Origin: Sulfobacillus thermosulfidooxidans DSM 9293
GTDB lineage: Bacteria; Bacillota; Sulfobacillia; Sulfobacillales; Sulfobacillaceae
NCBI RefSeq assembly: GCF_900176145.1
Contig: NZ_FWWY01000001.1
Coordinates: forward strand, 3,205,011-3,269,010
Direction: 5' to 3'
DNA: 64,000 bases
Positions 1 to 64,000 of this stretch are shown here, one piece after another. The notes beneath the pieces were generated by a model. It saw nothing but the letters and a program-made list of their open reading frames with translations. It did no database searches and was not told where the DNA came from. Position numbers and translations under genes: made by a program. Within the stretch, counting starts at the first letter, position 1, and each line of letters starts with the position of its first letter.

Positions 1-1155
1 GCTCTGTTACTTGCGAAGTTGAGTCGCCACTTAGGGACGAGCTCGACCATGTCTGCAGCTGCTCCGGTTCAAATTACACAAAGGCTTTTGATCAAAGAAG
101 ATCCGCGCGCAGTTCCTGTCGATATCAAAAGCCAATTACTTATGCATTATGCCGATATTGCCCACCAATACTCTCCCTCGATTCGTTCGGTTACCGGCCG
201 CTATTTCGACCGTTACCGTCACTTATGGTTTATCAATAATCTGGGCACCCAAGTTGAACAAGAAAAATTGGACTTAGGCGGCGCTATCGTCGTGATGGCG
301 CGTGATCACCACGGCGTGGCCCAACGTGCTGTGTCCTTTGGATCATCCGATGATTTTGGGGTTGTCCGTCTTCTCACTGAGGAAGTTGAAGAAGCGGCTA
401 AGAGCGCTATAGCCCTGTTAAGTGCTCCCGAAATTGAAGGCGGAGAATATACTGTGGTGATCGACCCGCATTTAGCCGGTGTGTTTGCACATGAAGCCTT
501 TGGCCATTTGAGTGAGGCCGATGGTCAAATCGGTGATGCCGGTATTCTCGAGACGATGAAGTTAGGTCGGCGTTTTGGTCCACCGAATCTGCATATTTAT
601 GATACGGGTAGGGATGTCGGATCAAGAGGTTATTTACCGATTGATGATGAGGGTGTGGAAGCGCACGACGTCGATTTGATTAAAGAGGGAATTTTAGTGG
701 GCCGACTTCATTCTAAAGAAACGGCCGCAGCTTTGGGTGACGAGCCTACTGGAAATGCGCGGGCCCTTCATTATCGCTTTCCTCCCATTGTTCGCATGCG
801 CAATACAGTAATTGCACCCGGAGATACCCCGTTACCTGATATGTTTCAAGGAATCAAACGCGGCATTTATGCTAAGGGCAGTCATGGAGGACAAACTAAC
901 GGAGAATTGTTTACCTTTCTCGCAGGAGAAGCGTATTTAATCGAAGACGGACACGTCACCCGTCCTTTAAGAAATGCCGTCTTAACGGGCAATGTTTTTA
1001 CTACCCTCGCCAATATCAGCGCGATAGGAACGGACTTTACCCGGTTTGAAAGTGGTGGAGGCTGTGGTAAAGCCGGGCAGATGCCGCTACCAGTCAGTCA
1101 TCATGCGCCCTCTTTACGAATCGAGCACTGTTTAGTGGGAGGGAAAAAATCATGA
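1..1155 (+). CDS. tldD: TldD-family metalloprotease (5' end outside the window)
   Basis: The reading frame is open from base 1, so the gene starts upstream and only the C-terminal ~385 residues are visible; TldD proteins usually have about 460-480. The hallmark HExxxH zinc motif, HEAFGH, is encoded at 490-507, inside a typical TldD stretch (VIDPHLAGVFAHEAFGH). A glycine-rich C-terminal segment (ESGGGCGKAGQMPLPVS) is also typical of the family. TldD works with TldE/PmbA as a heterodimeric metalloprotease that degrades unfolded peptides and matures some peptide toxins and antibiotics. The next gene overlaps this stop codon by four bases (ATGA) and encodes the partner, so the two are translationally coupled. 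A TTG at 19 could be read as a start, but it has no ribosome-binding site in a suitable position. Confidence 0.9.
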   Translation, partial: ALLLAKLSRHLGTSSTMSAAAPVQITQRLLIKEDPRAVPVDIKSQLLMHYADIAHQYSPSIRSVTGRYFDRYRHLWFINNLGTQVEQEKLDLGGAIVVMARDHHGVAQRAVSFGSSDDFGVVRLLTEEVEEAAKSAIALLSAPEIEGGEYTVVIDPHLAGVFAHEAFGHLSEADGQIGDAGILETMKLGRRFGPPNLHIYDTGRDVGSRGYLPIDDEGVEAHDVDLIKEGILVGRLHSKETAAALGDEPTGNARALHYRFPPIVRMRNTVIAPGDTPLPDMFQGIKRGIYAKGSHGGQTNGELFTFLAGEAYLIEDGHVTRPLRNAVLTGNVFTTLANISAIGTDFTRFESGGGCGKAGQMPLPVSHHAPSLRIEHCLVGGKKS

Positions 1156-2492
1156 AGACGTTTTTTGATAAACCAGCCAATTCGCCAACAGTCCCCTGGA
1201 CTGTTGAGGATAATGGAGAAGCTGTCGACATTACCGAACACGACTGGACTTTGCAGTGGCAAACAGGACAAATTCCTAGGCTAGATCATGGAGAACAGCA
1301 TGTGCGACAAATTCGTTTGGTACACGATGGGCGTTTGGGAAGTGCCATTTCCCGGTCTGCATCTTGGCCGGAATTAAAAGAGCAAGCGTTACAAGCCAGT
1401 GCCTTAGGACCCGTTTCGGCTATCTCGTTTTCTTCCTTCCCGGGTGATGATATGACTACGGTCGTTGACGATTCTCCACCCGATTTGACCGTGATGCTAC
1501 AGTGGGTTCAAGAAATACGGGACGCGTTAGCCTTTTTACCCTCTTCAACGCGCATTCATGTCTCGGTCAGTTTTTCCCGACAAAAGACTGCCCGTGAAAT
1601 ATCAAAGGGAACCCAAAGTCAGCAAATGCGGCAATATTGGCACGCTAATCTTGGCATCCGAGATGTGCGGGGAACTGATTTTGTTCAGTTATCTTCCTCC
1701 ACACTCGGTAAGACATGTCCTCGCCCCGTGAAACTCATAGAAGATATCCAACAGCGATGGACATGGACGGAGAAGCAGATTACCCTCCCCGACGGACAAT
1801 ATCCTATCGTGTTTCTGCCCGCCGTGGGCATGAGCTTGCTCTTACCGGTCCTATCCCGGCTAAGCGGTCCTCATTTAATCAACCATAGTAGCCCGTGGGA
1901 AGACAGCATCCATGAGCGGGTTTTGTCACCCGACTTCTCTTTAATTAACGATCCGACATTGTCCGGGGGACCCCGTACCAGTTTGTATGATGATGAAGGT
2001 CAGCTCGCTTGTGTGCAGCCGCTTATCGAGAACGGAATTTTACGGTCGTTTGTGCTGGATCAAGCTTCCGCCAGTGAATTACACATCCCATCGACCGCCA
2101 TGGGCTACCGTCCGGCGATCAACCAACTTCCCCAACCCCTTCCGGCGAGTTTGGTGGTTCAACCTGGACAATATAGCTTGAGCGATCTCATGAATTTGGT
2201 TCCCCGCTGTTTAATTTTGGGCAACTGGATTGGCGGGCGTTCCACAAACCCACTACGAGGAGACATTGCGGGCAACGCCAGTGAGCTTTATTACGTTGAA
2301 CATGGAGAAGTCTTGGGAAGAGTCAAAAATACGGTTGTCAGCATAAATGCCTTTTCTGCCTTACGTGATCAATTGATTGCTGTGGGACGTCAGCCGCACT
2401 GGATTCCGGCTGGAATGTTGCAACCAGCCCCAGGGTATCTTCCTCCCCTGCTCTTGGATGCTATAGCTATTGCCGGAAAACACACGTCTTAA
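1152..2492 (+). CDS. TldE/PmbA-like partner of TldD
   Basis: This 446-residue protein overlaps the tldD-like gene by four bases (ATGA), with a GGGAGGG Shine-Dalgarno just upstream. It lacks the HExxxH motif, as expected for the non-catalytic PmbA/TldE half of the heterodimer. The C-terminal third has the family's order of motifs: GGPRTSLYDDEG, then TNPLRGDIAGNASELYYVEHGE near residues 365-390. Length matches PmbA proteins (about 440-450). The inferred role is an accessory subunit that shapes the proteolytic chamber. The sequence is divergent in its N-terminal half, so assignment rests on the C-terminal domain and on gene order. Confidence 0.85.
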   Translation: MKTFFDKPANSPTVPWTVEDNGEAVDITEHDWTLQWQTGQIPRLDHGEQHVRQIRLVHDGRLGSAISRSASWPELKEQALQASALGPVSAISFSSFPGDDMTTVVDDSPPDLTVMLQWVQEIRDALAFLPSSTRIHVSVSFSRQKTAREISKGTQSQQMRQYWHANLGIRDVRGTDFVQLSSSTLGKTCPRPVKLIEDIQQRWTWTEKQITLPDGQYPIVFLPAVGMSLLLPVLSRLSGPHLINHSSPWEDSIHERVLSPDFSLINDPTLSGGPRTSLYDDEGQLACVQPLIENGILRSFVLDQASASELHIPSTAMGYRPAINQLPQPLPASLVVQPGQYSLSDLMNLVPRCLILGNWIGGRSTNPLRGDIAGNASELYYVEHGEVLGRVKNTVVSINAFSALRDQLIAVGRQPHWIPAGMLQPAPGYLPPLLLDAIAIAGKHTS

Positions 2493-2694
2493 AGTTTGGT
2501 GAGAGTTTGTATATCCACCAAATCCGTACCGTCATGTCGTACTGACCATGAAAAAGCTGAGTAGTTAATTATCTCAAAGGCGAATTTGGTGAATTCACCG
2601 TATGTCCTCATAGCACTGGAGTCAACAAGGCTGTGTCTTACATCTGACATGATGACTGTCGCCCCCCGACAGAGAAGGCCGTGAGGAACTTGAT
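2493..2694. other. intergenic region between convergent tldE-like and binding-protein genes
   Basis: No gene is seen. A short G+C-rich hairpin (CTGTCG, loop, CGACAG) lies at about 2656-2672 and could help end transcription of the tldD-tldE pair, but it has no T tract. Confidence 0.4.
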
Positions 2695-2733
2695 GAAAAA
2701 ACCCGCGGACAAATACATTACCATCCGCGGGTT
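2695..2733 (-). terminator. rho-independent terminator of the first binding-protein gene
   Basis: A perfect 10-bp stem (AACCCGCGGA at 2700-2709, TCCGCGGGTT at 2724-2733) lies 35 bases past the minus-strand stop codon at 2768. Read on the minus strand the stem is followed by six T residues. Confidence 0.85.
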
Positions 2734-2767
2734 CATCTTGTGTGCAGGACTCATGGACCCGTCACTG

Positions 2768-4495
2768 CTATTTTGTTGTCGTCCAATAGTTTGGATAATA
2801 TAAGTCGGTAATAGGATTAAATGTTGACTCGACATGATGGACCGTGTTAGCCGTTTCATTAAATTGTGCAATCCACGGAAACCATAAATACGGTATATCC
2901 TTAACAGCCCATGCTTCATAGGCGAATAACGCTTTTTTGGTCTGCGCGGGAGTCCCTGGAGCATAAGAGGCTTGGATAAGACGGTTCATCGTCGTCGAAT
3001 TGTAATGACCCGCATTGGCCGCAGAGCCTGTCGCAAATAATTCACCGCCAGTGGGATAATAATCGGGCTGATAGGTCCACCCACCACCCCAAAACGCGGC
3101 ATCCCACTTGGCAGGATTCGAATGCATAGTTTGAATCACGTTATCAAAGGGTTCTGGCACGAGAGTAACTTGGATGCCTTCTTTAGCCCAGTCAGTTTTG
3201 ACTAATTGCACCACATCGGTAATGGTATTGCTACCGGATGTGTAAATGAGAGGAAACGCCAATTTAATTCCATTTTTAGTCATCACCCCATTAACCATAT
3301 GCCAGCCGTGAGCTTCCAGCAACTTTTTTCCGGCTTGCGGATTGAAGGGATAAGGAGCTCGGCTCAACGCCGGATCATAAAATTGGGTTGGTGGTTTAGA
3401 AGGAACCGGACCATCTTCTGTGACACCTTGACCATGATAGAAGCTGTTAATAATGCCTTGCTGGTCGATGCCCATTTCTAAGGCTGCCCGAACATATCTT
3501 TGACTGAAGACAGGTCCCAATCCCCCCAAGGCATCGGGACTTTGATTGACACGCGCCATGTTAAATCCAAAAGCATAGCCACTCCAATAACGGTCGACAT
3601 GGTTTAGTGAAGACTTGGAATCCCATAAAGATGGCGGTAGATAGCCCACGTCAACGGTACCGGTTTTCAGTCCAGCGAACTCGTTAGCCGACGACGTTTC
3701 GTATTGAAATTCAATCTTTTTAATCGTCGCTTTGTGGCCGCCGTAATGCGGATTAGGAGTAAATGCCCAATAATTGTTGGGTTGCATTTGGGAAAATTGA
3801 AAAGGCCCGTCAACGATTTTGAAGGGGGCGGCGGTTGGCACATTGGCAATGCTCTTGATATAAGTAAGTTCTTGGTTCATGTTATTGGGATACTTGTCCC
3901 ACGCACTTTTGGGAACAGGAATGATTTGCGCGAGACCATTGTGAATAAACCACGATTGGTTGGCCGGGTGAGCTAAGGTTACCACAACCTTATGGGAACC
4001 GACAGCTTGCACACTTGTCCAATCGGAGGGAATTCCGCCGCCACCCGCACCCCCATAGGACCAAGGCGCATTATTTTCACTGGCCGCTTTGATAATATCC
4101 CAAGTAAACACCACATCTTGAGCAGTAACCGGTTTCCCGTTTGACCAACGATATTTAGAACCTAACGTAATGACATAGCGTGTGCCTGAACTATTATATT
4201 GAATATTTGTGGCCAAGGATTTAGCGTAGTCAATACCATCTGTTTTACTGATGTACACTAACGGCTTATACATCATAAAATTCATCTGACTATTAGTGTC
4301 AGTAAAGCCTGTTGAGGCGAGAACCGGAAAAAACCAATTTGGCGTGGTTTGCACAGGCAAAGCGACCACGACCGTCGAGGGTGCTGGCGATGTCGACGTA
4401 GAAGAAGATGGCGCGGTCGTCGAGCTCTGCCCACAGCCAGCCGTAATAAGTCCCAGAATGGTGGCACTGAGAATGAAAGGTGAGACGTTCTTCAT
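2768..4495 (-). CDS. orphan peptide-type ABC substrate-binding lipoprotein (family 5), copy 1
   Basis: The start at 4495 is chosen because an AGGAGG sequence sits seven bases before this ATG and the protein then begins with a lipoprotein signal peptide (MKNVSPFILS..., lipobox ITAGC at residues ~16-20). The upstream 103 codons of the open frame are non-coding. The mature protein is an SBP_bac_5 (OppA/DppA-like) binding protein: the N-terminal domain contains YRWSNGKPVTAQDVVFTW, the classic family signature, followed by the C-terminal lobe (NPQAGKKLLEAHGWH). It would be anchored to the outer face of the membrane and bind oligopeptides or other small solutes. No permease or ATPase gene is adjacent. 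Two close paralogues lie in this window at 26592-28301 and 54624-56363. The true ligand cannot be told from sequence. Confidence 0.92.
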   Translation of the reverse strand: MKNVSPFILSATILGLITAGCGQSSTTAPSSSTSTSPAPSTVVVALPVQTTPNWFFPVLASTGFTDTNSQMNFMMYKPLVYISKTDGIDYAKSLATNIQYNSSGTRYVITLGSKYRWSNGKPVTAQDVVFTWDIIKAASENNAPWSYGGAGGGGIPSDWTSVQAVGSHKVVVTLAHPANQSWFIHNGLAQIIPVPKSAWDKYPNNMNQELTYIKSIANVPTAAPFKIVDGPFQFSQMQPNNYWAFTPNPHYGGHKATIKKIEFQYETSSANEFAGLKTGTVDVGYLPPSLWDSKSSLNHVDRYWSGYAFGFNMARVNQSPDALGGLGPVFSQRYVRAALEMGIDQQGIINSFYHGQGVTEDGPVPSKPPTQFYDPALSRAPYPFNPQAGKKLLEAHGWHMVNGVMTKNGIKLAFPLIYTSGSNTITDVVQLVKTDWAKEGIQVTLVPEPFDNVIQTMHSNPAKWDAAFWGGGWTYQPDYYPTGGELFATGSAANAGHYNSTTMNRLIQASYAPGTPAQTKKALFAYEAWAVKDIPYLWFPWIAQFNETANTVHHVESTFNPITDLYYPNYWTTTK

Positions 4496-4645
4496 GGACA
4501 ACCTCCTGTAGCCATTGGATGTAAGGACAAGGACAGACAAATGACCGGTAGATATCCCGATCCAGCGTCTTCGCTCGATAAATCGTCGAAATATTGATAG
4601 GTAATGCTCTAAAGATCTGTGATGCGATAGTGAGGAATACACCGT

Positions 4646-4694
4646 ATTATAGTCAATAATTGTCGAAAAGAAAAGATTATTGTTAGATCGACAA
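4646..4694 (-). promoter_or_regulatory. candidate promoter and operator of binding-protein copy 1
   Basis: On the minus strand a perfect extended -10 (TGACTATAAT; TATAAT at 4651-4646) lies about 150 bases upstream of the start codon. An inverted repeat TTGTCGA (4660-4666) / TCGACAA (4688-4694) spans the expected -35 area and could be a regulator site. The rest of 4496-4858 is A+T-rich and holds no gene; it also carries the promoter of the divergent nucleosidase gene. Confidence 0.4.
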
Positions 4695-4858
4695 AAAATG
4701 ATGAAAATCGCAAGATCCCAATGTAAGAAATCAGTCCACAAAATTGGGCAAGATAACAAACTTTTGTTGAGCATCTTAAAACCATTTAAGCGACACGGTA
4801 CCATAAAAATGTCTTCCGGTTTCCTAATGCTCCATCATAATAACTAAGGAGACATGGT

Positions 4859-6043
4859 ATGAAATCGTTGTCGTGGATAGCATTACTTTCTCTGACAGGA
4901 TTTACATGGGGCACCACGCTCTTGGCCTCTTCCCCCTTCTCTTCCGCGTCACCGGCGCCTCGCCACCAATTGAGTTTTTGGCAAATTCCGCGGATAGGCA
5001 TCATGAGTCCTATGGCCATGGAACAGGCCCCCATATTGGCGGCTATGAAAGTCCAAGCCACAATTCGCAAAGATGGATATGTATTTTATGTGGGAACGTT
5101 GGCGGGTCAACCTGTGGTAGACGTACGAAGCGGCGAAAAAGAATATGCGGCGGAACTGGCCATGACCTTAATGGCTCTCACCTTCCATTTAAAAGGCGCA
5201 TTGTTAGCCGGTACCGCTGGTGCCCGCAATCCCTCCGTACACGTGGGAGATGTTGTGGTTAGTGGATTTGTCGTCGACAAATCATCATTACACTATCATA
5301 ATCAGGGTGATGCCACGCCTTACACCGGAGTGGAAATGCTTACCACGCACCGTTCACTGCAGTCACATGCGATCGTTGGCGGATATGGTATTATTGGACC
5401 ACGTCCCCATAATGCGTCAAGTTTTGGTTATGGTTCTTCGCATCCCTCGCATCACTATGTTTATTTCGAAGCGTTAGCCGGTTCTCAAACTCTTGCCACG
5501 CTGGCATTGCATTCTCAAGCGGTTCTCGGAACGACCCCCCTTAGCGACATTACCGGCAATCCCGACCAGTCGGGATCGCAACCCGCCCATGTCATAGAAG
5601 GCGTCATTGGGAGTGCCAATCAATGGACGGAGCCCTTATCCTGGATGGCTGCCCAAAACGCTTTATACCCGTCAGATGCCGGTGAAAATGAAGGAATGGG
5701 CTTCGCTTATGTGACAACACAAATGGGTATTCCATGGCTAATTGTGCGGGGTATTTCGGATTCCCCATGGTATCCGTCAACGTATCATGGCGTCTTAGCA
5801 GCCGATCGTGCCGCTAAAATTGTAGAAAGTGTGGTCGCCCACTGGCCAAAACCTTCCGCTCTCCGCAATACGGCCACGTTTTCGGACTTATCCCCAGAAA
5901 GCAATGCCCAAAAATGGGGTTACATCGTAGGGAATAAAGCCTTCTACAATGTGGGGCCGGTCACAGAAATTGTGTATACAAACTCTCATGGTAAGACCAT
6001 AACCATTAACTCTCCGAACGACTCAGAATATACCATGCCTTAG
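4859..6043 (+). CDS. secreted nucleosidase of the phosphorylase/MTA-SAH nucleosidase superfamily
   Basis: A 394-residue protein with an AAGGAG ribosome-binding site seven bases before ATG 4859. It begins with a signal peptide (about residues 1-25, hydrophobic core SLSWIALLSLTGFTW, small residues before the cut). The mature part follows the PNP_UDP_1 fold: an early GIMSPMAMEQAPILAAM strand with the methionine/glutamate seen in MTA/SAH nucleosidases, GTAGARNPSVHVGDVVVS in the middle, then EGMGFAYVTTQMGIPWLIVRGISD near residues 279-302. The serine-aspartate ISDSP supplies the catalytic aspartate of the nucleosidase type. It is longer than cytoplasmic MTA/SAH nucleosidase (about 230 residues), with insertions and a C-terminal tail. 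The likely role is extracytoplasmic cleavage of nucleosides to free base. Substrate is not certain. Confidence 0.8.
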   Translation: MKSLSWIALLSLTGFTWGTTLLASSPFSSASPAPRHQLSFWQIPRIGIMSPMAMEQAPILAAMKVQATIRKDGYVFYVGTLAGQPVVDVRSGEKEYAAELAMTLMALTFHLKGALLAGTAGARNPSVHVGDVVVSGFVVDKSSLHYHNQGDATPYTGVEMLTTHRSLQSHAIVGGYGIIGPRPHNASSFGYGSSHPSHHYVYFEALAGSQTLATLALHSQAVLGTTPLSDITGNPDQSGSQPAHVIEGVIGSANQWTEPLSWMAAQNALYPSDAGENEGMGFAYVTTQMGIPWLIVRGISDSPWYPSTYHGVLAADRAAKIVESVVAHWPKPSALRNTATFSDLSPESNAQKWGYIVGNKAFYNVGPVTEIVYTNSHGKTITINSPNDSEYTMP

Positions 6044-6085
6044 CCAGAAATTCACCACAACACTCATAACAAACGGGCGACGACG

Positions 6086-6134
6086 ATATTCAGCGCTCCT
6101 TTTTTGTGCGGAAACTAAAAGGAGCGCTGAATAT
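6086..6134. terminator. perfect 18-bp inverted repeat downstream of the nucleosidase gene
   Basis: Arms at 6086-6103 and 6117-6134 are fully complementary (outer ATATTCAGCG... inner TCCTTTT, loop of 13 bases). Short arms further out (CGGGC at 6074-6078, GCCCG at 6136-6140) could extend it. There is no long T tail, so it may be a terminator, an mRNA-stabilising hairpin or a protein-binding site. Confidence 0.55.
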
Positions 6135-6322
6135 TGCCCGACATGATGCGACTAACCACACCCGGCTATAAAGGATGAGGACAGCATGAAAAATTATTCT
6201 GGAATTTTGTCGATATTTTGATGGGCAAAGGATTCAAAATATGTTTAAATTTGACTAATGCGTATTTTTACACAGTTAAACGACAAGACAAGATCTATCA
6301 AAAGAATGAGGAGAGGATTTGC

Positions 6323-6574
6323 ATGATCATTTTAGAATTGATCGGGGTGGCCTTATTTAGCCTGGCGGTATGGGACGTGACATTGCAAACGGGTGATTAT
6401 GATCGCAAATTAGTCCGCGAATATCACCAGGCCCAAAAGTTGGCTCAACTGACTGGGGAGAAGCCTCCAACATGGGATGCTTTTCGGGAAGCGCCCATTG
6501 ACTTCAATGTCCGCCTGATTACAGCGCCTCTTGTGGCCGCCTCCGGATGCGATCCCTGTTCAGATGATGTCTAA
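6323..6574 (+). CDS. small membrane-anchored protein of unknown function
   Basis: The start at ATG 6323 is set by GAGGAG nine bases upstream; the longer open frame from 6218 has no ribosome-binding site. The 83-residue product has one N-terminal hydrophobic segment (MIILELIGVALFSLAVWDVT), then a charged region (DYDRKLVREYHQAQKLAQ) and a C-terminus ending in a cysteine pair (GCDPC). I do not recognise the family. It stands alone between the nucleosidase gene and the convergent MFS gene. Confidence 0.55.
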   Translation: MIILELIGVALFSLAVWDVTLQTGDYDRKLVREYHQAQKLAQLTGEKPPTWDAFREAPIDFNVRLITAPLVAASGCDPCSDDV

Positions 6575-6661
6575 TTGGTCGCATTCTCCTATCCTCACCA
6601 TGAGTCCTTCAGGTCATTTCCTCTTGCTTGGTTATCAGGATGCATGGAACCGGAAAGATGT

Positions 6662-7849
6662 TTATGTTGACATTTCGGGTTGATTGGGTACAACATGACG
6701 AGAGTAGTACCAAAATCCGATGACTGCGGCACTAATCATCACCATTCCGGTTAAACTCAAGACCGTTTGTGGATGAAAAACTTTGTATAATGCGGCCATG
6801 ACACCCAGTCCCATCACACCGAGCCCGGACATGACAAACTGTTGGACCGCAAACACATGACCTTGATCTAACGCAGGAATATGCTCTCCAATATGGGTAT
6901 CTAAGGCAACATGCACGGCTGGAGAGGCAATGGCGCCGACAATTGCAGCTCCCAGAGCCCAATAATAAGACGGGCTTAACGCGAGCAAGGCAAACCCGAT
7001 GCCGGTCATGGTCCATGATACGAAATAGAACTTTTTGAGAGATCCCCGGATTTGCGGGAGAAGCCACACCGTGCCAATAATAGTACTCAAACCCCACGTA
7101 GACCGTATGACCCCATAGCCTAATGATCCATGGTGCCATTGCTTGAGCACTAGCAAAGGAATGCCCAACGTGAAAGCCGGCCATAGGAGATTATTTAGAC
7201 CACGAATCGCTAATGCCAGACGAAGAAACGAATCATGTGTTATTTGCCGCACAGCCACCATAAACTGGGGCAATGACTTTTGTTGATGTACCGGACGCGG
7301 TAATCCACTCCACGTGGTATGAAGCGGCTTAACAAGCAAAAAAGCGGTGGTTAGCAATACCGTAATACTCAAAACAAGTCGTGAAAATGAAAGGTTTGCC
7401 AAGCCCCAACCCGCCGCTAAGGGGCCTAAGAGAATCCCAAAGCGCGAGGCCAACTCATAGCCACGGGACGCTTGGCGCAAACGGTTCATAGGCGTATGAC
7501 GCATAAGATGTGCCTGAAGCAAAGGAACAATGCGGCCTGACAACCATCCATTGATGAAAGCAACAACCAATAATCCCACCAAAGATGGTGGTGCTAAAAA
7601 AACACCGACACCCATAATGAGGGTTTGAAAAAGGATGACGGTTGCGATCGATTGCCCACCCCCTCTTTGGGGTCCAAGCAAACCGACAAAAACATCAGCA
7701 ACTGTGCCTAACATTAAGGCAAAAGCCATCCATTCCGCTGAATGGGTTTTTTCCAACACGCGCCATAATAGCAGAACGGACCAACTATTTTGAACAAAAT
7801 AATTGAGAAACACAACCCACAGAAATTGACGATAGTGCCCATCAGGCAT
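6662..7849 (-). CDS. MFS transporter
   Basis: A 395-residue, very hydrophobic protein with the regular spacing of about 12 membrane segments. It has the charged cytoplasmic loop typical of major facilitator exporters after the fourth helix (RHTPMNRLRQASRGYELASR) and a mid-protein loop of ~25 residues (residues ~185-200) joining two six-helix halves. It resembles drug or small-molecule efflux proteins of the MFS_1 type. Nothing in the sequence identifies the substrate. It is transcribed in the same direction as the glycolate oxidase operon, about 100 bases downstream of glcD, and might be co-transcribed; a role in glycolate or lactate export or uptake is possible but unproven. Confidence 0.8.
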   Translation of the reverse strand: MPDGHYRQFLWVVFLNYFVQNSWSVLLLWRVLEKTHSAEWMAFALMLGTVADVFVGLLGPQRGGGQSIATVILFQTLIMGVGVFLAPPSLVGLLVVAFINGWLSGRIVPLLQAHLMRHTPMNRLRQASRGYELASRFGILLGPLAAGWGLANLSFSRLVLSITVLLTTAFLLVKPLHTTWSGLPRPVHQQKSLPQFMVAVRQITHDSFLRLALAIRGLNNLLWPAFTLGIPLLVLKQWHHGSLGYGVIRSTWGLSTIIGTVWLLPQIRGSLKKFYFVSWTMTGIGFALLALSPSYYWALGAAIVGAIASPAVHVALDTHIGEHIPALDQGHVFAVQQFVMSGLGVMGLGVMAALYKVFHPQTVLSLTGMVMISAAVIGFWYYSRHVVPNQPEMST

Positions 7850-7951
7850 TCTTTATCCTACTTTCCCATCCTGGGTGATAACGCTCTGTCTTCAGTGAAC
7901 TGCAATCCCATCTTGTGCCCCCATAGGGTCTATCCATCTCTAACCATGCCA

Positions 7952-9394
7952 TTATAGGGATGATGGGATGCTCACAACACCATGACGTGTGGGACGGTCC
8001 CCACAACTCTGTGGCGTGGGCAGAATTTTGCCTGGGTTACACAGTCCTAACGGATCAAAAATTTGTCGGAGGCGTGATTGAGCGTTCAAGTCCAATTCAT
8101 TATACATATAGGCCATTTGTTGAATTTTTTCAATACCGACTCCATGCTCTCCCGTAATACTTCCCCCCACATCGACACATAACTCGAGAATTTGTTGTCC
8201 CAGCATTACTGCACGTGCTAATTCCTCTGGGTTTCGCGCATCATAACAAATGAGAGGATGTAAATTACCATCACCCGCGTGAAAAACATTGGCCACACGC
8301 AACCCGAATTGCTGGCTAAGTGCCGCAATGGTTTCAAGCACATGAGTCAGTTGACTTCGGGGAATCACTCCATCTTGCACTAGATAGTCGTTAGAAATGC
8401 GCCCGATAGCCGGGAAGGCCATTTTTCGGCTTTTCCACCATAAATCCCTTTCGGCATCGTTGGCCGCAAGCTTTACCGTGCGTACATGATGCGCGGTGCA
8501 AACATTCATCACTTCCGCTGCCACATCATCGACACCCGCTTCCAGCCCATCAACTTCAATAAGCAACACGGCCTCAATATCAGAGGGATAACCCACACGG
8601 TAGTGACTTTTATCGACGGCATATAAGGTGAGTTTGTCCATCATTTCGCAGGCTGCTGGAATGATGCCATGGCGGATTAGTGCTGATACCGTATCTGATG
8701 CATCTTCAACGCGGTCAAACAAGGCCAAAAGTGTCTTGACAGATTCCGGCTTTTTAAGAATTTTGACAGTGATTTCCGTCACGATGCCTAAAGTGCCTTC
8801 GGATCCGACAACGACGCCTAGCAAATCATAACCCACGGCATCTCCGAAATTTTCCCCGAGTTCCACAATCCGACCAGTGGGCAACACGCATTTGACTGCG
8901 ACCACGTGGTTGGTGGTGACGCCATATTTTAAACAATGTGATCCACCCGAATTCTCGGCGACGTTACCTCCGATAGTACATACGGACTGACTGGAAGGAT
9001 CAGGGGCATAATAAAAGCCATGACTCGCAATCTTTTGCGTCAAGTGTAAGTTGACAAAACCCGGTTGAACAACCGCCCGGTGATTCTCATAATCAATACT
9101 CAAAATTTTGTCCATCTTGACCAGATTAATAATAACTTCGTGATGGGTGGGCGTTGCTCCTCCGCTGAGCCCAGTCCCCGCCCCGCGAGGAAGAAATGCA
9201 ATACCGTGTTGGTAAAAATATTGTACAAGCAAGGATACCTGTTCAGTCGTTTCAGGAAAAACGACGGCGGTAGGTTCAGCTTTTTCCGCCGTATAAGCAT
9301 CACAATTGTAGGCTTTAATTCGGGCCGGATCATATAGCAGATTCTTCTCCCCGACAATACATTGAATAGCCTGAATACTTTGCGTATCGAGCAT
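7952..9394 (-). CDS. glcD: glycolate oxidase FAD-binding subunit GlcD
   Basis: A 480-residue FAD-linked oxidase. The start at 9394 is preferred because GAAGGGAAG precedes it; upstream codons do not match the family. The N-terminal PCMH-type FAD-binding domain carries LPRGAGTGLSGGATP (residues ~77-91) and GGNVAENSGGSH; the C-terminal domain carries the FAD-oxidase C motif HAGDGNLHP and GEHGVGIEK, both near-invariant in GlcD/D-lactate dehydrogenase proteins. It oxidises glycolate (or D-lactate) to the keto acid and passes electrons through GlcF to the quinone pool. It is the last gene of a minus-strand operon glcE-glcF-glcD. D-lactate as substrate cannot be excluded. Confidence 0.93.
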   Translation of the reverse strand: MLDTQSIQAIQCIVGEKNLLYDPARIKAYNCDAYTAEKAEPTAVVFPETTEQVSLLVQYFYQHGIAFLPRGAGTGLSGGATPTHHEVIINLVKMDKILSIDYENHRAVVQPGFVNLHLTQKIASHGFYYAPDPSSQSVCTIGGNVAENSGGSHCLKYGVTTNHVVAVKCVLPTGRIVELGENFGDAVGYDLLGVVVGSEGTLGIVTEITVKILKKPESVKTLLALFDRVEDASDTVSALIRHGIIPAACEMMDKLTLYAVDKSHYRVGYPSDIEAVLLIEVDGLEAGVDDVAAEVMNVCTAHHVRTVKLAANDAERDLWWKSRKMAFPAIGRISNDYLVQDGVIPRSQLTHVLETIAALSQQFGLRVANVFHAGDGNLHPLICYDARNPEELARAVMLGQQILELCVDVGGSITGEHGVGIEKIQQMAYMYNELDLNAQSRLRQIFDPLGLCNPGKILPTPQSCGDRPTRHGVVSIPSSL

Positions 9395-9573
9395 TCTCTT
9401 CCCTTCTTTCATCGAGTTACGCACGCGGTTGAAACCGAGGGTACTCCCCTTCTTGCTAGAACGATTGCAATATCCTTTCTCCTCAAGAGTGTCAACGCGC
9501 GTCCCCTTATCAGGGGTCATAAGTCACATAAGGGCCCATGCGGTCAGTTGAGAATTGGACGTGAGCTAATCCC

Positions 9574-10911
9574 CTACGACTCTAAACCGGATTCCTGTTG
9601 GTAGGCTAAGTCAAGCAATTCCACTGTATGGACAACGTTCACGTGACGTTGATGTTTGTTTAACCCGGCTTTAATCTGCAAAAGGCAACCGGGATTGCCT
9701 AGAACCACTGTATCTACATCTGGCGGAATATCCGCGACTTTTTGATCCAATAGTTTTCCTGCCATGTCGGGATGGGTCAGATTATAAATCCCTGCACTCC
9801 CACAACAGCGGTCTGCATTGGGCATTTCTTCAAACTGGATTCCTGGAATGGATTGGATCAAGCGGCGGGGTTGCTGCCTAATTTTTTGTGCGTGGCATAA
9901 ATGACATGCATCATGATAGGTTACTGCACCCGATATGGAATGTTTGGGTGGCTCAAAGCCGGTTTCGACCAAAAATTCCGAGACATCCCGTACCTTGTTG
10001 GCGAATTGCGTTGCCAAATCATATTCCTCTTCAGAAAGTTCCTCAAATAAGTCGGGATATTCTTTCATGGCCGCCCCACACCCAGCCGAGTTAGTGATGA
10101 CGTAATCCACATCCGCTTCAAGAAAGGCACGGATATTCGTTCGGGCCAGAGACCGAGCCGTAAGCCTATCACCCGCATGCACATGCAAAGCACCGCAGCA
10201 GACTTGTTGAGTAGGCATCACAACTTCCCAACCATTATGTGCGACAACGCGTATCGTGGCCTCATTAATCGGTGACATGAGAGCATCCATGACACAGCCC
10301 GTAAGGAGTCCTACTCGGCCCTTGGGCGAGGTTTGAGGTGAAGTCACGGTGGGCCATGTTGTCAATGTCGGAGAGGACGGCGTAGGCAAAATATCTTCGT
10401 AATCCCGCAGGTGTTGGGGCAATAATTTGGTTATTTGGGTTTTGTGAGCGAGAGAACGCAAACCCGATCGGTGGTAGAATCGGAGGAATTTGCCAGCCCA
10501 CCTCAGTCGTTTCGGATAGGGAAACAGATGACGGAGGGTAAATTGCTGAACGCGGTTTAGCCGCCCGTGCTCTGTTTGCCAGGCATAAATTTGCCCGCGG
10601 GCATGTTCTATGAGATTGCCCACTTCCACTCCCGAAGGGCAGACGCTTTCACACGCCCGGCAATCCAAGCAGGTCATCACCGGATCAATGACAGCCTCAT
10701 CTAATGGAATATCGCCGAGAGCCGCTTGCTTGATCAAATACACGCGTCCTCGCGGGGAATGATTTTCATCGGATGATTGTTGGTACGTGGGGCAAACTTC
10801 CAGGCAAAAGCCACAGTGAACACATTTAGAATATTTATCGGGCTGAGGCGGCTCCGGATAACCAAATGCTGTTGCGCGCTCTTCATTCGTTGATACCAGT
10901 CTTTCTGCCAT
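9574..10911 (-). CDS. glcF: glycolate oxidase iron-sulfur subunit GlcF
   Basis: A 445-residue protein with two N-terminal [4Fe-4S] motifs, CVHCGFCLEVCP (residues ~31-42) and CLDCRACESVCP (~82-93). These are followed by two cysteine-rich CCG domains (VCCGALHVHAGD and RCCGSAGIYNLTHPDMAGK), the hallmark of heterodisulfide-reductase-like electron carriers. It accepts electrons from the flavin subunits GlcD/GlcE at the membrane. The start codon is two bases after the glcE stop, so the two genes are translationally coupled. A gap of about 180 bases separates it from glcD. Confidence 0.94.
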   Translation of the reverse strand: MAERLVSTNEERATAFGYPEPPQPDKYSKCVHCGFCLEVCPTYQQSSDENHSPRGRVYLIKQAALGDIPLDEAVIDPVMTCLDCRACESVCPSGVEVGNLIEHARGQIYAWQTEHGRLNRVQQFTLRHLFPYPKRLRWAGKFLRFYHRSGLRSLAHKTQITKLLPQHLRDYEDILPTPSSPTLTTWPTVTSPQTSPKGRVGLLTGCVMDALMSPINEATIRVVAHNGWEVVMPTQQVCCGALHVHAGDRLTARSLARTNIRAFLEADVDYVITNSAGCGAAMKEYPDLFEELSEEEYDLATQFANKVRDVSEFLVETGFEPPKHSISGAVTYHDACHLCHAQKIRQQPRRLIQSIPGIQFEEMPNADRCCGSAGIYNLTHPDMAGKLLDQKVADIPPDVDTVVLGNPGCLLQIKAGLNKHQRHVNVVHTVELLDLAYQQESGLES

Positions 10912-10913
10912 GG

Positions 10914-12251
10914 TTAGATCCCTCCGACAAATATTCCCGGATTGAACAGATGCTGCGGATCATACTGATCCTTTACTAACTGCATAAGTTCTAATGCCCC
11001 ATCTTGGAGACGAGGACTGTAAAAAACCTCAATACCGTGGCGTACTGCCAGTGGAGCCTTTTCAATAACCAACGTGCCCTGCTGGGATTGAACCCATTGG
11101 CGAAGACGAGTCAGGGCGCGTTTGGCCTCGTCAACATGCTCAGTTTTGAGAAACAAACGTCCGATGCCCTCGGGTAAAGTCACCGAGATATGTGAGGTTA
11201 TATCGTGATCAGCCTTCAGTTGGTGTTGAATATTAGAAGCCAGTGATGCGATATGGGCCGGTTGTGTCTGTAAGCGCAGAACGATGGAAGCGGCACCAAG
11301 AATCCGCCGGTACTCCCGCCAAAAATCGTCGACCTCTAAAGGCCCTATGACTTGCAATGACTGTCCAGCCAGCTGATAGAGCGTGTCACGCTGAAAACGA
11401 GCTGAGGCTTCATTTTCATCACTCCCAATGATTAACGTCCATGGCGAGGACGTCGCCGTGTTCCCCGGTAACAACGGTATCTCTCCCATTAATTCAAAAC
11501 AGGCGGGAATCAAGGATGAGTCCATAATGGCACGTTGCCAGCTGATAATTTCGTTAAGAGTCCCCGGCAAAGCGCAAAGTTCGCGGTAGCGCGGAATCGG
11601 CTTCACTTTCAAGGTGCACTGGGTAATAATCCCTAAAGTACCCAAAGATCCGATAAACAACTTGCTGAGATCATAGCCAGCAACATTTTTGACGACATGG
11701 CTTCCCATTTTGACCGCAGTCCCGTCGCCCAATACCACCCGAAGGCCCGTAACCATGTCGCGAAGCGTGCCATAATGCGCACGATAAGGTCCCGATTTAG
11801 CCGTCGCTACAATCGCGCCAATGGTCGTGGTCTCTTCATCGCACACGGGATCAAGTGCTAACATTTGTCCTTCTTGAGCCAGGATATGTTGGAGCTTGTG
11901 TAATGTCATGCCCGCTTCGACCGTAATCAGCATATCTTCCGGAGCATAATGAATAATGTTTTGGAGATTGTGGGTATCGAGAACAATTACAGGCCTTTGC
12001 CTGGGAATATTGCCGTAAGACCCCATCGCGCCACCCCCACTAGGAGTCATTCGCCACCCTTGGGTCCGGGCCATCTGGACAATTTGCATAATCTCACTTT
12101 CTGAGGACGGCAATACTCTAATGAATGACCAAACCTGTTCTTCTTCATTCCCATCATTAACGAACTGTTCGATTCGAACACGAGAGGAGCTGAGAACCCG
12201 TTCTAGACGATTCGCTATTATTCGCAAATCATTGCGTGTGAATCTGTCCAT
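10914..12251 (-). CDS. glcE: glycolate oxidase second FAD subunit GlcE
   Basis: A 445-residue FAD-binding protein and first gene of the glc operon. The N-terminal PCMH domain has SGGGAMGSYGN (residues ~71-81), GAIVATAKSGPYRAHYGTLRD and GYDLSKLFIGSLGTLGIIT. The C-terminal GlcE-like part ends in DPQHLFNPGIFVGG. I prefer ATG 12251 over GTG 12257 because AAAGGG lies seven bases before the ATG but only one before the GTG. At 445 residues it is longer than E. coli GlcE (about 350), which is common in Gram-positive versions. Function is as in GlcD: flavin-dependent oxidation of glycolate. Confidence 0.9.
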   Translation of the reverse strand: MDRFTRNDLRIIANRLERVLSSSRVRIEQFVNDGNEEEQVWSFIRVLPSSESEIMQIVQMARTQGWRMTPSGGGAMGSYGNIPRQRPVIVLDTHNLQNIIHYAPEDMLITVEAGMTLHKLQHILAQEGQMLALDPVCDEETTTIGAIVATAKSGPYRAHYGTLRDMVTGLRVVLGDGTAVKMGSHVVKNVAGYDLSKLFIGSLGTLGIITQCTLKVKPIPRYRELCALPGTLNEIISWQRAIMDSSLIPACFELMGEIPLLPGNTATSSPWTLIIGSDENEASARFQRDTLYQLAGQSLQVIGPLEVDDFWREYRRILGAASIVLRLQTQPAHIASLASNIQHQLKADHDITSHISVTLPEGIGRLFLKTEHVDEAKRALTRLRQWVQSQQGTLVIEKAPLAVRHGIEVFYSPRLQDGALELMQLVKDQYDPQHLFNPGIFVGGI

Positions 12252-12622
12252 AGTCACGCCCTTTAAATGTTGTCAGATGAAGAATAAGAGTGCATGTGTG
12301 TGTTTTAGTGAACATACTGTTCTCTGTCTTTAAGATGGTCCTATTTTATCTAACAATTTGAATTCTTGGCAATGAAAAAATGTTTTGGCGAATAAAATGC
12401 GAAAAAGTTAATGCCTAATAACCGTTATCACCGTCAACACCAAAGGTTTTATCCTCAGACCCGACACGTGACCGGCAAAATGAGTTCGGCCAAGAATTTA
12501 CAACAATGCGCGAGGAATATGGGAGGTCATGAGGGTCACCATATGCTATGATTTGTACTAACAACGAGTTTGTCATAATCTGGTTATGTACCGGGGGGTA
12601 CGACCATTCCAAATGGAGTGAC
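12252..12622. other. divergent promoter region between glcE and the ABC exporter
   Basis: About 370 bases without a supported gene. The part next to glcE is A+T-rich. A GTACC/GGTAC inverted repeat (12587-12591, 12597-12601) lies 21 bases before the exporter's start and could be an operator. No adjacent regulator gene is seen. Confidence 0.35.
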
Positions 12623-14359
12623 ATGATGACACGGCTATTAAAAATATTGCGTCCAGCATGGTTCTCCATCAGTTTGATTATCATTTTTACGTTTTTGCAG
12701 ACCTTATCTACCTTATACTTACCGCGACTCATGGCAAATATGGTGGACCAAGGTGTCGTCAAAGGGAATATGTCCGATATTTTTACAGTGGGAACTATGA
12801 TGTTGATCGTCACGCTGTTGGCAGCGGTCTTCTCTATTATCGCGGGATATTTGGCGTCGAAAACCTCCGCAGAATTCGGGCGCATTGTACGGGGCCAACT
12901 TTTTCGCCATGTGGAGTCATTAATGCCGCACGACTTTGACCAATTCGGAACCTCCTCCTTGATCGTGCGCTCAACCAACGATGTCATGCAAGTGCAGCAA
13001 TTTGTCAATATGCTGCTTCGCATGATGGTGATTGCTCCCCTCATGGCTGTGGGCGGCATCATAATGGCTGTCACCACCAATGCCAAATTATCGGTAATTC
13101 TGCTTGTGGTATTACCTCTTTTAGCGGTGGGAGTTTATCTCATTTTGAAACACGGTCTTGTTTTGTTTCACTTGATGCAACAGAAGGTCGATGTGTTAAA
13201 CCGTATTGTTCGCGAGAATTTGATGGGAGTGCGGGTGATTCGGGCTTTTAACCGGGACCCTTATGAACAGTCTCGTTTTGAACGTGTTAACGGAGATTTG
13301 ACCCAGGTTTCGATTCGGGTTTATGCGTTAATGGCATTATTCATGCCATTGGTGATGCTGATGATAAACTTATCGACCGTGGCGATTTTGTGGTTTGGCG
13401 GACGAGAAGTGGTCATAGGCACACTGCAGGTAGGCAATTTGATGGCTTTCATTCAATATGTCACCCAAATTATGTTTTCGATTATGATGGTATCGGCCAT
13501 GTTTTTTATGATTCCCCGAGCGCAAGCATCGGCTGCGCGGATCACTGAGGTACTGAACCTCGTCCCGTCGGTAACCAATCACGATGATACGATGATTCCC
13601 ACACTGACGACTTCCTCATCACCCCCATTAATTTTCGATAGGGTGTCTTTTCGCTATCCGGGAGCCGAAGATATGGTTTTGTCTCATCTTTCCTTTGACG
13701 TTCCGTCCGGCCAACTTACGGCGATTGTGGGAGGAACAGGATCCGGCAAGACGGCTTTATTAAATCTCATTCCGCGGTTCTTTGATGTAAGTGAGGGAGC
13801 TATATTATTACATGGTGTAGACATCCGTAACCTTCCTCAACAATTTGTGCGGTCCAAAATTGCGTATGTGTCCCAAAAAGCCGTGATCTTTTCTGGAACT
13901 ATTGCCGACAATATTCGTTTTGGTAACCCCGAGGCTTCCGATGAGGACGTTGAAGAAGCCACTCGAATTGCACAAGCCCTCGAATTTATTCAGCGGCTTC
14001 CTGACGGTTTTCAGTCGCTCGTCACCCAAAATGGGAATAACTTGTCGGGAGGTCAGAAACAACGACTGGCGATTGCCCGAGCCCTGGTGAAAAAAGCAGA
14101 CATTTATCTATTTGACGATAATTTTTCAGCTCTCGACTACCAAACCGATCGGCGACTCCAAGAGGCCTTACGCGAATACTTGCAAGATGCTGCTATAATT
14201 GTCGTTTCCCAACGAGTACAGACTGTGATGGATGCTGATCAAATTCTGGTTCTTGACAAGGGGCAAATTGTTGGCCGTGGTCGACATGAAACCCTTATGC
14301 AAAGTTCTTTGGTTTATCAGGAATTTGTTCGTTCACAATTGTCAGAGGAGGCTAGTTGA
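12623..14359 (+). CDS. heterodimeric ABC exporter, subunit with degenerate ATP site
   Basis: A fused transmembrane-ATPase half-transporter of about 578 residues. Two ATGs in tandem (12623, 12626) follow GGAG; the second has the better spacing. Six membrane segments occupy residues ~15-300, and the nucleotide-binding domain follows. Walker A GGTGSGKTA is near residue 370 and the signature LSGGQ is near 473. In Walker B (YLFDDNFSALD, ~493) the catalytic glutamate is aspartate, and the H-loop histidine is glutamine (VVSQR, ~527). This combination is known for the degenerate-site subunit of heterodimeric exporters such as BmrC/BmrD, LmrC/LmrD and TM287/TM288. It overlaps the partner gene by one base. 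Likely a multidrug or lipid-type exporter; substrate unknown. Confidence 0.9.
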   Translation: MMTRLLKILRPAWFSISLIIIFTFLQTLSTLYLPRLMANMVDQGVVKGNMSDIFTVGTMMLIVTLLAAVFSIIAGYLASKTSAEFGRIVRGQLFRHVESLMPHDFDQFGTSSLIVRSTNDVMQVQQFVNMLLRMMVIAPLMAVGGIIMAVTTNAKLSVILLVVLPLLAVGVYLILKHGLVLFHLMQQKVDVLNRIVRENLMGVRVIRAFNRDPYEQSRFERVNGDLTQVSIRVYALMALFMPLVMLMINLSTVAILWFGGREVVIGTLQVGNLMAFIQYVTQIMFSIMMVSAMFFMIPRAQASAARITEVLNLVPSVTNHDDTMIPTLTTSSSPPLIFDRVSFRYPGAEDMVLSHLSFDVPSGQLTAIVGGTGSGKTALLNLIPRFFDVSEGAILLHGVDIRNLPQQFVRSKIAYVSQKAVIFSGTIADNIRFGNPEASDEDVEEATRIAQALEFIQRLPDGFQSLVTQNGNNLSGGQKQRLAIARALVKKADIYLFDDNFSALDYQTDRRLQEALREYLQDAAIIVVSQRVQTVMDADQILVLDKGQIVGRGRHETLMQSSLVYQEFVRSQLSEEAS

Positions 14360-16290
14360 TGGCTGATCAGAACCGTCCCCGCCCCTTTATGCCTTTGATT
14401 GGCTCTGGCGGACATGGTTGGGGTCAAAATTTCGCCATTTCCAGAGAAAAACCACAACACTTTCGTGCGACGCTCATGCGTTTGATGACCTATTTGCTGC
14501 CTTATAAATGGGCACTGACCTTTGTTATGCTCAGCAGCATTATCGGAACGCTATTTTCGATTTTTGGACCCCGTATTATGGGAATTATCACCACGCAGTT
14601 ATACCAAGGTTTTTTGCATAAAATGCACGGTCTACCCGGAATCAATTTTATGGTCATTGAACATTGGCTGTTTATTTTATCCGCCCTCTATGTTATCAGC
14701 GCGCTATTCAACTATCTTCCCAGGTATTTGATGGCCCATGTGACGCAGAAATCAGTTTTTGATCTCCGTCAGCAATTGGATCACAAACTGTCGCGACTTC
14801 CGGTCAGCTATTTTGACACCCATCCGCATGGTGATATATTAAGCCGGTTTGTCAACGATTTTGACAATATTAGCAGTACCTTACAGCAATCCTTAACCCA
14901 AATAATTCAAGCGTTAATCACCTTTATTGGGGTCATCGTGATGATGCTTACAATAAGCCCACTCATGACCCTCACAGTCTTTTTAACCTTGCCATTGAGT
15001 TTTTATTTTACTCGCATCATTGCTAAACGCGCTCAGAAATATTTTGCCTTACGACAAAGCATTCTTGGGCAACTCAATGGACACATTGAAGAAATGTATA
15101 CCGGACATCACGTAATCAAAGCCTTTGCCCGCGAGCACGACGCGATTCGCCATTTCGACGAAGTCAATGAACAATTATATGAAGCGAGCTGGAAAGCCCA
15201 GTTTATGACCAGCATTATCATGCCTCTCATGACCTTCATCAGTAATCTTGGCTATGTCTTTGTGAGTGTTACAGGGGCCATATTAGTAACCCAACGGCGA
15301 CTACAAATTGGCGATATTTTGGCATTTATCCAGTATGCTCGTCAGTTTTCCCAACCCATTAATCAACTCTCGGGAATTTCTAATGTGATTCAGTCGACGA
15401 TGGCATCCGCCGAACGCGTCTTTGATTTGCTCGATGCGCCAGAAGAATCCTCTTTATCCTCTTTATCCTCTTTGTCCTCTTTGACGGAGATCACCTCAGT
15501 AAACCCTATTCAAGGTCATGTACAATTTGATCACGTGAGTTTTGGCTACACACCCCATCACCTCATTATCCAGGATTTCACCTTAGATGTGGAACCGGGA
15601 CAAATGATTGCCATCGTTGGCCCGACCGGAGCCGGGAAAACCACCGTGGTGAATTTATTAATGCGGTTCTACGACGTCACTCAAGGTAGCATTCGCATCG
15701 ATGGCATAGACATTCGTCACATGGGCCGGGATGATCTGCACCAGCTGCTGGGGATGGTCTTGCAAGATACCTGGTTATTTCATGGCACCATTCGTGAAAA
15801 TATTGCCTACGGTAAACCAGGCGCTCCGGATTCCGCCATTATAGCCGCGGCCCAGCAGGCGCAAGCCGATCATTTCATTCGCACCCTTCCCCAAGGCTAT
15901 GATACCGTGTTAAACGAGGAGGCCATCAATATTTCGGGAGGACAAAAACAGTTATTGACCATCGCCCGAGCCATTTTAGCTGATCCCCCGATCTTGATAT
16001 TGGACGAGGCAACGAGCAATGTCGATACCCGCACGGAGCTGCTTATTCAACGGGCGATGGATCAATTACTTAAAGGTCGAACGAGTTTTGTTATTGCCCA
16101 TCGCCTTTCCACGATTCACCATGCCGATCGCATTGTGGTCATGAATGCGGGCAGTATTGTCGAACAGGGTACACACCACGAGTTGCTACGCCGGCGGGGT
16201 TTTTACTGGGATCTTTATCACAGTCAATATCAGACTGCCCCTTCCTCCCTAACCTCTTCTAGCCCCGGCACCTCAACCGAGGCCTTTTAG
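14359..16290 (+). CDS. heterodimeric ABC exporter, subunit with canonical ATP site
   Basis: The 643-residue partner of the preceding gene. ATG 14359 shares a base with the upstream TGA and follows AGGAGG. Six transmembrane helices are followed by an ATPase domain with intact Walker A GPTGAGKTT (~421), signature ISGGQ, Walker B LILDEATSNVD (~543) and H-loop IAHRLST (~579). A low-complexity linker of four SSL triplets joins the membrane and ATPase domains (DNA repeat at 15448-15483). It pairs with the degenerate subunit to form one export pump in the cytoplasmic membrane. Its 3' end overlaps the 3' end of the convergent acetyl-CoA synthetase gene by four bases. Confidence 0.92.
   Translation: MADQNRPRPFMPLIGSGGHGWGQNFAISREKPQHFRATLMRLMTYLLPYKWALTFVMLSSIIGTLFSIFGPRIMGIITTQLYQGFLHKMHGLPGINFMVIEHWLFILSALYVISALFNYLPRYLMAHVTQKSVFDLRQQLDHKLSRLPVSYFDTHPHGDILSRFVNDFDNISSTLQQSLTQIIQALITFIGVIVMMLTISPLMTLTVFLTLPLSFYFTRIIAKRAQKYFALRQSILGQLNGHIEEMYTGHHVIKAFAREHDAIRHFDEVNEQLYEASWKAQFMTSIIMPLMTFISNLGYVFVSVTGAILVTQRRLQIGDILAFIQYARQFSQPINQLSGISNVIQSTMASAERVFDLLDAPEESSLSSLSSLSSLTEITSVNPIQGHVQFDHVSFGYTPHHLIIQDFTLDVEPGQMIAIVGPTGAGKTTVVNLLMRFYDVTQGSIRIDGIDIRHMGRDDLHQLLGMVLQDTWLFHGTIRENIAYGKPGAPDSAIIAAAQQAQADHFIRTLPQGYDTVLNEEAINISGGQKQLLTIARAILADPPILILDEATSNVDTRTELLIQRAMDQLLKGRTSFVIAHRLSTIHHADRIVVMNAGSIVEQGTHHELLRRRGFYWDLYHSQYQTAPSSLTSSSPGTSTEAF
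15448..15483 (+). repeat. 9-bp tandem repeat (four copies) in the exporter linker
   Basis: Four tandem copies of TCCTCTTTA/G encode (Ser-Ser-Leu)x4 between the membrane and ATPase domains. Because the unit is nine bases, copy-number change keeps the frame and would only change linker length. Confidence 0.9.
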
Positions 16291-18254
16291 CTGTCATCTG
16301 TTTGTAAGTGGATCGCCTCTTGTAGTTGAGCCACTAATGTATCCACAATTTCGGGATTTTCCATGCCCGTGCGATCCCCTTCAGCCCGGCCTGTTGTCAC
16401 AATCTCTTTCAGGAGACGACGCACAATCTTCCCACTACGGGTTTTGGGCATCGCGTCAATAACATAAACCTGAGCGGGTCGCGCAATAGATCCGATTTGC
16501 TGGCTGATTTGCTCCCCAACTTTGGCATTCCAGTTTTCCTGTTTTAAAGAATTATCGCGTAGGGTGACAAACGCGACGGGCACTTGGCCCTTCAGGGTGT
16601 CATCGACTCCAATGACTGCGGATTCAGCAACCCCCGGTAATTGGAGGATCACACTTTCCATTTCCATGGTGGACAGCCGGTGAGCGGCCACATTAATCAC
16701 ATCATCAATGCGTCCCAAAACCCAAAGATGACGGTTTGAATCCTCAACGGCTGTATCAAAGGTGTTATAACGTCCGGGATATTGGCTAAAGTACTGCGTG
16801 TAATATCGTTCGCGATTTCCCCAAATCCCCCGCGTTAAGGCAGGAAAGGGCTGCGTTAACACTAATGTGCCGGCCGTGTTCAACGCCTCGGGTTCCCCAT
16901 TCGCGTTGACAATTTGATAGGCATGACCGGGTAAGGCCGGACCACACGATCCCGGTTTCATGGCGGTGACCCCGGCAATTCCCGAAGCCCAGGCACTGCC
17001 CGTTTCACTTTGTCCGTAAGTATTATTAATATCAACCTGACCCGATCCGAGGTGTTGACGCACCCACTGCCATGTATTGGCATCTAGTGGCTCACCGACC
17101 AATCCAATAAGCTGGAGAGTGTCTAACGCATATTCATGGGCTAAAGATTCGCCAAAACGTGCGAGCATCCGTAACCAAGTGGGAGCCGTAAAGATTTTGG
17201 TCACTTGATTGTGAGACAAAATTTGATAGAAATGGGCAGGCGTCGGATAATCCATAGCGCCCTCATAGACGATCATACTCGCCCCGTGAGCTAAACCGCC
17301 TACCAACTCAAAAATTGGAAACGTGAGCCATCCCGTATCAGCGGTACACCAATAGACATCATTCTCACCCAAATCCAACGTAAATTTCACATTGTGGTAA
17401 GCGCCCACAAGGAAACCGGCTCCACTATGAATGAGTCCTTTGGGTTTCGATGTGGTTCCTGACGTATAAATAATAAAACCGGGTTGGTTTGCTTCGATCG
17501 GAAGAGGATCCTGGTAGGTGGTCACATCATGCAAAATATCATCCCAAAATATATCACGAGGTCTCGTCATGGTGATTGCCGTGTTGGCCCGTCGGATAAC
17601 AATAACATGTTCAACACTGTCAATCCGTTCCACAATCCTATCCAACGTTTGTTTTAAGGGAATGATGCGTCCCCTGCGGTAAGTGCCGTCGGCTGTAATA
17701 ATAATGCGGGGTTTTGTTTCAACTAGCCGATCATACAATGCTTCTTGGGAAAACCCCGAGAAGATAATGTTGTAAATCGCGCCAATACGATAACATGCAT
17801 GGACCGCCGCAAATGTTTCAAGCAAATTCGGGAGAAAAATGGCCACAACATCACCGGGTTGAATCCCCTGTTGCCGTAAAAAAGATGCCATTCTTGCCGT
17901 TTGATCTAATAACTGGCTATAAGTCCATGTTTTTTCCTCACCGGTTTCGCTGATCCATTTCAAGGCTTGGCGATGAGGATGGCGCTGTGCGTGACGATCG
18001 ATGCAGTTGGCGCTGACATTAAGATATCCGTTTTTAAAAAATTCAAAGTTTGGTAATTCTCCTTGCATATCCGCATGCCACATCTGATCCCATACCAGTT
18101 CTTGAGCCACAGTTGCCCAATAAGCTCCGACATGTTCAATCGAACGCTGATAAAAGGCTGGGTAGTCTTTTTCCGAAGAAATCGGCAAGCGAGACGATGG
18201 GCGGTAGCTCGGAGCAATCAGGGGAACATCGGTTAACGAAAATGACGATCCCAT
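16287..18254 (-). CDS. acsA: acetyl-CoA synthetase (AMP-forming acyl-CoA synthetase)
   Basis: A 655-residue adenylate-forming enzyme that converts acetate, ATP and CoA to acetyl-CoA. ATG 18254 is preferred over 18269 because GGAGAGGATAGG lies immediately before it. An N-terminal ACAS domain is followed by the AMP-binding core IIYTSGTTSKPKGLIHS (residues ~262-278), NNTYGQSETGSAW, and the C-terminal lysine motif KTRSGKIVRRLLKEI with the catalytic lysine that is often regulated by acetylation. Length matches AcsA/PrpE (about 630-660). Propionate or another short acid is possible as substrate. The gene stands alone; its stop overlaps that of the convergent ABC exporter. Confidence 0.9.
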   Translation of the reverse strand: MGSSFSLTDVPLIAPSYRPSSRLPISSEKDYPAFYQRSIEHVGAYWATVAQELVWDQMWHADMQGELPNFEFFKNGYLNVSANCIDRHAQRHPHRQALKWISETGEEKTWTYSQLLDQTARMASFLRQQGIQPGDVVAIFLPNLLETFAAVHACYRIGAIYNIIFSGFSQEALYDRLVETKPRIIITADGTYRRGRIIPLKQTLDRIVERIDSVEHVIVIRRANTAITMTRPRDIFWDDILHDVTTYQDPLPIEANQPGFIIYTSGTTSKPKGLIHSGAGFLVGAYHNVKFTLDLGENDVYWCTADTGWLTFPIFELVGGLAHGASMIVYEGAMDYPTPAHFYQILSHNQVTKIFTAPTWLRMLARFGESLAHEYALDTLQLIGLVGEPLDANTWQWVRQHLGSGQVDINNTYGQSETGSAWASGIAGVTAMKPGSCGPALPGHAYQIVNANGEPEALNTAGTLVLTQPFPALTRGIWGNRERYYTQYFSQYPGRYNTFDTAVEDSNRHLWVLGRIDDVINVAAHRLSTMEMESVILQLPGVAESAVIGVDDTLKGQVPVAFVTLRDNSLKQENWNAKVGEQISQQIGSIARPAQVYVIDAMPKTRSGKIVRRLLKEIVTTGRAEGDRTGMENPEIVDTLVAQLQEAIHLQTDDS

Positions 18255-18496
18255 TCCTATCCTCTCCATATCATAAATTTCTTATTATTCTATCATTATA
18301 AGAAATTGGACACTATAGGAGAAAATATTTTCGGACCATTCTGTCATCCCAAAAGAATCTCTTATCGCCTATCGTTCTGGTTACTAGGCCTCAACGGATA
18401 ATCTTAGCCCAAAAGCTGATGAATAACATTTGTGACTGGGACGAGGCCTGGGACGTGCAAGGCCCATAACCCCGTCCTGTTTCAAAAAATGGCCCA

Positions 18497-21400
18497 TTAG
18501 ACAAGTTGTGCAAGGTAATGAACATGGGCCGGCTTGGGATGGAGATCATGGGCAAGATTGACAACCAATTGATGATGGGTAAAGTAGATAACCTGAGTGC
18601 GATTTGCCATCTCACTTAAAACCTCCAACGTGGCTTTCGTGCGATCATCATCAAAATGAACCAAAATATCGTCTAAGATTAATGGCAAGGACTCCCCATT
18701 ATCGAGATGTTGACTGATAAAGGCTAGACGTAGCGCCAAGTACAATTGATCCCGAGTCCCATCGCTCATCTGTCCCACCAGGCGCTTATTGCCTTGCTGA
18801 TCCCGCGCCTCCAAATACGGAACATTACCGTCATAATCAACCATTAGGGCTGCATAATGGTTTAAGGTGAGCCGGCGAAAAAATTGACTGGCCCTATCAA
18901 GAATCGACGATTCGTTTTGTTGACGATAGAGTTCTATAGCCCGTTGCAATAACCGTCGTGCTAATTCAACGCGCAAGTATTCTGTCCATAACCTGTCAAT
19001 GTCTGCAAGCAGGTACTGTGCGCCTTGTGCCTCATCGGCGGCTAGGGCTCGGTCTCCGCTTAACCCTTGAAAGGATATCTGCATTTCCTTCAATCGCTCT
19101 TTTTGGGTGTCTTCGTATGTCATGAGTTGGTCAATTTGTTCGGTTAGGCGATCGATTTCCAAGGACAAATCCAGTGTGGGATCCACCGCATTAAATTCCT
19201 GTTCAAGGTCAGCCAGGGGTAACCCATCACCAGCTTGTCGAATATTGGTTTCCAATGATAAAGCACGGTCCTGTGCCTCTTTATATTGCCGGGATTGCTC
19301 AATAATAGTGCGCAGAGAGAGAATATCTTGACATTGATACCGTAACACCCAGGTATTTAATTGCTCGTTCACGGTGTTCTCTTCATGACGCAACATCTTC
19401 AACGCCTCGTCCGTGTTATCGATTTGACGGGCGACTTGTTGTCGCTGACTGGCAATATTCTTGGCCTCATCGAGCCGAGCCAATACCGAAGAAATCCACG
19501 AACTGATGGATGTCAGCTCATCAATGGGTTCACCCAGTTGCTCAGCTAAGGTACGGGTCTCGGTCTCAAATCGCTGGCATGCCCCCTCTTTACGGGTAAT
19601 TTCCTGAACCAGTTCACTTTTTCTCTGATCCGCTCTAAATATCTCATGAAGTTGTTGAAGGTAACCCGCCGCAATTTCAGGGTCATGGGGAATGAGGGGA
19701 TACTTTTCTCGCCATTGGGCCCACTGGCTATAGAGAGCTGCCAACTGATTATCGTACCCTCTTAGGACGGTTTGCTGCCGGTCTAATTTGTCTGCAATCG
19801 TCTGTAAATCGTGTTGATACGTCCGAGCAGCTTGTGCCTTTCTCTCCATGTTGCGGACAAATTCTTCACACTGGTCTAGTTGTTCATTTAAGGAGGTATC
19901 CACCAAAACCAGCTGATACTGTTGAGCGGCATTTTGCAAACGCTGCTGAAACATGGCATGCTGACTTAATAGTCTTTGTAGTTCCTGTTGCTCCTGGGTT
20001 AGAGTGCTCAGACCTTCCCGCAGAGGTTGATAAAAAGTGCTTAACCATTCTTTCATTTCTGCAGGGCTTTGGGCGTTTAACCCGGATCCCTCCCACTGTC
20101 TTTGCCACGTGTGCTGCATTGCGGTGAATTCGTTTTGTAATTGCTCAAGGCGTTGGCGGTCTTGTTGTAATTGACGGGTAATTTGATCGCGATTGAATAA
20201 CAAGAGTGCTCGGCGAGCGGATTTGTCCGCCTCCTTGCGTAACCGATCCGCGATAGTGTCCGCCTCGTGCAACAGGGTTTCAAATACCTCTTCGACAGGC
20301 CGTTCTGGATTCAGATCCGAGATTTCCCCCGGGATATCTTCGTGAAATAGCCACTTTCGTTTCAATAGTGACCATGTCTGATTGCGTTGGTGACGGACTT
20401 GTATGAGTTCAGCTTCTACAGGGATGTGGCCTTCGAGTTCTAGCTTTTCTAAGTCCCTGATCAAGTTCGCCAAGTTTTGCTCTTTATGCGCAATATCCCG
20501 GCGTTGTTCCCGTAACTGGCTTTCCATCGTGTCCCACGCACTGTGAAAGTAATTTAATGTCGTGTCCAATGGTAATGGCAGAGTATCTAGATGCTCTAAG
20601 TCACCGTCAAAAATGGTTTGCTGTTGAAGCCTTTTCTCAAGCCCTTGGCGCAGGGACTCCGTGTGTTGGCGTAAGGATGCGATCTGATCGTCCAGGGCGC
20701 CTTTATGACGAATCTGATCCACCAGGTTTCGTAAAGGTGTGACGTCCTCTACGGCGCCGAGATGGCGTAATGCGTCTTGTTTTTGAGTTTGATCATTGAG
20801 TAAATCTTGGTACCGTTTCTCCTCGATTTCTCGTTGCTTTGTCATCTCTTGCAGTTTTTCAATCAGTCTTTTGATCGATTCCATGGCCTCATAAGGAATG
20901 CGTAGCATGTCCACTGTAGCATGATGGGGATCGGCTACCAGCGATTTCAAGCGGAGAGCGATATCCGCGGATACCTGTTGTTCGGCTTGCCGCAATTTGG
21001 GCAGTTCTTCATTGCGCCAGGTCTCATATTGCGTGAGCGCACGACCGATCTTTAAAATCGCATGAGTATGGGTTAACAATTGCGATTCGGGCACGAGAGC
21101 TTGGAGCTGATCGTGTTGTTGTTGCCGCTGCGCTTCCATATCTTGGATTTTACGGGCAATTTGTTGACGAGTGTCTAATAGCTGTTCGATCAGTTGTTCG
21201 TTTTCGTCTGTCAGCGGGATGATAGCGCCCAGTTCTTGAATCTGCTCTCGCACCCGGTGAAGATCGGGCAGCATCGTCTTAACACGTTGCAACCGCTTAA
21301 ATTTTTCCCGTTGCTGTTCCAGAGCGTGCCGTTGTTGCTTAATCTGGGCTAGTTCATGTTCCAAGGCTGCAATAGACTGTTTTTGTTGGTGCCATTCCTC

Positions 21401-22009
21401 GGAACGGACACTGGTGTCACGAATGTGTTGTTCGGCATCCAGGTACTCTTTCCACCGTTTATTGAGAAGTTTCGCAGAACCCCGACGAAAACTCGGATCG
21501 AGTATGGCATTAGCCCGTTCATCCAAATCCCGCAAGAAATTATGCAGATGCTGGATCCCTCCTCCCGCCTCAAATAACGAGACCCCAGCATGTCCACCAG
21601 ATTGTAAGAGACTCTCGCCCCCCTCACGTAACCGTTCGTGGTCTAATCCAAATAACAACATAAACCGTTCTTTATCATAGCCGCCCAAATATTGCTTCAG
21701 ATCGTCCTCAGAGATCGAGGAATTCGCCAATTCCAGGCGCGAATAACGTTTCTTGCGCCGCAAGGAAATATGGTTTCCGAAAGCGTCTTCGATGACGCCG
21801 TCAAGAAGGGTTTGACTGTCGTAATGGTCGCGAAACGGCTCTGCAATCGTCCCACCATATAACCAATCAATCATCACACGAAGTAAGGTCGTCTTGCCTG
21901 TTTCATTCGGCCCGTAAAGGATATGGAGGCCTGATGGTGCCCCATCAAAGGCAACGTGTAGATGGCGGTAATGCAAAACATTGGAAATGGTTATGTGCCG
22001 CAGTTTCAC
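18497..22009 (-). CDS. YhaN/SbcC-like SMC-type ATPase
   Basis: A 1170-residue protein starting at GTG 22009, eight bases after AGGAGG. The N-terminus has Walker A GPNETGKTT (residues ~35-43). About 850 residues of heptad-rich coiled coil follow, then the C-terminal half-site with signature QMSDGTRDQLYLALRLAF, Walker B LPLILDDILVHFDD and the H-loop FTHH. This is the Rad50/SbcC architecture; the paired nuclease gene upstream makes YhaN of the Bacillus YhaO-YhaN pair the closest match. It probably tethers and opens DNA ends for the nuclease. It lacks an obvious zinc-hook CxxC in the coiled coil, as expected for YhaN rather than SbcC. The start lies one base after the yhaO-like stop, so the pair is translationally coupled. 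Confidence 0.88.
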   Translation of the reverse strand: MKLRHITISNVLHYRHLHVAFDGAPSGLHILYGPNETGKTTLLRVMIDWLYGGTIAEPFRDHYDSQTLLDGVIEDAFGNHISLRRKKRYSRLELANSSISEDDLKQYLGGYDKERFMLLFGLDHERLREGGESLLQSGGHAGVSLFEAGGGIQHLHNFLRDLDERANAILDPSFRRGSAKLLNKRWKEYLDAEQHIRDTSVRSEEWHQQKQSIAALEHELAQIKQQRHALEQQREKFKRLQRVKTMLPDLHRVREQIQELGAIIPLTDENEQLIEQLLDTRQQIARKIQDMEAQRQQQHDQLQALVPESQLLTHTHAILKIGRALTQYETWRNEELPKLRQAEQQVSADIALRLKSLVADPHHATVDMLRIPYEAMESIKRLIEKLQEMTKQREIEEKRYQDLLNDQTQKQDALRHLGAVEDVTPLRNLVDQIRHKGALDDQIASLRQHTESLRQGLEKRLQQQTIFDGDLEHLDTLPLPLDTTLNYFHSAWDTMESQLREQRRDIAHKEQNLANLIRDLEKLELEGHIPVEAELIQVRHQRNQTWSLLKRKWLFHEDIPGEISDLNPERPVEEVFETLLHEADTIADRLRKEADKSARRALLLFNRDQITRQLQQDRQRLEQLQNEFTAMQHTWQRQWEGSGLNAQSPAEMKEWLSTFYQPLREGLSTLTQEQQELQRLLSQHAMFQQRLQNAAQQYQLVLVDTSLNEQLDQCEEFVRNMERKAQAARTYQHDLQTIADKLDRQQTVLRGYDNQLAALYSQWAQWREKYPLIPHDPEIAAGYLQQLHEIFRADQRKSELVQEITRKEGACQRFETETRTLAEQLGEPIDELTSISSWISSVLARLDEAKNIASQRQQVARQIDNTDEALKMLRHEENTVNEQLNTWVLRYQCQDILSLRTIIEQSRQYKEAQDRALSLETNIRQAGDGLPLADLEQEFNAVDPTLDLSLEIDRLTEQIDQLMTYEDTQKERLKEMQISFQGLSGDRALAADEAQGAQYLLADIDRLWTEYLRVELARRLLQRAIELYRQQNESSILDRASQFFRRLTLNHYAALMVDYDGNVPYLEARDQQGNKRLVGQMSDGTRDQLYLALRLAFISQHLDNGESLPLILDDILVHFDDDRTKATLEVLSEMANRTQVIYFTHHQLVVNLAHDLHPKPAHVHYLAQLV

Positions 22010-22010
22010 C

Positions 22011-23267
22011 TTAATGCCCTCCTTTCGTCATCAGGGCTAACAAGACATCTTGAGCATCCCTTATTAAGGTCTTTACATCCTGCAACGACCCAATGACCGT
22101 TGCTCCGTCGGATTTGGTATAGGCTTTTAAGCGGAGCTGAACCCGTTCGATATCATGCAAAAATTGTTGGAGAAACTCCTCATCGTTTTGCGCATCGTTG
22201 ATGTACATTTCCAATTTCGATAGCGCATTGAGTTGGGAAGACGATGGTTCAGTTTTTACGGGATAAGACGTCGCAAATTTCACTTTTTCAATCCAAATCT
22301 GACCGGGTGCGGTCATCGCCACCGCATTATCAATTTCATGGAAAAAGTAGTCCGACTCCGCTAATAATTCACCATGTAGTGCTGTTGGACCATAAAATTG
22401 TAATCGGAGAGCTAAGGGTATACCGGGATTTTCCTCACGATATTGCTGAAATGTCCTGATAACACGTTCTACAAAATCTTCATGTTGTTCAGCACCACTT
22501 AAATCAATATCCACTAAATACCACCGTAACACATCCAACGAACGATGTTCGAAGGTCAAGTCGTGCCCGTTAACGGTGACCAGTGTACATCCTTTGTCTC
22601 CCGTTTCTCGAATATGCCGCCCTTGCAAGTTTCCCGGATAAAGAATACACGGATTCGTTTCACGAATGACTTGTCTTTTGTGAACGTGTCCTAGGGCCCA
22701 ATAATCATAATGTTTGTGAATAAGATCTGTGACCGAGCAGGGGGCATACGTTTCATGGCCTTCATGTCCTTCCAAGGAGGTGTGCAAAACGCCGACATTA
22801 AAATAATCCGGTAGCGCATCGGGGTAATTCAGAACCATATTTTCACGAACTTCCCGTGCGGCAAATCCCTGTCCGTGAAGTGCAACTTTAACGTCGTCGA
22901 TGACAAAAGTTTGGGCATGATCGGTGGCAAATTGATGAACATTGGAGGGCAAAACCAGATGGCGGGTGATATTTGATGCGGCATCATGGTTGCCTTGCGC
23001 AATGTAGACATCTATACCGAGATCCTTCAATGCTGACATGATGCGATTAAAAAATAGTCCGGTTGAATAATCGGGCCAATCCCCATCAAATAAATCCCCT
23101 GCAATGATAATGAACCGGACCTTTTCCGCGCTGGCGAGGTTAACCAATTTTTTAAACGCTTCGCGTGTTGCGGAACGGATCATCTCTACGGGAGCATCAT
23201 CGCGAGCCGATAACCCTCGCATCGGACTATCTAAATGCAAATCAGCGCAGTGGATAAATTTAAACAT
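22011..23267 (-). CDS. YhaO/SbcD-like DNA repair metallophosphoesterase
   Basis: A 418-residue protein beginning MFKFIHCADLHLDSP. ATG 23267 has GGGAGG four bases before it and the family N-terminus directly after. Metallophosphoesterase motifs are in order: ADLHLDSP, AGDLFDGD, QGNHDAAS, LHTSLEGHEGHE and GHVHKRQ. This is the Mre11/SbcD/YhaO pattern of a two-metal DNA nuclease. The C-terminal ~150 residues are the capping and partner-binding region. It is followed one base later by the YhaN-like ATPase, so the two form a DNA-end processing complex. Three regularly spaced direct repeats lie upstream at 23365-23417. Confidence 0.9.
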   Translation of the reverse strand: MFKFIHCADLHLDSPMRGLSARDDAPVEMIRSATREAFKKLVNLASAEKVRFIIIAGDLFDGDWPDYSTGLFFNRIMSALKDLGIDVYIAQGNHDAASNITRHLVLPSNVHQFATDHAQTFVIDDVKVALHGQGFAAREVRENMVLNYPDALPDYFNVGVLHTSLEGHEGHETYAPCSVTDLIHKHYDYWALGHVHKRQVIRETNPCILYPGNLQGRHIRETGDKGCTLVTVNGHDLTFEHRSLDVLRWYLVDIDLSGAEQHEDFVERVIRTFQQYREENPGIPLALRLQFYGPTALHGELLAESDYFFHEIDNAVAMTAPGQIWIEKVKFATSYPVKTEPSSSQLNALSKLEMYINDAQNDEEFLQQFLHDIERVQLRLKAYTKSDGATVIGSLQDVKTLIRDAQDVLLALMTKGGH

Positions 23268-23364
23268 GAAACCTCCCATTACATCATTATTGATTAACTA
23301 TCCCCAATTCTTCGGCATTCACATGGTTTACATTATAGCAGGCCTATTTCCTTCATGAGATAAC

Positions 23365-23417
23365 GGAAGGTCACGTACAATTATGGAAGGTCACGAAAGA
23401 TACCGGAAGCAGGTCAC
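23365..23417. repeat. three direct repeats with 20-bp period upstream of the YhaO-YhaN operon
   Basis: GGAAGGTCACG occurs at 23365 and 23385, and a variant GGAAGCAGGTCAC at 23405. The exact 20-base period (about two helical turns) puts all copies on one face of the DNA, as in multi-site regulator binding. It lies about 100 bases upstream of the yhaO-like start. Confidence 0.6.
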
Positions 23418-23460
23418 CTGAATTCCTAATCAAAGGCATACCCGCCTAATGACGCTTTCC

Positions 23461-24036
23461 CTATTTTGTGCGCCGGGCTAATATCGCTGCATGGCGAGCT
23501 GAGGTACGTATTTCCACACTCCACAGCTGAGCATGATGCAACCACATGTCTCGCAGCGGATCGCACTTGTCCTTCCACGCTTCAGGCCATAATTCGAACG
23601 GGGTTAAATCATCGAGGATTATCAAGCCGCCCACGGCACAGGCGGCAATAATGGCATCTATTCCCAGATATTTAGCAGGCTTCGCATCAACAAAGATTAA
23701 TTGAAAGGGTCCATGTCGTAAAATTTGAGTCCAGTCTCCGGCTAAGACATGCACCGTAGAATGATGGGCAAACAATTGCCGAACCCGATTCACATGGGAT
23801 AAATCGTGATCGACCGTCCACACATCGGTAGCGGCCGCACTTGCTAACCACGCGGTGCCAACACCGCATCCCGTGCCAATTTCAGCGATTTTTCCTGTGC
23901 GAATATATCCGGCAAGTAGGGCTAATAACTCACCCACTTCATCCAAGCAGGACTCAGAAAGTGCTAATTGTTGGGCCATGTGTAAAGCTTGCGTGACGAT
24001 TTCAGGCCTATTGTAGGCCGATGCGGTGTTATCCAT
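23461..24036 (-). CDS. class I SAM-dependent methyltransferase, O-methyltransferase-like
   Basis: A 191-residue protein with the Rossmann SAM-binding motif I AEIGTGCGVGTAWLA (residues ~51-65), a motif II acid VDHDLSHVNRVRQLF, and post-motif GPFQLIFVDAKPAKY then GGLIILDDLTP. This resembles the O-methyltransferase family 3 (caffeoyl-CoA/catechol OMT-like), though shorter and without a clear metal-binding triad. The acceptor substrate is unknown. The gene stands alone between the YhaO-YhaN operon and a small hypothetical gene, all on the minus strand. Confidence 0.8.
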   Translation of the reverse strand: MDNTASAYNRPEIVTQALHMAQQLALSESCLDEVGELLALLAGYIRTGKIAEIGTGCGVGTAWLASAAATDVWTVDHDLSHVNRVRQLFAHHSTVHVLAGDWTQILRHGPFQLIFVDAKPAKYLGIDAIIAACAVGGLIILDDLTPFELWPEAWKDKCDPLRDMWLHHAQLWSVEIRTSARHAAILARRTK

Positions 24037-24170
24037 GCGACTAACCTCGTGACAGTTGATTCATCATGTCCAAATCATTGCGAAAAAGTCCACAAAATGT
24101 TTAACCATCTAGCAAGCTTAAACAGGTCACTGTCTTTTATTCTATCGCATCGAAGGAACGATGGCTTCTT

Positions 24171-24428
24171 TTATTCCCATCCTCTCAATAATCCCGGAAT
24201 CGCCCAATTGAGGACTATGTCATGATCCTTAACCCAACGCACAAAACTTTTGAGGACCCAACCATGCTCGTCCCCCTCACACCATTGCCACGCATTTCCG
24301 GCCCATTGCCCAAGGAGCGATGCAGCCTGTTGACACTGCGTCGACGTGTAATTTTGGCGCAATTCATGCAGCCATTGATCCACAATCCTTCCCATTTCGG
24401 CATTGTCATCGGTTGTGAGATATTGCAT
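24171..24428 (-). CDS. small hypothetical protein rich in tryptophan
   Basis: An 85-residue product preceded by a GAGAGGGGA ribosome-binding site. It looks helical, with an N-terminal acidic part (TTDDNAEMGRIVDQWLHELRQ) and seven tryptophans in total, clustered in the second half (WAGNAWQWCEG). No membrane segment or known motif is seen. It is divergent from the alpha/beta hydrolase gene at 24552. I do not recognise the family. Confidence 0.5.
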   Translation of the reverse strand: MQYLTTDDNAEMGRIVDQWLHELRQNYTSTQCQQAASLLGQWAGNAWQWCEGDEHGWVLKSFVRWVKDHDIVLNWAIPGLLRGWE

Positions 24429-24551
24429 CTGCCCATCCCCTCTCTTCCTACTTACGATATATTGAGAATATCAGAAAGTTTTTACAGACTCTCTGTACAA
24501 TTCGACGTTAAAAGACAAAATAGTTATGCAATAGATCTCGCGAAAGGATGA

Positions 24552-25283
24552 ATGATGATGAATATTTTTCCTATTCAATTTGTATCAGGAGGGCAAGTCA
24601 TTCGGGGTCTCGGCTATGGGCCACATTTAGGATCGCCCGAAGCGATTCGAGCGATTTTAATTCATGGTTATAGCTCATCAAAACATGCCCTAGATCCGGT
24701 GGCCACAGCATTAGCCAAAGCCGGATATCCTGTGTTGTCCATTGATTTGCCTGGACACAAATTAGGATCGAGCGGAGGCGCGTTGATCAGTTTTGCTATG
24801 GTTGTACAAGCAGCTTTAGACGCTAATAGTCAACTCCCATCTCCCTGCCGTCCTGTCTATATTGGTCACAGTATGGGTTCTGCAGCCGCTTTAGTTGCTG
24901 CAAGCCGGGACCCGCGAGCTGTGGGAGCGGCCAGTCTTGGTTTAGGTTATCCCGTGACGGTTATGCGACCCGATCCGGCGGTCATCAATTATTATTTGGA
25001 ACGGTGGGCATGGGTCGATGGCGCCAGCCCCATTGAAGTGGGATTGGCGATGGATCACGACATTCCTGAAGCGCTCACACAATTAAAGGGGCGTCCCTTT
25101 TTGCTTGTCAGTGGCACTTTCGATCAAGAATTACCCCCTTTTAGTGCACAAAAATTGTTTGATATGGCTCATGAACCCAAAACGCACAAGACCGTGGAAA
25201 GCGATCACTCTGGCGTTCCATTAAAAGCTGCACCATTGGTGGTGGAATGGCTAAATCAAATCCGAGATAGCCAGAACGCATGA
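24552..25283 (+). CDS. alpha/beta hydrolase
   Basis: A 243-residue serine hydrolase with three tandem ATGs (24552, 24555, 24558) after AAAGGA. The fold is shown by the oxyanion-region IHGYSSSKHALDPVA, the nucleophile elbow GHSMGSAAAL (residues ~112-121, catalytic Ser), the acid strand LLVSGTFDQELPP and the catalytic histidine ESDHSGVP near the end. It is a soluble esterase or lipase-like enzyme of unknown substrate. The following VOC gene overlaps by four bases, so the two enzymes are translationally coupled and may act in one pathway. Confidence 0.82.
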   Translation: MMMNIFPIQFVSGGQVIRGLGYGPHLGSPEAIRAILIHGYSSSKHALDPVATALAKAGYPVLSIDLPGHKLGSSGGALISFAMVVQAALDANSQLPSPCRPVYIGHSMGSAAALVAASRDPRAVGAASLGLGYPVTVMRPDPAVINYYLERWAWVDGASPIEVGLAMDHDIPEALTQLKGRPFLLVSGTFDQELPPFSAQKLFDMAHEPKTHKTVESDHSGVPLKAAPLVVEWLNQIRDSQNA

Positions 25284-25693
25284 TGAGAGCGCTATTCAGT
25301 CATATTGAAATCTATGTTGAGAAGCTTGAGCGGGTCAGCGCATTTTGGGATTGGTTCTTCGAATACATTGGGTGGCAGCGTTACCAACAATGGACGCAGG
25401 GACGCAGTTGGCGTTATCACGATGTTTACATTGTTTTCGTCGAAGTCACCACATCGTCACCCGTACCATTTAACCGGCGAAACCCCGGATTGAACCACTT
25501 AGCTTTTCGGGTGGATACGCCTCAAGAAATTGACGAGCTCACGAACCTTTTGCGTGCCAAAAAAATTCGCATTCTCTACGAGGACCGCCACCCTCATGCC
25601 GGAGGACCATCATATTATGGGGTGTTTTTTGCCGATCCGGATGGATTGAAAGTGGAAGTGTTTGTGGACTCATTGCTCAAAGATTCACCTTAA
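25280..25693 (+). CDS. VOC (glyoxalase/bleomycin-resistance fold) protein
   Basis: A 137-residue protein with one VOC module pair: ALFSHIEIYVEKLERVSAFWDWFF at the start, a mid-protein LNHLAFRVDTPQEIDEL and the end motif FFADPDGLKVEVFV. Metal ligands are plausible at H8, H77 and the glutamate of KVEVF (about residue 126). It may be a glyoxalase-like lyase, dioxygenase-like or thiol-transfer enzyme. It overlaps the hydrolase gene by ATGA. Confidence 0.8.
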   Translation: MMRALFSHIEIYVEKLERVSAFWDWFFEYIGWQRYQQWTQGRSWRYHDVYIVFVEVTTSSPVPFNRRNPGLNHLAFRVDTPQEIDELTNLLRAKKIRILYEDRHPHAGGPSYYGVFFADPDGLKVEVFVDSLLKDSP

Positions 25694-25828
25694 AGCGACG
25701 TATCAGCGAAATACCATCTTTTACGCAAGGGAAAGACATTGGGTATACTGTGAGTTGTGGGACTCCTTGGATATTACCCCTTATAATGGGAAGAGTCTTG
25801 GCCATTTCAAATTCAGTGAGGTGATTGT

Positions 25829-26212
25829 ATGTTTCATTATACTGTAGAAACCGCTAAAAACGTTCCCGACGCGATTGAGTCCGTGGAACAGCAACTCAAG
25901 GCCAACGGTTTTGGGGTACTATGGCATATGGATATAGCTCAAAAACTGCAGGAAAAAGGCGTCGATTTCGATCAAGCCTATCACGTACTGGAAGTTTGTA
26001 ATCCTGTCGAAGCCAAATCGGTACTCACTCAAAATTTATTAGTCGGCTATTTTCTTCCCTGTAAAGTGGTGGTTTACGATGACCATGGCCACACAAAAAT
26101 TGGCTTAACAAAACCCACCACCCTCATCAATTTGGTTGAGGATAAAGAATTGGAAAAGAAGGCCCAAGAAATTGAAGAAAAACTCATTAAGGCCGTTAAC
26201 GGCGCCGCATAA
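25829..26212 (+). CDS. DUF302 protein
   Basis: A 127-residue protein with GAGGTGATT before the ATG. It has the DUF302 pattern: N-terminal FHYTVETAKNVPDAIESVEQ, then GFGVLWHMDIAQKLQEKGVDF, YHVLEVCNPVEAKSVL with the conserved cysteine, and LLVGYFLPCKVVVYDD. This family is widespread in sulfur and metal-oxidising bacteria, with no settled function. The conserved cysteines in CNP and LPCK suggest redox or metal binding, which is inference. Confidence 0.85.
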   Translation: MFHYTVETAKNVPDAIESVEQQLKANGFGVLWHMDIAQKLQEKGVDFDQAYHVLEVCNPVEAKSVLTQNLLVGYFLPCKVVVYDDHGHTKIGLTKPTTLINLVEDKELEKKAQEIEEKLIKAVNGAA

Positions 26213-26231
26213 TAGGAATCAAGGTCGCTCA

Positions 26232-26480
26232 TCACTTTAACGGCTTTTCTGTGCGGATTAACCGGTCCGCAATCGCGTCAAATTCATCTTGGGAAATTTC
26301 ACCACGTGCAAAACGCTCCCGGGCAACTTCTAAGGGGTCTGGTCCGGGAGCCATCTCTTGGTGATCGTGATGTGGTTTTCCCAAGAAACGGAACCAAAAT
26401 ATCCAAAGAAAAAATCCCATGATAGTCAAACCAATTAGTCCAAAAAACGGAAAAATGCGCGCCATTGGCCACATCATCAT
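26232..26480 (-). CDS. SHOCT-domain small membrane protein
   Basis: An 82-residue protein with one strong transmembrane helix (residues ~10-31, FFGLIGLTIMGFFLWIFWF). A His-rich linker (KPHHDHQE) follows, then a C-terminal SHOCT motif, DPLEVARERFARGEISQDEFDAIADRL. SHOCT domains are short oligomerisation modules found at the ends of membrane proteins. The gene is convergent with the DUF302 gene, 19 bases away. Confidence 0.8.
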   Translation of the reverse strand: MMMWPMARIFPFFGLIGLTIMGFFLWIFWFRFLGKPHHDHQEMAPGPDPLEVARERFARGEISQDEFDAIADRLIRTEKPLK

Positions 26481-26591
26481 GCCTCGCCTCTTTTCTTTAT
26501 CGTATTTCTATTATACGCGTTTTTAGGTCAGCGACGTTGGCATGATGATGGTGGCGCAAGATGGGGCGAAGTCATTTGCACAATTCACGTC

Positions 26592-28301
26592 TTACGGCGA
26601 AAATGTCCAATAATTGGGATAAATCAAAGCGGTAATGGGATTAAATGTGGCAGCGGTGCCATGGAGTGTCTTGATGTGTTCGTTAAAGGTCGGAGTCCAC
26701 GGGAGCCAAATAACCGGAACTTGCTGCCTGGCATAAGCAAGATACGCATCTAACGCGTGTTTAATTTGGTCCGGCGTGCCGGGTTTATACGAATCTTGAA
26801 TCAATTGATCCATTTCGGGGTTATTGTAACCGCCTTGATTGGCTCCAGCTCCTGTTGCGTAAAAGCTTCCGCCCGTCGGATAATAATCGGGCTCATAAGT
26901 CCACCCTCCACCCCACCAAGCCATGTTCCATTTCGTGGCATCTGTCTGTTGAGCCGTAGATAATACCGTATCAAAGGGTTGGGTTTCCAAATTCACTTGT
27001 ATGCCTTCTTGAGCCCAATCCTGCTTAATCAGCTGCACAATACTGGTATCTGTGTTGCTACCGGAAACATATAACAAGGTAAAAGATAAGGGAATACCGT
27101 TTTTGGTCATGACCCCGTTATGCAAATGCCACCCGTATTTCTCGAGCAACCGTTTGCCTTGTTGGGGATTAAAAGGATATAACGGTGTTTGCAACGCTGC
27201 ATCATAGAACACCGTGTGCGGTTTGGGCGGAATGGGGTCAGTTTCTGTGACGCCATAGCCATGATAAAAAGTATTAATGATCCCTTGCTGATCGATTCCC
27301 ATTTCCAGAGCCTGGCGAATATAGGCGTGGTCAAAAACTGTCCCCAGGCCCCCTGGGGCATTGGGATTCAGGTTTGGTTGCAGATAATTAAAACCAAACA
27401 AATACCCTGGGAAAAAGGTATCTTGGGTGAGTTGGTGACGCGAGTTCCATAATGATGGGGGGAGATATCCATAATCAATCTTTCCGGTCTTTAATCCGGC
27501 GAATTCGTTTGCGGAGGACGTTTCATATTCAAAGACAATATGCTTCAAGGTTGATTTGTGCCCATCGTAATGATTGTTCGCCGTAAACATCCAATACTGG
27601 TTCGGTTCCATTTTGGTGAAGTGATATGGACCATCCACCACATTATAAACACTGGCCCCCGGAGTATTGGCGACAGATTTGATGAATTGCAGTTCCGCGA
27701 TCATGTTGTGAGGATATTTATCCCAAATGGCTGCAGGAACAGGCTCAATTTGACCCAATCCATTGTGTTCAAACCATTCGGGATTCGCTGGTTTTTTCAA
27801 AGTGACGACTACGGTGTAGGGGGATTTGGCCACAACGCTAGCCCAATCCGTCGGGATGCCTCCTGTACCAGCTCCGCCGTAGCCCCAGGGCAGATTCGAG
27901 GCGCCGGAACTCGTGGCTTTCAAAATTTGCCAGGTAAAGACGACATCACGCGCTGTGACGGGCTGACCATTTGACCAATGATATTTCGGATTAAGATCAA
28001 TGGTATAGACTGTACCGTCGGCGTTATGAGTAATTTTTTCCGCTAATGAACGGGAAAAATCGATCCCATCAGTACGAGAAATGTGTAAAAGTGGCACATA
28101 CATCAAGGCATTCATCTGCAAATTGGTGTCACTATAGGCCGAAGAGGATAAGACTGGAAACCACCAATTGGGAGAGACTTGAGGTGCTAAAGCAATCGTC
28201 GCGGTCGTTGGCAATGCTGGCGAGGATGTACTGCTTTGGGTACCACATCCGGCAGCAATCAGCACTAAAGGGAGCATGGCGGCAAGGGACTTTTTGTTCA
28301 T
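26592..28301 (-). CDS. orphan peptide-type ABC substrate-binding lipoprotein, copy 2
   Basis: A 569-residue SBP_bac_5 protein with a lipoprotein signal (MNKKSLAAMLPLVLIAAGC; lipid-modified Cys at residue 19). The same landmark sequences as copies 1 and 3 are present: YHWSNGQPVTARDVVFTW near residues 106-123, EMGIDQQGIINTFYHG and PFNPQQGKRLLEKYGWH. No permease or ATPase gene adjoins it. It would capture a solute at the outer membrane face and must hand it to a transporter encoded elsewhere, or act as a sensor. About 290 bases of non-coding DNA upstream (28302-28587) separate it from the next minus-strand gene; I see no clear promoter there. Confidence 0.92.
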   Translation of the reverse strand: MNKKSLAAMLPLVLIAAGCGTQSSTSSPALPTTATIALAPQVSPNWWFPVLSSSAYSDTNLQMNALMYVPLLHISRTDGIDFSRSLAEKITHNADGTVYTIDLNPKYHWSNGQPVTARDVVFTWQILKATSSGASNLPWGYGGAGTGGIPTDWASVVAKSPYTVVVTLKKPANPEWFEHNGLGQIEPVPAAIWDKYPHNMIAELQFIKSVANTPGASVYNVVDGPYHFTKMEPNQYWMFTANNHYDGHKSTLKHIVFEYETSSANEFAGLKTGKIDYGYLPPSLWNSRHQLTQDTFFPGYLFGFNYLQPNLNPNAPGGLGTVFDHAYIRQALEMGIDQQGIINTFYHGYGVTETDPIPPKPHTVFYDAALQTPLYPFNPQQGKRLLEKYGWHLHNGVMTKNGIPLSFTLLYVSGSNTDTSIVQLIKQDWAQEGIQVNLETQPFDTVLSTAQQTDATKWNMAWWGGGWTYEPDYYPTGGSFYATGAGANQGGYNNPEMDQLIQDSYKPGTPDQIKHALDAYLAYARQQVPVIWLPWTPTFNEHIKTLHGTAATFNPITALIYPNYWTFSP

Positions 28302-28587
28302 GAATTTTGCTTCCTCCGTCGGTTCCCTCGAACTAGTAATGAGGGGATCTCATAATTTGGGATGACGAAAAATACAGGATTCAGAAGGATTCGTCCCTCA
28401 AATCTTATCGTTTTTTATCTGACTTCTCCATGATTGGTTCCTTATCCTAAAACTTTTTGGTCAACGCCACAAATATCACTGACATCGACCTTCCCCATTG
28501 GTCCGGGAGATACGTTGCCATGACAATCTATTCGCCCGTGGCGCTTTGGCATGCCCGAAGTATGCTAATCAGGCGCATATCTTACCT

Positions 28588-29985
28588 TTATTCCTTGATG
28601 CATGCATTTAATTTATCCCACTGTTGCAGGATTGAAGTGGTCGTGGGGCTAGCCGTTATCGACTGGGCAATGACGCGTGCACCGGCAGATAAATGGATCC
28701 AGTGTGCAGGGGACCGGCAGTGAAGGGTTTCGTTCAAGAGTCCCCACAGCATTTTGACGTTGTGAAGTGCATCGAAAGGTTCTTCCGTTGTCAGTGCTGT
28801 TTCGATGAACACCCGCGTTAATTGTGTGGGATCCCCTCCTGTTTGAAGATATTGCCGGGTGTAGGAGGCGGCCTCTAAACCGGTTCGGTCCGTGTAAAGA
28901 CTCTTGATGATATCATCTCGTGAAATGACTCGCGAACTAGAAGTTATTCCTTGTTGCATGACATGTGTCACTGGATCATCCACAATCCAGTCAGTGCGTT
29001 TCGCCTTTTGTCTTCGCGTCCGTGAACTGGAAAGAACCAGAGGCCATGCTAAATGACGAATATCGATAGGACACCTTTGATCGCGCAAAAGGTCTATAAC
29101 ACAATGAATTCCCGTGACCGCATGGGCATCAAAGCCAGACAAAAACATTAGGGTTGAAGCCGTTAAAGATATCGCTTCTAGTAAAGTGGAACCATTGATA
29201 TTTTGTGAAATGGCTGTGATAATCTTTTGCGGTTCTTGCCCAAATTCGCACCTAACTAAGTCTTGACGTAGTTTCTCGACCTCCTTGGCATCGATAGTTC
29301 CTTGCCAGAGAGGAGCTCTCGTGCCCAGCCAAGCCGCTAACACCTGTTTGGTAAAATGAACGTCAGGCCGATGGCCTAAGTACTGGATGGCAGCCCGAAA
29401 GAAGGCTTCCGCATAATGCCACCCATTTGTGTCATCCAAAAACTCTAAGGCGCGTTGAACGATCAATAACCGGTGTTCATTTTCGGGATATTGCCTGAGC
29501 GCGGCGCGGATCATAAGCCATCTCGCATGGATTCCTGCCAATGTCGCAAGTTCGGCGGCGCGGTTTTCAGACAAGAGAGGCATTTCCCCGGTTTCCAAAT
29601 CGGGGATGAACTGGTGTTGAATCTCTTCAAGACTTTCTTGAGTTTTCAAATGTTCTCCCATGAGATAGGGGCCATAATTTGGATGTCTTATTAATCCCAA
29701 TACGTAATGGGCCATGTGCAGCAACGCAAGATTTTGATAGGGTGGATAAAGCAATGTGCTTGCTTTCATAATGGGTCCCCCATTAAATGTGCCATGACCA
29801 ATCAAGGGACCATGATGGTCAACCCACCGCGCTTCGGCCAAAGCGAGGAGGAGATACATGCGTGAGAAAGATACGTGTTGTTGCTGCCACTGGCAAAGCA
29901 ATTGTCTCGCATTGTCAGGCAGTGTATTCTGAACCTCCTGTAACCGGAGTTCCGTTTCATTATCCCACCGCAACATATCATGCAT
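28588..29985 (-). CDS. unrecognised 465-residue helical protein
   Basis: A long intact frame with GGAGG eight bases before ATG 29985. The protein is almost wholly alpha-helical, has no signal peptide or membrane helix, and contains scattered histidines in repeat-like helices (ALLHMAHYVLGLIRHPNYG; HYAEAFFRAAIQYLGHRPDVH; SGFDAHAVTGIHCVIDLL). The C-terminal part, GLEAASYTRQYLQTGGDP followed by EPFDALHNVKMLWGLLNE, recalls helical regions that I associate with some Rieske-domain proteins, but no Rieske cluster motif is present, so this is only a weak resemblance. It sits beside the IS110 element, whose left end begins 35 bases before its start codon. Function unknown. Confidence 0.65.
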   Translation of the reverse strand: MHDMLRWDNETELRLQEVQNTLPDNARQLLCQWQQQHVSFSRMYLLLALAEARWVDHHGPLIGHGTFNGGPIMKASTLLYPPYQNLALLHMAHYVLGLIRHPNYGPYLMGEHLKTQESLEEIQHQFIPDLETGEMPLLSENRAAELATLAGIHARWLMIRAALRQYPENEHRLLIVQRALEFLDDTNGWHYAEAFFRAAIQYLGHRPDVHFTKQVLAAWLGTRAPLWQGTIDAKEVEKLRQDLVRCEFGQEPQKIITAISQNINGSTLLEAISLTASTLMFLSGFDAHAVTGIHCVIDLLRDQRCPIDIRHLAWPLVLSSSRTRRQKAKRTDWIVDDPVTHVMQQGITSSSRVISRDDIIKSLYTDRTGLEAASYTRQYLQTGGDPTQLTRVFIETALTTEEPFDALHNVKMLWGLLNETLHCRSPAHWIHLSAGARVIAQSITASPTTTSILQQWDKLNACIKE

Positions 29986-30039
29986 CGCATCATCCTCCTC
30001 GTATAAAGAAATTGATTCTGCTACCCTGAGGCTTTATCT

Positions 30040-30371
30040 TGAGGCCTGCCTCGCGGCCAGCAGCAATCGGCATTCGGGATGATCAGGCTTGCCAGATCGG
30101 GTTTCGTCGGCGATGCTCGAAGAAGATCGGGACGATTCAAGACTGCATTCCTCCTGCCGGATTGACGGCTTCGAAAGTCTGTGAGTCGGCGACGCCGCTT
30201 CGTCACAGTTAACGCGCGGGATGCCGCTCCCCCCGTGGAGACCCGTGGCACCGGTCTATCGCACACCGCGGGTGGCGATGACGGCTTATAAGCGAGGTTG
30301 CGGCGAAGGCGTCGGCGCGTCGGCGAAATCCCGTTCCCGATGCATTCCTCCGCGAAGGGAGGTGAAATCCC
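30040..30371 (+). ncRNA. candidate bridge RNA region of the IS110 element
   Basis: The non-coding left end of IS110 elements is known (IS621 and relatives) to encode a bridge RNA that pairs with target and donor DNA. Here the ~330 bases before the transposase contain strong hairpins: CTGTGA/TCACAG at 30179-30208 with an inner GGCG/CGCC, and a 9-bp stem at 30258-30279 (ATCGC-CACC / GGTG-GCGAT, loop GCG). Exact RNA ends and the guide loops cannot be set by eye. Confidence 0.45.
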
Positions 30372-31606
30372 ATGGATAGCGTGTTGTACGTCGGTATTGA
30401 CACCAGTCTCGGGGCTCACGTCGTCTGCGCGATGGCGGCGGATGGCCAGGTCGTCGCGCGGACGACCGTCCCCAACGATCAGGCGGGGGCCGAGCAATTC
30501 GTCGCCTGGCTGCACCCCCACGCCGCGCCGTACGCGCGGCTGGCCATTGGCGTCGAGGCCACGTCCGTGTACCATGTGCCGCTGATGGAATGGCTGACGC
30601 AAACCCCCGACTTGCAGCGGTGGCAACCCACCTGGTACGTCCTCAATCCGAAAGTCGTCCAGAAATTCCGAGAGACCTATGTGGATCGGGGCAAAACCGA
30701 TCGAGCGGATGCCGCCCTGATTGCGGATGTCATGCGGTTTGGGCGCGTCACGCCCTGGACCCCGCCGGATCCGCGCTATGCGGCGTTGCAGGTCTTGACC
30801 CGCCATCGTCGGCAGCTGAGCCACCTCATCACCCAAGAAAAAAATCGCGCGTTGGTGCAATTGTTCTGTGTCTGGGGGCAGTATGCCCATACGGATGAGC
30901 CGTTTTTCTCGAACGTCTTTGGGGTAGCGTCGCAAACCGTGTTGGAACGCTACACGCCCGATACGCTGGCAGCCATCCCGCTGGCGGATCTGGTGGCGGA
31001 AATCGCGGCGGCCGGTCGCCAACGGCTGAAAGCGCCCGATGACATTGCGCAGACCTTGCACCGCTTGGCGCGGCGTGCCTTTCGGTTGCATCCGGACGAG
31101 CAGGATGCACGGCACCAAAGCTTGGTCCTGCATTTGGACACCATCCGGGCCTTGGAACATCAACAACAGGCGCTGGACAAAGTGATTGCCCGTGACATGC
31201 AGGCGTTTCGCCAAACCCTGACCACGATTCCGGGGATTGGTCCGGTCTATGGCGCGGGCCTCTTGGCCGAAATCGGTCCCATCGAACGATTTCCGTCGGA
31301 AAATGCCTTGGCCAAATATGCGGGGCTGACCTGGCGCCCGCATCAATCGGGGAATTTTGATGCCGACATCCGTCCGCTGACGCGGACGGGGAACGTCTAT
31401 TTGCGGTACTACTTCATCGAAGCGGCGGAGAGGGTCCGGGTGCGGGACCCGCAGTTCAAAGCCTTTTACGAGAAGAAGTACCACGAAGCCACGCACCACG
31501 CCATAAGCGGGCGTTGGTCTTGACGGCACGCAAGTTGGTCGGCGTGGTCTACGGGATGCTGACCCGGGGCCAAATCTACGACGAAAGGAAGTTGATGCCG
31601 CACTAA
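30372..31606 (+). pseudogene. IS110-family transposase with a 3' one-base frameshift
   Basis: GGGAGG precedes ATG 30372. The product has the RuvC-like DEDD domain (YVGIDTSLGAHV at residues ~6-17, VEATSVYH, GKTDRADAALIADVM) and the C-terminal transposase_20 helix-hairpin-helix (TIPGIGPVYGAGLLAEIGP) followed by RTGNVYLRYYF with the expected conserved region. The frame ends early at 31523 with HHAISGRWS. Adding one C near 31511 (GCCATAAG to GCCCATAAG) restores the usual HHAHKRALVLTARKLV ending, which runs to a TAA at 31604-31606. So about 30 C-terminal residues are out of frame. The rest is intact. It may be inactive, or a sequencing error. Confidence 0.85.
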
Positions 31607-31725
31607 AGGGATTGACAACTGATTTGCCATTATCTACCACCTCCTTTTAGGCAGGTTTATGTTGCCCTGGCCCTGTTCGTCGTTGTCCTAAGCTGATCGG
31701 TTCTTGACATTTAACCGCGGGACTT

Positions 31726-31757
31726 TTGTATCCTTGTATCCTTGTATCCGTGTGTCC
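31726..31757. repeat. 8-bp tandem repeat TTGTATCC
   Basis: Three exact copies at 31726, 31734 and 31742 and a degenerate fourth at 31750; another TTGTATCC lies nearby at about 31781. Not in a gene. Confidence 0.75.
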
Positions 31758-31996
31758 TTGTGCCTTCCCCATTGGTCTTTTTGTATCCTTGGCGTTCGGT
31801 GAATGTAGCATCTCATAGAGGTTTCGGTACTGCTATTGGCCAAAGGTCCTAGTTCCCGTCCAAGAACGCCCTGTAATAAAAATCATCTTCAAGATTTTGG
31901 CATCTTTTGGGTGGAATCTATCTGCGTCAAAGAGATGTCGAGGTGTGTGGTTAGAAGGAAAAAATGATCTTAAAGAGCTCGGTGCGTCAAAGATAC

Positions 31997-32034
31997 ATGA
32001 CACCAGCCAACCCCTTGGGATTGGCTGGTGTCAT
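31997..32034. terminator. perfect 14-bp hairpin downstream of the thioesterase gene
   Basis: ATGACACCAGCCAA at 31997-32010 pairs with TTGGCTGGTGTCAT at 32021-32034 around a 10-base loop. It lies 80 bases past the stop of the minus-strand thioesterase gene. No clear T tract is seen, so terminator function is likely but not certain. Confidence 0.5.
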
Positions 32035-32115
32035 AATGGGTGTAAATTCAAGCGGGATTCTTCGCACGCTCTTAAAACATCTTTACCATGTGCTAGAAAG
32101 AGCGCTTTTCCCTAC

Positions 32116-32568
32116 TTAGTCTCGAGATGCCTTTTTCCGAAATAACTTAAAAATTCCCGTGCACTTGGCACATACCTCGCCAGATTCATCCAAAATTTCA
32201 CCATCAACAAACACGGTACTAGAGCCTTGCCGCACTACATGTCCATGTCCGACAATCCGCGATTTCGCCTGGATCATCCGTAAATATTGAATGTTTAATG
32301 TGATTGTAACCTGACTCGTAACGTCGTCCGTCCATACCGAACGCACTGCCGTACCGAGAACGCCGTCAAACATGTAAGCGACGATTCCGCCGTTTACCGC
32401 ATCTGTTCCGCCGCCTCCCCGGTGGTGATGTTGAACATCCAGTTCGACCGTGGAACGGCCATTTGCCGCCTCAGTAATCCGAAGGCCTGCCCATGAATAA
32501 AATGGATACCCGTTAGCGGCACTAGGCGGTAACGGAAGGGTTTGTGTTTGGTCATTGTCATGCTGCAT
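32116..32568 (-). CDS. PaaI-type hotdog thioesterase
   Basis: A protein of 150 residues with the hotdog fold of PaaI/YdiI acyl-CoA thioesterases: AGLRITEAANGRSTVELDV, then the catalytic-loop VNGGIVAYMFDGVLGTAVRS (the HGG of the family is NGG here) and the closing strands VTITLNIQYLRMI and GHVVRQGSSTVFVDGEILDE. ATG 32568 is used; a GTG one codon upstream (32571) is slightly better spaced from AGGCAGG. It probably hydrolyses an acyl-CoA thioester in the cytoplasm. It lies alone between the IS110 region and a GNAT gene. Confidence 0.8.
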   Translation of the reverse strand: MQHDNDQTQTLPLPPSAANGYPFYSWAGLRITEAANGRSTVELDVQHHHRGGGGTDAVNGGIVAYMFDGVLGTAVRSVWTDDVTSQVTITLNIQYLRMIQAKSRIVGHGHVVRQGSSTVFVDGEILDESGEVCAKCTGIFKLFRKKASRD

Positions 32569-32762
32569 CACGAACAAGCCTGCCTTTCATGGTCATTTAG
32601 GTAATTTGTTATGCGGATCATCGCCAAATGGCATGGACAGATACCAGATGTGCATGCTTCCTTATGTGGGTGAAGTCACAACATACAGGTTGTCCAATAT
32701 AGTGAACAAGATATAGTCTAGAGGATACAACAAAGTGAAAATTAGAGCAAACCCTATCAGAT

Positions 32763-33179
32763 TTACTGAGAATGGATAATTTTTTCCATGAACTGGTTGT
32801 TCGCGGGGGTGTATCCCAACCGCATATAAAATTGCTTAACGCCCAAATTATGCGGCTCAATTAACAAATTAATTTTCAAGCACCCCATGTGGCTTAAAGA
32901 CGCTTCGGCATGTTCCATTAATTGTCTACCCAATCCGCGACGCTGGAATTCGGGATGAACAGCAAGATGGTAAATCCATCCCCGGCGGCCGTCAAATGCA
33001 GCTAATACCGATCCGATGATTCGTGATTCTTCTTCCATAACAAAATAGTGTTGGCCGTAATGCTGAAGGGCCCACGCAAAATCCTCTTCCGCATCTCCAA
33101 TATCAAACGTCAGTTGGGCGGCTTGCCACAACTCACAAAGAGCGCGGTAATCATTCGGTTCAATATGGCGAATGATCAT
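32763..33179 (-). CDS. GNAT acetyltransferase
   Basis: A 138-residue GNAT protein. The acetyl-CoA-binding motif A is clear: IYHLAVHPEFQRRGLGRQLMEHAEASL (residues ~68-94, core RRGLGRQL), followed by motif B NLGVKQFYMRLGY. It matches YpeA-like small acetyltransferases. The acceptor amine is unknown. ATG 33179 follows GAGGATACCTAG on the minus strand. Confidence 0.85.
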   Translation of the reverse strand: MIIRHIEPNDYRALCELWQAAQLTFDIGDAEEDFAWALQHYGQHYFVMEEESRIIGSVLAAFDGRRGWIYHLAVHPEFQRRGLGRQLMEHAEASLSHMGCLKINLLIEPHNLGVKQFYMRLGYTPANNQFMEKIIHSQ

Positions 33180-33298
33180 CTAGGTATCCTCCCCTCACCC
33201 TATGACCCGATGCACAACTGCTGTTCTTCAATACCATATGATGGGAAAAGACAGGTGTGAAGGGACTTGCCCCATCCATCCTCCTCACCTGCGGCTTA

Positions 33299-33338
33299 TT
33301 GAAAAAAGCACCACAACCGTTTAGGGTTGTGGTGCTTT
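33299..33338 (-). terminator. rho-independent terminator of the biotin operon
   Basis: A perfect 14-bp stem (AAAGCACCACAACC at 33305-33318, GGTTGTGGTGCTTT at 33325-33338) lies 45 bases past the bioB stop and is followed on the minus strand by TTTTTTC. Confidence 0.9.
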
Positions 33339-33382
33339 AGGATAGAATCCGTTATAAAACGCGTGCCTAAAGCGCGCGTCCC

Positions 33383-34384
33383 TTAATCCGCAAACGGCGT
33401 GATTAACGGGAAATCTTGCGGTTCCACTTCAAAGCCCATATCTCGAAGCATTTGATGATCGGCCTCCGGCTCTTGACCAGGCGTTGTTAAATAGTCCGCC
33501 ACAAACAAGGAGTTGGCAACATACAATCCTAATGGTTGAAGAGAACGCAACTGGACTTCGCGTCCTCCGGCAATGCGGATTTCCTTGCGCGGATTGACAA
33601 AGCGCATCATTGCCAGAGACCGTAGGCATTCGGCCGGGGTCATTAATTCTTGATTCTCTAAGGGCGTCCCGGGAATTGGAATCAGAAAATTCACGGGAAT
33701 AGAATCGACGTCGAGTTCTTTCAACGCAAAGGCCGCCTCAACGCGATCTTCCCAGCTTTCGCCCATGCCGAAAATCACGCCAGAACATGGGGAAATCCCG
33801 GATCCTTTAACCTGTTCAATGGTTTGTACTCGGTCTTCATAGTGATGTGTACTTACAATGGATGGTGAATAACCAGAAGACGTATTGATGTTATGGTTGT
33901 AGCGGTCAACACCCGCGGCCTTAAGTCGGTCTGCTTGTCCCGGTTTCAAGATACCTAAACAGGCACAAATTCGTAAATCGTAACGTTGTTTGACCTGCGT
34001 AATGCTGTCAATCAATCCGTCTAATTCATGATCGGTCGGCGAACGTCCACTGGCCACAATACAATAGGTCGTAGCTCCGAGAGCCTTGGCCCGTTCAGCG
34101 CCCTGGAGAATATCATCGGAGGTTTTCTGCGGATATCTGGGGATGTCTGCACTCGAAATATGAGACTGCGAACAGTAATGGCAATCTTCGGGACATAACC
34201 CACTTTTCGCATTCATCAAATATTGGAAACGCACATAATTGCGATAATAGCGGTACCGGATTTTATATCCTGCTGCCAAAATGGCTAGCAGTTCCTGATC
34301 GTCTGAACGGAGGATACTTAAGGCTTCCTCCCTGGTAATACTGTCTCCATTTAATACTTTGTCAGCCAATAAGTTCCATTGCAT
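33383..34384 (-). CDS. bioB: biotin synthase BioB
   Basis: A 333-residue radical-SAM enzyme that inserts sulfur into dethiobiotin, the last step of biotin synthesis. The radical-SAM cluster motif is CPEDCHYC (residues ~63-70), followed by the QSH of the family, and later NHNINTS, PCSGVIFGMGE and the FLIPIPGTPL loop. Ligands for the auxiliary [2Fe-2S] cluster are in place (C-x-C in RICACLG and Arg in IRIAGGRE). Length is as expected. It is the third gene of bioA-bioD-bioB, 150 bases after bioD, and is followed by a good terminator. Confidence 0.97.
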   Translation of the reverse strand: MQWNLLADKVLNGDSITREEALSILRSDDQELLAILAAGYKIRYRYYRNYVRFQYLMNAKSGLCPEDCHYCSQSHISSADIPRYPQKTSDDILQGAERAKALGATTYCIVASGRSPTDHELDGLIDSITQVKQRYDLRICACLGILKPGQADRLKAAGVDRYNHNINTSSGYSPSIVSTHHYEDRVQTIEQVKGSGISPCSGVIFGMGESWEDRVEAAFALKELDVDSIPVNFLIPIPGTPLENQELMTPAECLRSLAMMRFVNPRKEIRIAGGREVQLRSLQPLGLYVANSLFVADYLTTPGQEPEADHQMLRDMGFEVEPQDFPLITPFAD

Positions 34385-34538
34385 ACGTATAACCCCTTTA
34401 TTCGATCAATTTCACGAACATACGTCATACTAAGAATCCGCTGGATTTTGACTGGTGCCGAGTCTCTTCCTGTTTAGTGCATCGTATTGCTCTTAATCCG
34501 GATTGATGATCCCGCGTCTTTATCCGGTGCCATATCGG

Positions 34539-35258
34539 CTACAGTTTGCCATCTTGCAGTGGATGCCAGGCAATATGCTGGCCCGTCTGTTCCCATAAAG
34601 TCGTTAAATGACCTTCTGACGCATTCCCGATGTCAGGATGGAAGGGCACCACGGCCCAAACGGGAATTCCGGTGAGTGATTCGATTAACGACGGGTTGAG
34701 CGTTATCGAAACATCTTCTGGCAACTCATTCACAGCATTCATAATAATGCCTAAAACCTTAACGCCGTGGGCCTTGGCATATTCCACACTCAAAATGGTG
34801 TGATTAATCGTCCCGAGGCCTGTTCGCGCCACCAAGATCACAGGAATTTCAAGTTCCTGAGCAATATGAATCATGCTATGGTCAGCATCAATGGGAACTG
34901 CAATCCCTCCGGCACCTTCAATCAAGGTCACTTGATGGCGGCCAATGATGGCCCGTGCCGTTTCAATAAGGGGGTTCCAATCGATTCGTTTACCCGTCAT
35001 TAAGGTTGCTGCCCATGGTGATACGGGAGGTTCGAATGTATAAGGGACGACCAATTCTTGGGCGTCACCGGAATGGGATGCCTGAACCAGGGCCTTTGCG
35101 TCATCAGGCCATGAAGATCCCTTAACGCCGGTTTCAATCGGCTTCATAACCCCCACATCATAACCTTGCCGATACCAGAAGGTTGCCAAACTGGCGGTAA
35201 TCCAGGTTTTTCCAACACCGGTATCGGTTCCTGTTACAAAATAAGCGAACGGAGTCAT
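34539..35258 (-). CDS. bioD: dethiobiotin synthetase BioD
   Basis: A 239-residue ATP-dependent carboxylase that closes the ureido ring. ATG 35258 is chosen because GGAGG lies seven bases before it and the protein then begins with the conserved P-loop strand AYFVTGTDTGVGKTW. The frame upstream of this overlaps bioA. Other motifs are KPIETGV (catalytic lysine), EGAGGIAVPID and ARTGLGTINHT. It overlaps the bioA stop by four bases. Confidence 0.96.
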   Translation of the reverse strand: MTPFAYFVTGTDTGVGKTWITASLATFWYRQGYDVGVMKPIETGVKGSSWPDDAKALVQASHSGDAQELVVPYTFEPPVSPWAATLMTGKRIDWNPLIETARAIIGRHQVTLIEGAGGIAVPIDADHSMIHIAQELEIPVILVARTGLGTINHTILSVEYAKAHGVKVLGIIMNAVNELPEDVSITLNPSLIESLTGIPVWAVVPFHPDIGNASEGHLTTLWEQTGQHIAWHPLQDGKL

Positions 35259-36631
35259 AGGAGATCCTCCAATAATGGTTGGCTGGCCACTACCGCTTCG
35301 CACAAAATATCAACCATCTCCCTAATCTCAATAGACGAAGATGCAAGCGGTGGCATGAAAATAACCACGTTGCCGATGGGGCGGATAAGCATCCCCCTTT
35401 GACGCGCAAGATTTTGCACGACGCGTCCGGCCTGCGCCGCATAGGGAAACGGGGTGCGTTGTTCCTTGTTTTGAACCAGTTCAATCCCAATCATGAATCC
35501 CTTTTGTCTTATATCCCCCACATAAGGCAGAGGACGCAGCTTATCCAGGGCCGATGCAATATCAGGTGTTTGTTTTGCGACGTTCTCAATAACCTGGTTT
35601 TGGCTAATCAGCTCCAAATTGGCTAGGGCCACATTGGCCGCCAATTGATTACCGGCATAGGAATGACCATGATATAAGGCCGTACGGTCGCCAGCACGTC
35701 CATAAAATTGTCGATAAATGTCCTCGGTTGCCGCTGTGGCAGAAATGGGCAAGTACCCTCCAGACAATCCCTTACCCATACACAAAATATCCGGACTAAT
35801 CTCTTCATAAGATGTGGCCCACCATTTTCCAGTCCGTCCTATACCCGTGGCCACTTCATCAACAATGAGAAGCACATCATAGCGTGTACATAAATCCCGC
35901 AGTCCGGCTAAATAACCGGGCGGCGCTGGGATAATGCCACCCGCTCCCTGCACGGGCTCGATAATCACTGCCGCTAATTCGTCTTGATGCGCACGCATGA
36001 CAGACTCGGCCAAATCTAAGCAAGCCAAATGACACCGATCTGGAGTCTTTTGTAAGGGACAACGATAACAATAGGGATAAGGGGCTCGGGGCTCCTTGGG
36101 CAAATATGAGAGAAAGGGCCAGTGAAATATGTCATCGGGGGCCACAGCCATGGCGCCCAAAGTGTCTCCATGATAATTGGATGTAAATCCCATAATTTTT
36201 GTCTTTTGACCCTGTCCCTGATTGGCCCAATATTGCACGGCCATTTTTAAAGCGACCTCAACCGCAGAAGCGCCCGATTCTGAGAAGAAGAAGCGCGTCA
36301 AATGGCCCGGCATAATTTTACTTAAACGATGGGCCAGCACCGTAATGGGCACATTGCCCTGTCCCAGTAATGTCGTGTGGGCCACGCGGGACAATTGATC
36401 AATAAGGGCATGGTCCAGTTCGGGAACATGATGGCCATGCACATTCAACCAGACGGAGGAGACCCCGTCATAGTACCATCGTCCCTCGATATCTTGAACT
36501 TTGACGCCTTGCGCTGCTTGGATAATGACTGGATCGCTATGGTCATAATCTTTCATCGGGGTAAAGGGATGCCAAACATGCTGTTGATCCCAACGCCGTA
36601 TCTCATCCGGTGTTATTGACGAATAATCCAC
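35255..36631 (-). CDS. bioA: adenosylmethionine-8-amino-7-oxononanoate aminotransferase BioA
   Basis: A 458-residue class III PLP aminotransferase that makes 7,8-diaminononanoate. Motifs: QHVWHPFTPMKDY at the N-terminus, FFSESGASAVEVALKMA, YHGDTLGAMAV, LLIVDEVATGIGRTGKWWA, and the PLP lysine in CMGKGLSGGYLP (residue ~282). The N-terminal WHPFT and YHG motifs are diagnostic for BioA against other class III enzymes. It is the first gene of the operon bioA-bioD-bioB. No bioF, bioC or bioY and no recognisable BirA operator are seen here. Confidence 0.96.
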   Translation of the reverse strand: MDYSSITPDEIRRWDQQHVWHPFTPMKDYDHSDPVIIQAAQGVKVQDIEGRWYYDGVSSVWLNVHGHHVPELDHALIDQLSRVAHTTLLGQGNVPITVLAHRLSKIMPGHLTRFFFSESGASAVEVALKMAVQYWANQGQGQKTKIMGFTSNYHGDTLGAMAVAPDDIFHWPFLSYLPKEPRAPYPYCYRCPLQKTPDRCHLACLDLAESVMRAHQDELAAVIIEPVQGAGGIIPAPPGYLAGLRDLCTRYDVLLIVDEVATGIGRTGKWWATSYEEISPDILCMGKGLSGGYLPISATAATEDIYRQFYGRAGDRTALYHGHSYAGNQLAANVALANLELISQNQVIENVAKQTPDIASALDKLRPLPYVGDIRQKGFMIGIELVQNKEQRTPFPYAAQAGRVVQNLARQRGMLIRPIGNVVIFMPPLASSSIEIREMVDILCEAVVASQPLLEDLL

Positions 36632-36831
36632 ACCATTACCTCACTTATACAGATGCTCTTAGGTATGCTATCACAATGCTTCCCACATAGTGCCTGAAGC
36701 TGTAAGCATCGTCAACCCAGTTGCTGACTATCCCCATATAGTCTTGCTAAAAAGCTTCGCGAAGGGAGCTCTGCGACGTAAGAGATGTCTTACAGATTTG
36801 GGAAGTTGACGATTTCGGCATCTCCAATTTG

Positions 36832-36856
36832 CTACAATAACTCCATTATATTGTAG
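36832..36856. promoter_or_regulatory. inverted repeat upstream of the nucleoside hydrolase gene
   Basis: CTACAATA (36832-36839) and TATTGTAG (36849-36856) form a perfect 8-bp inverted repeat with a 9-base spacer, 27 bases before the start codon. A TTGACG at 36806 could be a -35, and TACAAT within the left arm is -10-like though spaced too far. The position fits an operator. Confidence 0.45.
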
Positions 36857-36882
36857 ACTGGCTATAAGGAGCGATATTATCT

Positions 36883-37833
36883 ATGGCGGAACAACTGCCT
36901 GTCATATTAGATGTCGATACCGGAATTGACGATGCTCTCGCGATTCTTTATGCTCTATCCTCTGAAACGCTGAATGTACTCGGGATCACGACCTGTTTTG
37001 GCAATGGCGACATCACTAATACAACTCGCAATACCCTTACGGTGGTAGAAATGGCTTCTCACAGCGTCCCAGTATATCAGGGGGCAAGTCATCCTCTAGT
37101 TAGTCCTTGGGAATCCACAGCGGAAGCATTTCATGGCCCGAACGGTTTAGGTGGCACACAATTGTTTCACCCGCAAATGAGACCCGAATCAGAATCCGCA
37201 GTCGAATTTCTTCGCCGCAGTATTGATCAATATGCTCATGATCTTGTGTTAATTACGACCGCACGGCTCACCAATGTTGCAGCATTACTCTTGGCCTTTC
37301 CTGAGGTTAGTGTTAGTATTCGCCGCATTGTCATTATGGGCGGCGCTGCCTTCGCTCCGGGAAACGTGACTGCTGTAGCTGAGGCGAATATCTGGGGAGA
37401 TCCCGAAGCCGCCTGGGTGGTCTTTCATTCGGGTATTCCCATTACGATGGTGGGTCTTGATGTGACCACTCAAGTGCCCATTTCCGACTGTATGCTGAAA
37501 AGCCTAGAGCCGACGACTCCGTATTACGCATTACTACAGCAAGCCGTAGACTTTTATTTAGGTGCCTATAACCCAGGAGCGCCCAAGGGCGATCGCATGG
37601 CGCCATTGCACGATCCCTTGGCTGTGGCCGTTGCTGAGGATCCTACCTTGTGTCGAACCCACCCTTATCCCGTGGATATTGAATTACGCGGGCAATTAAC
37701 GCGGGGCATGACAGTGGTCGATTGGCGTACCCGTTCTACAACCAGACCAAATATCGATGTGGCCGTCGAAGTCGACCGCGCACGATTTCTTACCACCTTT
37801 GCAAAACGGTTACATTTTGACAGGGTATGTTAA
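36883..37833 (+). CDS. inosine-uridine-preferring nucleoside hydrolase
   Basis: A 316-residue enzyme of the IunH family, which splits ribonucleosides into base and ribose. The calcium-binding signature DVDTGIDDALAI is at residues 10-21. Further family motifs are FHGPNGLGG, LITTARLTNVAALLLAFPE, IVIMGGAAFAPGNVTAVAEANIWGDPEAA and the C-terminal PLHDPLAVAV that supplies the last calcium ligand. AAGGAG lies ten bases upstream of the ATG. It would serve nucleoside salvage together with the secreted nucleosidase and the nucleobase permease elsewhere in this window. Confidence 0.93.
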   Translation: MAEQLPVILDVDTGIDDALAILYALSSETLNVLGITTCFGNGDITNTTRNTLTVVEMASHSVPVYQGASHPLVSPWESTAEAFHGPNGLGGTQLFHPQMRPESESAVEFLRRSIDQYAHDLVLITTARLTNVAALLLAFPEVSVSIRRIVIMGGAAFAPGNVTAVAEANIWGDPEAAWVVFHSGIPITMVGLDVTTQVPISDCMLKSLEPTTPYYALLQQAVDFYLGAYNPGAPKGDRMAPLHDPLAVAVAEDPTLCRTHPYPVDIELRGQLTRGMTVVDWRTRSTTRPNIDVAVEVDRARFLTTFAKRLHFDRVC

Positions 37834-37873
37834 GAGAATGGATAAGCCAGACATAATAGCCAGCTATCCATGG

Positions 37874-37911
37874 GTCTGTTGAGAACACTCCCTTAGGTGT
37901 TCTCAACAGAC
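37874..37911. terminator. terminator hairpin after the nucleoside hydrolase gene
   Basis: Perfect 15-bp stem: GTCTGTTGAGAACAC at 37874-37888 and GTGTTCTCAACAGAC at 37897-37911 around TCCCTTAG. The + strand tail is CTCAAAACC; on the minus strand the tail is short. It separates the hydrolase gene from the IS200/IS605 element. Confidence 0.75.
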
Positions 37912-37936
37912 TCAAAACCAATCAGATCCTCTTGCC

Positions 37937-38110
37937 ATAGGTGCCAACAAACCGGGCTATGAACTCTCCCGCCACCTAACCCTATCGGGTTGAGGTGGGG
38001 GTTTCCCGGATCACTCCGCGAAGTTCCTGGTTCTGCGACCTGTGCATGTCCGTCTTTGACGGAGCACGTCTTATGTGAGTCTCCCCAGGCGTGACTTCGG
38101 ACCGTTCCGG
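37937..38110 (-). ncRNA. candidate omega RNA (reRNA) of TnpB
   Basis: TnpB uses an RNA that overlaps the 3' end of tnpB and runs through the right end into flanking DNA, which supplies the guide. Here the minus-strand sequence through the tnpB stop forms the 11-bp hairpin 37972-37998 and ends near GTTCATAG (37964-37957). The next ~20 chromosomal bases (37956-37937) would be the guide. Ends are inferred, not seen. Confidence 0.4.
37972..37998. repeat. right-end hairpin of the IS200/IS605 element
   Basis: CCACCT-AACCC, loop TATC, GGGTT-(G)-AGGTGG: 11 base pairs with one bulged G. It overlaps the tnpB stop codon. Confidence 0.75.
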
Positions 38111-39439
38111 CCCTAGTGTCCGAAAAATCCGCGTCGTTTTACGCGATGTCGTAAGCGGTTCTCCGGACAGGAGTTTCTGAATCCCGCGTTTTTTGATCAC
38201 GCGGGCGGCATTGTGGTCCGCATTGTCCCTGTGTCCGCAGCGTTGACAGACAAACGCAGCCTGGGAAGGCCGATTGTCCGGGGCAGTGAATGTACACTCA
38301 GCACATTCCTGCGAACTGTGTTGGGGCGGAACCGTGATGACGAGTTTGCCTCGGCGCCGTGCTTTATAGCGCGTGAACATGACCACCTGGCCCCATGCCG
38401 AGGCGAGAATAGCCCGGTTCAGGCCCGCTTTCGCGGCCCGCCCGTTGGGCAGAAAATGGCCTTGGGCGTCTTTTTTTGCTTTGGGCCGTTTGGTCATCTG
38501 CTGGATAGGCAGATTCTCAAAGACGTACAGGTCGTAGGCTGCGTGGACCACAAGCGCGTGACTGGTCTGATGCGCATACTCGTGTCGGACGTTCTTTTCG
38601 TACTGGGGGTAGTGAGCCACTTTTCGGTAGGCTTTCTTCTGATTTTGCGATCCTTTTTTTCTGCGGGAAGCCCGTCGTTGCCAGCGTCGGTGCTGCTGCC
38701 GCGCTTTCTGGATTCGGGTTTGCTGCACCGGTAGGAGATCAAACACGTGACCGTCGGAGGTCATGAGGGGCTTGGCAATCCCGCGATCTCCGCCGAGCGT
38801 GCGCTCGGCGAGTTGGTCAGCAGAGAGGTGCCGTAAATCCTCGGCGATGCGTTCGGTTGCCGCGTCTCCCTCCTTGCCGGGAATCGTGACGGTCAGATCC
38901 TCCGCCGCAAACGAGAGCCACCACTGCCCCCCTTCGATGGCAAGATATATCGAAGCCGGCACAGCGTGCGGCCGATGGGCCACATACGGGATGATCCCGA
39001 CGGGAAATTTGTCGGTACCGACATGCAGGTGATACCCGCACACCGCGCCGGGGGTGTCATCGACTATCGGACGAAATTCGAACAACTCCGAGGTCAGCCA
39101 GACACTTTGTCGCCCGGATTTCCGCTTCATCTTTGGGCGACCACTCAGTTTCTGAAAAAACCGTTGATAGGCTTGTCGCCAGCGCACCGCGCCATTGCGC
39201 AACACTGGGGAGGGCACTTGGCGGAGGAATGCGGTCTTTGCCGTAATGAAGCGGCTGTACTGTTGGTCGACAGGAATGTCTTCGCCCACAGTCCCGACCA
39301 TCCGCCGCTGAAATCGGCGAAAATAGCGATCTTCTTGCACTTTGGCGTTGTAGATGAGGCGTTGACACCCGATCCACTGGAGCAAGATCGGCTCCTGCTC
39401 TGGACTCGGATACAGGCGAAACTTATACCCGTTCAGCAT
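37982..39439 (-). CDS. tnpB: TnpB RNA-guided nuclease / IS605 OrfB
   Basis: A 485-residue TnpB. The N-terminal OrfB_IS605 helix-turn-helix region begins YKFRLYPSPEQEPILLQWIGCQRLIYN. The split RuvC domain has its three acids in GGDRGIAKPL (D), YVFENLPIQ (E) and HRDNADHNAARVI (D). The four-cysteine zinc finger SSQECAECTFTA...FVCQRCGH lies before the last acid. All catalytic residues appear intact. It has a longer-than-usual C-terminal tail (~60 residues) that overlaps the putative omega RNA. TnpB proteins cut DNA guided by omega RNA and help the element persist. It is divergent from tnpA, 51 bases apart. Confidence 0.95.
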   Translation of the reverse strand: MLNGYKFRLYPSPEQEPILLQWIGCQRLIYNAKVQEDRYFRRFQRRMVGTVGEDIPVDQQYSRFITAKTAFLRQVPSPVLRNGAVRWRQAYQRFFQKLSGRPKMKRKSGRQSVWLTSELFEFRPIVDDTPGAVCGYHLHVGTDKFPVGIIPYVAHRPHAVPASIYLAIEGGQWWLSFAAEDLTVTIPGKEGDAATERIAEDLRHLSADQLAERTLGGDRGIAKPLMTSDGHVFDLLPVQQTRIQKARQQHRRWQRRASRRKKGSQNQKKAYRKVAHYPQYEKNVRHEYAHQTSHALVVHAAYDLYVFENLPIQQMTKRPKAKKDAQGHFLPNGRAAKAGLNRAILASAWGQVVMFTRYKARRRGKLVITVPPQHSSQECAECTFTAPDNRPSQAAFVCQRCGHRDNADHNAARVIKKRGIQKLLSGEPLTTSRKTTRIFRTLGPERSEVTPGETHIRRAPSKTDMHRSQNQELRGVIRETPTSTR

Positions 39440-39490
39440 GCCCTCACCTCCTTGCGTTGATTCGGACGTCTATTATATCATTAAGCTACT

Positions 39491-39970
39491 ATGAATGACA
39501 CAGAAATGATGTCTGCCTCACATGCAGTGTACTCTCTTCGGCTACATATCGTCTTCGTGACCAAATATCGAAGGAAGACATTAACGTCAGAACTCCTCGC
39601 GGCCTTGCGAGAGGCGTTCGCAGAAATCCTGAACGACTGGCGCTGTACCCTGATTGAGTTCGGGGGGGAAGCAGATCATGTCCATTTGCTGGTGGGTATC
39701 CATCCTGCGCTGAACCTGTCTACCTTGATTAACAATCTTAAGTCCGCCAGTGCGCGGCGGATGCGCAATCGATTTGCCGATCATTTAGCGAAATTCTATT
39801 GGAAGCCATACTTCTGGCATCGCGCATACTATGTCGGGAGCGTCGGTGAAGCCTCGCTGGAGACGGTGAAACGTTACGTCGAAGCCCAAGGGACGCAAGA
39901 AAAACTGGATGTTAGTCTAAATTGTGGACACCTCGAATTGAGACAAGATGATACAATAATTCTCAATTGA
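39491..39970 (+). CDS. tnpA: TnpA Y1 transposase of IS200/IS605, 3' end altered by IS3
   Basis: A 159-residue HUH/Y1 transposase. The HUH motif is in GGEADHVHLLVG (residues ~55-66) and the catalytic tyrosine in VKRYVEAQGTQEK (residue ~129). YSLRLHIVFVTKYRRK at the start is the family signature. The last 15 codons (39925-39970) lie inside the left end of the IS3 element, so the natural C-terminus has been replaced by IS-encoded residues. Core catalytic residues are retained, so activity is possible, but the left end it acts on is now 1.2 kb away. Confidence 0.9.
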   Translation: MNDTEMMSASHAVYSLRLHIVFVTKYRRKTLTSELLAALREAFAEILNDWRCTLIEFGGEADHVHLLVGIHPALNLSTLINNLKSASARRMRNRFADHLAKFYWKPYFWHRAYYVGSVGEASLETVKRYVEAQGTQEKLDVSLNCGHLELRQDDTIILN

Positions 39971-39980
39971 GGTGAATCCG

Positions 39981-40268
39981 ATGGCCAATCAATATGATCG
40001 AGCGTTTAAAGAACAAGCGGTTCAACTCGTGTTGACCCAACAAAAAAGTGGCGCGCAAGTGGCGCGCGAACTGGGCATTCCCAGCAAAACCTTGTATGCC
40101 TGGGTCGCTGCCTACAAAGCCGACCCGGTCGAACCCTTTGTGGGTAGTGGGCATCTGAAAGCGGAAGACCAAGCCCTGCGCGATTTGCAGCGACGCATTC
40201 GGGATCTCGAAGAGGAGAATGCGATCCTAAAAAAAGCGATGCGCATCTTCACCAACGATCGGAAGTAA
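39981..40268 (+). CDS. IS3-family transposase OrfA
   Basis: A 95-residue protein with GAGGTG before ATG 39981. It has the HTH_8/Transposase_8 domain (YDRAFKEQAVQLVLTQQKSGAQVARELGIPSKTLYAWV) and a C-terminal leucine zipper (LQRRIRDLEEENAILKKAM). A heptanucleotide slippery site A-AAA-AAA followed by G at 40229-40236, in the right phase, would let ribosomes shift to the -1 frame and make the OrfAB fusion transposase. The -1 frame is open from there into orfB. Confidence 0.92.
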   Translation: MANQYDRAFKEQAVQLVLTQQKSGAQVARELGIPSKTLYAWVAAYKADPVEPFVGSGHLKAEDQALRDLQRRIRDLEEENAILKKAMRIFTNDRK

Positions 40269-40315
40269 TCTTTCCGTTCATTCATGAACACCGCTTCACC
40301 TTCTCGATCACGAAG

Positions 40316-41125
40316 ATGTGCCAAATCCTCGACGTTTCGCGAAGCGGGTATTATGCGTGGCGCCATCGCCCTCCCAGTACTCAGGCGCAAGTCCGGACCC
40401 GGCGGGTCGAACGGATTCGGGCGGTGTTTACCGCATCAGGGGAACGCTACGGCAGCCCCAAAATCACCGCCGTGTTACGGCGGGAAGGCGAGCGCATCAG
40501 TCAAAAAACGGTGGCACGGTTGATGCACGACCATCGATTGCGCTCTCGCGTGACACGGAAATATAAAGCCACCACCAATTCTCGGCATACGTTGCCGGTG
40601 CATGAGAACGTGTTGAATCAAACGTTTACCGCGGATCGGCCGCATGCGGTGTGGATGGCAGATATTACCTACATCCCCACCGAGGAAGGATGGCTCTATT
40701 TAGCAAGCCTCGAGGACTTGTACACCCGAAAAATTGTGGGATGGGCCGTGGATCGGCGCATGACGCAAGACTTAGTTCTCCGGGCCTTAGACCGCGCGGT
40801 CAGGCACAGCCGGCCGCCGGCCGGGGTGTTGCATCACTCGGATCGGGGGAGCCAATATGCCGCGACGGCTTACCAAGAGCGCCTTAAGCAATACGGGATG
40901 ACGGCCAGCATGAGTCGGAAGGGCAATGGCTATGATAATGCCATGATTGAATCATGGCATAGCCTCCTGAAAAAGGAGCTCATTTACCTGACGAAATTCC
41001 GAACCCGGGCAGAAGCGGAAGTTGCGATCTTTGCCTATATCGAGATTTTTTATAATCGGCAGCGCGTCCATAGCGCCCTAGATTATCAGACTCCAGCCGA
41101 GGCTGAGGCGGCATATCAAGCGTGA
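40316..41125 (+). CDS. IS3-family transposase OrfB (DDE integrase)
   Basis: A 269-residue frame with HTH_21 (MCQILDVSRSGYYAWR) followed by the rve integrase core. The DDE triad is visible in VWMADITYI (D), LHHSDRGSQYAA (D) and NAMIESWHSLLKKEL (E). In-frame residues upstream of ATG 40316 (about 27 codons back to the slippery site) also match the family, so the working product is the OrfAB fusion made by -1 frameshifting. It appears intact. Confidence 0.95.
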   Translation: MCQILDVSRSGYYAWRHRPPSTQAQVRTRRVERIRAVFTASGERYGSPKITAVLRREGERISQKTVARLMHDHRLRSRVTRKYKATTNSRHTLPVHENVLNQTFTADRPHAVWMADITYIPTEEGWLYLASLEDLYTRKIVGWAVDRRMTQDLVLRALDRAVRHSRPPAGVLHHSDRGSQYAATAYQERLKQYGMTASMSRKGNGYDNAMIESWHSLLKKELIYLTKFRTRAEAEVAIFAYIEIFYNRQRVHSALDYQTPAEAEAAYQA

Positions 41126-41213
41126 TCGGGATAATGTCTCAATTTCGGGTGTCCATTTTATTGACATAGGTCCAAACCCCGCAAGGCGGCCAAGAGGCCG
41201 CCGCCCGCTTGAC

Positions 41214-41241
41214 CCCCTCTTGGCTATCGCCTAAGAAGGGG
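41214..41241. repeat. left-end hairpin of the IS200/IS605 element, beyond the IS3 insertion
   Basis: CCCC-TCTT-GGC, loop TATC, GCC-(T)-AAG-(A)-AGGGG. It shares loop sequence and bulged design with the hairpin at 37972-37998. A second perfect 7-bp hairpin GGCGGCC/GGCCGCC lies at 41185-41202. Confidence 0.6.
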
Positions 41242-41259
41242 CATGCGCGGGCATTGTGT

Positions 41260-41625
41260 TCAAGGCTTCTCTAAGCGGATATCAACAGGATAATGATTAC
41301 TGAGGCTTCCGACCTCTTGCTGAAGGGCTGCCCAAATGGATGCCGCAACCTCGTCATCATCCGCGCGTTCCTCCAGCCACTTGCGTAAATCCCCTAATGT
41401 GCGCAAGCGTTGCGCCGCTTCATATTCCCCCGGTTGAATCGGCATTATGACACTAAAATCCGGCTCCGATTCTCGAGACACGGTAATCAATGCGCCGTAC
41501 ACGGGATGCATCATCCTTTGCGTTTTTTCTCTATTGTACACAGGAATTGCAGCGACAAGCGTGTTGTCGGCTACCAGTTCAAAATTCTTAGGTGAATTGG
41601 CCTGGTTGGGTGTCATCTTCTCCAT
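41260..41625 (-). CDS. hypothetical protein, 121 residues
   Basis: A soluble, mixed alpha/beta protein with no motif that I know (central strands TLVAAIPVYNREKTQRMMHPVYGALITVS; acidic helix WLEERADDDEVAASIWAAL). There is no signal or membrane segment. The stop codon lies at the inferred insertion point of the IS200/IS605 element, so the insertion may have clipped its 3' end; the TGA could also belong to the original target. The ribosome-binding site at ATG 41625 is weak; ATG 41616 after GGAGAAG is an alternative, though too closely spaced. Confidence 0.55.
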   Translation of the reverse strand: MEKMTPNQANSPKNFELVADNTLVAAIPVYNREKTQRMMHPVYGALITVSRESEPDFSVIMPIQPGEYEAAQRLRTLGDLRKWLEERADDDEVAASIWAALQQEVGSLSNHYPVDIRLEKP

Positions 41626-41647
41626 GATATAACGCCTATGGTGATGT

Positions 41648-41779
41648 ATGACGGCTGCTATGCGGTTACGAGGACATCATATTCTTGCTTTGTTAGGATA
41701 CCGAGGTATAGGCTATTCAGAAGAATATGACAGCGCATCATCGACGCTGCGTAGAGCACCCGACACATCCACGGGATGA
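41648..41779 (+). pseudogene. remnant of a DUF1284-type gene
   Basis: A 43-codon frame too short for usual gene tables. From the ATG at 41660 it encodes MRLRGHHILALLGYRGIGYS, which I recognise as the N-terminus of DUF1284 proteins (usually about 140 residues). It then loses similarity after SEEY and stops at 41777-41779. A 5' fragment left by a deletion, beside an IS hot spot, is the likely explanation. Confidence 0.5.
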
Positions 41780-41814
41780 GTCGATGGTCTTTGATGAGCC
41801 ATGCTGTAAAACGG

Positions 41815-42228
41815 TCAAACTCCCGAAGCATTGAGACGGAGTTGCTTTAATGCATCTAATATCTGTTGTGGCTCGGGAGGACAGCCTTTAACGACCACAT
41901 CAGGCGTTTGTAGGGCTTTTGCCACACCACCATGACTCGCATAGGCTGATTGAAATACCCCACAACCTGCAGCACAATCCCCAATAGCCATAAGCCATTT
42001 CGGGGAGGGCATGGCTTTCCACACCGTGTGCAGAGGAAGATACATCGTATCATTTACCGGACCGGTAACGATGAGAACATCCGCATGTCGAGGCGATGCG
42101 ACGATGTCCAATCCTTGATGTTGAAAATCATAGAACCGATTAGTTAAGCTGGTTAATTCTTGTTCGCATCCATTGCAACTTCCGGCATCAACATGGCGTG
42201 CTTGCAAGGCTTTCCCTGTTCGATTCAT
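41815..42228 (-). CDS. hyfI: hydrogenase-4-like small [4Fe-4S] subunit (HyfI/NuoB-like)
   Basis: A 137-residue NuoB-family protein. The four cluster-N2 cysteines are in SCNGCEQELT (C-x2-C, residues ~18-21), IGDCAAGCGVF and VKGCPPEPQQI. It carries the proximal [4Fe-4S] cluster in the soluble arm of group-4 [NiFe] hydrogenases and related complexes. It is the last gene of the minus-strand operon arsR-hyfB-C-E-F-G-I. No HyfA- or HyfH-type ferredoxin subunit follows; the operon simply ends here. Confidence 0.9.
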   Translation of the reverse strand: MNRTGKALQARHVDAGSCNGCEQELTSLTNRFYDFQHQGLDIVASPRHADVLIVTGPVNDTMYLPLHTVWKAMPSPKWLMAIGDCAAGCGVFQSAYASHGGVAKALQTPDVVVKGCPPEPQQILDALKQLRLNASGV

Positions 42229-42243
42229 CGCATTCTTCTCCTC

Positions 42244-43695
42244 CTATCGATCATTACAGCTATAACAAAGCTCAAAACTCTTATTGATTAAGGGAAAATC
42301 GGCGATACCGTTCCCCGTTACAGCCCTTGCTAGTAAGGGCCAATTACGGAAAGCTCCCGACCGAATATGATAACGGCGGATATGGCCGGCTTCTAATCTA
42401 ACAACATGACAATTTAGCCCGTGAGGAGATTCTGAAAAGGTTACGGCATCACCTGACAGGTCAGGCGGAATGGTCCAGAGGGGCTCTCGGGAAGAAATCA
42501 TCGCGGCAAGATGTGTGGCAGCTTGCCGAATAATTTTCCAAGACTGTTCGACTTCCTCTAGACGCATTCTGAAGCGTGCGCTCACATCGCCAGAACTATA
42601 GGTGGGTATAGTCATGGATAGCCCGCGGTAGAGCGGCATAAGCGAGCGGGCATCAAATCGAACGCCGCTCGCGCGAGCTACCACACCCACACCGCCTAAG
42701 CGTACAACGTCATCCGCGGCAACTGTTCCCACACGGTGCATGCGGTCTTGAAATCCGTGATGATTTTCCACCATCTGGCGCCAACGTGTCCATGACCTTT
42801 GGATGGTATTGATAAGGGCCAAAACCGTAGGAACATCGCCCTGTTTGGCGTATCCGGGTCGAACCGTATCAAATAATAGGCGGTGACCAAACACCTCTTT
42901 CATTCCCTGTTGCCAAATTTCTTTTAAGGCTAACCCATGTTGGTGAGCCACTTGAAAACCCACTCCGGCAGGAATTTGCGCTAAATCATTAAGGTGACTT
43001 AATACCCTCTCCGATTCCAATAGCATGATGCGTCGCCACGCCAGGGATTCATTCATCGCAAAGCCCGCAATCTGTTCTACGGCCATGGCCCAATTGGTTT
43101 GATGGGAAACCGAATCGGCGCCACAAACGCGCGACAGTACGATGGCCGCGTGAGGCAGACTGGTATGCTCTAAAAGGGATTCGACGCCCCGGTGCGTTTG
43201 AAAGAGGTGTAGATCAACATGCAGCACATTCTCGCCCATGAGACTAAACAAAAATCGTCCCGACTCAATAATGCCGGCATGTACTGGTCCCACGCCCATC
43301 ATGGTAATCCCGTCTCCCTGTACCCGAATTGAGGGATTGTCCGGCCCTTCGGCATTCCATGAACTCTCCGGAGAATCAGAGGCCAATGGCACAAATTCCC
43401 GGGGCCAGCGAGGTGTACGCACTAAAGGACGTAAGTCCAAATGGCCTTGAGGATAATAGCCAAAGAGATCATAAATTTCTCGCTCATCCCATGCCACTTC
43501 AGGCAATACGGGGGTGAGCGAAGGGAATTCATCCGACTCAATCTGTAACAGCCCTTGATCGATCTGACCATCGGGACGCAACCAGTGGCTTAATAATGTT
43601 CGGTTTTTGAAGGCTGTCAGTGCTAAAAGATGGCTACCGTTGTGTTTGTATTCCTCATTAAAGGATTGCCACGGGTTCATCTCTAGGTTGTTCAC
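42244..43695 (-). CDS. hyfG: hydrogenase-4-like large subunit, NuoC-NuoD fusion with altered Ni site
   Basis: A 483-residue fusion. The N-terminal ~110 residues are NuoC-like (WDEREIYDLFGYYPQGHLDLRPL), and the rest is the hydrogenase large-subunit/NuoD fold (PVHAGIIESGRF, HRGVESLLE). The C-terminal Ni motif keeps both cysteines (C477 and C480 in ELCYSCNDR). The N-terminal motif, CGxC in true hydrogenases, is C191-G-A-D194 (RVCGADSVSHQ): the second cysteine is aspartate. So three of four Ni ligands remain. This suggests a hydrogenase-related (Ehr-like) complex or an atypical hydrogenase. It starts at GTG overlapping the hyfF stop. Confidence 0.9.
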   Translation of the reverse strand: MNNLEMNPWQSFNEEYKHNGSHLLALTAFKNRTLLSHWLRPDGQIDQGLLQIESDEFPSLTPVLPEVAWDEREIYDLFGYYPQGHLDLRPLVRTPRWPREFVPLASDSPESSWNAEGPDNPSIRVQGDGITMMGVGPVHAGIIESGRFLFSLMGENVLHVDLHLFQTHRGVESLLEHTSLPHAAIVLSRVCGADSVSHQTNWAMAVEQIAGFAMNESLAWRRIMLLESERVLSHLNDLAQIPAGVGFQVAHQHGLALKEIWQQGMKEVFGHRLLFDTVRPGYAKQGDVPTVLALINTIQRSWTRWRQMVENHHGFQDRMHRVGTVAADDVVRLGGVGVVARASGVRFDARSLMPLYRGLSMTIPTYSSGDVSARFRMRLEEVEQSWKIIRQAATHLAAMISSREPLWTIPPDLSGDAVTFSESPHGLNCHVVRLEAGHIRRYHIRSGAFRNWPLLARAVTGNGIADFPLINKSFELCYSCNDR

Positions 43696-45044
43696 AATAC
43701 GCTCTCCCCTTTCACCTCGGTGACATCTACCACTGAATTGCTGGGGGCGACTTTAGGAAAAAAGAGATCGTGCGATCCCCATAATTGGCGTAGTACATGA
43801 TACATTAGCGCCATAAACGTCATTAATAAGGAAATGGCCATGATGATTAACAAAACCATGTGACCGTTCCACAACGCTGCCAGAATCAACCATTCACTGT
43901 AGGCCAGCCCTAGTGGGGGTATGCCCGCTAACGCAAGAATTCCAAGGGTCCAAAGAATCACAAGAGGTTTGTGGGTGTGCCGGATGTTGACCAGTTTATC
44001 CAAGTCCTTGGTTTGGTAGATCACACTCAAGTGTCCCCCGGCGTAAAATAAGGTCGATTTAACCAACGCATGGAACACAAGCTGTAATAACGCGGCCAAG
44101 CGGGCAAGCGGTGTGTCAATTCCCAAGGCAATGGCAATAATTCCCATCTGCTCTAGCGATGAGTAAGCTAATAACCGTTTCACATCACGTTGGACCAGTA
44201 AGGCCAGCGACCCAACCACGACCGACAAGGTGCCAAATAGCGTTAACAAGTGAAATCCGGATAGGAACGATCCACCGGGCAAGATAATACTGGTCACGAA
44301 ACGTTCGATTGTAATCAAACATAGTCCCAAGAGGACACCCGACAACAATCCACTCACGGGTGAGGGTGCCTCGGAATGCGCATCTGGTAGCCAGGTATGA
44401 AACGGTACTAATCCTACCTTGGTGCCAATCCCACTCACAATGAGGATTGTGGCCAACGCCCTTACAATGGGAGGAATAGCGCGGTAATGGTGGGCAAGAT
44501 TCGTGTAGTTCAGTGTCGTCCATCCCAGATCTTGAAACTGAAGAGCTGCATACAGAAAGATAATACCAATGAGTCCCAACGCTAACCCGACAGAGGCAAT
44601 GACGATGTATTTCCAGGCCGCTTCCAAGGCTTGATGACTTCCCATAAGAATTATGAGCGCACCCGATGCCAATGTGGAAAATTCGATAGCCACCCACGAC
44701 ACGGCTAAATTCGGCGAGCCGGCAATCAGAATAAGAGAGATCCAAAACAAAGCCCACCCGATATAATAGTGTTGAGTAGGAATTTTTGGATGTTCATGCA
44801 ACCAAATAACACTATCCCATGCGCTTGTCGTCGCAATCACATTAGTCATCACGAGTAAAATGGGCGTCCAATGCCAATGGCGGCTTATTAATAACGACCA
44901 CTCCGTATACAAGGTGAACAACAACACCACACTCACCCACGTGGCGATGACATATGGCGTCCGTTGGCGTTGTAAAACACGTTCAAACATTGATCCTACA
45001 ATCACGCCAACTGGTCCTAAACCCAACAACCCTAAACTGTCCAC
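43692..45044 (-). CDS. hyfF: proton-translocating membrane subunit HyfF/NuoN-like
   Basis: A 450-residue antiporter-like subunit (Proton_antipo_M domain) with about 13-14 membrane helices. Family landmarks include the conserved glutamate helix (SWVAIEFSTLASGALIIL), KVGLVPFHTWLPDAHSEAPSPVSGLLSGVL and LLAYSSLEQMGIIAIALG, with the lysines and glutamate of the proton channel. GTG 45044 follows AAGGGGGT. It overlaps hyfG by GTGA. Together with HyfB it would couple electron transfer to proton or sodium movement. Confidence 0.93.
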   Translation of the reverse strand: MDSLGLLGLGPVGVIVGSMFERVLQRQRTPYVIATWVSVVLLFTLYTEWSLLISRHWHWTPILLVMTNVIATTSAWDSVIWLHEHPKIPTQHYYIGWALFWISLILIAGSPNLAVSWVAIEFSTLASGALIILMGSHQALEAAWKYIVIASVGLALGLIGIIFLYAALQFQDLGWTTLNYTNLAHHYRAIPPIVRALATILIVSGIGTKVGLVPFHTWLPDAHSEAPSPVSGLLSGVLLGLCLITIERFVTSIILPGGSFLSGFHLLTLFGTLSVVVGSLALLVQRDVKRLLAYSSLEQMGIIAIALGIDTPLARLAALLQLVFHALVKSTLFYAGGHLSVIYQTKDLDKLVNIRHTHKPLVILWTLGILALAGIPPLGLAYSEWLILAALWNGHMVLLIIMAISLLMTFMALMYHVLRQLWGSHDLFFPKVAPSNSVVDVTEVKGESVL

Positions 45045-45050
45045 CGCTCT

Positions 45051-45674
45051 TTACCCCCTTAACCTTTGAAGCGCTGTCACATCGGTACTCTTGAACTGTT
45101 GATGAATGCGTCTCGTCATCCACACGAGAATAGCAGCAGCCACAAGCAAGTCTCCCAACATGCCTAATTCCATAAAAATGGGTAAAGAGCCGGCGACCGA
45201 GTAGGCTAAAACGACGAGACCATTTTCTACACCAATTAAAGCTGTCACTTGAGATAACACGTGACGACGACTGACGATCATCAACAGGCTTAAATGAATA
45301 CTCGCGAGCCCATAAAAGAATAATGTCCGATGTAAGATGAGATGTGTCGGTGTTAAAACGTGGATGACATGATTGACTCCTAGAACTAAAATAGCGGCAA
45401 TAGCATAGGCCCAGAGCGGTAAAGGATAATCCTGGCGAAATTCCGCAGGCCATTGCCTTACTACGCGCCACACTGATCCGGGAATTATAACCCCTTTAAT
45501 CAGTAACGTCGCTACGGCAATAGCCAAATCGGCATCACTTAAAGAACCGACCAGCATCATGACGGTGAGCGCTAATCCATCGGTCAATAAAAATAGGGCG
45601 GCGTAAGAAAGATTGCGCGACCATAAGAGACCAGCTGAAGACAAAAACACTAACAGTCCTGCGGTATCCATCAT
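45051..45674 (-). CDS. hyfE: membrane subunit HyfE-like (NuoK-related)
   Basis: A 207-residue protein with six to seven hydrophobic helices, similar in size and place to HyfE. The second half has the NuoK-like QVTALIGVENGLVVLAYSVAGSLPIFMELGMLGDLLVAAAI with the conserved glutamates. It starts directly after the hyfC stop (TAAATG) with a G-rich ribosome-binding site inside hyfC. Part of the membrane arm. Confidence 0.88.
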   Translation of the reverse strand: MMDTAGLLVFLSSAGLLWSRNLSYAALFLLTDGLALTVMMLVGSLSDADLAIAVATLLIKGVIIPGSVWRVVRQWPAEFRQDYPLPLWAYAIAAILVLGVNHVIHVLTPTHLILHRTLFFYGLASIHLSLLMIVSRRHVLSQVTALIGVENGLVVLAYSVAGSLPIFMELGMLGDLLVAAAILVWMTRRIHQQFKSTDVTALQRLRG

Positions 45675-46592
45675 TTATCGCAGTCCCCCCGACATCGCCA
45701 AATAAGAGCCGAGAAGCCCAATTCCCGCACCCAAGGTAACATAGCGTGGCAAGTGGAAATACCGTAATTTCACAAATCGGCTTTCCATCCAGGCGAGCAA
45801 CATGGCTGATGCCATGATTTCGACCATATGAAGGACAACATTCACCCATGGAAATGGAACAATGGGTCCTAACCAGACCCAACCCAATCCGATAATAATG
45901 GTAAACTTCAGGGCCATGGCCAGTTGTTCCTGAGCCAATAAACGCCCACTATACTCCAAAATGGTTGCCTCGTGCATCATAGTCAGTTCAAGATGTGTAT
46001 CGGGATTGTCTACTGGCAATCGTCCTGTTTCAGCAATCACAACAAACAGATAACTCAGTAGTGCAAGTCCCCAAGGCAGGAAACCTGATGGCGAAGCATT
46101 CGTAAAAAATGGAACCACCGTTTCAATTTGTGTATGTCGACTGACAACCCACAACACGCCAAAAGCAGCTAACATCGCCGGTTCAATACCACTGCCGATC
46201 GTAGCAATCCGGCTGGCCCCGAGTCCCCCAAATGTCGTTGCGGTATCTAGACCCGCTAAAGCGACACTGAATCGTTCCAAGCCTAGGAGAAAAAAGATAC
46301 TTAGCACATTGTGAGGCCAATTCGTCGGAATCTGCCCCGCCCATGGAATGGAAGCGGCAATGACGATTAAGGTGGCAACATTCACAGTGGGATTGAGTCG
46401 AAAAATCCATGAACTTCCCTCAGGCACAAATGTTTCTTTGGTCCAAGTCTTAGCAAATATTTGGTAGGGCTGTATCAAGGAGGGTCCTTGACGCCCCTGA
46501 AAGTGGGCTTTTGTTTTTTGGGCAATCCCCCAAATTAAGGGTGCCAAGACAATGATAGCCATAACGGACACGATTTGAATAATCCAGAGCAT
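45675..46592 (-). CDS. hyfC: membrane subunit HyfC/NuoH-like
   Basis: ATG 46592 follows GAAGGTGATCAG and starts the hydrophobic protein MLWIIQIVSVMAIIV; the open frame upstream is not typical. The 305-residue product is a NuoH-family membrane anchor with FQGRQGPSLIQPYQIFAKTW (residues ~31-50), GGLGASRIATIGSGIEPAML and ETGRLPVDNPDTHLELTMMHEA, the loop at the quinone- or cluster-facing site. It joins the soluble HyfG/HyfI arm to the pump subunits. Confidence 0.93.
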   Translation of the reverse strand: MLWIIQIVSVMAIIVLAPLIWGIAQKTKAHFQGRQGPSLIQPYQIFAKTWTKETFVPEGSSWIFRLNPTVNVATLIVIAASIPWAGQIPTNWPHNVLSIFFLLGLERFSVALAGLDTATTFGGLGASRIATIGSGIEPAMLAAFGVLWVVSRHTQIETVVPFFTNASPSGFLPWGLALLSYLFVVIAETGRLPVDNPDTHLELTMMHEATILEYSGRLLAQEQLAMALKFTIIIGLGWVWLGPIVPFPWVNVVLHMVEIMASAMLLAWMESRFVKLRYFHLPRYVTLGAGIGLLGSYLAMSGGLR

Positions 46593-46633
46593 CTGATCAC
46601 CTTCGATAAAGGATTTGAGATGGCAAGAGGGGG

Positions 46634-48513
46634 CTAACGCACAAACCATAACATGAGTCCGATAGTGGCCAATAAATAGGTCAGATATAAGCGAACTGGC
46701 CCAGCTTGAATCTTCGTACTATAGCGACTGAGCATCCACAGCCACCGATAACCGGGGCCATAAATATAACGTTCCCAAAGCGGTGTTGTTCCGCCCTTGT
46801 ATACGAGTTTTTCTGGAAAATCACGGGCATAAGGACCTATGCGTTCTAGACGCCGGTGAGGACGATAAATCAGAGCAAACGTTGTCCTGACGGCCTTGGT
46901 AAATGACGCCGAGGTCCATTGCATCGATGGCTCGCTCTCACGCCCACAGGCCCATTGGGATCTAATCGTGACATCCCAGGGTCGAGATATGATCACGAGG
47001 AAACCGATAACGAGAGTCAGCATGCCCGCAATTACCGGGGCCTGCAAAGAATGAGTTACAGAAAATGGAACAGCAAGCCTCAACCGGGGATCCGTTCGGA
47101 GCATCATTCCAAACAAGGGATTGGGATAAATTCCAAGAGACAATGCCATCCCTGCTAAAATGCCAATGGGCCATGTCATGGCCTTCGGCAGCTCATGTTG
47201 AGGTTGCTTTGTACGAGGATGTCCTAAGAACGTGACGCCAAACGCTTGGACAAACCCCAAGAGGGCTAGCCCAGCCGTGAGGACCATAATCAAGGCTATG
47301 GTCATGAAGAAGATCGCCGTAAACCCCGGACGATGTTGGGTAATCTCCAAGAGACCGCGCAGCGTAATCCATTCACTGATGAAACCGTTGAATGGCGGGA
47401 TCCCGCTAATCGCCAAACTTCCGACTAAAAATCCGGTAGCAATAACAGGAATCGTACGCTGCAATCCGCCTAAATGATCGATATCTAATGTCTGAGTGTG
47501 CTTTTCCACGGCCCCTGCAGCCAAAAACAATTGCGTTTTGAAAATCGCGTGATTGAGGGTATGCAGAAGACTGGCCAAAAGTCCTAAGCTAACCCATAAC
47601 GGGTGATGGGTGTCAATGCCGAGTGCCATAGTGCCTAAACCCAAAAATATGATTCCCATATTTTCGATACTGGAATAGGCAAGGAATGTTTTCAAATCAC
47701 GTTCCATCAGGGCATAAAGAACACCTAACAAACCTGACATCGCTCCAAAGGCTAGCAAAGTAAATGCCGTCCCCTTGTATAAGGGCCCGAGGTCGATTAA
47801 AACAAATTGGATAATCCCAAAAACACCGAGTTTAAGCATGACGCCGGACATCAAACTCGATACGGGCGCTGGAGCAACCGGATGAGCTCGGGGAAGCCAA
47901 ATATGAAAAGGGACAATTCCGCTCTTGATAGCAAAACCGGTCGCTAACAGACTAAAAATCTCTAACTTGATGTGAGGCGGCAGATTTGCGCCTCCCTGAT
48001 ACCATTCGCTAAAATTCATCGAATGAAGGTGGGTACCCATGAGTAGCAGGCCCAAGAGAATACACAAGGCACTCACTTGAGACATGACCAGATAAACAAA
48101 CCCTGCCGGGATAACGCCCCTCCGATCGGGATGCGATACAACCAAGAAAAATGAGGTTATAGTCATCATTTCCCATGATGTCATGAACACCCAAACATTT
48201 TGAGCCACTATTACCGTCATCATACTCGTCACAAACATCACAAACCAAAAGCTGCCGTTGTGCGTGACCGCTCTTTGTTCCGGCTCATAACCAATCTGGT
48301 ACCACGTGGACATGCTCACACCAAGCCCTAAAATCATGAGAAACCATGACCGTAAAGGGGTGAGTGCGAAAAAATTGTCCCCGACACCACCGAACCAGAA
48401 ACGGCAATGCTGAGTATCGCAATACCCCAAGCGATGGTTAACCCATACGTTCTTCGACGCGTGAGGGCCAATAACGCCAAAAACATTCCACTCAACACGA
48501 GCCCTACTAGCAT
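46634..48513 (-). pseudogene. hyfB: proton-translocating subunit HyfB/NuoL-like, frame broken in a run of six A/T
   Basis: The main frame (to 46634) encodes a NuoL/HyfB-type antiporter subunit with ~13 helices (KSGIVPFHIWLPRAHPVAPAPVSSLMSGVM, FLAYSSIENMGIIFLGLG, GISGIPPFNGFISEW). Its first helices, however, lie in another frame: ATG 48513 to about 48375 reads MLVGLVLSGMFLALLALT... as expected for HyfB. The two frames meet at a run of six A (48369-48374; T6 in the mRNA). One more base would give the continuous TIFFALTPLRSW. Either the gene is inactivated, the frame is corrected by slippage, or the base is a sequencing error. The N-terminal residues encoded from 48595 in the second frame are hydrophilic and unlike the family. 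Confidence 0.85.
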
Positions 48514-48569
48514 CACTAACCCTACTCCATTCGTTGCATATTAACGGCAAAACTCGAGACCGAAAAAGA

Positions 48570-48899
48570 CTAGGTCGTTTCACGTTCCTCTTCATGTAAC
48601 AACGAATTCATGTTAGCTACTTGATGTTCAAAGATTTTTCGTGCGATATCCATGAGGTCAAAAATTAACGGGTCTCTGACCGAATAAAACACGTTCGTAC
48701 CGCTTTTTCGCGTATCTACCAGTTGTCCCCGGCGCATCACTGCTAACTGCTGAGACACTGAAGACGCTTCAATATTCAAGTCGTGTTGTATTTCGGAAAC
48801 GGTTTTTTCACCTGTCCGGAGGAGTTCCAAAATTTTTAAGCGGATAGGATGCCCTAATGTTCTGAACAATTCCGCCTTAAATTCATGCAACGCACTCAT
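48570..48899 (-). CDS. ArsR/SmtB-family transcriptional regulator
   Basis: A 109-residue winged-helix protein: FRTLGHPIRLKILELLRTGEKTVSEIQHDLNIEASSVSQQLAVMRRGQLVDTRKSGTNVFYSV. It lacks the CVC metal motif of classic ArsR, so the signal is unclear. It is the first gene of the hydrogenase-related operon, 56 bases before hyfB, and probably controls it. A GGAGGAGGATG ribosome-binding sequence precedes the start. Confidence 0.92.
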   Translation of the reverse strand: MSALHEFKAELFRTLGHPIRLKILELLRTGEKTVSEIQHDLNIEASSVSQQLAVMRRGQLVDTRKSGTNVFYSVRDPLIFDLMDIARKIFEHQVANMNSLLHEEERETT

Positions 48900-48922
48900 T
48901 ATTCTTCATCCTCCTCCTCAGC

Positions 48923-48959
48923 ATTATAACATGATAATATCTAAATATTTAAAGATAAT
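48923..48959 (-). promoter_or_regulatory. promoter and possible ArsR operator of the hydrogenase-related operon
   Basis: On the minus strand a perfect TATAAT (48928-48923) lies 24 bases before the arsR start. Just upstream, over the -35 area, is a palindromic A+T block centred on AAATATTT (48943-48950) with outer TATCT/AGATA arms, resembling ArsR-family operators. No good -35 hexamer is seen, as is common for regulated promoters. Confidence 0.5.
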
Positions 48960-48984
48960 AAGAATTATAGATACAAAATTTTTG

Positions 48985-49020
48985 TAAAAAAATCAAGACA
49001 CCCTCGAGGGGTGTCTTGAT
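48985..49020 (-). terminator. rho-independent terminator of the 5'-nucleotidase gene
   Basis: A 12-bp stem (ATCAAGACACCC 48992-49003, GGGTGTCTTGAT 49009-49020) is followed on the minus strand by seven T residues. It insulates the arsR-hyf operon from the gene upstream. Confidence 0.9.
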
Positions 49021-49061
49021 TATGCACAGCGTTTGTGGCGAAATTTCTCGCTGCCATGGAG

Positions 49062-50501
49062 TTATAGTGCTATCACCCGGTGGCTATTTGACACGGTTAC
49101 GGGCTTATGGCGTTTAAAATAATCCCGAAGAACATCATGCGCCTTAATATTTAAAGAATGCCGGGGCACATCAATCCCCTTTAATCCTTGTGGTCCTGCT
49201 GAAACGACCCGGTAGGTTTTGTGCATCTTCACTTCCTGGTTATTGACGGCCAAATATTCGATACGGTGTCCTTTAGGATTGTAAGAGCGGAAGGCCATAA
49301 TGAGTCCCGCACTTCTCACCACATATCCACCTTTTTGATCAAAAGGATTGGAAGCAAAGACATTTTCAAGATTTTTTTCTAAAAAGTCATGTAATGTTGC
49401 TCCGTCCAGTTCGGTGGAAAATAGTTCAGGATTGGTAGGCAGCATGCCGTAAAGATCACCTTGGGTAAATACCCCGGGAACGATGGGAGCCCCATACCGC
49501 CAACCATGGGAAAAAGCAATATCAGCTTCAGAATACGCCAGATATGCATCCGTAATCACATCATCCATCGGCGCTTCTAACACGGTCATGCGGTGTAGTG
49601 GCGTGCCCAATTGACCAATCGGTTCCTCCATAGATTCTTGATAGGGTTCTAATAACTGCCGGAGCAGGTCGGCGACGTTTTTATCGTCATCCACATGCTC
49701 TAACGTTAACAGTTGGTGCTCAATATCGTCGATCCGGCCCTGGGAATTCACGGTAAAAGACAGAATCCCGAGAAACGAACCATTGGCGCCCGACTGCATA
49801 ACCAGCGTCCCATTAACTTTCATTAACCGGTGTAATCGATCATGACTGTGCGCGCTTAAGATAATGTCAATGTTGGGCACATCGCGAGCAAGTTGCAGAT
49901 CTGCCGGGAGTCCCATGTGGCTCAGGACGATCACAATCTCTGCCTTGTCGTTTTCACGAAGATGAGAGACGGCTTGCGATACTTGCTCGAGATCGATGTC
50001 GAAAGTCAAGCCTTGCGAAAATTTCTTTGGCATGCTTTGACTTTCTTCACTGTATGTGAGCCCTATCAATCCCATACGAATCCCGCCCAAATCCATCACA
50101 ATATACGGCGGCAAGAACAAATTGCCATGACTATCACGGACATTCGAAGCTAAAGCCGAGACGTCACTTTCAAGAATCAATTGCAATAATTTTTCCGGGC
50201 CATAGGCAAAATCCCAATTCCCAGGGACCATGACATCAATATCCATGGCTTTCAATAATGGAGGAACAACGGCTCCCTGGCTCAAAACCACGGGTCCAGT
50301 GCCGTGAAACACATCTCCTCCATCTACAAACAATACATTTTCTCTTTTCCTCAATTCCTTGACGACATGAGCTGTTTTGGCAAATCCGCCAATCCCTTGT
50401 TTAAAAGACGGAGAAGGAGCAGCCCAAAAGAGTTCGGGGTGAGACCAAAGATATCCATGACTATCATTTTGCTGCACAATAGTTATTCGCCGACTTGGCA
50501 T
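49062..50501 (-). CDS. cytoplasmic 5'-nucleotidase/SoxB-like metallophosphoesterase
   Basis: ATG 50501 follows GAGGTGAAATAT; the longer frame to 50597 is non-coding. The 479-residue protein has an N-terminal metallophosphoesterase domain (QNDSHGYL, VDGGDVFHG, PGNWDFAYGP, VLSHMGLPADLQLA, SAHSHDRLH) and a C-terminal 5'-nucleotidase domain (residues ~290-479). There is no signal peptide, unlike periplasmic UshA or SoxB. The GNWDF motif replaces the usual GNHEF, a change that I associate with SoxB-like members, so a sulfur-related thiosulfohydrolase-like role is conceivable. Nucleotide hydrolysis remains the default. The gene has its own terminator. Confidence 0.82.
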   Translation of the reverse strand: MPSRRITIVQQNDSHGYLWSHPELFWAAPSPSFKQGIGGFAKTAHVVKELRKRENVLFVDGGDVFHGTGPVVLSQGAVVPPLLKAMDIDVMVPGNWDFAYGPEKLLQLILESDVSALASNVRDSHGNLFLPPYIVMDLGGIRMGLIGLTYSEESQSMPKKFSQGLTFDIDLEQVSQAVSHLRENDKAEIVIVLSHMGLPADLQLARDVPNIDIILSAHSHDRLHRLMKVNGTLVMQSGANGSFLGILSFTVNSQGRIDDIEHQLLTLEHVDDDKNVADLLRQLLEPYQESMEEPIGQLGTPLHRMTVLEAPMDDVITDAYLAYSEADIAFSHGWRYGAPIVPGVFTQGDLYGMLPTNPELFSTELDGATLHDFLEKNLENVFASNPFDQKGGYVVRSAGLIMAFRSYNPKGHRIEYLAVNNQEVKMHKTYRVVSAGPQGLKGIDVPRHSLNIKAHDVLRDYFKRHKPVTVSNSHRVIAL

Positions 50502-50735
50502 ATATTTCACCTCGGCCTTAGTATGTCCCCAGAATATCTCTGTATTATGGCAGGATATGACATTTATCGATAACAAAGTGTTAACGACGTTCCTCAAAAA
50601 AATTGTGCCAAGTGAGGAATTTTGTGCAACTGTGCAAAACCCTTACCTTCCAGGGCTATAATGATAACAAACCTCAAGGACATGTCTTAGATTTTGTGAC
50701 AAATGGCCATTCAAATAAGGCGTGTGGAGTGTGCG

Positions 50736-51878
50736 ATGACTGTACAAGATTTATTGCAATTACTTCCGTCATCGTTTATTAAGGTGGCGGCGGGTCTGGG
50801 AGGCCTCGATCGGGAAGTTAAGCTTGTGGGCATTATGGATGCCCCGGATATTGGTGACTGGGTTAAACCCGGAGAATTTTTGGTGACAACCGGATATCCC
50901 TTGCACAGTGATGTCAATCGATTTTGTGAACTGATTATTCATCTGGCTCAGGCCGATTGCGCCGGTTTCGGTTTAAAAATGCGTCGTTATTGGAATGAAT
51001 TTCCTGAAGAAGTACGGGCATTAGCCAAAGAACTGCGTTTTCCGCTCATTGAAATTGCACCCACGATTAATCTGGCGGACATCGTCGATGCTATCCATAT
51101 TGCCCAAAAATCTGAAGCGACGGCATATTTAGGAGGCTCATTATCCCTTTCAGAATTTCTTTTGCGATTACGCAATGGCCATTTATCCTACGCCCAAATT
51201 CGTTATTGGGCCAACGAGTACCGCATTGACTTAAATCAACCGATTGTAGCTTTTGAACTCAAACATCCCATGATTAACCAATTGCCCATTGGGCGGTGTT
51301 TTGAAGAAGTATTTGGACCCGACGTCATTGTCCATCACACCATGGAACAATCGAACTTGTCGGTAGGGTTTATGAGTTTTCCCCACCGACGGACAACACC
51401 TCTGATCTTAAACGATATCCCATGGCAGTGGGGAACCTTGTATTTGGGGACTCACGGCCTCTCGCTGTTTGACTATGGTTCCAGCGCAAGAAAGGCAGAA
51501 GTCACCCGCTACGTCGGCAGTGTCATCCGCCCCCACGCCCGGGTGGTAACCTATGACGATATTGCGCCTTTTGCCACTTTACGAACGAGTCTTGATGTCG
51601 AGCGAGCCCACAGCATCGTAGAAAAAACCATTTTGCCCATTGTTGAATATGACCAACAACATCACACAGACTGGCTACCGACGCTAGCGGCTTACTTTGA
51701 CATGGGAAAAAATGCACAGGAAGCGGCGCAAGTCCTTAATACTCATAAGAACACCGTCATGTACCGGCTTAACCGGATTCAAGAACATTTTTCCTGGGAT
51801 TTGAGTGATATGCCGACCACTTTTAAACTGTACTTGGGGTTATTGTTCTATCGCCTCCAACATTTGCCCGTGGATTAG
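50736..51878 (+). CDS. PucR-family transcriptional regulator
   Basis: A 380-residue regulator. ATG 50736 is chosen because GTGGAG precedes it and the PucR N-terminal domain starts at once (MTVQDLLQLLPSSFIKVAAGLGGLDREVKLVGIMDAPD). The C-terminal HTH_30 domain is clear: TLAAYFDMGKNAQEAAQVLNTHKNTVMYRLNRIQEHF. PucR proteins activate purine or amino-acid catabolic genes in response to metabolites. It is 1.2 kb from an NCS1 nucleobase permease gene on the same strand, which is a plausible target. Confidence 0.9.
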   Translation: MTVQDLLQLLPSSFIKVAAGLGGLDREVKLVGIMDAPDIGDWVKPGEFLVTTGYPLHSDVNRFCELIIHLAQADCAGFGLKMRRYWNEFPEEVRALAKELRFPLIEIAPTINLADIVDAIHIAQKSEATAYLGGSLSLSEFLLRLRNGHLSYAQIRYWANEYRIDLNQPIVAFELKHPMINQLPIGRCFEEVFGPDVIVHHTMEQSNLSVGFMSFPHRRTTPLILNDIPWQWGTLYLGTHGLSLFDYGSSARKAEVTRYVGSVIRPHARVVTYDDIAPFATLRTSLDVERAHSIVEKTILPIVEYDQQHHTDWLPTLAAYFDMGKNAQEAAQVLNTHKNTVMYRLNRIQEHFSWDLSDMPTTFKLYLGLLFYRLQHLPVD

Positions 51879-51908
51879 CCGATATGACGCCTCGCATCGT
51901 TCCCTATA

Positions 51909-51933
51909 ATTTTTCCTGAAAATCCGGAAAAAT
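51909..51933. terminator. bidirectional terminator between pucR-like and hydrolase genes
   Basis: ATTTTTCC (51909-51916) and GGAAAAAT (51926-51933) form an 8-bp hairpin rich in A/T tracts between two convergent stop codons. Weak but well placed. Confidence 0.45.
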
Positions 51934-51964
51934 GCCCACAACCCACGAAGTTTGGGGCCTTGTG

Positions 51965-52849
51965 TTAATTAGTCGTTTCACAGCTAGCAATAAATTCCTC
52001 AAGAGCTGGATAATAGGTCTCGGGATCATCCCACATTGCCATATGACTACCCTTTTCACAGATGACACTATACCCCTTGGGGATCATCTGTCCCATTTTT
52101 TCGAGCGCGACCGGATCCATGGTGTCATAGCGTCCCCCAATGACCAAGGCCGGAATCGCAATGTGATGAAGGTCATTCCACCGATTCCAATCCTTGAATG
52201 TCCCCGTGACAACAAACTCATTAGGTCCTTGCATATACTCATAAATTTTTGTATTCATCCGCGAGAGACTGCGGGTGACCGGTTCTGGCCAAGGATCGAG
52301 CCGGCACAGGTGCTTTGTGTACAGATGCTGGAGAACGAGTTCTTGGTAGTGAGAATTTTGGTACGCTTCCATGGACTCATAACGCTCGAGGGCATCTTGA
52401 ATATCTTGAGGGAGTTGACGTCTTAACGTATTTAAATATTGTACGTACGCGTCAATACTCGCTACCATATTAGAAATGATCACGCCCTTCAAATGCGTTC
52501 CATATTTCAAGGCATACTCAATAGCCAAAAGACCGCCCCACGATTGACCTAAAAGATAAAACTGCGACAAATTTAGACCGCGACGCACATCGTCGACCTC
52601 ATCAACAAAGCCTTCAACGGTCCACAATTCCGGATTTCCAGGCTGATCAGAATAATATGAATCCAGTTGATCAAAAAAGTACAGCGTGTACTTATCCAAG
52701 GGAAGATATTGACTAAAACACTCTAAGTATTCATGAGTGGCCCCTGGTCCTCCATGCAACAACAAGATAGGTATGGAGCCGTGGCCGACCTGCCTGGTCC
52801 AGACATGGTACTGAGATCGTACGGGAACAATGCGGGTTTGTCCGTCCAT
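51965..52849 (-). CDS. proline iminopeptidase-like alpha/beta hydrolase
   Basis: A 294-residue serine hydrolase of the proline iminopeptidase (S33) group. Motifs: LLLHGGPGATHEYLE (oxyanion HGGPG, residues ~31-35), YFFDQLDSYYSDQPGN, the nucleophile LLGQSWGGLLAIEYALKYG (Ser ~106), the acid GGRYDTMDP and the terminal histidine EKGSHMAMWDDPE. It may release N-terminal proline or other residues from peptides in the cytoplasm, fitting with peptide uptake. ATG 52849 is used. Confidence 0.88.
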   Translation of the reverse strand: MDGQTRIVPVRSQYHVWTRQVGHGSIPILLLHGGPGATHEYLECFSQYLPLDKYTLYFFDQLDSYYSDQPGNPELWTVEGFVDEVDDVRRGLNLSQFYLLGQSWGGLLAIEYALKYGTHLKGVIISNMVASIDAYVQYLNTLRRQLPQDIQDALERYESMEAYQNSHYQELVLQHLYTKHLCRLDPWPEPVTRSLSRMNTKIYEYMQGPNEFVVTGTFKDWNRWNDLHHIAIPALVIGGRYDTMDPVALEKMGQMIPKGYSVICEKGSHMAMWDDPETYYPALEEFIASCETTN

Positions 52850-53095
52850 CTGATGCGCCTCGCTTCACGACAATTGTTCGATCTATTGTTCTTGTTACAT
52901 ACGACACCATGTGCCGATTATCCTGCTACCCGTTAGCACATTGACCAAAAATCCCGATTTCCCCTGTTTCCGATCCGGATTTTGTATGGAATGCATAAAC
53001 AATCTTACCGCTGTATTCGTATGATCAACGCAATTTCCTCTGCTGTGGCCGCTGTTACAGCTCACATCCAAAGGACAAATCAAAGGAGGATACGC

Positions 53096-54568
53096 ATGAC
53101 GCATTCGTCAGAAGAAACGTTATACAAATATAATGCTGACTTAGCTCCTGTGAAAGCGTCCCAAAAGACCTGGACGGCATACAATTTTTTAACCGTATGG
53201 ATGGGGATGGTCCACAACATTATTTCTTACGAAGTGGCAGGGGGATTAATTCTCCTTGGAATGTCGGCATGGGAAGCCATTTTTACCATAATCGTGGGAA
53301 ATCTCATCCTGCTCGTTCCCATGTTGCTGAACGGCTACCAAGGGACTCGTCTGCGTGTACCCTTTCCCGTTCTCATTCGCTCCAGTTTCGGCGTTAAGGG
53401 AGCGGTAATTCCCGTTATTCTACGGGCCGTCGTTGGCATTGGATGGTTTAGTGTACAGACTTATTTTATTGCGACGATTTTCAATTCGTTATTAGCGCTT
53501 CTTTGGCATGGATGGACTCATGTGGGAGGCTCCTTCAATTTTCTGGGAATGAATTTAACGGGATGGATAACATTTATGTTGTCGTGGTTCCTTAATGTAC
53601 TGATCTTGCGTCACGGCATGAATTCTATCAAGCGCTTTGAGGCTTGGGCTGGACCCCTCGTACTGATATTGGCTTTAGGCCTGATTATTTGGAGCGTGCG
53701 CGTGAGTCATGGATTCGGTCCGTTGTTCCATCAAGGGGCTCATTTCCCTAAAGGACAAAACCTCTCGACAGTATTTGTGCCGGCCTTGACTGGAGTCATT
53801 AGCAGTTGGGCGACATTGGTGTTGAATATCGGGGACTTCACCCGCTTCAGCGAAACCCAACGGGCACAAATTGTTGGACAGTCCTTAGGGTTACCGGGTA
53901 CAGCGATTGTGTTTTCGTTCATGAGCATCATGATTACCTCAGGGAGTTTGGTTGCCTTCGGTCATGCCATTTGGAATCCCATTACTCTGTTGACTCATTT
54001 TCACAACATCGTGATCCTCGCATTAGGCGGTTTTGCATTGGTGATCGCAACCATTTCGGTTAATGTGTCAGCTAATATTGTTTCGCCTGCTTATGACATT
54101 ACCAATTTGTTTCCACGTCATTTGAATTTTGTTTCAGCTGGTATTGTGGCTGCGACTCTGGCCATTTTTCTGATGCCATGGAAACTGATGCAAAATCCGA
54201 CGACCCTGTTTACGTTTCTTGGGGCCATTGGTGGACTATTAGGACCCGTTGCCGGGGTCATGATCGCGGACTTTTGGTTGATTCATCACCGTCGCATTCA
54301 TGTCATGGCTCTCTACCAGCGCGATGGAGCGTACAGTTACTGGCATGGATTCAATTTACGGGCTCTAGCCGCCTTAGGACTCGGAGTATCCACCTCGGCC
54401 ATCGGGTATTTCAATACGTCCTTGCACTGGCTTTATGCTTATTCCTGGTTTATCGGCTTGGGTCTTGCGTTGGTGGTCTACTGGGTTCTCTCCCGGATAT
54501 GGCCTGGCGAGGCACCAGAACTTTCTTCCACCAACGAGATGGTCAATGCGGCTTTGTCTAACGAATAA
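53096..54568 (+). CDS. NCS1-family nucleobase permease
   Basis: A 490-residue transporter. ATG 53096 follows AAAGGAGGATACGC; the upstream frame is non-coding. It has 12 predicted helices and NCS1 landmarks: YNADLAPVKASQKTWTAYNFLTVWMGMVHN at the start, GVKGAVIPVILRAVVGIGWFSVQTYF in the middle, NIGDFTRFS and GPVAGVMIADFWLIHHRRI near the end. NCS1 proteins bring in cytosine, purines, allantoin, hydantoin or related rings with protons or sodium. The exact substrate is not clear; the nearby PucR regulator and the cytosine-deaminase-like gene 7 kb away fit a pyrimidine or purine. Confidence 0.92.
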   Translation: MTHSSEETLYKYNADLAPVKASQKTWTAYNFLTVWMGMVHNIISYEVAGGLILLGMSAWEAIFTIIVGNLILLVPMLLNGYQGTRLRVPFPVLIRSSFGVKGAVIPVILRAVVGIGWFSVQTYFIATIFNSLLALLWHGWTHVGGSFNFLGMNLTGWITFMLSWFLNVLILRHGMNSIKRFEAWAGPLVLILALGLIIWSVRVSHGFGPLFHQGAHFPKGQNLSTVFVPALTGVISSWATLVLNIGDFTRFSETQRAQIVGQSLGLPGTAIVFSFMSIMITSGSLVAFGHAIWNPITLLTHFHNIVILALGGFALVIATISVNVSANIVSPAYDITNLFPRHLNFVSAGIVAATLAIFLMPWKLMQNPTTLFTFLGAIGGLLGPVAGVMIADFWLIHHRRIHVMALYQRDGAYSYWHGFNLRALAALGLGVSTSAIGYFNTSLHWLYAYSWFIGLGLALVVYWVLSRIWPGEAPELSSTNEMVNAALSNE

Positions 54569-54585
54569 TGCTTTCACCATAAAAG

Positions 54586-54613
54586 AAGCCCCAACCACCG
54601 TTGGGGCTTTTTC
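54586..54613. terminator. bidirectional terminator between the permease and binding-protein genes
   Basis: AAGCCCCAAC (54586-54595), loop CACC, GTTGGGGCTT (54600-54609) then TTTTC; on the minus strand the tail is TCTTTT. It serves both convergent genes. Confidence 0.9.
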
Positions 54614-54623
54614 GAAACTCGCT

Positions 54624-56363
54624 TTAATTTGACACGGTCCAGTAATTCGCATAGAGAAAATCCGTGACCGGGTTAAATGTGCTGACCGTGCCATGCACAT
54701 TATTCGAGTGAACCGCAAATCCCGTCATGCGAGCATAACCTTGTGGGAACCATGGCATCCAAAGAACTGGCAGATGTTTGGCCATGAATTCTTGATAGGC
54801 ATCCATACGCGATTGAATTTGCTGAGGTGTCCCCGGCTCATAGGTAGCCTGAATCAATTGATCCAGAGTGGGATTGGAATACCCGCCGGAATTTTCGCCA
54901 GCGCCGGTCGCAAACAAATTCCCTCCGGTGGGATAGTAGTCGAGCTGATATGTCCAACCCGCTCCCCAATATCCCATATTCCACTTCGATGGAGAACTCT
55001 GTGAATCGTCGGCAAATAACTGATTAATGGGTAACTGCTGTAAGGTTACCTGAATGCCCTCTTTTGCCCAATCACTTTGTAGGAGTTGAGCGACATGCGA
55101 CAAGGTCGTACTCGCGGAGGCATACGTAAACGTAAAGGCTAATTTTTGCCCATTTTTAGTCATAACCCCATTGACTTCATGCCACCCGTGTTCCTCCAAC
55201 AATTTCTTTCCGGCTTGAGGATTAAAAGGATACGGATTATTGTTCAGAGCCGTGTCGTAAAAAGCCGTATATGGTTTGGACGGAATCGGCCCATCTTCGG
55301 GAACACCAGCACCATGATACATGGAGTCAATCAATCCTTGTTGATTGATTCCCATTTGTAGGGCCTGGCGGACATAAAGTTTTGAAAAGATCGGGCCCAT
55401 GCCGTTTGGAGCCTGCTTGTTAAAGTTTAGAATAATATAATTAAAACCAAAAAGATAAGACTGCGACAACGTGTCATTAGTCAGTTGATTACGCGTACTC
55501 CACAACGAAGGCGGCAAATATCCTACATTAACTTGACCGTTCTTGAGTCCCGCAAACTCATCAGCCGATGATGTTTCATACTGGAAAATCAGTTTGGAGA
55601 TACTCGCTTTGTGCCCACCAAAGTTGGGGTTCGGAACTAGTTCCCAATATTGATTAGGCGCCCACTTAGCAAATTTAAAGGGACCATCCACCACATCGTA
55701 CAGGGGATTGGTGGGCTCATTGGATACTGACTGAATAAACTTCAATTCTTGCGTCATATTATTCGGATATTTGTTCCAAACAAATTCCGGAACCGGGGAA
55801 ATTTGACCGAGACCGTTGTGAATAAACCATGCTGGATTAACCGACTTGTCCAAGGTGATTATCACGGTGTTGGGCCCATCAGCCGTCACACTTTTCCAGT
55901 CTTTAGGCACTCCACCACTTCCTGCTGGGCCATAGGGCCAAGGGGAATTTGGTTGGCTCGCCGCATCCATCAAATCCCACGTAAAGACAACGTCTTGGGC
56001 CGTAATAGGTTTGCCATCCGACCATTTGTACTTATGATTTAAGGTCAAGGTAAACACGTTATCTTGGGGATTGACCTGAATTTTGCTGACGAGAGATCGA
56101 GAGTAATCCACCTGATTTTCTTTATTCAGGTAAATTAAGGGGCGGTACATGAGAAATTGAATCTGAGCGTTAATTTCCGTATAGGCGGATGAACTAAAGA
56201 CGGGGAAAAACCAGTTCGGTGGCGTTTGGGGCGCTTCGGCCACAACGACAGTTCCTCCTGTATGTGAATGCGTACTACTTGAAGCATTGGACGTGCCGCA
56301 GCCCGCCAACGCAGTGACGCCAATTAATCCGACAGCTGACATAAGAGCCAAACGACGCTGCAT
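54624..56363 (-). CDS. orphan peptide-type ABC substrate-binding lipoprotein, copy 3
   Basis: A 579-residue SBP_bac_5 lipoprotein (signal MQRRLALMSAVGLIGVTALAGC, lipid Cys 22). It has KYKWSDGKPITAQDVVFTW near residues 107-125, LQMGINQQGLIDSMYHG and PFNPQAGKKLLEEHGWH, each closely matching copies 1 and 2. TTxTGGTV-like spacer residues after the cysteine are Ser/Thr/His-rich. No transporter genes adjoin it. An upstream region with several TTGTCGAAT-like boxes (56425-56460) resembles that of copy 1. The three paralogues probably arose by duplication and bind related ligands. Confidence 0.92.
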   Translation of the reverse strand: MQRRLALMSAVGLIGVTALAGCGTSNASSSTHSHTGGTVVVAEAPQTPPNWFFPVFSSSAYTEINAQIQFLMYRPLIYLNKENQVDYSRSLVSKIQVNPQDNVFTLTLNHKYKWSDGKPITAQDVVFTWDLMDAASQPNSPWPYGPAGSGGVPKDWKSVTADGPNTVIITLDKSVNPAWFIHNGLGQISPVPEFVWNKYPNNMTQELKFIQSVSNEPTNPLYDVVDGPFKFAKWAPNQYWELVPNPNFGGHKASISKLIFQYETSSADEFAGLKNGQVNVGYLPPSLWSTRNQLTNDTLSQSYLFGFNYIILNFNKQAPNGMGPIFSKLYVRQALQMGINQQGLIDSMYHGAGVPEDGPIPSKPYTAFYDTALNNNPYPFNPQAGKKLLEEHGWHEVNGVMTKNGQKLAFTFTYASASTTLSHVAQLLQSDWAKEGIQVTLQQLPINQLFADDSQSSPSKWNMGYWGAGWTYQLDYYPTGGNLFATGAGENSGGYSNPTLDQLIQATYEPGTPQQIQSRMDAYQEFMAKHLPVLWMPWFPQGYARMTGFAVHSNNVHGTVSTFNPVTDFLYANYWTVSN

Positions 56364-56479
56364 GTACGATGTCCTCCTGCTGAATGAGTTTGCAATGTAG
56401 CATAAGAATGAATAGACGTACGATTCGACAAATTATTCGACACTGTTATGACAAATTCCTTCTACATCTGAAAATGTTT

Positions 56480-56851
56480 TTAATTACCTGAAGGATCTAG
56501 GTCGTGATAATCCACAAGTCCCCATAAATTCCCAAATGGATCTTGCAGCTGGCAGACCATAGGACCATCAATTCCCCGAATTGGCCCCCGGTAAAGACGG
56601 CAACCAGCATCTTGAAATTTGCTTATCACCGGCTCCATATCATGAACACGCCAATATGCCACTTGCCCGCTGCCATTCCCGGAATTTTTTTCATCACGCG
56701 GATGAAGACCAATTTTGGTGGCACCGACTAACAAGGTGCAATATTCGGGAGACTCAAAGACCACGGCACATTTTAAAAGATTTTGTATCCATCTCTTGAC
56801 CTCTTCGATATCCTTAACAAAGAACACGACTTCGTCAACGGCTTGAAGCAT
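56480..56851 (-). CDS. VOC/glyoxalase-fold protein
   Basis: A 123-residue protein with DEVVFFVKDIEEVKRWIQNLL at the start, VAYWRVHDMEPVISKFQDAGCRLYRGP in the middle and the end motif CQLQDPFGNLWGLVDYHDL. It fits the glyoxalase superfamily; the metal site is partly conserved. It is divergent from the peroxiredoxin gene with a 270-base gap. Function unknown. Confidence 0.8.
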   Translation of the reverse strand: MLQAVDEVVFFVKDIEEVKRWIQNLLKCAVVFESPEYCTLLVGATKIGLHPRDEKNSGNGSGQVAYWRVHDMEPVISKFQDAGCRLYRGPIRGIDGPMVCQLQDPFGNLWGLVDYHDLDPSGN

Positions 56852-57047
56852 GGTTATTGGTCCTGGCTCAGCATAAGGGGATCTCTATCTTGCTAAAAAG
56901 CCCCCTTTTTCGAACCAGGAATCCCTCCTTTTCTTCTTTTCTTTCTTTGTCTCGCAAGAGTATAGCGAAAGTGTAGCACGAAATCGTTGCTTCACTGGTA
57001 TTTTTACGCCGTGTAGGCAATCCAGAGAACAACGCCCAATTATTGCG

Positions 57048-57121
57048 TATAATATAAATGCCTGTCCCAGATAGCTAAATTTCTGATTTGGGCTGGTGAC
57101 AATATGGTAGGAGGTAAGTGT
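57048..57121 (+). promoter_or_regulatory. candidate promoter and ribosome-binding site of the peroxiredoxin gene
   Basis: TATAAT at 57048-57053 inside an A+T-rich block lacks a clear -35. AGGAGG at about 57109-57114 lies seven bases before ATG 57122 and fixes the start of the gene. The rest of 56852-57047 shows no gene. Confidence 0.5.
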
Positions 57122-57769
57122 ATGGACGATGCTCGTGTGTGCCTTCCCGGAATCGGAGATCCTGCTCCCGATTTTGAAGCAAACTCAACGCATGGCCCCA
57201 TTAAACTCAGCCAATTCCGTGGCAAATGGGTCGTCTTATTTTCACACCCTGCAGACTTTACCCCAGTCTGAACATCGGAATTTGTCGCGTTTGCGCGACG
57301 AGCTCCCCAGTTTGAGGAGCGCAACGTTCAACTTATCGGTCTCTCCGTTGACTCGGTTTATTCTCATTTAGCATGGCAAGCAAATATCGAACAGAATTTT
57401 GGTGTGCAAATTCCGTTCCCGGTCATTGCCGATCTCGATCAGAAGGTTTCCCGCCTTTACGGAATGGTTGCTCCCGGAGCCTCAGCAACCACCACCGTTC
57501 GGACGGTCTTCTTCATTGATGATCAGGGTATTGTCCGGGCGTTGATTTATTACCCCCTCAATCTCGGACGAAACATCGACGAAATCTTGCGGGTTATCGA
57601 TGGCTTGCAAACCAGCGCCAAACAAGGCGTCGCCATTCCCGCAGATTGGACACCGGGACAACCAGCCATCGTGCCTCCCCCAGCCACGACGGAAGAGATG
57701 CATAAACGTCTCAAAGAAAAAGGGGACAATCAAAAAGACTGGTATTACCGAACCACCAAAGTCGACTAA
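57122..57769 (+). CDS. selenocysteine-containing 1-Cys peroxiredoxin (Prx6 type), in-frame TGA at the active site
   Basis: Read through one TGA, the frame from ATG 57122 (AGGAGG seven bases before) to TAA 57769 encodes 215 residues, the usual Prx6 length. The TGA (57269-57271) is codon 50, exactly the peroxidatic position: PADFTPV-U-TSEF, where the family has PxxxTxxC. P43, T47 and R127 of the active site are present, and downstream sequence (LIGLSVDSVYSHLAW, IPFPVIADLDQKVSRLYGM, YYPLNLGRNIDEILRVID) is fully conserved. A hairpin right after the TGA fits a SECIS. The only true cysteine is C7, so it would be a 1-Sec enzyme reducing peroxides in the cytoplasm. The alternative is a nonsense mutation of TGC/TGT. 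A plain gene caller would report only the part from ATG 57404. Confidence 0.85.
57269..57306 (+). promoter_or_regulatory. candidate bacterial SECIS element
   Basis: Six bases after the TGA at 57269-57271 a long hairpin begins: GGA (57277-57279), one mismatch, UUU paired with GAG by one U-A and two U-G pairs, then GTCGCG (57284-57289), loop TTTG, CGCGAC (57294-57299) and UCC (57304-57306). The apical loop is 18 bases past the UGA, within the distance known for SelB-binding SECIS hairpins. The loop itself lacks G in its first two positions, which is a mild departure from the bacterial consensus. Confidence 0.6.
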
Positions 57770-57774
57770 CATAG

Positions 57775-57805
57775 CGAAAGGCCGCCAGCGGCCTTTCGTT
57801 TTTTT
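57775..57805 (+). terminator. rho-independent terminator of the peroxiredoxin gene
   Basis: CGAAAGGCCG (57775-57784), loop CCAG, CGGCCTTTCG (57789-57798) followed by seven T. It starts six bases past the stop codon. Confidence 0.95.
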
Positions 57806-57809
57806 GCTC

Positions 57810-58571
57810 TTATAATAAATTGGGTATTTTGATGGCATGCGGGGGAGCATAAATTTCATGCATCTCCCACAACTGAAAACCCATTTTCACCAAAATGGGT
57901 GCAGATGTCTCACTATTAGCATACGTAGCAACAAATTGGACGCTCCACTGGTCTTGGGCGATAAAGAGACGATGTTCGACCATAAGACGATACCACCCGT
58001 GATGCTGAAAGTCAGGATGCGTTTCCCCACCCCATAACAAAGCCCAGCTATCCATTCGGCTCAATCCCCCTGCCGATATCACTAGGTCGCCCACTGGGAT
58101 ATAAAATAATCGCCGGGATTGCGGTTGCAATCGCTGTAATTCTTTGTGGAGATCCGCTCCCTCTAAAACAGGATCCTGAAAAATCCGGTGATCTAATGCG
58201 TTTACTCGAGCTAGCTGCTCCACGTTCAACACTTCGTGAACGTATTCAGATGGCTGTGGCGTAGCCGCGCGAGCAGGCCAAATCATGAGCATTTGGCGTT
58301 CGCGCAAGCGGTATTGATGGTCCATAAGCCAGCTCTTTAGCCCTAAGGTTTCTCTGGGACTAACACGCACGAATGGCTTACTTCGATATTGCTCCATCAA
58401 GGCGTCAAGCCGTTTTGCCATAATCCGAGACGGAACCCGAAATCGCATAATCTCACTACCAAACCCCTGATGATCGGGAAACGTGCCCACACTCCCCCAT
58501 TCATCCCGCCATAAAGTTGAGCCCGGCCAAGTTTCAGGTGCTGATTGTTCTATGATGGAGGTATAGTCCAT
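57810..58571 (-). CDS. GNAT-like acetyltransferase domain protein
   Basis: ATG 58571 follows GGGGAG; the frame upstream is not supported. The 253-residue protein has a GNAT-like C-terminal half: GLSRMDSWALLWGGETHPDFQHHGWYRLMVEHRL, then VATYANSETSAPILVKMGFQLWEMHEIY, in the order of motif A and motif B, though the usual RGxG is RHHGW-like (QHHGWYRLM). The N-terminal half (residues 1-130) looks like a second, decayed GNAT module. Substrate unknown. It is convergent with the peroxiredoxin gene. Confidence 0.65.
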   Translation of the reverse strand: MDYTSIIEQSAPETWPGSTLWRDEWGSVGTFPDHQGFGSEIMRFRVPSRIMAKRLDALMEQYRSKPFVRVSPRETLGLKSWLMDHQYRLRERQMLMIWPARAATPQPSEYVHEVLNVEQLARVNALDHRIFQDPVLEGADLHKELQRLQPQSRRLFYIPVGDLVISAGGLSRMDSWALLWGGETHPDFQHHGWYRLMVEHRLFIAQDQWSVQFVATYANSETSAPILVKMGFQLWEMHEIYAPPHAIKIPNLL

Positions 58572-58636
58572 TGTATGATCACTCCCCGAACAAAGCGTTG
58601 CGGTGCGCCAGGAGACCAAGATAAGCACGCTATTTT

Positions 58637-59944
58637 CTAAAGATGTGCATCAATACTTTCCAAGGGAATCGCATAAGTCGCTAATTTTGTTCCCATGAAT
58701 AATGACCCATTAACTATCTGGGGAACGCCCGGCACAAATGGTGTCGGCTCTTTCAGTGTCGAAACGATATGGCCTGTTTTTGCATTGACCACGATAATAT
58801 CTCCGAGACTATCGCCCGCGATAATATGCCCGTCAACCCAAATCGGTGCCATTGTAATGCGGCCGATAGACCCACTATCCGACGTACTCCATAGAATTTT
58901 CCCGTTTTGCAAGTTTAAGGCATACAGCGTGCTCGTGACAGGGGACCCAAGATACACCACGTTCCTGTGGATAATGGGCACTCCTGCCGCATTCGTGGGA
59001 GACCCATCTGTCGCCCGGGGAATGCTGCCAGAGCCCAGATCGGTGGCCCATAATACTTTTCCCGTGTGCACTGACACACCCGCCGCCATGGCATGGATTT
59101 GATTATCGATCAAGCCTTCATAATCGATAACAAGGATACCGTCAGCAATAGCGGGCGGGCAGTCATCAATACCGCCCAACGATGAGGGAAGTGTAGTGGT
59201 AAAAGCGATGCGCAGATGAGGAATCTCAATAGCATAAAGTTGGTAAGGTAAGGCGCCGCCAAAATACATGACATGGTTCACAATTTCCGGGGATGACATG
59301 CTCACATAACTCGGAATCGCAAGCTTTTGTAAGATCTTTCCGTTTAATGGGTTAATCGCTAATACTTCATCACTGCCCCCTACCTGATATAACACCCCAT
59401 GATTGATGACCGGTGTCGGCATATTTTCCCCCGGAGTATTGATGGACCAAAGAATTTTTCCGGTATTAGCAGACAGCCCCAGGATTTGATTAGGTCCTGT
59501 TCCTCGAATACCGCTGCTTTGAGGGCCTGGCCAATCACGATTTCCCGTTCCGACGATAACCACGCCATGATAGACAACAGGGGTCGTCATCACTTGATTG
59601 GGAACTGATACGGACCATTCCAGTCGTCCGGTTAAGGCCGACAACTTATCCACGGTGTAAGGGCTGTGAACTGTGCCGCCATAGACCGCACCCGCTACGA
59701 CAGCAATTTGCATAAGTCCCTTTGTCGGGTCTGTCCAACTGATGGGGCGGGTCAGCTGCATAGGAAGACTAATACTTATTAATCCATTATGGTTGGGTTG
59801 GTGTCCAAATGCCAAATTACGGTGCGGCCACAATTTTCTGTGGGGTAATGTACCGGGATTCAACTCGTGGGGAGTGATCAATAAGAATATCGCCATCATC
59901 CCCAATGCAGTGACCAGTCGGATCCAAAGCGTAAATTTCATCAT
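58637..59944 (-). CDS. exported PQQ-like beta-propeller protein
   Basis: A 435-residue protein with an N-terminal hydrophobic segment (VTALGMMAIFLLITP, residues ~11-25) that should export or anchor it. Repeated PQQ/WD-like blades follow: DKLSALTGRLEWSVSVPNQ, LGLSANTGKILWSINTPGE, LAINPLNGKILQKLAIPS, VSVHTGKVLWATDLGSGS, YALNLQNGKILWSTSDSGS, VVNAKTGHIVSTLKE, each with the A/N-x-x-G-K-x-x-W pattern. It lacks catalytic landmarks of PQQ dehydrogenases, so it may be a scaffold or binding protein like BamB. It is divergent from the GT39-like gene. Confidence 0.82.
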   Translation of the reverse strand: MMKFTLWIRLVTALGMMAIFLLITPHELNPGTLPHRKLWPHRNLAFGHQPNHNGLISISLPMQLTRPISWTDPTKGLMQIAVVAGAVYGGTVHSPYTVDKLSALTGRLEWSVSVPNQVMTTPVVYHGVVIVGTGNRDWPGPQSSGIRGTGPNQILGLSANTGKILWSINTPGENMPTPVINHGVLYQVGGSDEVLAINPLNGKILQKLAIPSYVSMSSPEIVNHVMYFGGALPYQLYAIEIPHLRIAFTTTLPSSLGGIDDCPPAIADGILVIDYEGLIDNQIHAMAAGVSVHTGKVLWATDLGSGSIPRATDGSPTNAAGVPIIHRNVVYLGSPVTSTLYALNLQNGKILWSTSDSGSIGRITMAPIWVDGHIIAGDSLGDIIVVNAKTGHIVSTLKEPTPFVPGVPQIVNGSLFMGTKLATYAIPLESIDAHL

Positions 59945-60099
59945 ACAAACCCATGACTCCTATATGGCAAGTTCAACATGCTGATAACACGAAGCGAATG
60001 TGGAAGAGTTACCGCATTGTTGATGTCATTGTACCATGCCGTCATGAACACCATGGTAGGATAAACTCAAGACGGTCTTTACATCATGAGGAGGTTGGC

Positions 60100-61653
60100 A
60101 TGAAGCGATTATTCCGTAACAACGCTCATAGCATAATGGAAAATATTATGTTGATTCTCGCCATTATTGCGGTGTCATCGATGGTTATTTTTCATCATTT
60201 AGGACAGGGTAGTATTTGGCGTGATGAAGCATTTTCAGTGGAATTATCTAAAGAATCATTAGGCGTCATTTCCCATGTATTGTTCACCATTGAGGGCAAT
60301 ATGTATTTGTATTATGTGATTTTGCACTTTTGGCTAAACGTCTTAACCCTATTTCATATATCCTGGTTGGCTTTTCCGGTAAGAATTCCCAATGCTGTGG
60401 GTTATGTATTGGCTTCCGTCGCGCTCTATGCGTTATTGCGCACGATGTACCATACAAAATGGCTTGCTGTTATGGGCGTTGTGTTCTTTTTGGGTTTTCC
60501 CTTTATCGTGACATATAGCCAACAAGCCCGGTCTTTTTCGCTTTTTTTACTGTTCACGGTCCTATCCTATCTATCGTTGTGGCAATTTCTCAATGCTCCG
60601 AGACATCGCCGTGTATGGTGGATAAGTTATGTGCTGACGTCTACTCTGGATTTATATTCCTTTTTGAACAGCCTGTTTTATGTGGCTGCCCAATTTATTT
60701 TAGTATGGACGTTGTGGCGTAAGGGAGACACCGACCGAACCCATTTCCTTCAGTTTCTTTGGGCCTTGGCTTTAGGCGCCGGGTTAGGGTTGCCCTTACT
60801 GCCCCCCATTTTAGCAGGAGGGCAAGTCGGGTGGGTACCCCTGCCCACCTTGAGCGAAGCGATTCACCTAATTCCGACCTATCTTGAACAATCGTTAACA
60901 AGTCCTTTAATGATATTAATAGTCCTGTTGGGCAGTTTTGCGATAGTGGCCTGGATTCGCCTGCCCTCAACAGTCCCATCATGGTTGCAACTAACTCATC
61001 GCGATGAAATGGCATTGTGGTTTGGTCTAACATGGATGATACTGCCTCCGGCCGAAAGTTATGTGAGTTCGTATATTCGAGACTATCATGTTTTCGATCC
61101 CGTCTATCTGCTGCCAACTGTGGAAGGCCTCATCATTTTATTGGTTGGTGGTCTAAAGGCTATACGATCCCTCCAAACCCAGCTTACTCTCATCGCTCTT
61201 TCAGTATTTTTGGTAGTGCCCCAGTGGATTAAGGGCCAAGGAGTTTCGTTAGAGAATTGGCGCCAGCCAGTGCTAACCTGGGCCCATGATTATCGGGCTG
61301 GTCAAGAGATCGTATGTATGGATAACATTGGAGGCTGTCAATACACTATTCAATATTATATTGATGCCTATCATCTCCCCATTAAAATTGGCAACTATCC
61401 TGGGCATTTCACGTGGAACGAATATATTAATCTCCCAGCTAAAGGAGCGTATTTTGCTGAAGCCGTCAATGTGAACAAATTGAGACAGGCTGGATATTTG
61501 AAACCCGGCCGTAGCATTTGGTTTATTTTTAACAGTGTCCCACCTAATGCCACAGTCTCTCTCGATCACTGGCTTCATCAACATGCCGTCATGATCAAGC
61601 AATTGACGGGCCATAATTGGCCGGTATCTTTTGTTCTTTACCACATTAAATAA
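60100..61653 (+). CDS. GT39/ArnT-like membrane glycosyltransferase
   Basis: ATG 60100 follows GAGGAGGTTGGC; the longer frame from 59953 is not supported. The 517-residue protein has about 10-11 membrane helices. The first extracytoplasmic loop carries the acidic catalytic pair IWRDEAFSVELS (residues ~42-53), as in PMT/ArnT polyprenyl-sugar-dependent transferases. A C-terminal soluble domain (residues ~395-517) follows. It probably moves a sugar from a lipid carrier to a cell-envelope acceptor. A distant relationship only; donor and acceptor unknown. Confidence 0.7.
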   Translation: MKRLFRNNAHSIMENIMLILAIIAVSSMVIFHHLGQGSIWRDEAFSVELSKESLGVISHVLFTIEGNMYLYYVILHFWLNVLTLFHISWLAFPVRIPNAVGYVLASVALYALLRTMYHTKWLAVMGVVFFLGFPFIVTYSQQARSFSLFLLFTVLSYLSLWQFLNAPRHRRVWWISYVLTSTLDLYSFLNSLFYVAAQFILVWTLWRKGDTDRTHFLQFLWALALGAGLGLPLLPPILAGGQVGWVPLPTLSEAIHLIPTYLEQSLTSPLMILIVLLGSFAIVAWIRLPSTVPSWLQLTHRDEMALWFGLTWMILPPAESYVSSYIRDYHVFDPVYLLPTVEGLIILLVGGLKAIRSLQTQLTLIALSVFLVVPQWIKGQGVSLENWRQPVLTWAHDYRAGQEIVCMDNIGGCQYTIQYYIDAYHLPIKIGNYPGHFTWNEYINLPAKGAYFAEAVNVNKLRQAGYLKPGRSIWFIFNSVPPNATVSLDHWLHQHAVMIKQLTGHNWPVSFVLYHIK

Positions 61654-61784
61654 GGGTTTGCGAAGGAGTCGCCGGGTGTCGATTCGTGCCCCATACCAAT
61701 CCTGAATATATTTATCTGAAATTTGGCGATGATTCGGTATGATGAATACAGACACGTCATGCCAACTTTTTTGAGGTGATGCTT

Positions 61785-63080
61785 GTGACCACATTCAGTT
61801 TTCACCATGTCCGGATTCCTGGCCATGATAGCTTGCACGATCTGAGGATTCAAGATGGACGGATAATACAACTCGCACCGTCTTTGTCCGCTTCACCCCA
61901 ATCTTATGATGCTCAAGGGGGGCTTCTTCTTCCTCCCCTATCGGACCCACACCTTCACCTTGATGCTGTTTTGACAGCCGGCGATCCCGAACCTAACCGC
62001 TCCGGAACACTCATTGAGGGGATTGAACGGTGGAATCAACGCAAAAAATACCTTACCGAAGAGGACGTCATGGTTCGGGCTCGGGAAGCGATTCGTTGGC
62101 ATATTGCCCACGGTGTTCTTTATATCCGTTCCCACGTGGATGTTTCAGATGATTCCCTCACCGCCTTAAGAGCCTTGTTGCGGCTTCGCCAAGAGCTGCC
62201 CCCAGGGGTCATTCTTCAACTCGTGGCCTTTCCTCAAGATGGTATATTTTGTCGTCCTAATGGACCGGAATTAATGGAAGAAGCTCTTAAACTTGGTGCC
62301 GACGTCGTCGGCGGCATTCCGCACTACGAATGGACGCGGGAAGACGGTATCAAAGATATTCAATTAGCGTTTGATTTAGCTGGAAAATATCACCGGTCTA
62401 TTGATATTCATTGCGACGAAACCGACGATGATCACTCCCGGTTTCTTGAAACCATGGCGAAACTGACACTGGATAATCAGTGGGCAGGAAGAGTCACAGC
62501 GAGTCACACCACCGCTATGGCATCATATAATGAAGCCTATGCCTTTAAACTCATGCGTATGCTCAAAGAGGCAGGCGTTGCGATTATCGCCAATCCGCTC
62601 GATAATATCGTCTTACAAGGTCGTTTTGACCAATATCCCAAAAGGCGAGGAATGACCCGGGTTAAGGAATTATTACGGTCGGGGATCTGTGTAGGCGCAG
62701 GTCACGATTCTATCGTTGATCCATGGTATCCATGGGGAACCGGAAATCCTCTGTTTGTGGCCAGCATGTTGGCGCATATTGCTCAAATGACGGGCGCCGA
62801 CGAGTTAGACGCCGTGTTATCCACCGTTACGACGAATGCGGCTCAAATTATGACGATATCTTCTTACCCGCCAACCTTATCCGTTCACGAAGGGCAACCA
62901 GCTAATTTTGTGATCTACCCCGTGGCGGACAAAGTTGATCTCATTCGTCTCATGCCACTGCCAAGATGGGTCGTAGCGGCCGGACAAATCCTTGCCCACA
63001 CCGAACCGCAGACCACACAACTAGCGTGGTCACCCGATCAATTTGAGCCAGTCACCTTTCATTCCCCAAGATTCTTATAG
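61785..63080 (+). CDS. cytosine deaminase-like amidohydrolase
   Basis: A 431-residue metal-dependent hydrolase of the CodA type. GTG 61785 is preferred since TGAGG lies eight bases before it; ATG 61779 is too close. Metal and substrate motifs: LSDPHLHLDAVLTAG (HxH), the CodA-like IRSHVDVSD, DIHCDETDDDHSRF, TASHTTAM, and CVGAGHDSIVDPWYPWGTGN with the last metal aspartate. The gate sequence and HCDET are those of cytosine/isocytosine-type deaminases. It would convert cytosine to uracil, or deaminate a related ring, after uptake by a nucleobase permease. Confidence 0.88.
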   Translation: MTTFSFHHVRIPGHDSLHDLRIQDGRIIQLAPSLSASPQSYDAQGGLLLPPLSDPHLHLDAVLTAGDPEPNRSGTLIEGIERWNQRKKYLTEEDVMVRAREAIRWHIAHGVLYIRSHVDVSDDSLTALRALLRLRQELPPGVILQLVAFPQDGIFCRPNGPELMEEALKLGADVVGGIPHYEWTREDGIKDIQLAFDLAGKYHRSIDIHCDETDDDHSRFLETMAKLTLDNQWAGRVTASHTTAMASYNEAYAFKLMRMLKEAGVAIIANPLDNIVLQGRFDQYPKRRGMTRVKELLRSGICVGAGHDSIVDPWYPWGTGNPLFVASMLAHIAQMTGADELDAVLSTVTTNAAQIMTISSYPPTLSVHEGQPANFVIYPVADKVDLIRLMPLPRWVVAAGQILAHTEPQTTQLAWSPDQFEPVTFHSPRFL

Positions 63081-63109
63081 CTCATCAGCAATGCGCAATA
63101 TGTTGTTTT

Positions 63110-63155
63110 CCGCATCAAGATGCCTAGAAAATCCTATCGTGGCATTTTGATGCGG
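63110..63155 (+). terminator. 15-bp inverted repeat after the deaminase gene
   Basis: Arms at 63110-63124 and 63141-63155 match at 14 of 15 positions (CCGCATCAAGATGCC / GGCATTTTGATGCGG). There is no T tail. It may end the deaminase transcript. A TGCCACGTGGCA palindrome follows at 63156-63167. Confidence 0.5.
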
Positions 63156-63171
63156 TGCCACGTGGCAGGGC

Positions 63172-63208
63172 AAAACAAAAAACCGTCTAGTAAATCACTC
63201 TAGACGGT
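63172..63208 (-). terminator. rho-independent terminator of the DUF2892 gene
   Basis: ACCGTCTAG (63182-63190) pairs with CTAGACGGT (63200-63208); on the minus strand it is followed by TTTTTGTTTTG. Confidence 0.8.
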
Positions 63209-63237
63209 AACAATGGCACAAAACAATCACATGTTCT

Positions 63238-63444
63238 TCACGGTTTGCGAATGGGACAAGTCCTGATGCCAACTAAGCGATACAATCCACAAAATCCCGT
63301 AACACCTGTCACGATGGCCACGACCGCTAACACACCAAAAATCCATTCGCCCACACTGCCCCCGGTTTTGTTAAACGCTAAAATGGCGAATATCACACCG
63401 AAAACCACACGCAAAATCCGATCGGTTCGTCCCTCATTAATCAT
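63238..63444 (-). CDS. DUF2892 small membrane protein
   Basis: A 68-residue protein preceded by GGGAGGG. It has the DUF2892 signature: an N-terminal polar INEGRTDRILRVVFGV, two transmembrane helices (GVIFAILAF and EWIFGVLAVVAIVTGVTG) and the conserved FCGLYRLVGIRTCP with two cysteines. Related domains are found alone or fused to rhodanese (YgaP). Function in sulfur handling is possible but unproven. Confidence 0.88.
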   Translation of the reverse strand: MINEGRTDRILRVVFGVIFAILAFNKTGGSVGEWIFGVLAVVAIVTGVTGFCGLYRLVGIRTCPIRKP

Positions 63445-63663
63445 GATGTTAACCCTCCCTGGTTTGTTGTTAGTAGTTATTTTAATAACTCCGCTGTTAA
63501 TTTAACAGTATTCTCCATGACGTCACTTGTCAATGGGTTATCCTCAGGTTTTTGTTCAAAAACTCTGATGTCTTTGCACCGTCTTTATCCGGCGTCCAAG
63601 GGGGCATAAATCGTGATACCATGTAGATAGTGCATCATATCAAAATCAAATGGGAGGATATCT

Positions 63664-64000
63664 ATGTCGCAACAAAAACCCGTAATCGACAACCAAATCT
63701 CCATCACTCCCGACATGTTAAGCCAATTAGAAGTCTTTATTACACAGCCCGATCGCCGGACCAGTGATATTTTTGCCGAACGCAATTTTCCTCTTGATCA
63801 TCATCTTAATCTTCACTGGATTATTAGGCATGATATTTTTGAGGGCGTCGTTATGCATCTCAGCCTGATTGATACGGAAGAATACCGGCACATAGCGGGG
63901 TTTGATAAATCCATTACCACCGCCCACGACATCGAAGGGGAGTATGTTCTCCAAAATTCCTCAGCCTTATACCGTCTTCATGTTTACCAGTCCTCTCATT
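63664..64000 (+). CDS. hypothetical protein (3' end outside the window)
   Basis: GGGAGG lies six bases before ATG 63664, and the frame is open to the end of the window (112 codons visible). The N-terminal part begins MSQQKPVIDNQISITPDML and contains a His-rich stretch PLDHHLNLHWIIRHDI. No membrane segment or known motif is seen. I do not recognise it. Confidence 0.6.
   Translation, partial: MSQQKPVIDNQISITPDMLSQLEVFITQPDRRTSDIFAERNFPLDHHLNLHWIIRHDIFEGVVMHLSLIDTEEYRHIAGFDKSITTAHDIEGEYVLQNSSALYRLHVYQSSH

Follow-up and report, generated by a model that had tools for sequence, protein, structure and literature searches.

A gene for a HyfG/HycE-like large subunit in Sulfobacillus thermosulfidooxidans DSM 9293 raises the question of what a hydrogenase-type complex does when one of the four cysteine ligands of its nickel-iron site has been replaced by an aspartate. 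The gene lies in the 64,000-nucleotide stretch of DNA analysed here (the window, whose numbering is used below), and the features on which the question turns are the following.

42244–43695, minus strand: HyfG/HycE-like large subunit, GTG start, 483 amino acids, CxxD...CxxC, C-terminal extension absent
43123–43125, minus strand: codon of C191, equivalent to HycE C241 by alignment
43114–43116, minus strand: codon of D194, replacing the bridging HycE C244 in 20 of 20 clade members
42421–42423, minus strand: codon of H425, replacing the canopy arginine HycE R478 (ESPHG against ESPRG/EAPRG) in 20 of 20 clade members
42256–42267, minus strand: codons of C477-Y-S-C480, equivalent to HycE C531/C534, three residues ahead of the stop

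According to its family matches, the large subunit is a fusion protein in which a domain resembling the 30-kDa subunit of complex I is joined to one resembling the 49-kDa subunit, and its best PDB sequence match was found to be HycE, subunit 5 of the Escherichia coli formate hydrogenlyase. The first site motif, VLSRVCGADSVSHQ, contains C191 and D194, and the protein ends with INKSFELCYSCNDR followed directly by the stop, the C-terminal pair being C477 and C480. Alignment of RVCGADSVSH with RVCGICGFAH of HycE made C191 equivalent to C241, D194 to C244, C477 to C531 and C480 to C534, so that the original prediction of a large subunit of the Hyf/Hyc type, related to group 4 and at odds with an ordinary [NiFe] site, with C191-G-A-D194, an intact C-terminal CxxC (found to be C477-Y-S-C480) and thus three of the four ligand cysteines, was verified, the cysteine count holding in 20 of 20 clade members. 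In [NiFe] hydrogenases, nickel and iron are bridged by the second cysteine of each pair, and the cysteine lost at position 194 is therefore a bridging ligand. What the original prediction had missed is that the canopy arginine of HycE (R478, in EAPRG) is a histidine here (His425, in ESPHG), and that the protein stops three residues past C480 and consequently has no HycE-type C-terminal maturation peptide; Glu144 (HycE E193) is retained. The AlphaFold2 model of the large subunit (mean pLDDT of 88.5, pTM of 0.91) found its best PDB structural match in HycE (7z0s_E, Z of 46.8, 469 residues aligned, rmsd of 2.3 Å), followed by complex I chains with Z values of 44 or less, and HycE was top-ranked by Foldseek as well.

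A search covering 154 class genomes, together with a scan of genome contigs, yielded 20 clade members in the final alignment, with pairwise identities of 49–89% and 118 invariant columns among the 430 aligned. C191, D194, H425, C477 and C480 are present in all 20, which leaves the clade without either the two CxxC motifs (C191-x-x-D194 in 20/20) or the canopy arginine (His425 in 20/20) of group 4 [NiFe] hydrogenases. A sequencing or assembly error at D194, and with it the sequence correction to CGxC that had been named as a refutation, was ruled out, since a change from Cys to Asp requires two substitutions, all 16 of the 16 genomes checked have GAT or GAC as the codon, and the aspartate is present in all 20 sequences. 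Six of the 430 columns (163, 194, 201, 262, 425 and 479) are fixed differently in the CxxD clade and in its 11 nearest four-cysteine sisters, and three of these are at the site, namely the lost ligand at 194, the canopy position at 425 and residue 479 between the last two cysteines. Three pairs compared for the large subunit gave dN/dS values between about 0.08 and 0.16 (Nei-Gojobori), and the protein is therefore under purifying selection. That all five site residues are fixed argues against their being a passive leftover. One member of the Sulfobacillus clade, a large subunit with CxxD and His, was also encountered in an actinobacterial bin (L091, a record titled Acidimicrobiaceae MAG), either through transfer or through mis-binning.

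When the five columns of the site were masked for tree building, the proteins with CxxD and His formed a single clade (100/100), nested in the four-cysteine tree beside four-cysteine proteins of the same class. The nearest four-cysteine relatives are 40–45% identical, with all four cysteines and the canopy arginine, and the large family enclosing them ends in FPLINKSFELCY(S/A)CxDR. This sister family shares the operon core, often the ArsR gene, and the C-terminus with the Sulfobacillus complex, and differs from it in retaining the four cysteines and the arginine. The position of the clade among four-cysteine proteins and near cysteine-free ones supports the intermediate state that had been proposed, and the large subunit also groups, as anticipated, with Ehr complexes. 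A second Ehr-type operon was noticed in the host genome at 540 kb (L012, 5700–12829); its large subunit has T/S/S/G in place of the four cysteines, keeps the canopy arginine and falls elsewhere in the same tree.

The contig scan returned at least 590 pattern matches, the best 80 of which were drawn from many phyla. Among these proteins, an actinobacterial MAG (L157, 4302–5534) encodes an independent CxxD with the canopy arginine kept, in a genome with HypE and without a HypD match. Common origin of the Sulfobacillus CxxD clade and this protein was rejected (p-AU of 4.9e-6), and the sequences thus indicate that CxxD arose at least twice. A protein of Candidatus Riflebacteria (L128, 8001–9299) reads CGTC...CYAD, with the aspartate at the other bridging position, and neither HypD nor HypE over its cut-off was found in that genome. 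Taken with the Sulfobacillus clade, L157 and L128 imply that aspartate replaced a bridging cysteine three times among three-cysteine proteins, and none of the three-cysteine proteins seen has an aspartate at a terminal cysteine position. A Desulfosporosinus MAG (L137, 4529–5827) encodes a protein with only the two bridging cysteines (Ser-Cys, canopy Gln, Ser-Cys).

The ability of the carriers to assemble an [NiFe] cofactor was assessed by scoring HypD together with HypF and HypE, the latter two each over its cut-off. In the host, HypD, HypE and HypF occur as two sets, at about 1.02 and 1.84 Mb, each over 1 Mb away from the window. A full maturation set, together with H2 activity, had been named as a finding that would overturn the prediction; such sets are indeed there, but each lies at most about 6 kb from another, standard hydrogenase large subunit, and their presence is uninformative for this complex. 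Across the 16 CxxD-carrying genomes of the class, all three genes were absent from the same 11 (86–99% complete) and present in the same five, the host included, so that a statement that no carrier has Hyp would be untrue. The three genes were likewise absent from the 11 of 11 genomes with the nearest four-cysteine sisters (81–99% complete) and present in two more distant four-cysteine carriers of the same class (G041 and G060); in the wider genome set, HypD was found in 32 of 50. Neither HypD nor HypE over its cut-off was found in two named strains that are not MAGs, Sulfoacidibacillus thermotolerans Y002, which encodes the four-cysteine form of the large subunit, and Anoxybacillus sp. J5B_2022. 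Two Anoxybacillus strains (L129 and L136) encode near-identical four-cysteine large subunits, with HypD, HypE and HycI in one genome and absent from the other, and are a natural pair for studying Hyp-dependence. Absence of HypD alone was dropped as proof that [NiFe] maturation is missing, the metagenome-assembled Ca. Jettenia (G176) and Actinobacteria (G200) genomes lacking HypD and holding HypE; three Hyp genes were used because a single-gene absence may be an assembly gap. HycI is weak as an additional test, with family matches in two Hyp-less carriers (G094 and G117). Since the majority of the Hyp-less carriers appear to be draft or metagenome assemblies, and in one carrier the hyp genes are confined to a second, small contig (G111:C2), some of the absences could be binning losses. 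The absence of Hyp genes from most carriers agrees with the report that AMDSBA1-4 have no group 1, 2 or 5 hydrogenases and that each species has a group-4 type (Justice et al. 2014, PMC4378227). Because HypD, HypE and HypF are missing from the majority of genomes encoding the CxxD protein, the nickel site with an aspartate ligand that had been raised as a possibility is unlikely.

The large subunit belongs to a compact operon with the order ArsR-type regulator, HyfB, HyfC, HyfE, HyfF, HyfG and HyfI. The genes flanking that of the large subunit are given below.

41815–42228, minus strand: HyfI/NuoB-like small subunit, with the proximal-cluster cysteines C18, C21, C85 and C116 conserved in hydrogenase spacing
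43692–45044, minus strand: HyfF-like antiporter subunit, pump motif FHTWLPDAHSEAPSPVS intact
45051–45674, minus strand: HyfE-like membrane subunit, matching NF008556 under its curated cut-off
45675–46649, minus strand: HyfC/NuoH-like membrane anchor by family match, retaining the main conserved stretches of its E. coli counterpart
46634–48595, minus strand: HyfB-like antiporter subunit, N-terminal region frameshifted near 48392
48570–48899, minus strand: cysteine-free regulator of the ArsR/SmtB family, conserved at the operon head

Fifteen further genomes of the class have the same gene order, and all but one of these orthologous neighbourhoods (14 of 15) include the ArsR gene. A role of this regulator as a metal sensor was dropped, as cysteines are absent and only generic family matches were obtained. 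The conserved block contains no HyfA, HyfD or HyfH gene and encodes neither a formate dehydrogenase nor a maturation protease; HycB/HycF/NuoI-like and HyfJ genes are likewise absent from the operon. The small-subunit motif GSCNGCEQE is spaced as in HycG, all four cluster cysteines being present, and HyfF and HyfB both match E. coli in their antiporter motifs. In the host strain, hyfB has four bases fewer near 48392 than its closest relative (L043), which shifts roughly the first 40 conserved codons into a frame other than that of the rest, the conserved N-terminus being read from about 48513; hyfB is intact in the relatives compared, as is the large-subunit gene of the host strain itself. This apparent frameshift is either a true mutation or an assembly error, and because of it the complex may be impaired in the host strain. 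Just downstream of the operon (37982–41125), the translated reading frames include what appear to be two insertion-sequence pairs, first TnpB and TnpA of the IS200/IS605 type and then a pair of the IS3 type.

When compared with E. coli hydrogenases 3 and 4 (HycE/HyfG; formate hydrogenlyase, group 4a), the Sulfobacillus complex shares subunits B, C, E, F, G and I, the fold, three ligand cysteines, Glu144 and the small-subunit cluster, but differs in the exchange of a bridging cysteine for aspartate and of the canopy arginine for histidine, in the missing C-terminal extension, in an operon without HyfA, HyfD, HyfH and HyfJ genes, and in a Hyp-independent distribution. With Ehr complexes, as the texts describe them (Marreiros 2013, as cited; Justice et al. 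2014, PMC4378227), it has in common hydrogenase-like subunits without the standard motifs; the published text speaks only of lacking motifs, whereas three cysteines and a fixed Asp/His pair are found here, which also sets the complex apart from the cysteine-free Ehr of the host at 540 kb. A group-4/complex-I-like large and small subunit with a membrane arm and an incomplete [NiFe] ligand set, the features by which Ehr complexes are recognised, are all present.

The incomplete [NiFe] residues, the mostly missing Hyp genes, and the absence of both the quinone-binding His/Tyr of complex I and the open cluster of the membrane-bound sulfane reductase MBS favour an Ehr-type, hydrogenase-derived ion pump whose catalytic cavity would hold no [NiFe](CN)2CO and would have a Hyp-independent Cys3Asp/His site, a reading considered probable on the sequence evidence. 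The occurrence of the same site in related species without [NiFe]-assembly genes likewise suggests an energy-coupling complex that probably has a function other than in hydrogen metabolism. In such a complex, a cytoplasm-facing redox module, made up of the large subunit and the small subunit with one [4Fe-4S] cluster, would be mounted on the HyfB/C/E/F membrane arm, and electron flow would be coupled to ion movement; the complex is predicted to pump ions. In an operon with no HycB/HycF/NuoI-like gene, a soluble donor of low potential, ferredoxin for example, might supply the electrons. The former ligand set, now Cys3Asp with a histidine above it and presumably made without Hyp proteins, would most likely bind a simple metal ion of the Zn or Fe type, or else may serve as a proton or substrate site ending the electron path.

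Among the alternatives, a quinone reductase resembling complex I, working through the cavity between the large and small subunits, is unlikely. The fold is near that of the complex I 49-kDa (NuoD) subunits (8e9h_D, Z of 44.0, over 355 residues) and the membrane-subunit families are the same; nevertheless, the quinone-binding His and Tyr of complex I are Ile143 and Gly192 here, complex I keeps none of the ligand cysteines, and a separate NuoD is present in the host genome. Reduction of sulfane sulfur (polysulfide) in the manner of Pyrococcus furiosus MBS, catalysed by the proximal [4Fe-4S] cluster, appears improbable, even though it would suit sulfur-metabolising acidophiles and the large subunit has a profile match to 6u8y_L, which we take to be the MBS large subunit. 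MBS is a hydrogenase-derived group-4 relative with partial cysteine loss (PMC7684303), but it keeps two of the four ligand cysteines rather than three, and it needs a small-subunit motif shorter by three residues and a three-cysteine proximal cluster, whereas GSCNGCEQE has hydrogenase-like CxxC spacing and belongs to a cluster with four cysteines. A working [NiFe] hydrogenase, with Asp194 standing in for one bridging cysteine and His425 for the canopy arginine, is very doubtful: the three cysteines, Glu144 and the fold are retained and the host, with its hyp sets, is able to make the cofactor, yet 11 of the 16 carriers lack the three Hyp genes, and even a lysine at the position of the lost arginine cuts the activity of Hyd-1 more than 100-fold (PMC5962704). 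A decaying, functionless hydrogenase, to which the hyfB frameshift and the loss of one ligand and the canopy residue might point, is highly improbable in view of the whole operon kept in 15 other genomes, the low dN/dS and the invariant site.

Returning to the Ehr-type ion pump, it is tentatively proposed, at somewhat less than even confidence, that the ligand cysteines were retained for a different, Hyp-independent metal site, four of them being kept by sisters without HypD, HypE and HypF, and that this site became Cys3Asp/His in the Sulfobacillus lineage; the complex would then be neither a hydrogenase nor a complex whose site was simply lost, but an ion pump in which the catalytic centre is new.

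Group-4 subunits of Sulfobacillus were already described in 2014 as Ehr-like, lacking the [NiFe] motifs and having a function not known at that time (Justice et al., PMC4378227), and Ehr complexes without the ligands have been reported elsewhere (PMC6349859, PMC10284858). In the open-access literature covered, which did not include the 2013 Ehr survey, no report was found of a conserved Asp/His replacement or its repeated origin, nor of four conserved cysteines without HypD, HypE and HypF. In the published scheme, the ligand cysteines disappear step by step between membrane hydrogenase and complex I, with four in MBH, two in MBS and none in complex I (PMC7684303). The CxxD/His clade represents a conserved three-cysteine stage, at which Cys to Asp and Arg to His are coordinated exchanges rather than a simple loss. 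The four-cysteine sisters in Hyp-less genomes suggest that the cysteines alone are insufficient for calling a hydrogenase from a genome, and Hyp-less isolates with the four-cysteine form, such as Sulfoacidibacillus thermotolerans Y002, make the question of Ehr function a testable one.
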